A DNA stretch of 41,871 nucleotides from Gammaproteobacteria bacterium (GTDB lineage: Bacteria > Pseudomonadota > Gammaproteobacteria > GCA-001735895), in assembly GCA_029862005.1 (NCBI GenBank), contig JAOTYD010000028.1, positions 1 to 41,871 of the forward strand. Direction: 5' to 3'. Below the pieces are notes generated by a model, which ran no database searches, was not told the DNA's origin, and saw nothing but the letters and a program-made list of their open reading frames with translations. A program made the position numbers and the translations under genes. Below are positions 1 through 41,871 of this stretch, one piece after another. The stretch's first letter is position 1; each line of letters opens with the position of its first letter.

Positions 1-1
1 G

Positions 2-721
2 CCCGCGGTCGCTGCCGAGCAACAACAAGTCAGCCGTTCCGCCGGCAAGCTCAAGCTGGATCAGGACACCGATTTGTCGCAGCTGCTAAAGATGCGCGAT
101 CCGGTGACTAAAACCAGGCCGAGTGAACCTGAAAACTACGCGGCTTCCGCCGCGAAACAAGACCTCGACGGTATCGCGAATCGACACGACCAGTTATTCG
201 AAATCTATGATGCGGATGTGGCACTGATATCCGACATCGATGGCGATGGTTATCACCACGCCATCAACGTCTACTTTGACGTGGATGTCAGTTATGACAG
301 CGCCGCGGTTTACGCCAAGCTTTATCTTAGTCGTGAAGGCGAACCCTGGAGTCAGTACTACACCACCGATCTGTTTACGATTTACGGCGATGATGTAGCC
401 GACGCCTACGAGGTGGAAACCGAACTGCTCGAGGGGTACCCGCCTGGGTATTACGATGTGCTGGTCGAGATTTACAGCCTGGACCATGCCTACATGGTGG
501 CCAGTGAAGTGCTCGACTATTACTACCTCGGCAGAGACGTCATGATCGAGGATCGCTCCTGGGATGAACCTTACGAGGATTATCATTCCCACGGCGCCGG
601 CAGTATCGCATCCCTCCTCTTGTTTTTCCTGATCATCCAGGTCGTGATCGCAGCCAGGGGAGCCCTCGCGTTATCCCCCTGTAAAAAAAGCGAAAAATAT
701 AATAAGAAAAGGCTTCCCTGA
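2..721 (+). CDS. Choice-of-anchor H family surface protein, 5' end missing
   Basis: The reading frame is open from base 2, so the gene begins left of the window and no start is seen. The visible 239 residues contain an acidic, tyrosine-rich beta-type domain (a run similar to DADVALISDIDGDGYHHAIN, then YYTTDLF and GYPPGYYDVL) that I recognise as the choice-of-anchor H family, exported proteins of gammaproteobacteria with variable C-terminal anchors. Near the end a HSHGAGS stretch is followed by about 16 hydrophobic residues and an arginine, resembling a GlyGly-CTERM sorting tail (rhombosortase substrate). Oddly, about 20 more residues follow the arginine, where such tails usually end within a few basic residues. 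This suggests a changed 3' end or a variant anchor. The molecular role is unknown; a location on or in the outer envelope is inferred from the family. Confidence 0.7.
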   Translation, partial: PAVAAEQQQVSRSAGKLKLDQDTDLSQLLKMRDPVTKTRPSEPENYAASAAKQDLDGIANRHDQLFEIYDADVALISDIDGDGYHHAINVYFDVDVSYDSAAVYAKLYLSREGEPWSQYYTTDLFTIYGDDVADAYEVETELLEGYPPGYYDVLVEIYSLDHAYMVASEVLDYYYLGRDVMIEDRSWDEPYEDYHSHGAGSIASLLLFFLIIQVVIAARGALALSPCKKSEKYNKKRLP

Positions 722-742
722 GCTGCGGTCCATTATCAGTAT

Positions 743-819
743 GTCATCCCGCGGTTAAGCCGCGGGATCCATTCTTTCGCGATGAGATTGAATCAGATTC
801 CGGCTTTGGCCAGAATGAC
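743..819. repeat. REP-like palindromic intergenic repeat
   Basis: This 77-bp segment starts GTCATCCCGCGG, folds on itself through CCGCGG-TTAAG-CCGCGG, and ends CCAGAATGAC, so its ends are inverted GTCAT/ATGAC. It lies between two genes whose 3' ends face each other. Related GTCAT...ATGAC palindromes occur at 35608-35706, 35889-35914 and 37497-37614 in this window. This is typical of dispersed extragenic palindromes; a role as a bidirectional terminator is possible but not shown. Confidence 0.6.
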
Positions 820-832
820 TGCAGGGGGACCA

Positions 833-1261
833 TTATTTCGGGACTTCGCGCTGGAAACGTTCACTTAACAATTGCACGATTGCCTTGTAGTCATCTCTGC
901 TGGCCCATCCCAGTGAAATGATCTTTTCCTTGACCTTACCGTCCGTGAGCACAGTCAACGTGACCGAACGTATCGAACCCTCGGCTCGATAAATATTCTC
1001 GGCGGGGTAAAAGCTGCCGCAATACAGGCCCTTTTCATCGAGCACCAGGCGGGGTGCAGTCCAACGCTTGCGTGCATAATGCAGCGCCATCAAGCTGGTG
1101 ATAGCGAATACGATGTAGTGCGGCAACACCGGTGGCCAGGCCCAGACGCCCAGCAGGTAAAGCAACACCGGCGCAAACGCAATATTCAGAGCCATGTGAA
1201 TCAGGCGAGGTTTACTCGAGTAATAAAGATGCGTTGCCTCGTCACTCATTGCAGTCGCCAC
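833..1261 (-). CDS. Small membrane protein of unknown function
   Basis: This gene encodes 142 residues. Two hydrophobic segments (about residues 22-42 and 47-61) suggest a membrane hairpin, followed by a soluble half rich in short beta-type stretches (RLVLDEKGLYCG, SVTLTVLTDG). The layout resembles small PH-like membrane proteins, but I do not recognise a named family. The stop of aceK lies only 9 bases upstream, so it is probably the last gene of the FAH-aceK-membrane protein transcript. An internal ATG (residue 5) is an alternative start. The REP-like repeat at 743-819 follows its stop. Confidence 0.55.
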   Translation of the reverse strand: MATAMSDEATHLYYSSKPRLIHMALNIAFAPVLLYLLGVWAWPPVLPHYIVFAITSLMALHYARKRWTAPRLVLDEKGLYCGSFYPAENIYRAEGSIRSVTLTVLTDGKVKEKIISLGWASRDDYKAIVQLLSERFQREVPK

Positions 1262-1270
1262 CTTAGTTGC

Positions 1271-3037
1271 TCAAATCCGGCGCAGCCTGCAGGTGTCGGG
1301 ATATACCTTAATCGCGGGCACCTGGTTCTGGCCCAATTCGCGTTGCAGGTTCTCCCAGTAACGCGGCGTCAGCAGGTCGCCATGGATTTTACGAAAAATC
1401 TGGCGTTGTTCCCTGTCACGAATACACAATCCGGCTTCAATTTCCTCTGGAAGGAAAATAATCCCGTCCTCGAAGTACCAGTCAGGTATGTCTTCCTCAC
1501 CATCGATGCGATCGAGGTTACTGCGTATCTTGACGTCGACGAAGTCTTCCAGCGCGTCGTAGTCGAACAGGTAAACCTTGAGAAAATGGCTGACACCATA
1601 ATTGCGAGCGTCAAGATCCTTGTTGAAGATATTAGCAGCAGCATTGTTCTTGATGCAGTCACCGAGACTTTCGACGACGATGCGGACCTCTCTGTCGCCG
1701 GCATTTTCGAGAAAAACCGGCAGTGGCGTCATGCGCGGTTGTACGATCAGGTACTTGAACACAACCGTATTTGTCTGTAGCGATACGGTGTCGCTCGCTT
1801 CGACCAGTAATTCATCAAGCAGACTTTTCGAGAACAGCGCATTTTCGAGTGCAATGTTGAAGTAGATAATGTTGTCGAGCATGCTGCCGGTGCGATTGAT
1901 TTCGTGCACACGGCTATATTTTTCCTTGACCGAGTCGATGCCTTCGAATTCGCCCCACTTGTATCCGTCGGTCGGGTGATTTCGAATTACTTTCAGGTTA
2001 TAGGCCGAATTCGGTCCGGCAAAGCCGATTGCAACCGTGCCGCGTTCCCCGATCGCAATTTCGAATACGCCGCCACTGGTCTCAAGCTCCTGCTTGATTT
2101 CCTGCATCACGGCAACCTTGCCGACATGGTTGTAGCCGATGGTCGAGTAATTTAGACCGAGGGCGCGATGCGGCATCAGCGAATGCAGATAGGCGCTCAG
2201 TTCATGGTAGTAGCGCGTGGTGACATGAAAATTTGCCAGGGTCGAGCTGAACAAGTTGTGCGCGAGATGCTCGTCGAGAATAACCGCGTCGCAATAGATA
2301 CCTTCCGGACCGTTTAACAGTGCGATCATCAGTGGTGCGAAATCCCCGTCCACGAATTCTATTCTGCCAACCAGATAGGCACCGCGATTACGATAAAAAC
2401 CGGCATCGATCATTTCCAGGTTTTCGATAATGCTGCCACGACGACTGGCGAAGCGATTAATGCGCCCGGTGATCGCCGAACTATCACTTGAAATATCGCG
2501 GTAGGGTATTGAAAATCCGGGCACTTCGTTGAGGATTTGTTCGATCTGGACAGGGTCGACCTGATCCCTGACGGAAAAGTGTTTCAGCAAGGCCACCGGG
2601 TACTTATCGTTGCTTTCGGCGAACCCGAGTGATGAGTATTCTACCGGCTTCCACTCGTCCCGATACACGATACGCCGGATCGAGTGCATGAACGCGTAGG
2701 CAACGTCGGACTCGTACCGGTTCTCGACCATGCGCCAGAAATGGTCCTCGAGCTGGTTCAGAAAGCTGGCGTCCACGGAAATATTGGGCTGAATCGCCTG
2801 CAGGTAGGCTCCCATGCGGTGAATATAAGAACTATACAGCGACAGACGATGACGACTTAACCAAATCGAGGTGCTGTGATGCTGTTGTTCAAACGCGGCC
2901 TTGGCCTGGTAGGGCACTTCGAGAAACTCCCGGTAAAACCGCTCAAACTCGCCGAGCACCCAGTCGGCCGTAATCCGAATGCGGTTCTCTCGATTGCTCG
3001 CGCCGATCAGTCGGAAAGTGAACTGTTCCAGGTTCAT
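1271..3037 (-). CDS. aceK: Isocitrate dehydrogenase kinase/phosphatase
   Basis: AceK switches isocitrate dehydrogenase on and off by reversible phosphorylation, diverting isocitrate into the glyoxylate shunt during growth on C2 compounds or fatty acids. The 588 residues match the family length (about 580). The C-terminal half carries the recognisable bifunctional kinase core: a glycine-containing region GERGTVAIGF, the lysine of LKVIRN, the block AAANIFNKDLDARNYGV with catalytic Asp residues, and the metal-binding type motif VYLFDYDALEDF. The N-terminal half is the regulatory domain. It lies 39 bases after the FAH-family gene and 9 before the small membrane protein gene. Its substrate (icd) and isocitrate lyase are not in the window, but malate synthase G is at 22.3 kb. 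Confidence 0.93.
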   Translation of the reverse strand: MNLEQFTFRLIGASNRENRIRITADWVLGEFERFYREFLEVPYQAKAAFEQQHHSTSIWLSRHRLSLYSSYIHRMGAYLQAIQPNISVDASFLNQLEDHFWRMVENRYESDVAYAFMHSIRRIVYRDEWKPVEYSSLGFAESNDKYPVALLKHFSVRDQVDPVQIEQILNEVPGFSIPYRDISSDSSAITGRINRFASRRGSIIENLEMIDAGFYRNRGAYLVGRIEFVDGDFAPLMIALLNGPEGIYCDAVILDEHLAHNLFSSTLANFHVTTRYYHELSAYLHSLMPHRALGLNYSTIGYNHVGKVAVMQEIKQELETSGGVFEIAIGERGTVAIGFAGPNSAYNLKVIRNHPTDGYKWGEFEGIDSVKEKYSRVHEINRTGSMLDNIIYFNIALENALFSKSLLDELLVEASDTVSLQTNTVVFKYLIVQPRMTPLPVFLENAGDREVRIVVESLGDCIKNNAAANIFNKDLDARNYGVSHFLKVYLFDYDALEDFVDVKIRSNLDRIDGEEDIPDWYFEDGIIFLPEEIEAGLCIRDREQRQIFRKIHGDLLTPRYWENLQRELGQNQVPAIKVYPDTCRLRRI

Positions 3038-3076
3038 GCCTGCGCTTGTCTTCCCGCCCCGGATCTGCTGTCTGTT

Positions 3077-3856
3077 TTAGTCGGGAAAATCATCGAAGTG
3101 GTTAACCAGGTTTCCGATGCCGGGAATCGACACCTGGATTTCGGTACCGGGTTTCATCGTGCGAGCACCGACCGAGGTGCCACAGCAGATCAGGTCACCG
3201 GGAACCAGGGTCTGGTACTCTGAAATCATCGCGACAATTTGCTGCGGGCTATAAATCATGTCGCTAACAGGATAATCCTGGCGGGTTTCGCCATCCTGGA
3301 TCGCAAGTATATTGAGTTCACCCGGATCGATATCCGTGGTGATACAGGGACCGAGCGGGGTGAAGCTGTCGAAACCTTTACTGCGGGTCCACTGTTGAAA
3401 GGCCTTGTCTTCGAACAAAAACTCGATCGCAGTCACGTCGTTGACACAGGTATACCCGAAGATATGCTCATCCGCCTGTGCGGCTGTAATTTCGCGGCAT
3501 TGACTGCCTATGACGATACCAAGCTCAGCCTCGAAGATGACGCGACCGCTATGGCCGCGTGGGCGATAAATGGTTTCACCAGGACCGATAACACTGGATA
3601 CCGGCTTCATGAAGTAAAGCGGTGTCGTGGGAATGGCTTGACCTTCCGCCTCGGCACGTTCGTGGAAATTATTCCACAACGCGAGAATCGAATTCGGTTT
3701 ATAGGGTGCAAGCAGTTGAACTGCGGATAGCGAGACAGTTTCTCCGCTTAACACCGGCTGCTCGAACAGATCATTGCTGCAGATGGCAATAGTGTCGCCA
3801 TCGAGCATGCCCCGGTGTGTTTTATCATTCCAGTTGAAGCGTACCCAGCTTGTCAT
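3077..3856 (-). CDS. Fumarylacetoacetate hydrolase (FAH) family protein
   Basis: The family comprises metal-dependent hydrolases, decarboxylases and isomerases acting on beta-keto or 2-oxo acids, such as 2-hydroxyhepta-diene-dioate isomerase and acylpyruvases. The 259 residues show the family core: IFEAELGIVIG, with the E-x-E metal ligands, then CVNDVTA, with the Asp ligand, the loop around KGFDSFTPLGPCI, and the terminal region PGDLICCGTSVG followed by KPGTEIQVSIPGIG. The start ATG at 3856 has a weak GGA upstream. The gene is first in a leftward set with aceK and divergent from the ketopantoate reductase-like gene, from which it is separated by an AT-rich gap. The substrate cannot be read from sequence. 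Confidence 0.85.
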   Translation of the reverse strand: MTSWVRFNWNDKTHRGMLDGDTIAICSNDLFEQPVLSGETVSLSAVQLLAPYKPNSILALWNNFHERAEAEGQAIPTTPLYFMKPVSSVIGPGETIYRPRGHSGRVIFEAELGIVIGSQCREITAAQADEHIFGYTCVNDVTAIEFLFEDKAFQQWTRSKGFDSFTPLGPCITTDIDPGELNILAIQDGETRQDYPVSDMIYSPQQIVAMISEYQTLVPGDLICCGTSVGARTMKPGTEIQVSIPGIGNLVNHFDDFPD

Positions 3857-4089
3857 AACGTTTTTTCCAAGTCTTTGATCGAGAGGGCGCGCAATCTAAC
3901 ACAGGATTGGCTGAATTTAAATTTGGAATAAGCACGAATAAGCCGCGAGATGAAACCAATGATAAAAATATTGTATATGCATTAATACGATAATTAATCC
4001 CGACAATATGACTGTCACCATGGACGCCAGCATAATCTTTGACGTAGAATGCGCCGGTTTTTTCTTCCCTGAAATCTGTGAGGTTAATG

Positions 4090-5094
4090 ATGAAAGTTTG
4101 CGTAGTGGGAGCGGGCGCAATCGGTGGCATGATGGCGGCGAAGCTGGCGCAGGCGGGTCACGAGCTGTCGGTTATCGCGCGCGGCGCGCATCTCGATGCG
4201 ATTCAGACCAACGGTTTGAAATATATTGAAAACGACGCAGAGCTGGTCATTACCGATATTTTTGCGACCGCCGAGATGGCAGAAGTAACCGGTCAGGACC
4301 TGGTTTTGCTGGGCGTCAAGGCACACCAGATCGAACCGATCGCCGACAAGCTGATGGGCATGCTTTCTGACACCGGAGTTATCGTAACACTGCAAAACGG
4401 TATTCCCTGGTGGTACTTCCAGAAACTACCCGGCGACTACCAGGACCGCATTGTACGCACCGTGGATCCCGACGGCGCCATCGCTGCTGCAATCGATCCC
4501 GACCGGGTCATCGGCTGTATCGCATTTCCGGCGGCGACGATCGATGCACCCGGTGTGATCCGGCATATCGAGGGTAACCGGTTTCCGGTTGGCGAGCTCG
4601 ATGGTTCCGAATCCGAGCGGGTGCAATCGATTTGTTATGCTTTCGTCGAGGCCGGATTCAAGTCATTCGTGCTGCCCGATATCCGCTCGGAAATCTGGCT
4701 CAAGCTGTGGGGCAACCTGTCCTTTAATCCGATCAGTGCGCTGACGCACGCAACGCTCGTGGATATCTGCCAGTTTCCACAAACCCGCGCACTGGCGACA
4801 CAGATGATGACTGAAGCACAGCAGATTGCCGAAAAACTCGGTGCCAGTTTCCGGGTTTCGCTGGACCGGCGTATCGATGGCGCGGAGAGCGTCGGCAAGC
4901 ATAAAACTTCGATGCTGCAGGATCTCGAAGTCGGCAAAGCCCTCGAAATCGACGGCATGCTGGGCGTGGTGATCGAGTTGGGAGAACAAACCGACACGCC
5001 GACGCCCGCGATCAACACGGTGTTCGCGTTGGTCAGCCTGCTCAACAAAACCGCTCAGGACGAAGGAATCAAGATAGTGGGCCAGCCGGCCTGA
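4090..5094 (+). CDS. 2-dehydropantoate 2-reductase family oxidoreductase
   Basis: Family members reduce a 2-oxo acid to a 2-hydroxy acid with NADPH; the archetype is PanE of pantothenate synthesis. The protein opens with a perfect Rossmann fold (MKVCVVGAGAIGG), keeps TLQNGIPWWY and the C-terminal helical block with catalytic-type Lys (EIWLKLWGNLSFNPISALT). The frame extends to GTG 4078 and ATG 4087, but the GAGG at about 4080-4083 is best spaced for ATG 4090, giving 334 residues. Many catabolic clusters carry such paralogues, and the neighbours here are FAH, sucCD and a carboxylate transporter. A role in 2-hydroxy/2-oxo acid metabolism is therefore as likely as pantothenate synthesis. It ends at an intrinsic terminator. 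Confidence 0.85.
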   Translation: MKVCVVGAGAIGGMMAAKLAQAGHELSVIARGAHLDAIQTNGLKYIENDAELVITDIFATAEMAEVTGQDLVLLGVKAHQIEPIADKLMGMLSDTGVIVTLQNGIPWWYFQKLPGDYQDRIVRTVDPDGAIAAAIDPDRVIGCIAFPAATIDAPGVIRHIEGNRFPVGELDGSESERVQSICYAFVEAGFKSFVLPDIRSEIWLKLWGNLSFNPISALTHATLVDICQFPQTRALATQMMTEAQQIAEKLGASFRVSLDRRIDGAESVGKHKTSMLQDLEVGKALEIDGMLGVVIELGEQTDTPTPAINTVFALVSLLNKTAQDEGIKIVGQPA

Positions 5095-5146
5095 TTAAAT
5101 TAAATCGATGCTTTGAACGCGGGCATCAACGTGACATCATTAAAGA

Positions 5147-5173
5147 CGTGCCCCGGGCGGCGCGTTTTTTTTT
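5147..5173 (+). terminator. Intrinsic terminator after the ketopantoate reductase-like gene
   Basis: CGTGCC (5147-5152) pairs with GGCGCG (5159-5164, one G-T pair) around a six-base loop and is followed at once by nine T residues. It lies 53 bases after the stop codon and upstream of sucC, so sucC should have its own promoter. Confidence 0.75.
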
Positions 5174-5188
5174 GCAAATAGAATAATC

Positions 5189-5205
5189 TGGAATACGATA
5201 TACCA
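5189..5205. promoter_or_regulatory. Candidate GntR/FadR-family operator upstream of sucC
   Basis: The sequence TGGAATACGATATACCA is a 17-bp near-palindrome (7-bp arms, one mismatch, 3-bp centre) located 30 bases before the sucC start. It matches 14 of 17 positions of the perfect palindrome at 7340-7356 upstream of tctC, differing in one arm base and two centre bases. Palindromes of this TGGTATA-type are usual for FadR/FCD regulators, and such a regulator is encoded at 10725-11408. Binding is inferred. Confidence 0.5.
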
Positions 5206-5234
5206 AAATTTTTCCGAGGCGGGGTAGCGAAACG

Positions 5235-6401
5235 ATGAAAATACACGAGTACCAGGGCAAGGAAATACTGCGCGAATACGGGGTTGCAGTTCCCATTGGG
5301 AAAGCCTGTTTTTCGGTCGATGATGCGGTTGCTGCTGCCGAGTCAATGGGGGGTGACAAGTGGGTCGTGAAGGCGCAGATCCATGCCGGCGGGCGCGGTA
5401 AAGGCGGTGGTGTGAAGCTTGCCGACAGTCTCGACGAAGTCCGCGCGCATGCTGACGATATCCTCGGAATGACGTTGATTACCCACCAGACCGGGCCCGA
5501 AGGCAAGGAAGTCAAACGTCTGCTGGTGGAACAGGGTGCGCCGATCAAGGATGAACTCTATCTCGGCCTGGTGGTGGATCGTGCAACCCAGCGCGTCACC
5601 GTGATGGCGAGTTCGGAAGGTGGTACCGAAATCGAAACCGTGGCCGAGGAAACCCCTGAATTGATTCACAAGGTCTCGATCGATCCGAAGTCCGGAATTA
5701 CCGAAGCTGAGGCCGAAGGGCTTGCCAGCAAGATTGGCATTCCCGCCGAACTGGTAAGTGATGCCGGAAAATTGATCCAGGCGCTCTACCAGGCGTTCTG
5801 GGATAAAGATGCCTCGCTTGCGGAGATCAATCCACTAGTCGTCACCGAAGACGGCCGCGTAATGGCGCTCGATGCCAAGATGAACTTCGATGAAAGCGCC
5901 ATGTACAGACATCCGGAGCTCGAGGCGTTGCGTGATCTCGATGAAGAGGATGCGGATGAAATAGAAGCTTCCAAGTTTGGTCTGAATTACATCTCGCTCG
6001 ACGGCACAATTGGTTGCCTGGTCAACGGTGCGGGTTTAGCGATGGCGACGATGGATATCATCAAGCTGTACGGCGCATCGCCGGCTAATTTCCTCGATGT
6101 CGGCGGTGGTGCCACCACCGAGCAGGTGACCGAGGCCTTCAAAATTATGCTCAAGAATTCAAATCTCAAGGCCATCCTGGTTAATATCTTTGGCGGTATT
6201 ATGCGTTGCGACGTGATCGCCGAGGGCCTGGTTAATGCTGCGCGTGAGGTTGACCTTTCGGTACCTCTCGTCGTACGCCTCGAGGGCACCAACGTCGAAA
6301 AGGGACAGAAAATTCTCGCCGACTCGGGTATTTCGGTCATCAATGCGACCACCATGGCCGACGCGGCCGAGAAAGTGGCTGCGGCCGCAGCAGGAGCCTA
6401 A
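5235..6401 (+). CDS. sucC: Succinyl-CoA synthetase (ADP-forming) beta subunit
   Basis: With SucD this subunit interconverts succinyl-CoA, ADP and phosphate with succinate, CoA and ATP in the TCA cycle. The 388 residues are the usual length. Visible hallmarks are [17 protein letters not shown], the ATP-grasp strand [19 protein letters not shown], the metal/nucleotide region [10 protein letters not shown] and ALDAKMNFD, and the C-terminal ligase domain ([37 protein letters not shown]). A GAGGCGGGG ribosome site precedes ATG 5235. It is not next to sucAB. Because a matching operator lies in front of both sucC and the transporter operon, a pathway role (supplying or recovering acyl-CoA; a related ligase is malate-CoA ligase) should also be considered, although the sequence reads as ordinary SucC. 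Confidence 0.93.
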
Positions 6402-6403
6402 GC

Positions 6404-7285
6404 ATGTCGATTCTGATCAATAAAGATTCACGCGTCGTCACCCAGGGTATTACTGGCAAGACCGGCACGTTCCATACTCACCACTCGATCGAATACGCTT
6501 ATGGCAAGCAATGCTATGTAGCCGGGGTAACGCCCAAAAAAGGCGGGCAGGTAGTCGAAGGTGTGCCGGTTTATGACACCGTGGCCGAGGCCAAAGCCGA
6601 AACCAATTGCAATGTCTCGGTGATTTACGTACCGCCCCCGTATGCCGCAGCCGCAATCGACGAGGCGGTTGAAGCCGGAATCGAGGTGGTGATCTGCATT
6701 ACCGAAGGCATTCCGGTCAAGGATATGATTCTGACCCGCGATCGCATGCAAGGTTCGAGCACGATCCTGGTGGGCCCGAATTGCCCGGGTGTGATCACGC
6801 CGGAAGAGTTGAAAATCGGCATCATGCCCGGTTACATACACAAGAAAGGTCGCGTCGGCGTGGTGTCGCGTTCGGGCACGCTAACCTACGAAGTAGTGGA
6901 TCAACTGACTAAACTGGGGCTCGGGCAATCCACCTGCGTCGGTACCGGCGGTGACCCGGTCAACGGGCTCAAGCACCTCGACGTAATGAAGATGTTCAAT
7001 GACGACCCCGACACCGACGGCGTTGTCATGTGTGGTGAAATCGGCGGTACCGATGAAGAAGCCTGCGCCGCATGGATCGCAGACAATATGACCAAGCCCG
7101 TGGTCGGCTTCATCGCCGGTGTTACCGCGCCTCCGGGCAAGCGCATGGGGCATGCCGGGGCGATTATTGCCGGTGGCAAAGGCACCGCTGATGAAAAAAT
7201 CGCCGCGCTCGAAGCCGCCGGCGTCAGCGTAACGCGAAATCCGTCGGATATGGGCAAACTGATGCAGGAAGCGCTGCAAAATTAA
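6404..7285 (+). CDS. sucD: Succinyl-CoA synthetase (ADP-forming) alpha subunit
   Basis: This subunit carries the CoA-binding site and the phosphohistidine. The 293 residues begin [20 protein letters not shown], the CoA-binding loop of the family. VGPNCPGVI and [10 protein letters not shown] follow, and the phosphorylated His is H250 in [13 protein letters not shown]. Start ATG 6404 lies two bases after the sucC stop, so the two are translationally coupled. The gene is followed by a 296-bp gap containing the putative operator and promoter of the tct operon. Confidence 0.94.
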
Positions 7286-7338
7286 TGTGCCGATGAAAAT
7301 AACTTTACAGCTGCCGCTTTGGTGGTTTAAGGTTGCGA

Positions 7339-7367
7339 TTGGTATATTGTATACCAGAAAATAATAG
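7339..7367 (+). promoter_or_regulatory. Candidate promoter and GntR-family operator of the tct/formyl-CoA operon
   Basis: A perfect palindrome TGGTATATTGTATACCA occupies 7340-7356 (7-bp arms, TTG centre). It overlaps a possible sigma-70 promoter: TTGGTA (7339-7344), 17-base spacer, TAATAG (7362-7367). A bound protein would cover the -35 box and spacer, as expected of a repressor. A further half-site TGGTATAC lies at 7433-7440. The regulator encoded fourth in the downstream operon (FadR/FCD type) is the natural candidate; this is inference from motif type and location. Confidence 0.5.
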
Positions 7368-7581
7368 ATTAAGGCCCGATTCAATTAAGGGCTGGATAAT
7401 CACGAAAATGGTTCGTCTCTGCGTTTAAAAAGTGGTATACGGATCGGCCCGGGACTGAATACCGGTTTCGGGTAGTCAGGTTTTTACCCAAGGATCTGGC
7501 AAAGGGTGTCTCTGAAATCTCCAGTGCAGGGACATTTAGTTTGGATCGCAATCGATCCTTATAATTTTGAGGAGCAATTTA

Positions 7582-8568
7582 ATGTTAAAAACACAACACA
7601 CTCTCAGGAAAGTGGTCTGTGCGCTGGGCGTCAGTGCCATTCTCGCGGGTATGCCGGTTCTCGGACATGCCTGGGAACCGCAGAAACCGGTTGAATTCGT
7701 CGTCATGGCGGGTAAAGGCGGTGGTGCGGACAAGGCGGTCAGGCTGCTGCAAAGTATTATTGCATCGGAAAATATGGCGCCGGTACCGTTTACCCCCGTC
7801 AACAAGCCGGGTGGATCGGGTGCAGAAGCCCTGGTTCATCTAAACGGTAAGAAAGGTGACAACCACACCATCATGTTTACCCTGAACAGCTTTTACACCA
7901 CACCTCTGCGTCAGCCGGGACTTGGCGTCGATATCTCGACTTTTACGCCGATTGCGCGCATGGCCGAAGATACCTTTCTGCTGTGGGTCCATTCCGACCG
8001 TGACGATATCAAGGATGTTGCTGATTTTGTCAGGGCGGCCAGGAGCAAGGGTAGCGACTGGATTATGGCCGGAACCGGCAAGAACTCGGAAGACAACCTG
8101 TTAACCGATTTCCTCAACACTGCCTACGACCTGAACATGAAATACGTCCCTTACAAGGGTGGCGGCAAGGTCGCGAAGGAACTGGCAGGAAAGAACGCCG
8201 ATTCGACCGTGAATAATCCTTCCGAGCAGCTGGGCTTCTACGAAGCCGGTACCACCAAGGCGCTGGCGGCATTCACCGATGATCGTTTACCGCTGTTCCC
8301 GAATGCACCCACCTTCAAGGAAATGGGCTACGACATGGTTTACTACATGCAGCGTACCGTGGTTGGCGCGCCCGGCATGAGCAAGGAAGCGGCGGACTAC
8401 TACCGTGATCTTTTTACCAGGGTGTTCAATTCAGCGAAATGGCAGGAATACCGCACCAAGAAGAGCCTGCAGGGTGACCTGCTAACCGGTGATGCGCTGA
8501 TGGCCTACTGGAAGAGGGAACGGGACGTGCACGAAGCCATGCTAAAGAAAATGGGCGCTATCAAGTAG
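7582..8568 (+). CDS. tctC: Tripartite tricarboxylate transporter substrate-binding protein (TctC family)
   Basis: This is the periplasmic receptor of a TTT-type carboxylate importer. ATG 7582 is preceded by GAGGAG (7569-7574, seven bases spacing), so the longer frame from TTG 7567 is rejected; the protein has 328 residues. It begins with a signal peptide (positive start, hydrophobic core CALGVSAILAGMPVLG, cleavage probably after GHA). The mature part starts WEPQKPVEFVVMAGKGGGADKAVRLLQ, the family's first ligand-binding loop, and continues with NKPGGSGAEAL, YVPYKGGGKVAKELAG and VNNPSEQLGFYEAG. Genes for both membrane subunits follow. The substrate is a carboxylate, perhaps oxalate or a 2-hydroxy acid judging by the enzymes downstream, but the binding pocket cannot be read here. 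Confidence 0.9.
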   Translation: MLKTQHTLRKVVCALGVSAILAGMPVLGHAWEPQKPVEFVVMAGKGGGADKAVRLLQSIIASENMAPVPFTPVNKPGGSGAEALVHLNGKKGDNHTIMFTLNSFYTTPLRQPGLGVDISTFTPIARMAEDTFLLWVHSDRDDIKDVADFVRAARSKGSDWIMAGTGKNSEDNLLTDFLNTAYDLNMKYVPYKGGGKVAKELAGKNADSTVNNPSEQLGFYEAGTTKALAAFTDDRLPLFPNAPTFKEMGYDMVYYMQRTVVGAPGMSKEAADYYRDLFTRVFNSAKWQEYRTKKSLQGDLLTGDALMAYWKRERDVHEAMLKKMGAIK

Positions 8569-8611
8569 GCCCTGGCTAAAAAATCAAAAGGTAGATAGGG
8601 GGGGCCCGATC

Positions 8612-9115
8612 ATGACAGTTAGAACCGCCGAATTGTTGATGGCAATAATGATGGGGGTCTTCTCTATTTACCTGATGGTTAAAAGCGCCGAGCTTCCGAT
8701 CGGCTGGATCGAAGAAGAGGGGCCCGGTGGCGGCACCTGGCCTTTTTGGCTCTCCGCCATCATGCTGGCCTCATGCGTCGGGATCCTTTTCAACTGGGTC
8801 CGCAAGAAGGGCCCAATCGCTACCTCGACAAAAACTTATATCGAAAGCCATGTGCTTGGTGATGTCGCCGCGGTAGCGGCTGCGCTAATTGTTACGGTCG
8901 CGCTGTTCTCCGTTATCGGTATTTATGGCGCGCTACCGTTATTTTTGATCTTTTATATCCGTTTTCTGGGTAAGCACTCCTGGGCGCTAACGGCGACCCT
9001 GACCGTGGCGATACCCGTGCTTATCTTTTATTTCTTCGAAATTACCCTGAAGATTATTCTGCCCAAAGGGATTACCGAACCCCTTTTCCTACCTTTGTAC
9101 AAGATCTTCTTGTAA
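8612..9115 (+). CDS. tctB: Tripartite tricarboxylate transporter small membrane subunit (TctB family)
   Basis: The protein has 167 residues with about four hydrophobic segments (roughly residues 8-24, 43-62, 85-117 and 125-146) and the typical TctB layout: a first helix, a short loop with GGGTWPFWLSA before helix 2, a polar linker, then a paired C-terminal hydrophobic half. TctB is poorly conserved, so the call rests on length, helix pattern and position between tctC and tctA. A G-rich tract (TAGGGGGGG) serves as ribosome site for ATG 8612. It forms the permease with TctA in the inner membrane. Confidence 0.85.
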   Translation: MTVRTAELLMAIMMGVFSIYLMVKSAELPIGWIEEEGPGGGTWPFWLSAIMLASCVGILFNWVRKKGPIATSTKTYIESHVLGDVAAVAAALIVTVALFSVIGIYGALPLFLIFYIRFLGKHSWALTATLTVAIPVLIFYFFEITLKIILPKGITEPLFLPLYKIFL

Positions 9116-9153
9116 ATGTTCTTTAATCCTGGACTCAGAGCAGAGGCAGTAAC

Positions 9154-10683
9154 ATGTTAGAAATTCTAGGACTACTGGCGCAAGGTTTTGTCATCGTTTT
9201 TGAACCGCAAAACCTGTTGCTGATAATCGCCGGCTGTGCGCTCGGGCTGTTTATCGGCGCGATGCCGGGGCTCGGTTCGGTCAACGGTGTTGCTATACTT
9301 TTACCGCTGACTTTCCTGGTGCCGCCAACCGGTGCGATTATTTTCCTGGCCGCGATTTACTACGGGGCCATGTACGGCGGCGCAATTTCATCGATCATGC
9401 TCGGAATTCCCGGCGCCTCGACCGCGGTCGCGACCACCTTCGACGGCCGCCCGCTGGCGAAACAGGGCCTGGCGGACAAGGCCCTGATCGGTGCCGCAGT
9501 CGCCTCCTTTGTCGGCGGTTCGATCTCCGTCGTGTTATTTACTTTTTTCGCACCGCCGCTGGCCCACGTTGCGCTGGTGTTCGGTGCCCCCGAAGAGTTC
9601 GCGCTGATGATGCTTGCGTTTGCAACCTTTGTTGGCCTGGGTGGCGATGATATTTTCAAGACCCTGTTTTCGATTTGCATCGGCCTGGTATTAAGCGCAG
9701 TTGGATTCGATATCATCTCCGGCGAACCGCGCCTGGTATTGTGGGATATCACCGGCTTCCTGCACGGGGTCAATTTCCTGGTGCTCGCGATCGGTATTTA
9801 CGGCATCGGCGAGATGCTGTGGACGGTCGAAGAACACGCGCTCGGCGGTGGCAAGAGCATGCTGTCGGAAGCGACCGTATCGGTGAAGCGGACCGTTTCA
9901 GCGCTGAGAGAACTGGTTGTAACCTGGAAATCAACCGTGATGGGTTCGTTCCTGGGGTATTTTGTCGGCATCCTGCCGGCCGCCGGCGCCACCCCCGGTT
10001 CGCTGATGGCTTACGGCATCGCCAAGCAGATTTCGAAAGAGCCGGAAAAATTCGGCGAGGGTGCAATCGAAGGCGTTTGCGCGCCGGAAGCCGCCAACAA
10101 CGCGGCCAGTACCGGTTCAATGCTGCCGATGCTGACGCTCGGAATCCCGGGCTCGCCGACCACCGCAATACTGCTCGGCGGCATGGTTATCTGGGGTCTG
10201 GAGCCCGGCCCGCGTCTGTTTGTCGATCACAGCGAGTTCGTTTGGGGGCTGATCGCGTCGCTCTATGCCGCCAACCTGTTTACGCTGCTGATCAACATCG
10301 CCTTTATCCCGGTGTTCATCAAGGTGCTGAAAACCCCGTTTACGATCCTGGCGCCGATCATTTTTACGCTGTGCCTGATCGGTGGCTATGCGCCGACCCA
10401 GGACATGCACGACGTCTGGTTGATGATCGTGTTCGGTATCGTCGGTTACCTGATGCGTAAGCTCGATTATCCGCTCGCGCCCGCGGTGCTGGCGATCGTA
10501 CTGGGACCCCTGGCGGAACCCGCGCTGCGCCAGTCGCTGATTATCAGCGAGGGCTCGTTCATGATTTTCTTCGAACGGGTCTACGCCGGCCCGATCATGG
10601 TTGTCGCGCTGATCCTGTTGTTTCTGCCGTTGTTCAAGAAAGCCTACGTTAGGATCCGTAAGCCTCGGGCGGCAGCGGAATAG
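9154..10683 (+). CDS. tctA: Tripartite tricarboxylate transporter large membrane subunit (TctA family)
   Basis: This 509-residue polytopic inner-membrane permease has about 11-12 hydrophobic segments. The conserved TctA blocks are clear: GLFIGAMPGLGSVNGVAILLPLTF, with the glycine-rich loop, then YYGAMYGGAISSIMLGIPG with ASTAVATTFDGRPLAKQG, the second internal repeat FVGILPAAGATPGSLMAYG, and PEAANNAASTGSMLPMLTLGIPGSPTTAILLGG. The two repeated GIPG motifs reflect the inverted internal duplication of the family. Uptake is ion-coupled and depends on the TctC receptor encoded upstream. The gntR-type gene follows 41 bases after the stop. Confidence 0.94.
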   Translation: MLEILGLLAQGFVIVFEPQNLLLIIAGCALGLFIGAMPGLGSVNGVAILLPLTFLVPPTGAIIFLAAIYYGAMYGGAISSIMLGIPGASTAVATTFDGRPLAKQGLADKALIGAAVASFVGGSISVVLFTFFAPPLAHVALVFGAPEEFALMMLAFATFVGLGGDDIFKTLFSICIGLVLSAVGFDIISGEPRLVLWDITGFLHGVNFLVLAIGIYGIGEMLWTVEEHALGGGKSMLSEATVSVKRTVSALRELVVTWKSTVMGSFLGYFVGILPAAGATPGSLMAYGIAKQISKEPEKFGEGAIEGVCAPEAANNAASTGSMLPMLTLGIPGSPTTAILLGGMVIWGLEPGPRLFVDHSEFVWGLIASLYAANLFTLLINIAFIPVFIKVLKTPFTILAPIIFTLCLIGGYAPTQDMHDVWLMIVFGIVGYLMRKLDYPLAPAVLAIVLGPLAEPALRQSLIISEGSFMIFFERVYAGPIMVVALILLFLPLFKKAYVRIRKPRAAAE

Positions 10684-10724
10684 GTGGTCCGGATCATGTT
10701 AAGCGCAATCAACAGGGCCTCACG

Positions 10725-11408
10725 ATGAGCTTAAGTGGCATTGTTCCGCTCGAGCCATCCAGGGGGCTCAAGACCCGGGTCTACGAGGCGCTGCGTGAAT
10801 TGATCGGGCACATGGATATTTACTCCAGCAAGGATCCGATCCGATTAGACGAGCGCGCCCTCGGCGAACAGCTGGGCGTAAGCCGCACACCGGTGCGCGA
10901 GGCAATCTCGCGGCTCGAACAGGAAGGTATCGTCGAAAACATAGCGCGTCGCGGTGCCTTCGTGGTGCGCAAGAGCAAGCGTGAAATACTCGATATCGTC
11001 GAAGTCTGGGCCGCGCTCGAAAGCATGGCCGCTCGCCTGGCAAGCAGTCGTGCCAGCGATGATGAGATTTCGCAATTGCGCAAGAATTTCGCTTCTTTTG
11101 ACGGTGAAGAGGCGCGCGCGCACATCGATGAGTACTCGGATACCAACATCGAGTTTCATCAGACCATTATCAGGCTGGGCCATTCCGAGTTGATCACGCA
11201 GATGGCAGACCAGCTGTTTTTTCACATGCGCGCGATTCGCGCGAGCACCATCAAGGATCGCGACCGTGTAGCCCAGTCAATTATGGATCACACTCGCATT
11301 ATCGAGGCGATCGAAGAACGGGACGCCTACCATGCCGAGCAGCTGGTCAGGGACCATGCGCTCGAACTGGCGAAACATATTGAACGCTATGTCGATTACC
11401 TGGATTAA
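10725..11408 (+). CDS. GntR-family transcriptional regulator, FadR/FCD subfamily
   Basis: The 227-residue protein has an N-terminal winged helix (about residues 13-80, with LDERALGEQLGVSRTPVREAISRLEQEGIVE, the classic GntR recognition region, and RRGAFVV wing). It is followed by an all-helical FCD ligand-binding domain (about 90-222) with Asp/His residues in DTNIEFHQTIIRLGH, DHTRIIEAI and VRDHALELA that usually bind a metal and an organic acid. It is encoded between the transporter and the CoA enzymes, so it most likely senses the imported acid or a product. TGGTATA-type palindromes before sucC and tctC are its likely targets. It lies within the operon it would control, implying autoregulation. 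Confidence 0.9.
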   Translation: MSLSGIVPLEPSRGLKTRVYEALRELIGHMDIYSSKDPIRLDERALGEQLGVSRTPVREAISRLEQEGIVENIARRGAFVVRKSKREILDIVEVWAALESMAARLASSRASDDEISQLRKNFASFDGEEARAHIDEYSDTNIEFHQTIIRLGHSELITQMADQLFFHMRAIRASTIKDRDRVAQSIMDHTRIIEAIEERDAYHAEQLVRDHALELAKHIERYVDYLD

Positions 11409-11419
11409 CGAATTTTATC

Positions 11420-11438
11420 GAGCCACCAAGCTTGGCTC
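11420..11438 (+). other. Hairpin in the gntR-lyase gap
   Basis: GAGCCA (11420-11425) and TGGCTC (11433-11438) form a perfect six-base stem around seven bases, beginning 11 bases after the regulator's stop. No T tract follows, so it is not a standard terminator. It could moderate read-through or mRNA stability between regulator and enzyme genes; it could also be chance. Confidence 0.3.
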
Positions 11439-11509
11439 CAGGTAACAAACCACGGCCTGGTCACAATGATTTTCGAACCGGCTAATTAAATCAAACGAGG
11501 TAGAGAGAA

Positions 11510-13264
11510 ATGTCAACAGTAGCTGAAAAACCACCGGTATCGGATACCGCCACGGATACCCTGAAGGTAAAAACCAAGGATGGATCGGTTATATCCGGTG
11601 GTCACCTGGTCGCCAAGGCCCTGAAGGCCGAGGGCGTCGACACCATATTCACGCTGTGCGGCGGACATATCATCGATATTTACGATGGCTGCCTGGACGA
11701 GGGTATACGCATTGTTGACGTGCGCCATGAGCAAACCGCCGCGCACGCCGCTGATGGTTATGCGCGCCAGACCGGCAAGCTCGGCTGTGTCGTTACCACC
11801 GCCGGGCCGGGTTGCACCAATGCAGTTACCGGTGTTGCCACCGCGTTTCGCTCGGAAAGCCCGATTCTGCACATCGGTGGGCAAAGTTCTTTAAGCCAGC
11901 ACAAGATGGGCTCGCTGCAGGATCTGCCGCACGTCGACATGATGACGCCGATCACCAAGTTTGCTTCGGGAGTATTCTCAACCGAGCGCGTTGCCGACAT
12001 GGTATCGATGGCGGCACGCGAATGTTTCAACGGCGCCTATGGTCCATCCTACCTCGAAATTCCGCGAGATATCCTGGACCGTGAAATTCCAATCGAGTCA
12101 GCCGTTATCCCCGAACCCGGTTCATACCGGGCATCGGTCAAATCGATCGGCGATCCGGCCGATATTGAAAAGCTCGCGGATATCCTGGTCAAGGCCAAAC
12201 GTCCGGCGGTGCTGCTCGGGCAGCAGGTCTGGGCATCGCAAGGGCAAGAGGCCGCGATCAGTTTCGTGCGCTCGCTCGATATTCCAGCCTACATGAATGG
12301 CGCCAGCCGGGGTATGCTGCCGCAGGGCGATCCGCATCACTTCGATCGCACCCGCAGCGATGCATTTAAAGAGGCCGACGTTATCTTGATCGTCGGTACG
12401 CCTTTCGACTTCCGCATGGGCTACGGCAAGCGTATATCCAGCGCGGCGACGCTGGTGCAAATCGATCAGAGCTATGCCACCGTCGGCAAGAATCGTGACA
12501 TCAGCCTTGGATTAGCCGGCGATCCCGGTTCGATCCTGGCTGCCGTGGAGCAGGCTGCCTCCGGTCGCATCGACGATGGTGCCAAACAGGAGCGCCAGAA
12601 ATGGATGGCCCGGTTGCGTGATATCGAGGCCACCAAGCTGGAAAAACTGATGCCGATGTTTACCACCGATCAAAGCCCCATTCACCCTTATCGTCTTGCC
12701 TACGAGATCAATGAGTTCCTCGGCAAAGATACGATTTACATCGGTGATGGCGGTGACATCGTGACCATTTCCGCACAGGCGGTGCGCCCGCGCAATCCAG
12801 GGCAGTGGATGGATCCGGGTGCGCTGGGATCGCTGGGTGTCGGCACCGGCTTCTCGATGGCGGCCAAGCTCGCGCATCCGAACAAGGAAGTTGTCTGTCT
12901 CTACGGCGATGGCGCTTTCGGCATGACCTCCTTTGACATGGAGACCGCACAACGCTTTGGCGCACCTTACCTCGCCGTGATCGGCAATAACTCGGCAATG
13001 AACCAGATTCGTTACGGGCAACTCGCCAAGTACGGCCAGGACCGCGGCGACGTCGGTAACAAGCTCGGCGATGTACCGTTTTCAAAGTTCGGTGAAATGA
13101 TCGGCGGTTATGGTGAAGAAGTACACGAAGCCAAAGATATCCAGCCCGCGATGCAGCGCGCGCGTGAAGCGATTGCCAAAACCGGTAAATGCGCGGTCGT
13201 AAATGTCTGGGTTGACCCGAATGAATACGCGCCGGGTACCAAGGCGCAAACCATGTACAAGTAA
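11510..13264 (+). CDS. Thiamine-diphosphate lyase, 2-hydroxyacyl-CoA lyase / oxalyl-CoA decarboxylase-like
   Basis: This 584-residue enzyme has the three-domain acetolactate-synthase fold. The activating Glu is E74 in VRHEQTAAHAADGYAR. The cofactor/Mg motif is GDG at 466-468 with NN at 493-494. The middle domain contains VGTPFDFRMGYG. Compared with what I remember of E. coli and Oxalobacter-type oxalyl-CoA decarboxylase, the N-terminal signature (GIPVTDM) and the C-terminal ESGHI...LNP region are absent. The CGGHIIDIYDG start and the end VDPNEYAPGTKAQTMYK resemble bacterial 2-hydroxyacyl-CoA lyases, which cleave 2-hydroxyacyl-CoA to formyl-CoA and an aldehyde or ketone. The next gene is frc, so the product is very probably formyl-CoA. 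The substrate could be oxalyl-CoA or a 2-hydroxyacyl-CoA. Acetolactate-synthase-like activity is the weaker alternative. Confidence 0.75.
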   Translation: MSTVAEKPPVSDTATDTLKVKTKDGSVISGGHLVAKALKAEGVDTIFTLCGGHIIDIYDGCLDEGIRIVDVRHEQTAAHAADGYARQTGKLGCVVTTAGPGCTNAVTGVATAFRSESPILHIGGQSSLSQHKMGSLQDLPHVDMMTPITKFASGVFSTERVADMVSMAARECFNGAYGPSYLEIPRDILDREIPIESAVIPEPGSYRASVKSIGDPADIEKLADILVKAKRPAVLLGQQVWASQGQEAAISFVRSLDIPAYMNGASRGMLPQGDPHHFDRTRSDAFKEADVILIVGTPFDFRMGYGKRISSAATLVQIDQSYATVGKNRDISLGLAGDPGSILAAVEQAASGRIDDGAKQERQKWMARLRDIEATKLEKLMPMFTTDQSPIHPYRLAYEINEFLGKDTIYIGDGGDIVTISAQAVRPRNPGQWMDPGALGSLGVGTGFSMAAKLAHPNKEVVCLYGDGAFGMTSFDMETAQRFGAPYLAVIGNNSAMNQIRYGQLAKYGQDRGDVGNKLGDVPFSKFGEMIGGYGEEVHEAKDIQPAMQRAREAIAKTGKCAVVNVWVDPNEYAPGTKAQTMYK

Positions 13265-13304
13265 CAGATTTCAGAAACAATCGAACGTTTATCAGAGGTA
13301 AGTA

Positions 13305-14555
13305 ATGTCGAAGGCTCTAGACCATATAAAAATCCTGGATTTCACCCACGTCCAGTCTGGCCCCACTTGTACCCAGCTGCTCGCGTGGATGGGTGCCGAC
13401 GTGATCAAGGTGGAACGCCCCGGTGTCGGTGATGCAACCCGCAAGCAACTGGTTGACGTGGAGGGTTCAGACAGTCTCTATTTCACGATGCTGAATCACA
13501 ACAAGCGTTCGCTGACGCTGAACTCCAAGACGGAAAGCGGCAAAGAGGTACTGGAGCGGCTGGTCAAGACCTGCGACGTGCTGGTGGAAAATTTTGCCCC
13601 CGGCGCGCTCGATCGCATGGGTTTCAGCTGGGAGCGTATCCAGGAACTGAACCCGCGCATGATCATGGCGTCGGTGAAAGGATTCGGACCCGGACCATAC
13701 GAAGACTGCAAGGTTTATGAAAACGTCGCGCAGTGTGCGGGTGGCTCAGCCTCGACGACCGGTTTCCGCGACGGTCTGCCGCTGGTAACCGGCGCTCAGA
13801 TCGGCGACTCGGGAACCGGACTGCACCTGGCATTCGGTATTTGCGCCGCGCTACTCCATCGTGAAAAAACCGGGCGCGGACAGCGCGTGCTGGCGCCGAT
13901 GCAGGACGGCGTATTGAACCTGTGCCGGGTCAAGTTGCGCGACCAGCAGCGTCTCAAGGCCGGGCCGCTCAAGGAATACTCGCAATACGGTGAAGGTATT
14001 CCGTTTGGCGAAGCCACACCGCGTGCCGGTAACGATTCCGGAGGCGGTCAGCCGGGCCGCATCCTCAAATGCAAGGGCTGGGAAACCGATCCCGATGCGT
14101 ACACCTACTTCATCACCCAGGCGGCGGTATGGCAGAAAATCTGCGACGTGATCGGCAAACCCGAATGGAAGGAGCACCCGGACTACGCCACCCCACCGGC
14201 GCGCTTGCCTCATCTGAATGAAGTTTTCGGTGCCATCGAGGAGTGGACCATGACCAAGACCAAGTATGAAGTCATGGAAATCTGCAACCCGCTGGATATC
14301 CCGGTAGGGCCGATCCTGTCGATGAAAGAATTGGCCGAGGAACCGTCGTTGCGTGAAACCGGCACTATCGTCGAGGTCGACCATCCCGAGCGTGGGCCCT
14401 ACCTGTCGGTGGGCTGCCCGGTCAAATTGTCAGACAACGATGTTGTCGTCGAACGCTCACCGCTACTCGGAGAACATTCGGACGAGATTCTGAGCGAGGT
14501 GCTCGGCTACAGCGCGGATGAAATCGCCGCTTTAAGAGAAGCAGGCGCCGTTTAA
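13305..14555 (+). CDS. frc: Formyl-CoA:oxalate CoA-transferase (class III CoA-transferase)
   Basis: Frc moves CoA from formyl-CoA to oxalate, giving oxalyl-CoA and formate. The 416 residues follow E. coli Frc/YfdW closely along the whole length as I recall it: [34 protein letters not shown], the nearly identical block [15 protein letters not shown] with [14 protein letters not shown], the glycine loop GGGQPG and [11 protein letters not shown]. The catalytic Asp that forms the acyl-anhydride is D168 in IGDSGTG. A close paralogue acting on a different 2-hydroxy acid is possible, because the preceding lyase is not a typical oxalyl-CoA decarboxylase. It lies 40 bases after the lyase gene, in the same operon. 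Confidence 0.88.
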
Positions 14556-14604
14556 GCAAAGTGCCCGGCGCGATCACTGCCGCGCCAGCACAAAGGAGAG
14601 AGAA

Positions 14605-15519
14605 ATGAGATTAATCGTTCATGGCCAGCAGGCGTATGGCAAGTCTGTACTCGAAGCCATCCTGGACAAGGGGGTGGACGAGGTGGTTGCAGTTTACAGT
14701 GCGCCCGACAAGGAGGGCAGGCCGCTGGATCCGCTGAAGGAATACGCACTGGAGCAGGAATTACCCGTTTACCAGCCTGAATCCTACCGAAATCCCGAGA
14801 TCTGGGAGCAGCTGGCAAGTCACGAAGCAGATTTGTGCGTGATGGCCTACGTCCTGTTGTTCGTGCCTGAAGAGGCGCTTAACGTGCCGAAATACGGATC
14901 GATCCAGTACCATCCATCATTGCTGCCCTGGCACAAGGGGCCGAGCTCGATCAACTGGCCGATCATCATGGGCAAGGAAAAAACCGGCCTGTCGATCTTC
15001 TGGCCGGACAATGGCCTCGATACCGGGCCGATAATGCTGCAAAAGGAAGTCGATATCGGGCCCGACGATACGCTGGGATCGATTTACTTCGACAAGCTGT
15101 ACCCGCTTGGCGTTGACGCCATGCTCGAGTCAATCGAACTGGTTCGTGGCGGCAATGCGCCGCGCGAGGTTCAGGATCCCGACGCAGGCAGCTACGAAGG
15201 CTGGTGCCGCAAGGAAGACGTCCACATCGACTGGAGCAAGGGCACGGATGAAGTTTATAACCTGATTCGCGGGGCCAATCCGCAGCCAGGCGCCTGGACC
15301 ACTTTTAACGGCAGCGAGCTCAAGATTTTTGACAGCCGCAAAGCTGACGGCAGTGGTGAACCGGGCAGCGTACTCTCGATCGACGATGGCGGTGCCGTGG
15401 TGGCGACCGCGGACGGCGCCATTCGCGTTATGAAAGTTCGCGCCGATGCAGGCAAGGTGCCGGTGCCGGAATACGCGGCATCTGCAGGTCTCGAAACGGG
15501 CTCGAAACTGGGCAGCTGA
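14605..15519 (+). CDS. Formyltransferase, 10-formyltetrahydrofolate hydrolase-domain family
   Basis: The 304 residues have an N-terminal formyl-transferase Rossmann domain (1-about 185) and a C-terminal Fmt-like domain (about 205-290). It resembles the N-terminal hydrolase domain of 10-formyl-THF dehydrogenase (ALDH1L) more than methionyl-tRNA formyltransferase: YHPSLLPWHKGPSSINWPI has catalytic-type H103, and IFWPDNGLDTGPIMLQKE has D139 at the family Asp position, while the Asn of tRNA formyltransferases is replaced by Y102. Its likely role is handling one-carbon formyl units, releasing formate from 10-formyl-THF or possibly from formyl-CoA. The relic of formate-THF ligase just downstream supports a folate link. 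A GGAGAGAG ribosome site precedes ATG 14605. Confidence 0.82.
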   Translation: MRLIVHGQQAYGKSVLEAILDKGVDEVVAVYSAPDKEGRPLDPLKEYALEQELPVYQPESYRNPEIWEQLASHEADLCVMAYVLLFVPEEALNVPKYGSIQYHPSLLPWHKGPSSINWPIIMGKEKTGLSIFWPDNGLDTGPIMLQKEVDIGPDDTLGSIYFDKLYPLGVDAMLESIELVRGGNAPREVQDPDAGSYEGWCRKEDVHIDWSKGTDEVYNLIRGANPQPGAWTTFNGSELKIFDSRKADGSGEPGSVLSIDDGGAVVATADGAIRVMKVRADAGKVPVPEYAASAGLETGSKLGS

Positions 15520-15549
15520 AGTCCGTGCGCTTGCCGTAAAAATACATGA

Positions 15550-15567
15550 AGACCGGTGTACCGGTCT
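15550..15567. other. Perfect 8-bp inverted repeat before the fhs relic
   Basis: AGACCGGT (15550-15557) and ACCGGTCT (15560-15567) flank a two-base centre, 13 bases before the start codon of the fhs relic and directly upstream of its GAGG ribosome site. It could be a protein-binding site or a cruciform-like remnant. It has no T tract, so it is unlikely to terminate transcription. Confidence 0.35.
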
Positions 15568-15579
15568 GAGGATAGAAGC

Positions 15580-15660
15580 ATGAGTGACATCGAAATTGCG
15601 CGCGCGGCCGCGGACAAGATTCATATCAATGACGGTGGCCTGATTCAGGGTCTATTCTAA
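15580..15660 (+). pseudogene. fhs: Relic of formate-tetrahydrofolate ligase: both ends joined, core deleted
   Basis: This is a 26-codon frame with its own GAGG ribosome site. Its first residues, MSDIEIARAA, match the conserved N-terminus of formate-THF ligase (Fhs, about 555 residues). Its last residues, ADKIHINDGGLIQGLF, match the Fhs C-terminus, which as I recall usually reads PAAEKID...G-I-GLF. The simplest reading is one in-frame deletion of about 530 codons, with the junction in the GC-rich GCGCGGCCGCG stretch near 15602-15612. That is the kind of site where short repeats recombine. Fhs makes 10-formyl-THF from formate, which fits the formyltransferase before it and the formate dehydrogenase after it. 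A genuine small peptide is unlikely; an assembly collapse must be excluded. Confidence 0.65.
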
Positions 15661-15677
15661 ATGCGAGGTAAAGTCGA

Positions 15678-16538
15678 ATGATCAAGAATATCCTGGTACC
15701 TCTGGATGGAACAGAACGCAGCGCAGACGTGCTGGATACCGCGATGGTTATCGCCAGGCGGTTCGACGCACACATCAAGGCAGTGCACGTACGAGAACAT
15801 ACCAGTGAACCGTACATGTTCAGTGGTATGCCGGCGGCCTACCGCGAGGAGTTCGCCCGCATGAGTAGCAAGGCCGTGGACTCGGTAGTTGATACGGTAC
15901 GCGAGCAGTTCAAGAATTTTTGCACTGTGGGCAAAGTCAAGGTAACCCGGAAACCGTCGAAGTCTGCCGGCATAACTGCCTCGTTGCACATTCTTGAAGG
16001 TGATGCGGAATCTGTGCTCGATCGGGAATCTCGCCTGGTCGACGTGATCGCGATGTCCCGACCAACGAAACACCGAATCGGTGGACCTGCTGTTGGTCAA
16101 CTGCACGAATCACTGATGATGCATTCGGGTAGACCGGTGCTGATCGTGCCCCCCGCTCCCGAGTGGCAGGCGCATCGTGTCGAACACGCCGCGATCGGCT
16201 GGAACGATAGCGTCGAAGCGAGCAGGGCGCTGGCCCTGACCCTGCCGTGGTTGACGCAAATGAAAAAAGTCTCGGTGCTGGTATCAAAGAAACGCGAAGC
16301 GGGTGTCGGTGAAGTAGTCGATTATCTGAAGCAACATGGTTGCAGGGCCGATTATCATGTAATAGGTAAAAAGGGCACCAACGTCGGTAAAAACATGTTG
16401 GGTACCTGCGCCGATATCGGTACCGAATTCCTGGTGGTTGGCGGATTCAGCCACACCCGAACCCGCCAACGGCTGTTCGGCGGTGTCACCAGTTACTTGT
16501 TGAGCAATACCGATATCATCACCGTGATGGCGCATTGA
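15678..16538 (+). CDS. Universal stress protein, tandem UspA domains
   Basis: The 286 residues form two UspA folds (about 1-150 and 165-286). The first begins MIKNILVPLDGTERSADVLDTAMVIARRFDAHIKAVHV, and the second has HAAIGWNDSVEASRALALTLPWL and ends with GGFSHTRTRQRLFGGVTSYLLSNTDIITVMAH. That end carries a G-x9-G-(S/T)-type nucleotide-binding segment, more complete than in the first domain. Such tandem proteins are cytoplasmic and respond to starvation or energy stress. It lies in the same orientation between the fhs relic and the formate dehydrogenase genes. A direct part in formyl metabolism is not implied by sequence. Confidence 0.88.
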   Translation: MIKNILVPLDGTERSADVLDTAMVIARRFDAHIKAVHVREHTSEPYMFSGMPAAYREEFARMSSKAVDSVVDTVREQFKNFCTVGKVKVTRKPSKSAGITASLHILEGDAESVLDRESRLVDVIAMSRPTKHRIGGPAVGQLHESLMMHSGRPVLIVPPAPEWQAHRVEHAAIGWNDSVEASRALALTLPWLTQMKKVSVLVSKKREAGVGEVVDYLKQHGCRADYHVIGKKGTNVGKNMLGTCADIGTEFLVVGGFSHTRTRQRLFGGVTSYLLSNTDIITVMAH

Positions 16539-16595
16539 TGCTTGGTTGTGGCGCAATCACATGTTTTTGCTCGCTCCTCCTTGGGTTAAACTTTG

Positions 16596-16616
16596 CCCCG
16601 CTCGACAAGAGCGGGG
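16596..16616 (+). promoter_or_regulatory. GC-rich hairpin in the formate dehydrogenase leader
   Basis: CCCCGCTC (16596-16603) and GAGCGGGG (16609-16616) form a perfect eight-base stem with loop GACAA, 38 bases before the fdh beta start. The sequence after it (ATACTTG) is not T-rich, so it is a weak terminator at best. It may be an mRNA stability or pausing element separating usp from the fdh genes, or a leftover terminator. Confidence 0.45.
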
Positions 16617-16653
16617 ATACTTGTTAAGCACTGCCTAACTCGAGAGGATTTAT

Positions 16654-18366
16654 ATGTCACAGCCTGAGCCCAATTCCGACCCGGTTGACAATCGCAAGCA
16701 GCGCCGCCGCGGCAAGACTAAGGGCAGGGTGGTTGATCTTAACGCGCTGCTCGAAGTGCAGAGCCTACTGGGTGACGAATCACGTGCGCGCGACCTGTTG
16801 ATCGAACACCTGCACAAGATTCAGGACAACTACGGGCATTTGTCAGCCGCACACCTGGTAGCACTGGCCCACGAAATGCGCCTCGCCACCACCGAGGTCT
16901 ACGAAGTAGCAAGCTTTTACCATCATTTTGATGTGATTCGGGAAGGCGATATTGCGCCACCGTCCTTAACCGTGCGCGTCTGCGATTCGGTCAGCTGCGA
17001 AATGGCCGGTAGCGAATCCCTGATCGCCGCACTTGAATCCTCACTAGGTGACGGTGTGCGCGTGCAGCGCGTTCCCTGTGTTGGCCGTTGTGACAAGGCG
17101 CCGGTCGCGGTGGTCGGTCAGTACACGGTCGACAATGCAACCGATGACGCGGTTAAATCCGCCGTCGACGCCGGCAATACCACCCAATCCATGCCGGATG
17201 ACAGCATCGATTTCGATGCCTATCGGGCGAGTGGCGGTTACCAGTTGTTTGACAGGTTGCTCGGCGGCGACATCAGCGGTGACACAATTATCGAGGCGCT
17301 CGAGGGCACGCAATTGCGGGGTCTCGGTGGTGCCGGCTTTCCGGTTGGGCGCAAGTGGGGGATCCTGCGCGATCAACCCGCGCCGCGCCTGTGCGCGATC
17401 AATATCGACGAGGGTGAGCCGGGGACCTTTAAAGACCGCTTCTATATGCTCTCCGATCCACACCGCTTTCTCGAGGGCATGCTGATTGCAGCCAGGGTTA
17501 TCGGAATCAACGCCTGCTATATTTATATCCGCGACGAATATCCATCGGTCATTCAGATCCTCAAACTTGCGGTCGATGACCTGGTTAAAAAATCCGGCTA
17601 CGAACTGCCATTGATAGAAATACGGCGTGGCGCGGGTGCCTACATCTGCGGTGAAGAATCGGCGATGATCGAGTCGATCGAAGGCAAGCGCGGCATGCCG
17701 CGATTACGTCCGCCTTACGTTGCCGAGGTGGGACTTTTCGGTCGGCCGACGCTCGAGCACAACTGTGAATCGCTGTTCTGGATTCGCGACATAATCGAGA
17801 AGGGTTCCGAATGGTTCGATTCGCAGGGCCGCAACGGACGCAAGGGCGTGCGCAGTTTCTCGGTCTCGGGTCGCGTAAACAAACCCGGCGTGCACCTCGC
17901 GCCAGCAGGCATAACGATCAAGGAACTGATCGATGAATACTGTGGCGGCATGCTCGATGGGCACCAGTTCTATGGTTATTTCCCGGGCGGTGCCTCGGGT
18001 GGCATTTTGCCGGCCAGCCTGAACGATATTCCGCTCGATTTCGATACGCTGCAGGAATATGGTTGCTTTATCGGTTCCGCCGCGGTCGTGGTGTTGTCGG
18101 ACCAGGACAGCGCCAAGCAGGCGGCGCTGAACTCGCTCAAGTTTTTCGCGCACGAATCCTGCGGCCAGTGTACGCCTTGTCGGGTTGGTTGCGAAAAAGC
18201 GGTCAGCATCATGGAAACCGGCAACTGGGATATCGAGCAGCTGAACGATCTGTCGACGGTGATGGTCGATGCCTCGATCTGTGGTCTCGGGCAGGCGGCA
18301 CCCAATCCCATACTGTCAGTCATAAAATATTTCCCGCATGAGCTGGGAATCGAGGAGAATCCATAA
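16654..18366 (+). CDS. fdhB: NAD-dependent formate dehydrogenase beta subunit, NuoE-NuoF fusion
   Basis: This diaphorase subunit passes electrons from the alpha subunit to NAD+. It has 570 residues. The N-terminal thioredoxin-like NuoE part (about 30-165) has a 2Fe-2S site at C110, C115, C142 and C146. The NuoF part (about 190-560) has FMN/NADH loops RGLGGAGFPVGRKW and INIDEGEPGTFKDR, then GAGAYICGEESAMIESIEGKRG, and near the end the 4Fe-4S cluster motif SCGQCTPCRVGC. The same fused layout occurs in the two-subunit NAD-linked formate dehydrogenase (FDH1) of Methylobacterium, where it works with a tungsten or molybdenum alpha subunit. Its stop overlaps the start region of the alpha gene (18366), indicating coupled translation. 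Confidence 0.93.
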   Translation: MSQPEPNSDPVDNRKQRRRGKTKGRVVDLNALLEVQSLLGDESRARDLLIEHLHKIQDNYGHLSAAHLVALAHEMRLATTEVYEVASFYHHFDVIREGDIAPPSLTVRVCDSVSCEMAGSESLIAALESSLGDGVRVQRVPCVGRCDKAPVAVVGQYTVDNATDDAVKSAVDAGNTTQSMPDDSIDFDAYRASGGYQLFDRLLGGDISGDTIIEALEGTQLRGLGGAGFPVGRKWGILRDQPAPRLCAINIDEGEPGTFKDRFYMLSDPHRFLEGMLIAARVIGINACYIYIRDEYPSVIQILKLAVDDLVKKSGYELPLIEIRRGAGAYICGEESAMIESIEGKRGMPRLRPPYVAEVGLFGRPTLEHNCESLFWIRDIIEKGSEWFDSQGRNGRKGVRSFSVSGRVNKPGVHLAPAGITIKELIDEYCGGMLDGHQFYGYFPGGASGGILPASLNDIPLDFDTLQEYGCFIGSAAVVVLSDQDSAKQAALNSLKFFAHESCGQCTPCRVGCEKAVSIMETGNWDIEQLNDLSTVMVDASICGLGQAAPNPILSVIKYFPHELGIEENP

Positions 18367-21107
18367 TGGCTGCCAATCCTGATTCTATCTTTGAGGCCAT
18401 CGAATTCACTTTAAACGGGGCTTCGGTAGAAGGCCTGCCGGGTGAAACCATCCTGCAGGCAGCACAACGCACCGGCACCGAGATTCCGCATCTTTGCTAC
18501 ACCGATGGATTGCGCGCCGACGGTAACTGCCGCGCCTGCATGGTCGAGATCGATGGCGAACGCGTGCTTGCGCCGAGCTGTTGCCGCAATCCAACCCCGG
18601 GGATGGTGGTTCATTCAGATAACGAACGCGCGCAAAAATCGCAGAAGCTCGTACTCGAACTGCTGCTTTCCGATATGCCCGAGCAGTCGTATACGCTTGA
18701 AAACGAGCTGACTTACTGGGCCGACAAGCTCGAAGTCACGAATCCGAGATTCAAGCCGCGCCATCAACCGGCCGCGGATTTGTCGCATCCGGCGATCGCA
18801 GTCAACCTGGATGCCTGTATCCAGTGCACACGCTGCCTGCGCGCCTGCCGCGAGTCTCAAGTCAATGACGTGATCGGCCTGGCACGGCGCGGGCATTATG
18901 CAGAGATCGTGTTCGATATCGGTGACCCGATGGGTGAGTCTTCTTGTGTGGCCTGCGGCGAATGCGTTGCCGCCTGTCCCACCGGCGCGCTCAGCAATGC
19001 GAATGGGGCGCACCTGATCGAGGCTGACCGTAAAGTCGACTCGGTTTGCCCTTACTGCGGGGTCGGGTGCCTGCTGACGTATCACGTTAAAGACGACGAA
19101 ATTGTGCGTGTCGAAGGACGTGACGGACCAGCCAATTTCAACCGTCTGTGTGTCAAGGGACGTTATGGTTTCGACTATATCAATCATCCGCAGCGTTTAC
19201 TCAAACCGTTAATTCGCAAGGAAGGCGTGCCCAAGGGTTTGAACGAATATTTCGATCCGGCTGATCCGTCGAAGATGTTTCGTGAAGTCAGCTGGGATGA
19301 GGCCATGCAACTTGCGACGAGCGGACTGAAGCAAATCAAAAATGAACATGGTGGCGCCGGGCTGGCCGGCTTCGGCTCGGCCAAGGGTTCAAACGAAGAA
19401 GCCTACCTGTTCCAGAAACTGGTACGCGTCGGTTTCGGCACCAATAACGTCGATCACTGTACCCGGCTGTGCCATGCATCCAGTGTCGCGGCACTGCTCG
19501 AAGGTATCGGTTCCGGCGCGGTCTCAAACCAGGTCGAGGACGTCAAGCATGCCGAGGTGTTCATGGTTATCGGCTCCAATCCGACGACCAATCATCCGGT
19601 TGCCGCGACCTTTATGAAGAATGCCATCCGGGACGGCAAGAAATTAATTCTGCTGGATCCGCGCAAGACCCAGATTGCGCGTCACGCGACCCACCATCTG
19701 CAGTTCAACGCTTCGACCGATGTGTCGCTGCTGAACTCGATGCTGCACGTCATCATCGAGGAAGGGCTCACCGACGAATCTTTCATCAAGGAGCGCACCA
19801 CCGACTACGAGGAACTGAAGGCCAACGTCGCCGATTTCAGCCCCGAGAAAATGGCGCCGGTAACCGGAATCGACGCCACGACACTGCGCGAAGTTGCGCG
19901 CCTGTTTGCAACTTCGAAAGGGTCGATGATTTTCTGGGGGATGGGAATTTCGCAACATATCCATGGTACCGACAATTCGCGTTGCCTGATCGCGTTGTCG
20001 ATGATTACCGGACAAATCGGTCGCCCCGGTACCGGCTTACACCCGCTGCGTGGGCAGAACAATGTGCAGGGTGCTTCCGATGCCGGGCTGATACCGATGG
20101 TTTTTCCCGACTACCAGCGTGTTGACAATGCTGAAGCGCATGCCTGGTTTTCGAAATACTGGAATGCCGAGCTCGACGATAAGCCCGGTTTGACCGTGGT
20201 TGAAATCATGCACGCGGTGCTCGAGGGACAGATCAAGGGCATGTACATCATGGGTGAAAACCCGGCGATGTCAGACCCGAACCTGAACCATGCACGTGCC
20301 GCGCTGGCGGCGCTCGATCATCTTGTCCTGCAGGACATGTTTCTGACCGAAACCGCGGCCTTCGCCGACGTGGTGTTACCGGCGTCGGGCTGGGCCGAGA
20401 AAGATGGCACGGTATCGAATACCGACCGCCGCGTACAACTCGGCCAGGCCGCAGTGCCACTGCCGGGTGAAGCACGCCAGGATCTCTGGATCATTCGCGA
20501 TATCGGCAAGGGGATTGGTCTCGACTGGGACTATAGCCATGTGTCAGAGGTCTACGACGAAATGCGCGGCGCGATGGCGAGCATCACTGGAATTACCTGG
20601 GAGCGCCTGAACGAATCATCCTCCGTTACTTATCCCTGTGCCGACGAAAGCGATCCTGGCCAGGGTGTTGTTTTCGTTGAGGACTTCCCCACCGCCAACG
20701 GTAAGGCGAGGCTGGTAGCGGCAAAATCGATTCCGCCGGATGAGCTGCCCGATGAAGAGTTTCCGCTTATTCTGATCACCGGGCGACAGCTCGAGCACTG
20801 GCATACCGGTTCGATGACGCGCCGTGCAGCAATACTCGATGCAATCGAACCGGTGCCGGTGGTTTATGTCAATGGACAGGATCTTGAAAGCCTCGGCGTC
20901 GAAGCGGGTGCCGAAATCATTGCCAGGTCACGCCGCGGTGAATTGCGAGCCTACGCGCGGCCCGACGGGGCGCTTAAACAGGGCGAGGTATTTATTCCGT
21001 TCTGTTTTCACGAGGCGGCAGCAAACCTGTTGACCAACGAGGCGCTCGATCCGTACGGCAAAATTCCCGAGTTCAAGTTCTGCGCGATCAAGCTGGAGGC
21101 AGCTTAG
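18366..21107 (+). CDS. fdhA: Formate dehydrogenase alpha subunit, molybdenum/tungsten-bis-MGD
   Basis: This subunit oxidises formate to CO2. It has 913 residues. An N-terminal ferredoxin-like 2Fe-2S domain has C44, C55, C58 and C72 or C73. Two 4Fe-4S motifs follow (C151/154/157/161 and C194/197/200/204), and then the molybdopterin domain with its own cluster (C228, C231, C235, C262). The residue that ligates the metal is C369 in DHCTRLCHASSV, at the position of selenocysteine in E. coli FdhF, so this is a Cys-type enzyme. The C-terminal molybdopterin-dinucleotide domain is present (ILITGRQLEHWHTGSMTRR). The frame starts in the beta-subunit stop region. FdhD and cofactor genes are not in the window. 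Its place in the operon fits disposal of formate made from formyl-CoA. Confidence 0.94.
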   Translation: MAANPDSIFEAIEFTLNGASVEGLPGETILQAAQRTGTEIPHLCYTDGLRADGNCRACMVEIDGERVLAPSCCRNPTPGMVVHSDNERAQKSQKLVLELLLSDMPEQSYTLENELTYWADKLEVTNPRFKPRHQPAADLSHPAIAVNLDACIQCTRCLRACRESQVNDVIGLARRGHYAEIVFDIGDPMGESSCVACGECVAACPTGALSNANGAHLIEADRKVDSVCPYCGVGCLLTYHVKDDEIVRVEGRDGPANFNRLCVKGRYGFDYINHPQRLLKPLIRKEGVPKGLNEYFDPADPSKMFREVSWDEAMQLATSGLKQIKNEHGGAGLAGFGSAKGSNEEAYLFQKLVRVGFGTNNVDHCTRLCHASSVAALLEGIGSGAVSNQVEDVKHAEVFMVIGSNPTTNHPVAATFMKNAIRDGKKLILLDPRKTQIARHATHHLQFNASTDVSLLNSMLHVIIEEGLTDESFIKERTTDYEELKANVADFSPEKMAPVTGIDATTLREVARLFATSKGSMIFWGMGISQHIHGTDNSRCLIALSMITGQIGRPGTGLHPLRGQNNVQGASDAGLIPMVFPDYQRVDNAEAHAWFSKYWNAELDDKPGLTVVEIMHAVLEGQIKGMYIMGENPAMSDPNLNHARAALAALDHLVLQDMFLTETAAFADVVLPASGWAEKDGTVSNTDRRVQLGQAAVPLPGEARQDLWIIRDIGKGIGLDWDYSHVSEVYDEMRGAMASITGITWERLNESSSVTYPCADESDPGQGVVFVEDFPTANGKARLVAAKSIPPDELPDEEFPLILITGRQLEHWHTGSMTRRAAILDAIEPVPVVYVNGQDLESLGVEAGAEIIARSRRGELRAYARPDGALKQGEVFIPFCFHEAAANLLTNEALDPYGKIPEFKFCAIKLEAA

Positions 21108-22094
21108 CTAATCCTGGTTTGACAGGATTATCTTGCCGAAGTGGCCACCCTGTTCCATCAGTCTGTGGGCATCAGCGGCGTCCTTGAGTGCAAAGCGTGC
21201 ATCGATCACCGGCTCGATTGTCCCGGCTGCGAATAACGGCATCACTTCCGTTTCGAATTGATGGATGATGGAAGCCTTCTCGGCAACCGGGCGGGAGCGC
21301 AGCACCGAACCGATAATGCGTTGGCGCTTGACCATCATGGTGGCAAGATTCAGCTCGGCTTTGATGCCACCCATGACGCCGATCAACATCAGGGTGCCGG
21401 CGAGCGCGAGGGATTTCATATTGGATTCAAGGTACTTTGCCCCGATGTGATCCAGGATAACGTCGACTCCGCGTCCCTCGGTGAGGCGCTTGATCTCGTC
21501 TGCGAACGACTGTTCACGGTAATCGATGACGTGGTCGGCTCCCTGTGCCGAGACACGTTCCAGTTTGGCGCTTGATGCCGTAACAAAGATCCTGGTTTCC
21601 GGGCTTAATGCCTTACAAAGTTGAATGGCTGCGGTTGCAACGCCACCACCACCGCCATGAATCAAAACTGATTGCCTGCCCTGCAGCTCACCGAGCATGA
21701 ACAGGTTCAGGTAGGCCGTAATATAGGTTTCACAGATGCAGGCGGCCTGCTCGAAGCTGACCGATTCCGGAATCGACATGCAGTGATCCTCGCGTGCCAG
21801 CGCGTACTCGGCATAACCACCGCCGCCAACCAGTGCCACCACGCGTTCACCCGGTTTGAAACGGGAAGTGTTTTCGCCACTGGATTCAATCACCCCGGCC
21901 ACTTCGAGTCCCAGAATTTCAGAATCTCCGGGCGGAGGGGGGTAGTTTCCCTGGCGTTGAATGACATCGGGGCGATTAACTGACGAATTGCTAACCTTGA
22001 TCAATACCTGGTCTTCAGCGGGTGCGGGTGTTTCGACCTCGCTCAATTGCATCATTTCGGGGCCGCCAAACTTGCGCAACGTAATCGCTTTCAT
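21108..22094 (-). CDS. NAD(P)H-quinone oxidoreductase, zinc-free MDR, PIG3/TP53I3 family
   Basis: The 328 residues form a medium-chain dehydrogenase fold. The GroES-like N-terminal half carries SSVNRPDVIQRQGNYPPPPGDSEILGLEVAGVI, typical of the PIG3 quinone reductase group, and lacks the Cys/His zinc ligands of alcohol dehydrogenases. The Rossmann part has LIHGGGGGVATAAIQLCKAL and VDVILDHIGAKYLE. Family members reduce quinones or enones with NADPH. The gene is convergent with fdhA with no spacer (stops at 21105-21107 and 21110-21108) and divergent from malate synthase G. A detoxifying role for reactive carbonyls is possible but not shown. Confidence 0.9.
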   Translation of the reverse strand: MKAITLRKFGGPEMMQLSEVETPAPAEDQVLIKVSNSSVNRPDVIQRQGNYPPPPGDSEILGLEVAGVIESSGENTSRFKPGERVVALVGGGGYAEYALAREDHCMSIPESVSFEQAACICETYITAYLNLFMLGELQGRQSVLIHGGGGGVATAAIQLCKALSPETRIFVTASSAKLERVSAQGADHVIDYREQSFADEIKRLTEGRGVDVILDHIGAKYLESNMKSLALAGTLMLIGVMGGIKAELNLATMMVKRQRIIGSVLRSRPVAEKASIIHQFETEVMPLFAAGTIEPVIDARFALKDAADAHRLMEQGGHFGKIILSNQD

Positions 22095-22318
22095 GGGAAT
22101 TCCTGTATTAACTGGAGATTTGTATTTGCCGGGCAGACGCCCGAATTTTATCCTAATTCAGGCATAGGGTCCTAATCGTTGACCTGATCCACTTAAGGTT
22201 ATCCATAAAAATTTCCAATATTGCCAAACAGAACCTAGTTTTGTCCCGGCAGCTATATATACTCGACGATGCGGCGCCTTCGGGCGGTTTTTCAGAACGA
22301 GAATTCGGGACTTATTTT

Positions 22319-24487
22319 ATGAGCGATCGCGTAGATATTAGTGGTCTCAGCATAGACCGCAGACTGTACGAACTGGTGGATGAAATCTCGGTCGGCACGA
22401 GGGTTGAAGCCTCGTCATTCTGGCAATCAATGGCTGACATCGTGGCGGAACTCGGTGCGCAAAACGCAGATTTGTTGCAAAAGCGTAATGATTTACAGAC
22501 CCGGATTGATGACTGGCATAATGCCAATCCTGCCCCTTTTCAGCTTGATCAGTACAAAGCTTTTCTGCAGGAGATCGGTTACCTGGTTCCCGAGTCCGAT
22601 TCTTTCAAGGTGACCACTGACAATGTCGACGACGAGATTGCCGTGATCGCCGGTCCGCAGCTGGTGGTGCCGGTCGACAATGCGCGCTATGCACTCAATG
22701 CCGCCAATGCGCGTTGGTACAGCCTCTACGATGCACTCTACGGTACCGATATCATTCTCGAGGTCGACGGATGTAAGAAGACTGCGAAGTACAACCCGGT
22801 CAGAGGGCAACAGGTTATCCGTTACGCGCGCGACTTTCTGGACCAGGCGGTGCCGCTGGCGACCGGCAGTCATGCCTACGCGGTGCGTTACAAGGTTGTA
22901 TCGGGAAAGCTGGTCGTGGTCATGGGTGACGGCAAAGAAACCGAGCTCGGCTGGCGTGAATGTTTTGTCGGGTATCGAGGCGAGCCCGAGCAGCCGAGCG
23001 CTGTGCTATTACGCAATAATGACCTGCATATCGAGTTGTTGATCGGTGAGGGTTATTTTATTGGCCAGGGGGATCTCGCCAACATCTACGATATCAATCT
23101 CGAATCCGCGGTAACCACGATCCAGGACTGTGAAGATTCGGTCTCTGCTGTCGATGCCGATGACAAGGTCAGGGTTTATCGTAACTGGTTTGGATTGATG
23201 AAAGGCAACCTCACGGCCGAGGTTGTGCGCGCAAAGGAAACCATCGAGCGCAGCCTGAATCCGGACCCCGAATTTATCGCCCCGGACGGTTCAGCTTTTA
23301 GTTTACCCGGTCGCAGCCTGATGCTGGTGCGCCATGTCGGCACGCATATGTATACCGATGCGGTAACCTGTAGCGGCAAAGAGATTCCGGAAACCTTCCT
23401 CGATGCGATGGTGACCGCACTCGCTGCAAAACATGATTTGCTCGGTAACGGGCAGTTTAAAAACAGTCGCAAGGGCAGTGTCTATGTTGTAAAGCCCAAA
23501 TGCCACGGGCCGGAAGAAGTCGAGGCCGCGATCAGGTTGTTTGAAATGGTAGAACAGGCGTTAGGACTGGAACCCGGAACTTTAAAAATCGGCATCATGG
23601 ACGAGGAGCGTCGCACCACGGTCAATCTCAAGGAATGCATTCGTGCCGCAAGTGAGCGAGTGATTTTTATCAATACGGGCTTTCTCGATCGTACCGGTGA
23701 TGAAATTCATACCAGCATGGAAGCCGGCGCAATGATCCCCAAGAACGAGATCAAGACTTCTACCTGGCTGCTGGCCTACGAAGACTGGAATGTCGACGTT
23801 GGGCTCGCCGCCGGGCTGCCGGGGCATGGGCAGATCGGCAAGGGCATGTGGGCGGCGCCGGACAACATGCGTGCGATGATGCAGCAGAAAATTGCGCACC
23901 CGCGTGCCGGCGCCAATACCGCCTGGGTGCCATCCCCGCTTGCCGCATGCCTGCATGCGATGCACTACCATCATGTTAACGTAGCGACTCGCCAGCAGCA
24001 ACTGACGCAGTGCATGCGCGCCAGTCTGGATGACATTTTGACTATTCCGCTGCTGGGAGAGCGCAAGGTTAAGCAGAGCGAACTCATGATGGAGCTCGAA
24101 AACAATGCCCAGGGGATTTTGGGATACGTCGTGCGCTGGATCGATCAGGGTGTAGGATGTTCCAAGGTGCCCGATATCAGTGACACCGACTTGATGGAGG
24201 ATCGCGCAACCCTGCGCATTTCAAGCCAGCATATTGCCAATTGGCTGCACCACGGTATTACCGATGCGGACCAGGTGCGCAGCGTGTTCGAAAAAATGGC
24301 GGAAGTGGTTGATCGACAGAATGATGGCGATCCACTGTATCGCGACATGGCACCAGATTTCGACAACAGCATCGCCTTCCAGGCCGCGCTCGACCTCGTG
24401 TTCAAGGGACGCGAGGTCGCGAATGGCTACACCGAGCCGGTACTGCACGCGCGCCGCCGCGAATTCAAGGCAGGGCTCAGGGACTAG
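22319..24487 (+). CDS. glcB: Malate synthase G
   Basis: The enzyme condenses glyoxylate with acetyl-CoA to malate and CoA. The frame is open from 22241, but homology begins at ATG 22319 ([22 protein letters not shown]), which gives the usual 722 residues. Recognisable features include the TIM-barrel block [15 protein letters not shown], then [38 protein letters not shown], with the metal-binding acidic residues, [16 protein letters not shown] and [27 protein letters not shown]. The G form is monomeric and usually tied to glycolate or glyoxylate use rather than the acetate shunt. Here it stands alone, but it complements aceK and would assimilate glyoxylate if the upstream pathway made any. A GGGA 8 bases before ATG is a weak ribosome site. 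Confidence 0.95.
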
Positions 24488-25068
24488 ACAAGTCCCGGTA
24501 AATCCGACTGACCTGGTTGCAGGTATTCCCGGGCAGGTCCCGTATAGCCGGTTCGGCTCTGTCGGTAAACGCGCAGCTTTGCGGTACGCTTTTCGTGCCT
24601 ATCCAGGCTCGCTTTCAGCCAGTGCCTGAGCTGTTTCAGGCGCCTTGAAAAAGATCGGGATTCCGCAGATGCGACCGGGCCCGAAAAATGATTAAAGTCG
24701 ATCTCGTTTCTGGTATCGGTCTTAATGTTCAATTCGCTATCCTTATTCATAACATTAGCTTCAATTTGCGGTTTAAGAAAAATCGGTGAAAGGAGCCTGG
24801 TTCAGAATATTGTGCACTGCTAAATTTTTATAATATCCCCCAAAAAGGTGCGATTTTGGTGCAAGCAAGCAGATTTAACCCGCCTGGCTATTGATCCGGA
24901 GCTTCCATTTTTTGGACGGCAACAACAGACGCGAAGTGACCTATAATTGCATGACGGTCAGGTCAATTTTCTTTATCATTCAGTCAAAGAGCGTCAATTC
25001 ACGAAAGTCGACTAAGGACCATATCTGGTATTCAATCGAACAACCGAACTCAACCAGGAGACAGGCTT
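24488..25068. other. Gene-poor gap between malate synthase and lipoprotein genes
   Basis: No confident gene is seen in these 581 bases. A leftward frame of 88 codons (24750-24484) would encode a basic, hydrophilic peptide, but it overlaps the glcB stop, has only a weak ribosome site and resembles nothing I know. The AT-rich stretch around 24820-24836 contains TATAAT (24829-24834) without a well-spaced -35 box. It may include the promoter of the downstream lipoprotein gene. Confidence 0.4.
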
Positions 25069-25641
25069 GTGAAAGCTCCCGATAACCAAACTCCCACCTC
25101 ATCCGTTACCCTTTCCATGCCGATTTCAGAATCGGTTTACAAGTTGGTTGTTGGAATCGAACGCATTGTTCGATGGGTTACAAAGCCTTTTTTCGACCTT
25201 ACCTGTTCTTGTTTCGATGCCTGGTCTGGTAATAGCGGACACTTGAGATCCGAAATGAACACAATCAGGCCAGAGATGGTATTGAAATACGGGCTTTTTA
25301 GCATCGTGTGCGGCACGTTACTGGTCGGTGGATGCGCCGCTGATCCCAACAAGCCGGTCATCGATCCGGAAGGTGTCGATATGGTCCAGTTTGAAGAAGA
25401 TCGGGCAAAATGCGAAGAGGTTGCGCAACAGGTGGAACAAAAAGCCGGCAGCGAGGCAGTCACGGGCGCGGTTGTGCTGGGTTTGATCGGGGCTATTTTT
25501 GGTGACAGCGATACGGTCAAGAAATCGGCCGCCGCCGGCTTCGTTGGAGGGGGTGCCGAAGGTCTTGGCAAAACCGAACTTGAGCGTGCCAGGGTCGTGA
25601 AAAACTGCCTACGCGCCCGGGGCTACCAGGTACTCAACTAA
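25069..25641 (+). CDS. Glycine-zipper family lipoprotein with ambiguous start
   Basis: The C-terminal 128 residues form a typical lipoprotein: from ATG 25255 (MNTIRPEMVLKYGLFSIV) a signal peptide leads to the lipobox LLVGGC. GVDMVQFEEDRAKCEEVAQQVE, a glycine-zipper segment (TGAVVLGLIGAIFG and SAAAGFVGGGAEG) and the ending VVKNCLRARGYQVLN follow, as in proteins annotated glycine zipper family. The best ribosome site (AGGAGA, seven bases spacing) instead serves GTG 25069, which would add 62 residues and bury the lipobox at about residue 86. Either translation starts at 25255 or 25276, or the upstream part is a leader or fused fragment. An envelope location is expected; function is unknown. Confidence 0.7.
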   Translation: MKAPDNQTPTSSVTLSMPISESVYKLVVGIERIVRWVTKPFFDLTCSCFDAWSGNSGHLRSEMNTIRPEMVLKYGLFSIVCGTLLVGGCAADPNKPVIDPEGVDMVQFEEDRAKCEEVAQQVEQKAGSEAVTGAVVLGLIGAIFGDSDTVKKSAAAGFVGGGAEGLGKTELERARVVKNCLRARGYQVLN

Positions 25642-25688
25642 TCCGCCCGTGATCGCGACAATGGCCGGTCTGTTTAGATGGTAGTGCC

Positions 25689-26561
25689 ATGAAAAAAAAC
25701 GTTCCTGCCTTAGATGATCTTTTGAATCTGCTTCCGGATGCGATTGTTATTGTTGATGCTACCGGTCACATTGTATTCGCAAATACTTCGGTTGAAGGGC
25801 TATTGGGATATCGTCCCGGTGAACTCGTCCAGCAATCCCTGGATTGTTTGATTCCGAAATCCTATCGCAGCGAACACCAGTCACACTTCAAGTGGTTTCG
25901 CGAGCACGGTCAGGCGATGGCCATGGGCGACCGTCCATTCGTCTATGGGCTTGATAAATCGGGTAATGAAATTTCGCTGTCGATATCCATAGCGAATATG
26001 GATCTTGATAATGAACGCTACTCGATTGCGGTCATGCGCGATATCGGTGAATTACAGTCGGAGATCACCGAGATTACCTTTAGGGCCGAGACTGATGTCT
26101 TGACGGGTCTTGGTAATCGTATGCAACTGTCGCATGTTCTGGAAGCGGCGATAGAAAAAAATAATCAATTCAGTCTGTTGTATCTGGATCTCGAGAAGTT
26201 CAAACCGATCAATGATAAGCATGGGCACGAGGTGGGCGATAGAGTACTTCAAATTGTTGCAAAACGACTTAAGGCTTTAATCAGGCCACAAGATCAGGCC
26301 GTGCGAATTGGCGGTGACGAGTTCGTGTTATTTCTGGACGGTGTGGTCGATGCCGGAACACTGGAACAGCGAGCGACGGCCGTTGCCAAAAGCATAAAGC
26401 GCCCATTTCATTTGGGAGAGCTTTCGGGAGCGGTAGGTGTCAACATCGGTGGCGCGCTATACCCACGAGACGGCAACAATGAGCAAGCGTTATTGAACGT
26501 GGCTGACCGCAACATGTACCGTGCCAAGCAAAGTGGATTGGCCTACAAGTCCCCAGATTAA
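25689..26561 (+). CDS. PAS-GGDEF diguanylate cyclase
   Basis: The enzyme makes cyclic di-GMP from two GTP. It has 290 residues without membrane segments. A PAS sensor (about 8-120, LLPDAIVIVDATGHIVFANTSVEGLLGYRPGELV) is joined by a short helix to a GGDEF domain (about 130-285, TDVLTGLGNRMQL). The active-site signature GGDEF is intact in VRIGGDEFVLF. An RPQD motif five residues before it is a product-binding inhibitory I-site, so feedback control is expected. It lies 47 bases after the lipoprotein gene in the same direction. The PAS ligand is unknown. Confidence 0.93.
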   Translation: MKKNVPALDDLLNLLPDAIVIVDATGHIVFANTSVEGLLGYRPGELVQQSLDCLIPKSYRSEHQSHFKWFREHGQAMAMGDRPFVYGLDKSGNEISLSISIANMDLDNERYSIAVMRDIGELQSEITEITFRAETDVLTGLGNRMQLSHVLEAAIEKNNQFSLLYLDLEKFKPINDKHGHEVGDRVLQIVAKRLKALIRPQDQAVRIGGDEFVLFLDGVVDAGTLEQRATAVAKSIKRPFHLGELSGAVGVNIGGALYPRDGNNEQALLNVADRNMYRAKQSGLAYKSPD

Positions 26562-26712
26562 AAACATGACTCGATGAGTCTATTGAAAGATGGCTGGCCA
26601 TAAACATTTGTGGTGAACAGCGCGTTTATTTGTGGACGGACGGAGTCGATAAACTGGTACTTGGGCGCTTTAACCTGGCAACAGGATCATTGGCAGCTAA
26701 TTGGCCCGGATC

Positions 26713-28323
26713 TCAGTAGCCTGCGGCATGACCGTCCTTGCGCGGTTCGGAGCCGCCGTGCAGCACGCCGTTTTCCCAATCGATGACGATGGCCTGCCCG
26801 CCGCCCCAGGGCGACCTGGCCGGAACCACGTTGTGTCCCCGCGCCGTTAACTCCGCTCGAGTGGTTTCGGGCACCCCGGTTTCGACTTCAAGCACACCTG
26901 CGTAAAGGAAGAATCGCGCCGCGTCCAGTGCCTGCTGTATATCCATGCCATAGTCGATCCAGTTGGAAAGGACATAGGTTTGCCCCATCGCCTGGTACTG
27001 GCCACCCATGACGCCGAAGCTGAGCACCGGTTTCCCCTCGCGGTAGACCATGGCGGGGATGATGGTATGCATGGGCCGCTTGCCCGGCTCGATCTGGTTG
27101 AAGTGGCCTTCCTCGAGACTGAAGGCGGAACCCCGGTTTTGCAGGTTAATCCCGGTCGAGCCGGCCACGAGACCACTGCCCCACGAAGAAAACACGCTGT
27201 TGATGAACGAACAGGCATTGCGATCCTTGTCGACCACGGTGAGGTATACCGTATCGCGGTGGTTCGGAAGCGCCGATTCAATCGGATGAGGGAACGCCTT
27301 GCCCAGATTGATGCGGGCATACTGGGCTTGCGCAAATTCATCCGCTAATAATTGCGCAACCGGTAGCTCGTTAAATACGGGATCTCCGATGAAACGATCG
27401 CGCTCAGCCATGGCAAGCGCAAAGGCTTCGCTCAAAAGCTGGATATGGTCGGCACCCAGGTGGGGCAGCATCGAGACGTCGGTTTGCGCCAGGATGTTGA
27501 GCGCCATCAGGGTGGTGATACCCTGGCCGTTGGGTGGGATCTCGAACACTTCGTAGCCGCGGTAGCTGCCGCTGATTGGCTCAACCCATTCGGATTCGTG
27601 CTTGGCGAAATCTTCGAGGCTGAACAAGCCGTCATGGACATCGCTGAAGCGCACGATTTCGGCGGCAATTTCACCCTGGTAAAAACCATCCCGACCCTGG
27701 CTGGCGATGGTGCGCAAGCTGCGTCCAAGGTCGGGCTGTCGATGAATCGTGCCGGCAGCGGGGGCCTTGCCGTCAACCAGGTAAGCGGCGCTGGCTTCGG
27801 GCGTCGCGGCAAGCAATTCCTCGTTGCTTCCCCAGGGGTGTTTGTCGCTTTTCCAGCCGTGAGCGATGACCGGTGTGACCGCGTACCCCTGTTCGGCATA
27901 GTGGATCGCGGGCTGCAGCAGGCTTGCAAAATCGAGCTTGCCGAGTTTCCGGTTGGCCTGGTACCAGGCATCGATGGCACCGGGTACGGTGACCGATAGG
28001 ATGCCCTGTACTGGCATGGTATCGAAACCGCGATCACGAATCGTTGCCGCGGTGGCGGCAGCCGGGGCCCGGCCACTGCCGTTAAGTGCATGGAGTTTGC
28101 CGGATGCAGCTTCGTGGTAAAGGATGAAGCAATCGCCGCCGATGCCGGACGAATAAGACTCGACCACCGACAGCACCGCACTCGCTGCGATCGCGGCATC
28201 GAGCGCATTGCCGCCATCGCGCGTGACCTGCAGTGCGGTTTCGGTCGCCATCGGCTGGCTGGTGGCGGCCATGGCCTCGGTTGACATAGCGACCGAACGG
28301 CCTGGGAGCTGAATGTTACGCAT
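26713..28323 (-). CDS. Gamma-glutamyltransferase family protein, no signal peptide
   Basis: These Ntn-hydrolases cleave or transfer gamma-glutamyl groups (glutathione and relatives) after autoprocessing. The 536 residues include ATSQPMATETALQVTRDGGNALDAAIAASAVLSVVESYSSGIGGDCF, typical of the large subunit. The autocleavage/catalytic Thr is T358 in HRDTVYLTVVD, and the small-subunit motifs SSWGSGLVAGSTGI, PGKRPMHTIIPAMV and FGVMGGQYQAMGQ are intact. The N-terminus (MRNIQLPGRSVAMST) is not a signal peptide, unlike E. coli Ggt, so the enzyme should be cytoplasmic and may act as an amidase or on another gamma-glutamyl compound. It is a single-gene unit. Confidence 0.9.
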   Translation of the reverse strand: MRNIQLPGRSVAMSTEAMAATSQPMATETALQVTRDGGNALDAAIAASAVLSVVESYSSGIGGDCFILYHEAASGKLHALNGSGRAPAAATAATIRDRGFDTMPVQGILSVTVPGAIDAWYQANRKLGKLDFASLLQPAIHYAEQGYAVTPVIAHGWKSDKHPWGSNEELLAATPEASAAYLVDGKAPAAGTIHRQPDLGRSLRTIASQGRDGFYQGEIAAEIVRFSDVHDGLFSLEDFAKHESEWVEPISGSYRGYEVFEIPPNGQGITTLMALNILAQTDVSMLPHLGADHIQLLSEAFALAMAERDRFIGDPVFNELPVAQLLADEFAQAQYARINLGKAFPHPIESALPNHRDTVYLTVVDKDRNACSFINSVFSSWGSGLVAGSTGINLQNRGSAFSLEEGHFNQIEPGKRPMHTIIPAMVYREGKPVLSFGVMGGQYQAMGQTYVLSNWIDYGMDIQQALDAARFFLYAGVLEVETGVPETTRAELTARGHNVVPARSPWGGGQAIVIDWENGVLHGGSEPRKDGHAAGY

Positions 28324-28430
28324 CGGTAATACCTAAAAAATATCGCGCGGCATAGTATAACCGCTTATTTATGCAAAGGCCGCCTCTCGTTGGGGAAAAC
28401 TTCACGTCTGGTGTACAAAGAAAGGAGGCA

Positions 28431-28477
28431 ATAAAGGGGACGCAGGGGTTATTTTTTAATCCCTACGCCCCTTTTAT
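28431..28477. repeat. Palindromic hairpin repeat, copy 1
   Basis: On the minus strand this reads as a GC-rich stem around the core GGGATTAAAAAATAACCCCT, the same 20 bases found in the hairpin at 40052-40095. The arms ATAAAGGGGACGCAGGG and CCCTACGCCCCTTTTAT pair with a few mismatches. It lies between the divergent starts of the gamma-glutamyltransferase and cyclase genes, so it is not placed as a terminator here and is better seen as a dispersed repeat. Confidence 0.6.
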
Positions 28478-28552
28478 TTGAATAACTTTCACTGATTACT
28501 TGTCGTCGATTAGGAGGTAGACTAGGCAGCAAACCAGCTATTCTGTCAAACC

Positions 28553-29476
28553 ATGTCGGAGAACGATCTCGTAGTTGCCATTGTGATGGCAGACATCAGC
28601 GGCAGCAGCGCGCTGTACGATGAAGTTGGGGATACCGATGCGCTGCGCCTGGTCGGCATCTGCCTCGATAACCTGGCGGCCATCGTCGAGCGGGAAGGTG
28701 GCACCAGCATCCGATCTAAAGGCGATGACGTGCTGGCCATCTTTGACGATGCCTCCGCCGCGTTCAGGGCGTCACGCGCTATGCTGTCGCAACAAAGCAC
28801 CGGCCGGACGCTTGCCGTCCATGTGGGGGCAGCCTTCGGCAATGTCATTCGGGCTCGCGACGATATCTTCGGTGATAGCGTGAATATCGCCGCTCGACTC
28901 AGCTCGATGGCAAAACCGGGCGAACTTCTCGCCACTGACGGTTTTGTGACGCAGCTTCCGGAAGCCGACAAAAGCCGGATGCACCCGCTCGACACCATCA
29001 CGTTCAAAGGCAAGGATGCAGCAACCGGGATCTTTGCGCTGCTCGAGGAGGGCGCGCAGCTGCGTACAATGATCGGCAAGTCGCCGGCCATTACCGAAGC
29101 GCGCCTGGCAAGGCGTCCAACGTCTGCCGTAACGGTGACGCTGAGTTACGCGAACAAGTCATTTGCCTGCACTGAAAGGATGACCTTGACGATTGGCCGC
29201 TTGAGCGGCAACGATATTGTCATCGAACAGCCCTGGATATCGCGAGAACACGCAAAATTGCGGGTGCGACGGGGCAAGGTTGAGCTCTCGGATCAAAGTT
29301 CCTCGGGCAGCTTTGTTTCGGCACAGCCAGGTCACGAATTCCTGTTAAAGCGTGAGACCGTGCTGTTAGCCGGGTGTGGCGTCATCTCTCCGGGGGTGCC
29401 GTCGTCGGCAGCGGAAGCCGAGGTCATCCACTACGAGGTGACCATCCAGGAGCCCGATTCCGACGCGGTGGATTAA
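28553..29476 (+). CDS. Class III adenylate/guanylate cyclase with C-terminal FHA domain
   Basis: This 307-residue soluble protein has a CHD cyclase domain (about 5-175) with metal Asp D14 in VMADISGSS and D58/D59 in SKGDDVLAIFDD, purine-contacting K56, and DDIFGDSVNIAARLSSMAKPGE with D104 plus transition-state N111 and R115. This set favours cyclic AMP. An FHA domain follows (about 195-270): LTIGRLSGNDIVIEQPWISREHAKLRV has the phosphothreonine-binding GR...SREH residues. FHA domains read phosphorylated threonines, and the gene ends four bases into the 3' end of a convergent Ser/Thr kinase gene, so a kinase-to-cyclase link is plausible. No membrane segment is seen. Confidence 0.9.
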   Translation: MSENDLVVAIVMADISGSSALYDEVGDTDALRLVGICLDNLAAIVEREGGTSIRSKGDDVLAIFDDASAAFRASRAMLSQQSTGRTLAVHVGAAFGNVIRARDDIFGDSVNIAARLSSMAKPGELLATDGFVTQLPEADKSRMHPLDTITFKGKDAATGIFALLEEGAQLRTMIGKSPAITEARLARRPTSAVTVTLSYANKSFACTERMTLTIGRLSGNDIVIEQPWISREHAKLRVRRGKVELSDQSSSGSFVSAQPGHEFLLKRETVLLAGCGVISPGVPSSAAEAEVIHYEVTIQEPDSDAVD

Positions 29477-32400
29477 GGCCTTTGGCCGCAGGCGACCGAG
29501 CGTTCGGTGTTGCCGAGGTATTGCCGGCGTCGCGTCTCGTCGAACGCGTATCCTCCAATCTCACAGGCCCGTGCTACGCTGAGCTCGTTCCACAGCTTCA
29601 CCTGTCCATCGTCACCGGAGGTGCCGAACTGCCGCCCGTCGGGGTGCAGCGCGATGCGCCAGCTGGCGCCCGCGTGTGCCGGCCAGGGATTGGACAGTCG
29701 CCGCCCGCTGTCGGCATCCCACAGATGCAGGTTACCGCTGCGGTCAACGGCTACCAGGGTGACGCCGTCTTCGAGCCAGGCGATGTCGGTTGCCCCGCCC
29801 GAATGACCGGCAAACGCCGCCAGCTGCTCGCCCGTGGCGATATCCCACAACGCGACGACCTCGTCGCTCGATGCCGTCGCCAGGTGTCGGCCGTCCGGGC
29901 TGAAAGTGGCGCTCCACAGCACGTTATCGTCTGCCTCGATCTCCTTGAGCAGGGTGTTCTGTGCCGTGTCGAACAGCCTGACCTTGCCGTCCGCCGAGGT
30001 TACTGCGATCATGCCGCCGTCCGGCGATAGCCTGGCCCGTGTGATCGGCCCACCGTCGTACGGCAGTACCCGTTGCGCTGCCCCGTTTTCGACCTCCCAC
30101 AACGCAACCCGGGCATCGCTTGCGGTTACCAGCTCACTGCCGTCGGGCGTGAAATCGACCGACCAGATTGCATCCGGGTCGGCCGCGACCGACCAGCGCA
30201 GCGCACCCGTGGCCGCGTCCCACAGGCGCAGCTGACCGCCGCGGTCGGCCGACGCCAACAGCGAGGCATTGGGCGAGAACGCAAGTGCCCACACCTCGCG
30301 CTCGTGTCCGCCGAGTAAGCGGGAGCTATTTTCGCGCCCGGGCTCCCATACCTGCACGACACCGATGCTGTCACCCGCTGCCAGCAGGCGGCCGTCGCTG
30401 CTGATCGCAAGGCCCTTGGCTTTTGGGCCGGTAACCTCGCGCACCGCCGCCGCCGGATAGGCTTTGTCGAGACGCCACATACGAACCAGCTGGTCTTGCC
30501 CGAGGGTCGCCAGCAAACGCCCGTCATGGCTCCCTTCGGCGTCGATAATAGCCCGACTATGCCCACTCGGTGTCGTCCTCAGCAGTTGGCGCCGATCGAC
30601 GTCCCACAGGCGCACCGACCCGTCGCCGCTGCCACCGATCAGTGTCAGGCCGTCGGGTGCGAATTCGACCCCGCTGATGTGGCTGTCCGGGCCGAAGGCC
30701 TGTCCGAGTGAGCGTCCGTCGGGATAATCGAGCACAATCGACTTGCCGTCGGTACTGGTGGCCACCATGCGACTGCCGTCGGGACTGAACACCAGTTTCG
30801 ACAGGTGACTCGTGTCGGGGCCGCGAATCGGTGCGAAAAGCGGCTCGCGTGACGGCAGCGCCCAGCCGTAGATGTTGCCGTCGTTATTGCCGGCCACCAG
30901 TCCCTGTCCGTCCGGGGTAAACTCGACCACCTTGAAGGCGAGGGTGCGTCTGGCCAGCGGCTCGCCGATGGGAATGCCACGCCCGACGTCCCACAGACGC
31001 ACGGTGCCGTCGCCGTTCGCCGAGGCGAGGGTGGCGCCGCTCGGGCTGAAACAGATGCTCATGACTACGTCGCCGATCTCTCCCAACCTGGTCGACTGCC
31101 GGCTGTCGAGGTTCCACAGGCGGATGACGCCGTCGGCGCCGGCCGATGCGAGCCAGCGGCCGTTGGGCCCGAATTCGACGTCCCAGATACCGCCGGAGTG
31201 GCCGAGTAAACTCGGGCCGATACGTTCGCCGGTCGCGGTATCGAAGAGTTCGACGGTGCCACCGCGCTGGCCGGTGGCGAGCCGTGAGCCATCGGGGCTC
31301 AGCGCGATGACCAGCGTGTCGCCCACGGCTATGGGGCTGCCGACAACGAACGGTCCTCCCCGCTCCAGGAATCGCCGCGCCGCCACCATGGCCACGCGTG
31401 CGTCGTAGGCCGGCGGCGTAGTTTCCGCGCGTGCGACGGCCTCGGCCCCCAGCACCAGTGACAGCAGTGGGTCCTTGTCGACAAGCCCATGGGCCACCGC
31501 GCCGAGGGCGCCGGCAAACCGATCCCGGGCCTCGGCGGTTGCCATCTCGGCGCGCTGTTCATTGTTTCGGGCCTGGCGGTATTCGATAAGCGCGACTACC
31601 GAGGCAACGGTAGTACCGATCGCCAGGATCGCGAGGCCAGCAATGGCGATACGGCGCAGTCGGCGGGATTTTTGTTCCCGCTCCGCGGCCCGGGCCTCCG
31701 CCTGCGCCCGGGCTTCGGCGGAGGTATCGAGGAATTCACGCCCGAGGGCATCGAGCTGATCCGGGTTCTTTTCCGCCCATTCGAGCGCGGTCAACAGCGG
31801 CGTACCGCGATAGAGCAGGTCCGGGTCGCGGTTGCCGGCTTCCCATTCCGTCGCCGCGTGGCTGATGCGCTGGCGCAAGCGCAAATCGTCGCGCGACTCC
31901 TCGATCCAGCCGCGTAACCGCGGCCAGGTGCGCAGTAACGCCTCGTGGGCGATCTGCACGGTTTTATCGTCGACCGTCAGCAACCGTGCCTCGGTCAGGC
32001 CTTCGACGACGCGGCCCATGACCTCGGACTGGGAATCCTGCTCGATATCGGCGCGTGCGATCACGCGACGGGTGTCGGATGCGCTCGATCCCGACGTCAC
32101 CAGACGCAGGAACAGGCGCCGGGTCGCGGCTCGCTCGGCGTCGTCGAAGCGCTGTTCGAAGGTGGCCTCGGCGGTCTGGCTGATCGCGCCGGCGACGCCC
32201 CCCGCCTCGTGAAAACCCTGCAGCGTCAGCACGTTATCGCGCCGCCGCGACCAGGTCTCGACCAGCGCATGGGCCACCAGCGGCAGCGAACCCGCTTCGT
32301 GACCGGCCTCGTCGATGATGGCGTCCACCAGGATGCTTTCGACGTGCAGACCGGATCGACGCGCCGGTTCGACGATGGCGCGGCGAAGTTCCGCATCGGT

Positions 32401-33900
32401 CATCGGCCCCACCAGTATCTGGTTGTGCGTAATGTGTTCGGCCAGCCACGGAATTTGTGCGCATTGACCATAGAAATCGGCGCGCACCGCGATGACGATC
32501 CGCACCTTGCTGTCGGCCGGGTCGGTCATGGCCGAGATCGCGTTGATGAAGCTTTTTCGCTGCTTTGCCGTTGCCAGTGTAAAAAGCTCCTCGAACTGAT
32601 CGATACACAACACCAGCGGGCGTTCGATGCCGTCTTTCCAGCTGAGATGCCGGGCCATTGTCGGGCGCTCCAGCAGGTCTTCGAAGGTTATCGTAAGCCC
32701 GCCTCTCGACGGTGTGCCGGTGGCCTGGAAATAGAGCTCGGCCATTGGGTCGCGTCCGGGTGTAAACAGCGCGACTTGCCAGCTCTCGCGACCCAGCAGC
32801 GCACCGGCCCGGATCGCGGGGATCAGGCCGGCGCGCACCAGTGAAGACTTGCCGCTACCGGATGGCCCGCCAACGGTGAGCACCTGGTGAGTTTGCAGGC
32901 GCCGCACCAGATCGTCGATCAGTACCTCGCGACCGAAGAAGAATTGCGCATCCTCGATCTGGTAGGCGGCCAGGCCCTTGTAAGGGCAGGCGGCCGCGAC
33001 GGGTGCCGCCTGTGTGACAGCCCGGTTTTGCGTCGGCGGCGTATCGGACGCGAGCGTTTCGTGAATGGCAGCACGCCAGGCGTCGATATTAGGGAATCGA
33101 TTCTCCGGCTCGAAGGCCATGCCCTGCTCGAAAATGTCGTGCCAGGCCGACGGCAGCTTGATCAACTCCTGCTCGAGCGACGCGGCCGGCGGCGGGCGCT
33201 GGCCCATGACCAGGTGCCACAACATCGCGGTGGCGGCGTAAATGTCGGCAGCCGGCGTGATCTCCGCAGTGGTCAGGCTCTGTTCGGGCGCCTGGTAGAG
33301 TGGCGTACCCCCGACCACGGTCGCATCGCTGCCACGGCTGGCGAGATCCTTGGCGATGCCGAGATCGCCCACCAGGATGCGCTCTTCGTTGCCGACCAGG
33401 GTGATCTGGGACATTGTTGATGCCGCGGTTGCGTCATCGGCGTTCACCCCGCGGCGAACCAGCTGGAACAGTATATTGGCCGGTTTAATGTCGCGATGCA
33501 CGACGCCGGCCTCGTGCAGGTCGGACAGGCTGGAAGCCAGGGCATCCACCAGTGCCATGATGCCCTGTGGGTCGGGAGCGGTTGAATCCTTGTACTTGCG
33601 CAGGCGTGGCTCGAGCGTGCCGCGATCGGCGAAGTCCATGACGAAATAGGGGCAGCCATCGTTGAGTCGGCCGATATCGTGGACAGTGACGACGTGGGGC
33701 GAGCGAATACGCCTCAACAGGCGCGCCTCGTCGAGGAAACGCGACATAAGTTCCTCGTCGTCGGTCAGCACCTCGTGCAGGATCTTGATCGCAACGAAGG
33801 ATTGCAGCTCCTCGTCCCAGGCGCGAACGACCACTGCGAAGCCGCCGCGGCCTATTTCATTGCGAACCTCGTAGCGACCGACGTAGGCTGGCAGCTTCAT
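29473..33900 (-). CDS. Ser/Thr protein kinase with NTPase domain and two WD40 propellers
   Basis: This 1475-residue signalling protein has a Pkn2-type kinase (about 7-285) with all catalytic motifs: glycine loop GRGGFAVV, K39, E58, HRDIKP 135-140, DLG 179-181 and APE 204-206. A nSTAND-type P-loop NTPase follows (from CPYKGLAAYQ about 305 to about 700; Walker A GPSGSGKSS 345-353, Walker B LVLCIDQFEE about 429-438). A coiled-coil-like stretch rich in Ala/Arg/Glu leads to one membrane helix (about 751-773). The rest (about 855-1450) holds 14 WD40-like repeats (FSPDG...LWD), enough for two seven-blade propellers, outside the membrane if the kinase is inside. The ribosome site is weak. The gene lies 15 bases after the secreted-protein gene and is convergent with the cyclase-FHA gene. 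Confidence 0.92.
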   Translation of the reverse strand: MKLPAYVGRYEVRNEIGRGGFAVVVRAWDEELQSFVAIKILHEVLTDDEELMSRFLDEARLLRRIRSPHVVTVHDIGRLNDGCPYFVMDFADRGTLEPRLRKYKDSTAPDPQGIMALVDALASSLSDLHEAGVVHRDIKPANILFQLVRRGVNADDATAASTMSQITLVGNEERILVGDLGIAKDLASRGSDATVVGGTPLYQAPEQSLTTAEITPAADIYAATAMLWHLVMGQRPPPAASLEQELIKLPSAWHDIFEQGMAFEPENRFPNIDAWRAAIHETLASDTPPTQNRAVTQAAPVAAACPYKGLAAYQIEDAQFFFGREVLIDDLVRRLQTHQVLTVGGPSGSGKSSLVRAGLIPAIRAGALLGRESWQVALFTPGRDPMAELYFQATGTPSRGGLTITFEDLLERPTMARHLSWKDGIERPLVLCIDQFEELFTLATAKQRKSFINAISAMTDPADSKVRIVIAVRADFYGQCAQIPWLAEHITHNQILVGPMTDAELRRAIVEPARRSGLHVESILVDAIIDEAGHEAGSLPLVAHALVETWSRRRDNVLTLQGFHEAGGVAGAISQTAEATFEQRFDDAERAATRRLFLRLVTSGSSASDTRRVIARADIEQDSQSEVMGRVVEGLTEARLLTVDDKTVQIAHEALLRTWPRLRGWIEESRDDLRLRQRISHAATEWEAGNRDPDLLYRGTPLLTALEWAEKNPDQLDALGREFLDTSAEARAQAEARAAEREQKSRRLRRIAIAGLAILAIGTTVASVVALIEYRQARNNEQRAEMATAEARDRFAGALGAVAHGLVDKDPLLSLVLGAEAVARAETTPPAYDARVAMVAARRFLERGGPFVVGSPIAVGDTLVIALSPDGSRLATGQRGGTVELFDTATGERIGPSLLGHSGGIWDVEFGPNGRWLASAGADGVIRLWNLDSRQSTRLGEIGDVVMSICFSPSGATLASANGDGTVRLWDVGRGIPIGEPLARRTLAFKVVEFTPDGQGLVAGNNDGNIYGWALPSREPLFAPIRGPDTSHLSKLVFSPDGSRMVATSTDGKSIVLDYPDGRSLGQAFGPDSHISGVEFAPDGLTLIGGSGDGSVRLWDVDRRQLLRTTPSGHSRAIIDAEGSHDGRLLATLGQDQLVRMWRLDKAYPAAAVREVTGPKAKGLAISSDGRLLAAGDSIGVVQVWEPGRENSSRLLGGHEREVWALAFSPNASLLASADRGGQLRLWDAATGALRWSVAADPDAIWSVDFTPDGSELVTASDARVALWEVENGAAQRVLPYDGGPITRARLSPDGGMIAVTSADGKVRLFDTAQNTLLKEIEADDNVLWSATFSPDGRHLATASSDEVVALWDIATGEQLAAFAGHSGGATDIAWLEDGVTLVAVDRSGNLHLWDADSGRRLSNPWPAHAGASWRIALHPDGRQFGTSGDDGQVKLWNELSVARACEIGGYAFDETRRRQYLGNTERSVACGQRP

Positions 33901-33915
33901 ACACGCGTCGAACCA

Positions 33916-34383
33916 CTACAGGTGATCGCTGGCATCGACGCAATGAAAAAGACTGGCATCCAGAATGTTGTGATTCCGGTCCGCCGAAGTAACACAAACG
34001 GTAACGGCGCCATCACGAATGCTGGTCGATGCGGCACCCGTGGTGGTGTAGTTCGGATAATCGTCGTGCCGGTGCCATTTTCCCTTCTCCACCCCGAACG
34101 TCGTGGCATTTCTGCCAACCTGCTTGATGTCGTATTGCTCGCCCCACCAGACATGCAGATGATTTTTCGAGACATCGGGCTTGAAATTGGCCTTGAAGGT
34201 GAGCATCAGCTCTTCTCCCGCCGGTTTTACGTCGAGGATTTTAACCTCGCAGCCGTCCACCGGGCAGGCGTTGGCCATGGGTTCAGAGGCAAGTACGTGG
34301 TTGGTGCCGATCAGTGTCGTCGCCATGATAGGAGCGCATATCGCGAGCCGACGGCAGGTTCTGGAGATGCTTGTTTTACTCAT
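33916..34383 (-). CDS. Secreted protein of unknown function upstream of the kinase
   Basis: The 155 residues begin with a signal peptide (MSKTSISRTCRRLAI, then hydrophobic, cleavage probably near VLASEPMA). The mature part is beta-rich and includes NACPVDGCEVKILDV, NHLHVWWGEQYDI, a His-rich KWHRHDDYPNY and two late cysteines (TVCVTS, FHCVDAS), so four cysteines could form disulfides. A strong AGGAGGG ribosome site precedes ATG 34383. I do not recognise the family. Its stop is 15 bases before the kinase gene, so the two are probably co-transcribed, and the periplasmic location fits a partner or ligand of the kinase's exported WD40 part. That role is inference. Confidence 0.7.
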   Translation of the reverse strand: MSKTSISRTCRRLAICAPIMATTLIGTNHVLASEPMANACPVDGCEVKILDVKPAGEELMLTFKANFKPDVSKNHLHVWWGEQYDIKQVGRNATTFGVEKGKWHRHDDYPNYTTTGAASTSIRDGAVTVCVTSADRNHNILDASLFHCVDASDHL

Positions 34384-34515
34384 TTGGAATCCCTCCTCTT
34401 ATGAATTATGGATTTGACGCTAGTAGTATGTTCCTAAGCAGTAGAATTATAAACACTCTATTTAACTCAGGCCAAATCAGAAAAGGCCCTTGCCGCCATA
34501 GGGGAAGCGCAAAAA

Positions 34516-34610
34516 CGAAGCAATCTCCGGTTTATAACGCGGTATCAAGAGGCTGCTTCGCTACAGCCTCAGCGTTCGCTTCGCACAAGCCGGGCCCCGC
34601 TTGCAATGAC
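34516..34610. repeat. Degenerate palindromic repeat
   Basis: CGAAGCAATCTC (34516-34527) is nearly the inverse of GAGGCTGCTTCG (34549-34560, two mismatches), and the segment continues with a degenerate tail ending GCAATGAC (34603-34610). It looks like a decayed member of the dispersed GTCATTGC...GCAATGAC repeats. It lies in the 270-bp gap between the lysR 3' end and the promoter side of the secreted-protein gene. No gene is seen in this gap. Confidence 0.4.
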
Positions 34611-34630
34611 TGCGGGTCGCGATCAGACAT

Positions 34631-34656
34631 TGAAACCCGGAATATCCCGGGTTTCA
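34631..34656 (-). terminator. Hairpin overlapping the lysR stop codon
   Basis: TGAAACCCGG (34631-34640) and CCGGGTTTCA (34647-34656) form a perfect ten-base stem with a six-base loop. The lysR stop codon (34656-34654) is part of the stem. No T tract follows on the minus strand, so it is a probable 3' stability hairpin or weak terminator rather than a canonical one. Confidence 0.5.
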
Positions 34657-35580
34657 GGGCAGGCGCACCATCGCCGCGGCCTTGGCTTCCTCGATGATCC
34701 AGTCGCGCACCTGTTGCGCGGATTCGGACAATTCAGTGCGGTCCGACCAGATCAGGTGAAACTCTTCGCTGGTCTTCCAGCTCTGCGGCAGCACCGGCAC
34801 CAGCAGGCGTTTCTGGATCAGTGAATCAGTGACGTGGCGCCAGCCCATGGCGATGCCTTCGCCGGCCATCGCCGCCTGGATCACGAGCGCGTAATCGTTC
34901 AGGCGCAGGCCTTCGCCCTTGTCAACGAAGTCGACGCCGAAGGATTGAAACCAGTCGAGCCACCGGGGCCGGGGACGGAAAGGCTCCTCGAGATGGATGA
35001 ACTGGTGCTGCAACAGGTCCTCGATCGACTTCGGCCTCGGATTCGATGCCAGGTAAGACGGGCTCGCCACCGCGAACAGTTCCTCGCGCGCGATCGCGGC
35101 CGAATCGTACCCCGGCCAGCCGCCACGTCCGCGGCGGATGCCGAGCGAGACGTTTTCGTATTCGAGATCGACATCCTTGTCCACCACCTGCAGACGCAGA
35201 TCGATATTCGGGTGTGATCGGTGCAACCGCGTCATGCGCGGCATCACCCAGTAGTTTGCGAAAGCGGTCGAGATCGATAATGTAACCAGATGCTCCCCAC
35301 CGCCGCGGTTGACCTCGCGCGCGGCCTGCAGTAGCCGCTCCAGGCTGAGCGAAACCTCGTTATAAAAACGTTCCCCGGCCTCGGTCAGCCGAATCGCCCG
35401 GTGCCGTCGTTCAAACAGCTCCTGCCCAATCGCTGTCTCCAGCTGCCGAATAGCGAGACTCACCGCGGGTTGCGAAACCCCAAGCTCTTCGGCCGCCCGC
35501 GTAAACGACAACAACCTCCCGCAAACCTCGAACACAAACAAATGATGCGGCGAATGAATAAGACGGCGCAACTCACGCAT
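34654..35580 (-). CDS. LysR-family transcriptional regulator
   Basis: The 308 residues have an N-terminal winged helix (about 12-72: LFVFEVCGRLLSFTRAAEELGVSQPAVSLAIRQLETAIGQELFERR) and a periplasmic-binding-protein-like effector domain (about 97-300: VTLSISTAFANYWVMPRMTRLH, similar to the GcvA group). The gene is divergent from the MttB-family gene across 359 bases that contain two ACATAAAG-type motifs, one a full palindrome with T-N11-A, so it very probably controls the methyltransferase-dehydrogenase operon. The effector may be a quaternary amine or its demethylation product; that is inferred from the targets. Confidence 0.92.
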   Translation of the reverse strand: MRELRRLIHSPHHLFVFEVCGRLLSFTRAAEELGVSQPAVSLAIRQLETAIGQELFERRHRAIRLTEAGERFYNEVSLSLERLLQAAREVNRGGGEHLVTLSISTAFANYWVMPRMTRLHRSHPNIDLRLQVVDKDVDLEYENVSLGIRRGRGGWPGYDSAAIAREELFAVASPSYLASNPRPKSIEDLLQHQFIHLEEPFRPRPRWLDWFQSFGVDFVDKGEGLRLNDYALVIQAAMAGEGIAMGWRHVTDSLIQKRLLVPVLPQSWKTSEEFHLIWSDRTELSESAQQVRDWIIEEAKAAAMVRLP

Positions 35581-35607
35581 AAGTCAGACTCGATGCTCCA
35601 AATTACC

Positions 35608-35706
35608 GTCATCTCGCGGCTCGACCGCGGGATCCAGTGGCGCGAAGACATACACATAACACCGAATCCTGCCGGACCGACGCATCGGATCAAGCCGCGG
35701 TATGAC
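35608..35706. repeat. REP-like element with inverted ends
   Basis: The left end GTCATCTCGCGGCT...GGATCC and the right end GGATCAAGCCGCGGTATGAC (35687-35706) are imperfect inverted copies about 50 bases apart. The left end also folds on itself (CGCGG-CTCGA-CCGCG). It lies just upstream of the lysR start (35580), where it may separate the lysR promoter from the mttB-side operators. It belongs to the same GTCAT...ATGAC family as 743-819. Confidence 0.55.
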
Positions 35707-35753
35707 CGGGTGGGCCAGGCCGCCTTTCAAGTTCATTGTCACTAGGCGGTGTC

Positions 35754-35824
35754 ACATAAAGCCAGTAAATAAAATTCGACTGCAGCAAAGCGTTATAAGA
35801 GATTAACATAAAGTCAGCTTATGT
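35754..35824. promoter_or_regulatory. Candidate LysR operators for the methyltransferase operon
   Basis: ACATAA-AGTCAGC-TTATGT (35806-35824) is a perfect inverted repeat with six-base arms containing the LysR T-N11-A signature (T 35809, A 35821). A related half-copy ACATAAAGCCAG begins at 35754, exactly 52 bases (about five helical turns) upstream. Paired recognition and activation sites on one DNA face are usual for LysR regulators. The pair lies between divergent lysR and the MttB-family gene. Binding is inferred. Confidence 0.5.
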
Positions 35825-35888
35825 GAATTACGATATTTTTTAGCGGTCACAACCTAAAAACCCGTTGTTATACTGCCAAATCCCAATC

Positions 35889-35914
35889 GTCATCCCCGCG
35901 CAAGCGGGAATGAC
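35889..35914. repeat. Compact GTCAT-ATGAC palindrome
   Basis: GTCATCCCCGC (35889-35899) pairs with GCGGGAATGAC (35904-35914) with one mismatch. This common extragenic palindrome, if translated in frame, reads IVIPAQAGMTV, a known artefact that falsely lengthens the downstream gene. It lies 26 bases before the chosen GTG start of the MttB-family gene. Confidence 0.65.
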
Positions 35915-35939
35915 GGTAACACATAGGCGAGGAGTCAGC

Positions 35940-37487
35940 GTGAGTCAGGCAACCCAGAGCAGAAGTACTCGTCGCGGGCGGCGCGGTGGCCGCGCCAGCC
36001 GCGAACGCACGCGCCCGCAGATCACTGCACCCGCGTACATCAAGCGCCAAATCCCGTTCTACGAATTCCTCAACGAAGAAGGCCTGGTCAAGCTCGAAGA
36101 GCAGGCCGACTGGATCATCCAGGAAATCGGCCTGGAATTCCGCGACGACCCGAAAGCGCTCGAAATCTGGCGCGAGGCCGGCGCCGACGTCAAAGGCACG
36201 CGCGTGCGCCTCGACAAGGGGGTCGCACGGGAATGGTGCCAGACTGCGCCCACCGAATTCACCCAGCATGCGCGCAACCCCGAGCGCAGTGTAAACATCG
36301 GCGGCACTTCGCAAGTGTTCGCGCCAGTCTACGGCCCGCCGTTCGTACGCGACCTCGAGGGCGGGCGCCGTTATGGTGCGATCGAGGATCTCGACAAGCT
36401 GTCGAAGCTCGTGCACATGCTGCCGAGCCTGCATCACGGCAGCCTGGTCATCGTAGAGCCCTGTGACCTGCCGGTGTCGAAGCGTCACCTCGACATGGTC
36501 TACCTGCACATGAAGAACCATGACAAGCCCCACCTAGGCGCAATCACCGAAAAATCGCGTGCGCAGGACTGTGTCGACATGGCGCGCATCCTCCACGGCG
36601 AAGACTTCATGGAACAAAACTGCGTCATCATGGGCAACGTCAACACCAACTCGCCATTGTTGGTCGACAAGGTCGTCACCGAAGCTGCGCAGGTTTACTG
36701 CGGCGCCAACCAGGGGCTTGTCGCCGCACCCTTCATTCTCGGCGGCGCGATGGGTCCGGTCACGACCGCGGCGTCGATCGCACAAGCCTTTGCGGAGGCG
36801 ATGATGGTCGGTGCCTTCACCCAGCTGGTGCGCAAGGGCGCCCCGTTCGTGCTCGGTAATTTCCTGTCATCGATGAGCCTCAAAAGCGGCGCCCCGACCT
36901 TCGGCATGCCTGAACCGGTAATCTCCAACCTCGTCATCGGCCAGCTCGCGCGCAGGCTCGGCGTTCCACTGCGCTGTGGCGGCTCGCTAACCGCATCCAA
37001 GCTCCCAGACGCACAGGCCGCCGCCGAGAGCGCCGACTCGATGATGTCGACCGCACTCGGCGGCGCCAACTTTGTCCTGCACGCCGCCGGCTGGCTCGAG
37101 GGCGGCCTGTGCACCGGCTACGAAAAACTCGTCATCGACGCTGACCGCCTCGGTGCCTACCAGGTCATGCTCGGCGGCCTGCCGCTCGACGACAACGCGC
37201 TCGCGCGCGATGCCTATTCGGAAGTAGAGCCCGCCGGCCACTTCCTCGGCTGCAGCCACACCATGGCCAACTACGAAACCGCTTACTACGACGCCGTCCT
37301 CTCCGACAGCGAAAACGTCGAAAGCTGGGAAGAGCAGGGCAGCAAAGACATGGCACAGCGCGCCTACGACCGCTGGAACCAGCTCCTGAAAGACTACGAG
37401 GCCCCGCCCCTCGACCAGTCCAAAGACGAAGAACTCCAGGCCTACATCGAGCGCCGCAAATCCGAGATCCCCGATGCCTGGTACTGA
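35940..37487 (+). CDS. Trimethylamine methyltransferase (MttB) family protein, non-pyrrolysine
   Basis: COG5598-type proteins remove a methyl group from quaternary or tertiary amines; the non-pyrrolysine members include glycine betaine methyltransferase. GTG 35940 is preceded by GAGGAG and gives 515 residues; the longer frame from 35865 translates a repeat and is rejected. The N-terminal tail is basic (RSTRRGRRGGRASRERTR). Family blocks include IPFYEFLNEEGLVKLEEQADWIIQEIGLEFRDDP, VYGPPFVRDLEGGRRYG, NTNSPLLVDK and ILGGAMGPVTTAASIAQA. The frame has no internal amber codon, so pyrrolysine is absent. A GcvT-type dehydrogenase gene follows, suggesting stepwise demethylation with transfer to folate. 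No corrinoid protein gene is in the window. Third codon positions are strikingly C-rich compared with the genes before 29 kb. Confidence 0.88.
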   Translation: MSQATQSRSTRRGRRGGRASRERTRPQITAPAYIKRQIPFYEFLNEEGLVKLEEQADWIIQEIGLEFRDDPKALEIWREAGADVKGTRVRLDKGVAREWCQTAPTEFTQHARNPERSVNIGGTSQVFAPVYGPPFVRDLEGGRRYGAIEDLDKLSKLVHMLPSLHHGSLVIVEPCDLPVSKRHLDMVYLHMKNHDKPHLGAITEKSRAQDCVDMARILHGEDFMEQNCVIMGNVNTNSPLLVDKVVTEAAQVYCGANQGLVAAPFILGGAMGPVTTAASIAQAFAEAMMVGAFTQLVRKGAPFVLGNFLSSMSLKSGAPTFGMPEPVISNLVIGQLARRLGVPLRCGGSLTASKLPDAQAAAESADSMMSTALGGANFVLHAAGWLEGGLCTGYEKLVIDADRLGAYQVMLGGLPLDDNALARDAYSEVEPAGHFLGCSHTMANYETAYYDAVLSDSENVESWEEQGSKDMAQRAYDRWNQLLKDYEAPPLDQSKDEELQAYIERRKSEIPDAWY

Positions 37488-37496
37488 TTACAAGCT

Positions 37497-37614
37497 GTCA
37501 TTGCGGCCCCCGAGCCGCAATCCATTACAACGACTCCTCGGAAACCCCACGGGCGAAGCCCGGCCTACTTTCTCGGGCGCATCGAAATGGATTGCGGCTC
37601 AAGGCCGCAATGAC
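37497..37614. repeat. 118-bp MITE-like element with 29-30 bp terminal inverted repeats
   Basis: The left end (37497-37526) begins GTCATTGCGGCC and ends GAGCCGCAATCCATT. The right end (37586-37614) is its reverse complement apart from a two- to three-base difference in the middle. Each end is itself a hairpin (TTGCGGC...GCCGCAA). The 59-base interior has GGGC-GAA-GCCC and no coding capacity. It fills the gap between the MttB-family and dehydrogenase genes and could terminate or stabilise their transcript. Confidence 0.7.
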
Positions 37615-37639
37615 GGCACATAGTTAAAGAGGACAAACA

Positions 37640-40051
37640 ATGGAATCCCAAGCAAGAGTAGTAATCATCGGCGGCGGCGTAGTCGGCTGTTCGATCCTGT
37701 TCCACCTCGTCAAACACGGCTGGAAAGACTGCGTCCTGCTCGAACGCAACGAACTCACCTCCGGCTCCTCCTGGCACGCCGCGGGCCAAATCCACACGAT
37801 CTCCTCCGACCCCAACATCTCCCGCCTGCAGGGCTACACCATCGAACTCTACCCCGAACTCGAAAAACTCTCGGGACAATCGGTCGGCCACCACCAGACC
37901 GGCGGTTTCTACGTGGCGTCGAACCAGACCTGGTACGACTACCTTAAACGCGAACGCTCGAAGGCGCGTTACATGGGCCTCGACCAGGAATTCATATCCA
38001 TGAAGGAACTCGCCGACCGGCACCCGCTGATCGACCCGAGCCGTTACCTGGCCGCACTGTGGGACCCGCTCGACGGCGACATCGACCCGTCCGGCGTGAC
38101 CTACGCCTACGCCAAGGCGGCAAAAAAACTCGGTGGCCGCTACCACACGCACGCCCAGGTCATCGAAACCAACCAGCGCAAAGACGGCAGCTGGGACGTG
38201 GTCACCAAGGAAGGCACGATCCACGCCGAGCACATCGTCAACGCTGGCGGCCTGTGGGCACGCGAAGTGGGGCACCTGTCCGGCCTCAACCTGCCGGTGC
38301 AGCCGATGGAGCACCATTACCTGATCACCGAGACCATCCCCGAGATCGCGGCGCGCGCAGAGCGCCTGCCGGCCGGCATCGACTACGAGGGCAACATCTA
38401 CTTCCGCCAGGAAGGCCAGGGCATGCTGCTCGGCACCTACGAGCCGAAGGCGACGCCATGGATGGTCGGCGGCACGCCCAACGATTTCGGCCACGAACTG
38501 CTCGAACCGCAGCTCGACCACATCGCCGAGCGCCTCGAGCTCGGCTTCGAGCGCATCCCGGCGCTCGCCGAGGCCGGCATCAAGGACATGATCAACGGCC
38601 CGTTCACCTTCGGCCCCGACGGCAACCCGATGATCGGCCCGGTGCCCGGCATGAAGAACTACTGGGCCGCGGTCGGCGTCATGGCCGGCTTCTGCCAGGC
38701 CGGCGGCGTCGGCAAGTGCCTCGCCGAATGGATGATCGACGGAGAACCCGAAATCGACGTCTGGGCGATGGACATCGCGCGCTTCGGCGATTACGCCTCG
38801 CCCGACTACGGCACCATCAAGTCGAGCGAAAACTACGAGCGCCGTTTCGTCATGACCTTCCCCAACGAAACCCTGCCCAAGGGCCGGCGCATGCGCACGA
38901 CTGCGCTCTATGACCGGCTCACCGCCAGGGGCGCGGTCTGGGGCGACGGCTTCGGCCTCGAGGCGGCACTATGGTTCGCCGACGACCCGGAAGACGCGCA
39001 CGAGGAACCGACCTTCGCCCGCTCGAGGGCGCATGACTATGTCGCACGCGAATGCAAGGCGGTCAGGGAAGCGGTCGGCATCACCGAAATCGCCAACTTC
39101 GCCAAGCACTCGATCAAGGGGCCGGATGCACGCAAGTTCCTCGATTTCGTCATGGCAGGCCGTGTGCCGCAGCCGGGCAGAATTAACCTGTCGCCGATGC
39201 TGACCCACAAGGGCAAGCTCTACGGTGATCTCACCATCGCCTGCCTCAAAGACGACGATTTCATGATCTTCGGCTCCGGCGCCGCGCAGGAAATGCACCG
39301 CCGCTGGTTCGAAAGCCACCTCGGCGGCTACGACGTGCAATACGAAAACGTTTCGCGCCGCTACCACGGCATCGGCCTGTCGGGCCCGAATGCGCGCGAA
39401 CTCCTGTCCCGCATCACGCGCGACGACGTTTCTGGCGATGTACTCAAATTCCGCGATATCAAAAGAACCTTCGTCGGCACCGTGCCGGCGATCCTCACCA
39501 GGCTGTCGTTCTCCGGCGAACTCGGTTACGAAATCTACGTCGAGCCGGAATACCAGTTGAAACTCTACGAAGAAATTCTCGCCAACAGCGAAGGCCTGGG
39601 GCTCACCCACTACGGCCTGCGCGCACTGATGAGCCTGCGCCTGGAAAAGAACTGGGGCGCGTGGACCCTCGAATTCCGCCCGGATTTCACCGCGGCGCAA
39701 TCGGGCCTCGACGTGTTCATCAACTGGGACAAGGACTTCATCGGCAAGGCAGCGGCACAAAAGGAACGCGACGCCGGCCCCACGATCAAGCTGGTGACGA
39801 TGACCATCGACACCGACGACATCGACGTCACCCTGGACGAGGCCATCCTGAAGGACGGCGAATGCGTCGGCTACGTAACCTCGGGCGGCTATGCGCACCA
39901 CGTGCAAAAATCGATGGCGCTGGGGTACGTGCCGGCGGAGCTTGCCGCCGATGGCACCGAGCTCGAGGTAGAGATCAACGGCGAGATGTATTCGGCACTG
40001 GTTGTCGAACAACCGCTCTACGACCCCACCGGCGAAAAAATGCGCGCATAA
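37640..40051 (+). CDS. Dimethylglycine/sarcosine dehydrogenase-like FAD oxidoreductase with GcvT domain
   Basis: Family members oxidise N-methyl groups of dimethylglycine, sarcosine or similar amines and load the formaldehyde unit onto tetrahydrofolate. The 803 residues have an FAD domain (about 5-370) with VVIIGGGVVGCSILFHL and TSGSSWHAAGQ, whose His is the covalent flavin site in related dehydrogenases. A linking FAO_M-type segment (about 370-425) and an aminomethyltransferase GcvT pair (about 430-800: ITEIANFAKHSIKGPDARKFLDFVM, GELGYEIYVEPEYQLKLYEEIL, ALMSLRLEKNWGAWTLEF) follow. AGAGGA precedes ATG 37640. It probably completes demethylation begun by the adjacent MttB-family enzyme. The exact amine is unknown. 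A strong hairpin follows the stop. Confidence 0.9.
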   Translation: MESQARVVIIGGGVVGCSILFHLVKHGWKDCVLLERNELTSGSSWHAAGQIHTISSDPNISRLQGYTIELYPELEKLSGQSVGHHQTGGFYVASNQTWYDYLKRERSKARYMGLDQEFISMKELADRHPLIDPSRYLAALWDPLDGDIDPSGVTYAYAKAAKKLGGRYHTHAQVIETNQRKDGSWDVVTKEGTIHAEHIVNAGGLWAREVGHLSGLNLPVQPMEHHYLITETIPEIAARAERLPAGIDYEGNIYFRQEGQGMLLGTYEPKATPWMVGGTPNDFGHELLEPQLDHIAERLELGFERIPALAEAGIKDMINGPFTFGPDGNPMIGPVPGMKNYWAAVGVMAGFCQAGGVGKCLAEWMIDGEPEIDVWAMDIARFGDYASPDYGTIKSSENYERRFVMTFPNETLPKGRRMRTTALYDRLTARGAVWGDGFGLEAALWFADDPEDAHEEPTFARSRAHDYVARECKAVREAVGITEIANFAKHSIKGPDARKFLDFVMAGRVPQPGRINLSPMLTHKGKLYGDLTIACLKDDDFMIFGSGAAQEMHRRWFESHLGGYDVQYENVSRRYHGIGLSGPNARELLSRITRDDVSGDVLKFRDIKRTFVGTVPAILTRLSFSGELGYEIYVEPEYQLKLYEEILANSEGLGLTHYGLRALMSLRLEKNWGAWTLEFRPDFTAAQSGLDVFINWDKDFIGKAAAQKERDAGPTIKLVTMTIDTDDIDVTLDEAILKDGECVGYVTSGGYAHHVQKSMALGYVPAELAADGTELEVEINGEMYSALVVEQPLYDPTGEKMRA

Positions 40052-40095
40052 AAAAAAGGACGGAGGGATTAAAAAATAACCCCTCCGTCCCATTT
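40052..40095. terminator. Hairpin repeat copy 2, probably terminating the dehydrogenase transcript
   Basis: GGACGGAGGG (40058-40067) and CCCTCCGTCC (40081-40090) form a perfect ten-base stem, followed by CATTTTC. The central 20 bases GGGATTAAAAAATAACCCCT recur in the element at 28431-28477. Starting six bases after the stop codon, it is well placed as a terminator, but the shared core marks it as a dispersed repeat. Confidence 0.65.
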
Positions 40096-40134
40096 TCTAG
40101 GTTGCCAATCCGCTTTCCAGTAAACTAGCACGTC

Positions 40135-41256
40135 ATGATGGATCGATTTCTGCTCGCGCACGGCGCCGGCGAGCCCGGCGACAGGCTCCTCAATGATTGT
40201 CTCAATCAACTGGGCGACATTCCGCCCGCGGCCAACTTCGGCTTTTTGTACCTGAGCGACCAGCTGGCCGAGTCAGCCGGGCCGCTGATCGAGCGGCTGA
40301 AAGACAAGACCGGCATCACGGCCTGGGTCGGGACCGTCGGCATCGGCATCATCGGCGGCGCGACGGAATACTACGATGAACCGGCGATGGCGATCATGCT
40401 GGCCGGCTTCAACGAGGCCGATTATCGGCTGCTGCCGAACCTGCGCGAAGAGAGCGCATCCCTGTCCGCCGGGCTCGCAGACTGGTGCAGCGCCAACGAT
40501 TTCAATGTCGGCCTGTTGCACGCCGATCCGGCCACGGCAAACCTGCAACCGTTACTGGCACGGCTGGGCAGCGATATTCCGGCCGCGTTTCTGATCGGCG
40601 GGATCAGCTCGTCGCGCGGACCCAACGCACAATTCGCCGAGCAGGTTCTGCAGGGCGGCATCAGCGGCGCACTGTTTTCACAGGCGGTGCCGATCATGAC
40701 CAACCTCACCCAGGGCTGCAGCCCGATCGGGCCGCGCCATGTCGTCACCCAGTGCGAGCGCAATATCATGCACAGCCTCGACGACCGACCCGCGCTCGAC
40801 GTGTTGACCGAGGATGTCGGCGAAGTCATCGCGCAGGACTGGCAGCAGGCGGCCGGTTATATTTTCGCCGGTATCGTGAACAAGAACTCCGACGTGGACG
40901 ACTACTCGGTCCGCCAGCTCGTCGGCATCGATCCCGACTCGAAGCTTGTCGCGATCGGTGATTTCCTCGAGCACAACGACGAGATCGTCTTTTGCAAACG
41001 CGATGGCAGTACCGCGCTGGAAGACATGGAGCGCATGCTCAAGGATTTGAAAAAGCGCTGCAATTCACCGATCAAGGGCGGTGTTTACGTCTCTTGCCTG
41101 GGCCGCGGCAGGGAACAGTTCGGCCAACATTCGGAGGAAGTTCGATTCATCCATACCGTACTCGGCGACTTCCCGCTGGTCGGGTTTTTCGCCAACGGCG
41201 AAATCCACAAAAGCGCGCTGTACGGCTTCACCGGCGTGCTGACCCTGTTCGTTTAA
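40135..41256 (+). CDS. FIST domain sensory protein
   Basis: FIST proteins are signal-input modules thought to bind small ligands such as amino acids. The 373 residues include an N-terminal FIST half (about 20-215, WVGTVGIGIIGGATEYYDEPAMAIMLAGF and FLIGGISSSRGPNAQFAEQVLQGGISGALFSQ) and a FIST_C half (about 225-370, NKNSDVDDYSVRQLVGIDPDSKLVAIGDFL and GGVYVSCLGRGREQFGQHSEEVRFIHTVLGDFPLVGFFANGEIH). No output domain, membrane helix or signal peptide is attached, so it is a stand-alone cytoplasmic protein. The start may be ATG 40135 or 40138. It lies after the methylamine genes, separated by a hairpin, and may sense related compounds. Confidence 0.88.
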   Translation: MMDRFLLAHGAGEPGDRLLNDCLNQLGDIPPAANFGFLYLSDQLAESAGPLIERLKDKTGITAWVGTVGIGIIGGATEYYDEPAMAIMLAGFNEADYRLLPNLREESASLSAGLADWCSANDFNVGLLHADPATANLQPLLARLGSDIPAAFLIGGISSSRGPNAQFAEQVLQGGISGALFSQAVPIMTNLTQGCSPIGPRHVVTQCERNIMHSLDDRPALDVLTEDVGEVIAQDWQQAAGYIFAGIVNKNSDVDDYSVRQLVGIDPDSKLVAIGDFLEHNDEIVFCKRDGSTALEDMERMLKDLKKRCNSPIKGGVYVSCLGRGREQFGQHSEEVRFIHTVLGDFPLVGFFANGEIHKSALYGFTGVLTLFV

Positions 41257-41306
41257 CGAAGCAGGGCGCCAGTCAGCGTTTACAGGTGATCTATAGAGAA
41301 GCGCAA

Positions 41307-41477
41307 AATTCGGGGGACAGTATACCTGTCTATGCATGACCTGTTCCCCGTTGTTGTCCTTTCAACAGGCAATGATCCTGGGATTATTGCCTGTAGTAAT
41401 TCCGGGGACAGTATACTAAATTCGTTCGGGTTCGAATGCTTAGGTAAGTTCGAGATAGGTATACTGTCCCCCGAATT
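41307..41477. repeat. 171-bp element with 21-bp perfect terminal inverted repeats
   Basis: The ends (41307-41327 and 41457-41477) are exact inverted copies built on CGGGGGACAGTATACC. A third copy of GGGGACAGTATAC lies inside at 41404-41416. The interior also holds a near-perfect hairpin, ACAGGCAAT (41365-41373) with ATTGCCTGT (41386-41394), extended by ATCC/GGAT in the loop. It has no coding capacity. It resembles non-autonomous elements mobilised by REP-associated tyrosine transposases. It fills most of the gap between the FIST and DUF1989 genes. Confidence 0.65.
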
Positions 41478-41523
41478 CATTCGCTTTATGATCCGTCCGG
41501 CGAAAAAATGCGGGGTTAGCTTC

Positions 41524-41871
41524 ATGGCAATCAAAAAGAAAGCGGCACCGAATCGAAGAGTTTCCATTCCAGCGCGGCATGCGAAAGCAGCCTTTCTGAA
41601 AAAAGGCTGCCGCATCAAGGTGATCAACACGCACGGCACGCAGGTGGTCGATTGCTGGGCGCTGAACCCCGATAACCTGGGCGAATACATGTCGCTCGAG
41701 CATTGCCGGGTGGCGATCGAACGCATGTGCCCGCGCAAGGGCGACGTGATGGTGACCAACCGGCGCCGGCCGATCCTGAAAATCATGGAGGATACCGCGC
41801 CGGGCGCGCACGACACCCTGCTCGCGGCCTGCGACCGCTACCGCTACGAGTTACTGGGCTGCAAGAAGTAT
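41524..41871 (+). CDS. DUF1989 / urea carboxylase-associated family protein, 3' end missing
   Basis: The frame runs off the right edge, leaving 116 residues. It matches the family closely: PARHAKAAFLKKGCRIKVINTHGTQVVDCWALNPDNLGEYMSLEHCRVAIERMCPRKGDVMVTNRRRPILKIMEDTAPGAHDTLLAACDRYRYELLGC. The conserved Cys/His/Asp residues of this family are thought to bind metal. Members often sit near urea or guanidine carboxylase and aminomethyltransferase (GcvT-like) genes, in keeping with the dehydrogenase here. The start is ATG 41524 with only a weak GGGG upstream; ATG 41488 in frame is an alternative. Confidence 0.85.
   Translation, partial: MAIKKKAAPNRRVSIPARHAKAAFLKKGCRIKVINTHGTQVVDCWALNPDNLGEYMSLEHCRVAIERMCPRKGDVMVTNRRRPILKIMEDTAPGAHDTLLAACDRYRYELLGCKKY

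Follow-up and report, generated by a model that had tools for sequence, protein, structure and literature searches.

In the 2-hydroxyisobutyryl-CoA lyase pathway of Actinobacteria, as its published account describes it, a ThDP-dependent lyase releases formyl-CoA, and the formate may then be oxidised by an NAD-dependent formate dehydrogenase (PMC7176365). The operon analysed here resembles this scheme in having a ThDP-dependent enzyme together with a formate dehydrogenase. In related genomes it also carries fhs, and at the same place in the window (the whole analysed stretch of 41,871 nucleotides, belonging to genome G000) only a reading frame of 26 codons is found. Judged from sequence comparison, this stub is an in-frame deletion derivative of an operon fhs that was once complete. 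Titles and abstract openings in the literature search held nothing evidently on this loss of fhs, which is not to claim that it is unpublished.

Results

Operon around the fhs remnant

The gene order is GntR regulator, ThDP enzyme, formyl-CoA transferase, formyltransferase, stub, usp, NuoE/NuoF-like subunit and formate dehydrogenase alpha subunit (Table 1). Among the best 25 of 52 families, the ThDP enzyme scores highest with acetolactate synthase PRK05858 (457 bits against a cut-off of 587), followed by 2-hydroxyacyl-CoA lyase (HACL, 358 of 600) and TIGR03254 oxalate_oxc (212 of 739). The last score is so far under its cut-off that the name oxalyl-CoA decarboxylase was rejected. The formyltransferase beside the stub had been described as intact, and it is complete with both of its domains; it scores below the NCBIfam fmt cut-off (151 versus 201 bits). 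Its position suggests that the NuoE/NuoF-like subunit serves the formate dehydrogenase as its diaphorase.

Table 1. Features of the fhs remnant and the surrounding operon in the window
Feature	Position	Strand	Remarks
GntR/FCD-family regulator	10725..11408	+	upstream of cluster
ThDP-dependent enzyme	11510..13264	+	below cut-off of every NCBIfam model among best 25 of 52
Formyl-CoA transferase (frc)	13305..14555	+	TIGR03253 694.8 bits, cut-off 504.2
Formyltransferase, 304 aa, intact	14605..15519	+	Formyl_trans_N and Formyl_trans_C
fhs remnant, 26 codons	15580..15660	+	N-terminal 10 codons fused in frame to C-terminal 16, then stop
Deletion junction region, GCG-CGC-GCG-GCC-GCG-GAC	15598..15613	+	exact break ambiguous
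usp (universal stress protein family), 286 aa	15678..16538	+	directly 3' of remnant
NuoE/NuoF-like fused subunit	16654..18366	+	
Formate dehydrogenase alpha subunit	18366..21107	+	TIGR01591 735.8 bits, cut-off 666

The GntR regulator occurs in two types. The first is 86-97% identical to that of the window (G020, G002, G013, G026, G005, G029 and G006) and the second is 60-65% identical (G003, G016, G023, G028 and G030). The usp gene of G020 contains a run of unknown bases (X; L032 about 7855-7975), which is a scaffold gap or masked sequence. Formyltransferase relatives of 43-64% identity (L104-L112 and L114-L117) lie in Alphaproteobacteria and Dehalococcoidia bins, apart from L109, which is a same-genus operon. 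None of the other operon genes sought was found at those loci above the identity and length floors that define a match in the tblastn operon gene tables, except at L106, where a formyl-CoA transferase (71%) is accompanied by a partial GntR gene.

Structure and origin of the stub

The stub starts with ATG at 15580, immediately preceded by a GAGGA motif, and stops with TAA at 15658-15660, encoding the peptide MSDIEIARAAADKIHINDGGLIQGLF. The ribosome site, start, frame and stop that the initial annotation had listed as retained are thus all found. The stub begins 60 bp past the formyltransferase stop and ends 17 bp before usp, and one Ala codon at the join can be assigned to either fhs end. In the eight same-genus intact operon copies, the Fhs start is identical to residues 2-10 of the stub (9/9), and the C-terminus agrees with its last 16 residues at 13-15 positions, which confirms the two Fhs signatures first recognised in the peptide. 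The more distant operon copy of the outgroup L103 matches at 8/9 and 8/16, and eight C19-type paralogues (named after the contig carrying the second fhs of G000) match at 8/9 and 8-11/16. Since the operon copies match both ends better, an origin of the stub from the C19 paralogue was ruled out. When residues 9-26 were used as query, operon fhs genes were recovered with E-values down to 1.7e-5 (G020); these values and the end matches rule out a chance resemblance to Fhs.

Compared with the eight intact genes of 1668 bp, 1587 bp are absent in frame, so that the early estimate of about 530 lost codons comes to 529. No Pfam or NCBIfam family matched the 26-aa protein; the Fhs model spans about 556 positions. 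The P-loop, PTPAGEGKTTT in the eight intact relatives (L003-L005 and L007-L011), is absent. With the entire catalytic core gone, P-loop included, the stub makes no Fhs.

The junction is as rich in GCGGCC as had been noted. The DNA similarity block on the 5' side extends to 15608-15613 in seven relatives, and the block on the 3' side begins at 15598-15607 in ten pieces that carry an fhs 3' end. The break was placed within 15598-15613 because the blocks shared with intact relatives end and resume there; the 5' block of G026, G005 and G003 ends sooner, at 15468-15479. Measured against eight proxy parents, the true parent of G000 being lost, the best-fitting break can fall anywhere within at most 6 neighbouring positions in G000 and at most 10 in G013, a second genome with an in-frame deletion. 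On these alignments, any homology at the breakpoints would be short.

Upstream of the stub, the window is unusually close to G020. Each 100-base bin of 13001-15300 is 94-100% identical, and the block 10033-15613 is 97% identical overall, compared with about 78-91% in longer shared blocks elsewhere among the matches listed. The tract 10033-15300 looks like a recent homologous exchange with its right edge inside the formyltransferase gene, to judge by this identity profile; on the left, the tract is truncated by the contig end of G020. The deletion does not mark the edge of the tract, whose right end near 15300 lies some 280 bp before the stub.

Operon fhs in the genus

Forty-one genomes were searched for the formyltransferase, giving 28 match rows, from which 16 close operons were counted (76-100% identity, some of them truncated at a contig end). 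Seven genomes with a distant formyltransferase (56-60%; G008, G011, G012, G015, G017, G019 and G024) were not counted, and five rows at 33-34% identity were left out. Above the same identity and length floors, no fhs was found in the fetched stretches of those seven, among which the G019 contig ends about 190 bases past the formyltransferase. The wider search for formyltransferase loci, which returned L103, was run without a C19-type fhs query.

The operon fhs is intact in eight of the 16 operons, split in one and lost in six; in G022 the contig ends inside the formyltransferase. A full fhs between formyltransferase and usp was expected in relatives, and this is what eight same-genus genomes contain. 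The nearest relative G020 has a complete gene of 555 aa, and syntenic intact copies are present in G026, G005, G023, G014, G003, G016 and G018. An intact fhs also lies at the same place in the more distant L103 (formyltransferase 68% identical). The split gene of G028 is divided between two contig ends, with C320 carrying residues 1-98 and C484 the last 23.

The six losses, in G000, G013, G002, G006, G029 and G030, differ in structure. G013 has an in-frame fusion of 105 aa from which 450 codons are gone, with TPTPAG joined to AGFLVF and the P-loop cut. In G002, G029 and G006, the spacers between formyltransferase and usp hold decayed pieces, whose best alignment is to the last 68 bases of fhs. 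In a crude control that permuted blocks of two bases, none of 300 shuffles aligned as well as the remnant in any of the three (score versus best shuffle: 33 versus 29 for G002, 45 versus 28 for G029 and 39 versus 36 for G006, the last a narrow margin). The 32-bp spacer of G030 shows no trace of fhs, with 134/300 shuffles as good. No frame runs from fhs start to fhs stop in G002, G029 and G006, and four of the six losses (all but G000 and G013) retained no frame. G029 matches the 1.9-Mb scaffold DS021198.1 of the Olavius algarvensis Gamma 3 endosymbiont; the other titled same-genus loci are Gammaproteobacteria metagenome bins.

A conserved 26-residue peptide without fhs in relatives had been named as the pattern that would speak against a deletion, and it was not seen among 95 genomes. 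The stub peptide gave a match at E<=1 in 25 of them, and the peptide itself is present only in G000. The other matches are fhs C-termini, apart from a weak pair lying in other frames (G009, 45% across residues 3-24, E 0.35; G004, 53% across residues 7-23, E 0.35). The stub is therefore not a conserved small protein family in these 95 genomes.

Number of losses

A tree of all six operon proteins places the losers among intact relatives. G000 groups with the intact G020 and G029 with the intact G023, both at a support of 100, and G013 groups with the intact G026 and G005 at 77; support at the remaining nodes is 38-100. Trees of half operons agree only partly. The support for the upstream and downstream halves is 99 and 90 for G000 with G020, and 54 and 97 for G029 with G023; G013 groups with G026 and G005 at 57 upstream, and this grouping is not recovered downstream. 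Taken at face value and assuming no regain, the combined tree implies that fhs was lost six separate times. Since part of the operon is nearly identical to that of G020, which points to homologous exchange, a regain of fhs is conceivable. A minimum of two or three independent losses is supported by the two groupings at 100 together with the differing structures. By these comparisons, the same operon copy is repeatedly lost within the genus, with different end points.

A second fhs and the fate of formate

Another fhs had been suggested for searching, and an intact one of 557 aa is located at G000:C19:52672-54336. It is full length without stops, scores 914 bits with PRK13505 (cut-off 652) and is the only PF01268 match of a profile search in G000. 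A full-length fhs outside the operon is present in all six losers, and a full-length second fhs in seven of the nine genomes with an intact or split operon copy. The second fhs of G026 is cut short and matches the family model over positions 1-489 only; in G014 the operon copy is the only detected fhs, so the operon copy is not always redundant. The intact operon copies show dN/dS of 0.013-0.047 in four pairs, and this purifying selection indicates that the gene is useful where it is kept.

The C19 fhs adjoins genes for a type III glutamine synthetase and glutamate-synthase-like proteins, a neighbourhood (G000:C19:45685-54336; L119, L042) that is possibly a methylated-amine cluster. With such neighbours, the C19 Fhs may serve another C1 route, and in this different setting the gene may be expressed under other conditions than the operon.

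The deletion had been proposed to uncouple formate from the folate C1 pool, and the intact C19 copy in the same genome speaks against this. The related proposal of an operon that only oxidises formate holds locally, where the formate dehydrogenase is the sole annotated consumer of formate, and fails genome-wide, where the folate route remains. With a second complete fhs elsewhere in the genome, the operon copy appears dispensable, redundancy being the likely cause, and its loss was probably harmless.

Age and reading frame of the deletion

The stub differs from G020 by three synonymous and one non-synonymous codon over 25, and with so few differences it appears recent. Against the eight intact genes it has 1-3 non-synonymous codons, compared with 0-2 in nine intact pairs; over 103 codons, 8-16 non-synonymous differences were counted for the G013 remnant and 10-17 for intact pairs. 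Both in-frame deletions, being without clear decay, are recent or artefactual.

The spacing of exact repeats at least 600 bp apart in the eight intact fhs genes is divisible by three in 51.9% (k=4), 56.4% (k=5), 62.5% (k=6), 69.2% (k=7), 73.3% (k=8), 79% (k=9) and 86% (k=10) of pairs rather than in 33%, although these pairs are not independent, as the genes are related and longer repeats are recounted at shorter k. The excess presumably arises because GC-rich codons repeat in register. As 52-73% of repeat pairs of 4-8 bases are already in frame, the in-frame join is weak evidence of selection, and two in-frame deletions, in G000 and G013, are unremarkable.

Discussion

The ends and frame of the stub, the intact syntenic parents, the other losses and the second copy can be read directly from the sequences. 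They make it very probable that the stub arose by a recent short-homology deletion of a dispensable fhs paralogue. A complete operon fhs would have stood at the locus before the event. A deletion of about 1587 bp would then have fused two GC-rich alanine-coding stretches, RAA and AADK, probably through short homology, with the reading frame kept by chance. Redundancy with the second fhs may have allowed the loss. Two outlets would then remain for formate released by the operon, namely local oxidation by the formate dehydrogenase and attachment to folate by the other Fhs.

The main rival is an artefact of assembly or of a mixed population, in which most cells carry a full fhs and a rare deleted path was assembled or the region collapsed. 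The G000 genome is one draft of 105 contigs, 26 of the 27 titled relatives are metagenome bins, contigs break at fhs in several bins (G028, G012, G006, G008 and G007), and the absence of clear decay in either in-frame deletion also fits. However, the ambiguity of a few bases at the junction, estimated from proxy parents, is probably too short for k-mer collapse, and the fhs interior was not found elsewhere in the G000 bin, where PF01268 finds only the C19 copy. PF01268 likewise finds only the C698 copy and two ends on C182 in the G013 bin. Because three other genomes hold decayed remnants, one of them on the 1.9-Mb endosymbiont scaffold, loss at this site is argued to be real in the genus. An artefact at the stub itself is thus unlikely.

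A bolder reading than the recent deletion of a dispensable copy is that the repeated loss is adaptive: the folate branch would be shed, formate derived from formyl-CoA would be burned for NADH, the fhs 3' end would act as a cis signal for usp and formate dehydrogenase, and the stub would be a selected translated spacer. We consider this combination rather improbable. Least credible of all is a selected minigene, whose 26-codon translation couples formyltransferase to usp or whose fhs 3' end bears a signal for usp: the ribosome site, start, frame and stop are all retained and an fhs 3' piece persists beside usp in five of the six losses, but G030 has only its short spacer and no remnant, G002, G029 and G006 keep no start-to-stop frame, comparable repeat pairs are in frame more often than not even in the absence of selection, and only G000 among 95 genomes has the peptide.

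One gene in one operon of one genus forms a graded natural series, which begins with the intact gene, passes over the in-frame stub and the decayed scraps and finishes with clean loss, and provides an example of a redundant one-carbon gene shed with its neighbours left intact. It is also a caution that selection should not be read from an in-frame junction alone when the gene is GC-rich.

Compared with Fhs (PF01268 / PRK13505), the stub shares both ends with the same-genus operon proteins, whereas 529 of 555 codons are gone and no Pfam or NCBIfam match is left. Bacterial pseudogenes formed by deletion between short direct repeats, as generally known, are alike in the ambiguous GC-rich junction, the redundancy with a paralogue and the existence of further-decayed lineages; the present case differs in that frame, start and stop were kept twice (G000 and G013), with different end points. 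Unlike the 2-hydroxyisobutyryl-CoA lyase system, the ThDP enzyme of the window reaches no lyase cut-off among the best 25 of 52 families, and whereas the words 'tetrahydrofolate' and 'formyltransferase' do not occur in the main text of PMC7176365, the operon of the relatives combines fhs with a formyltransferase.
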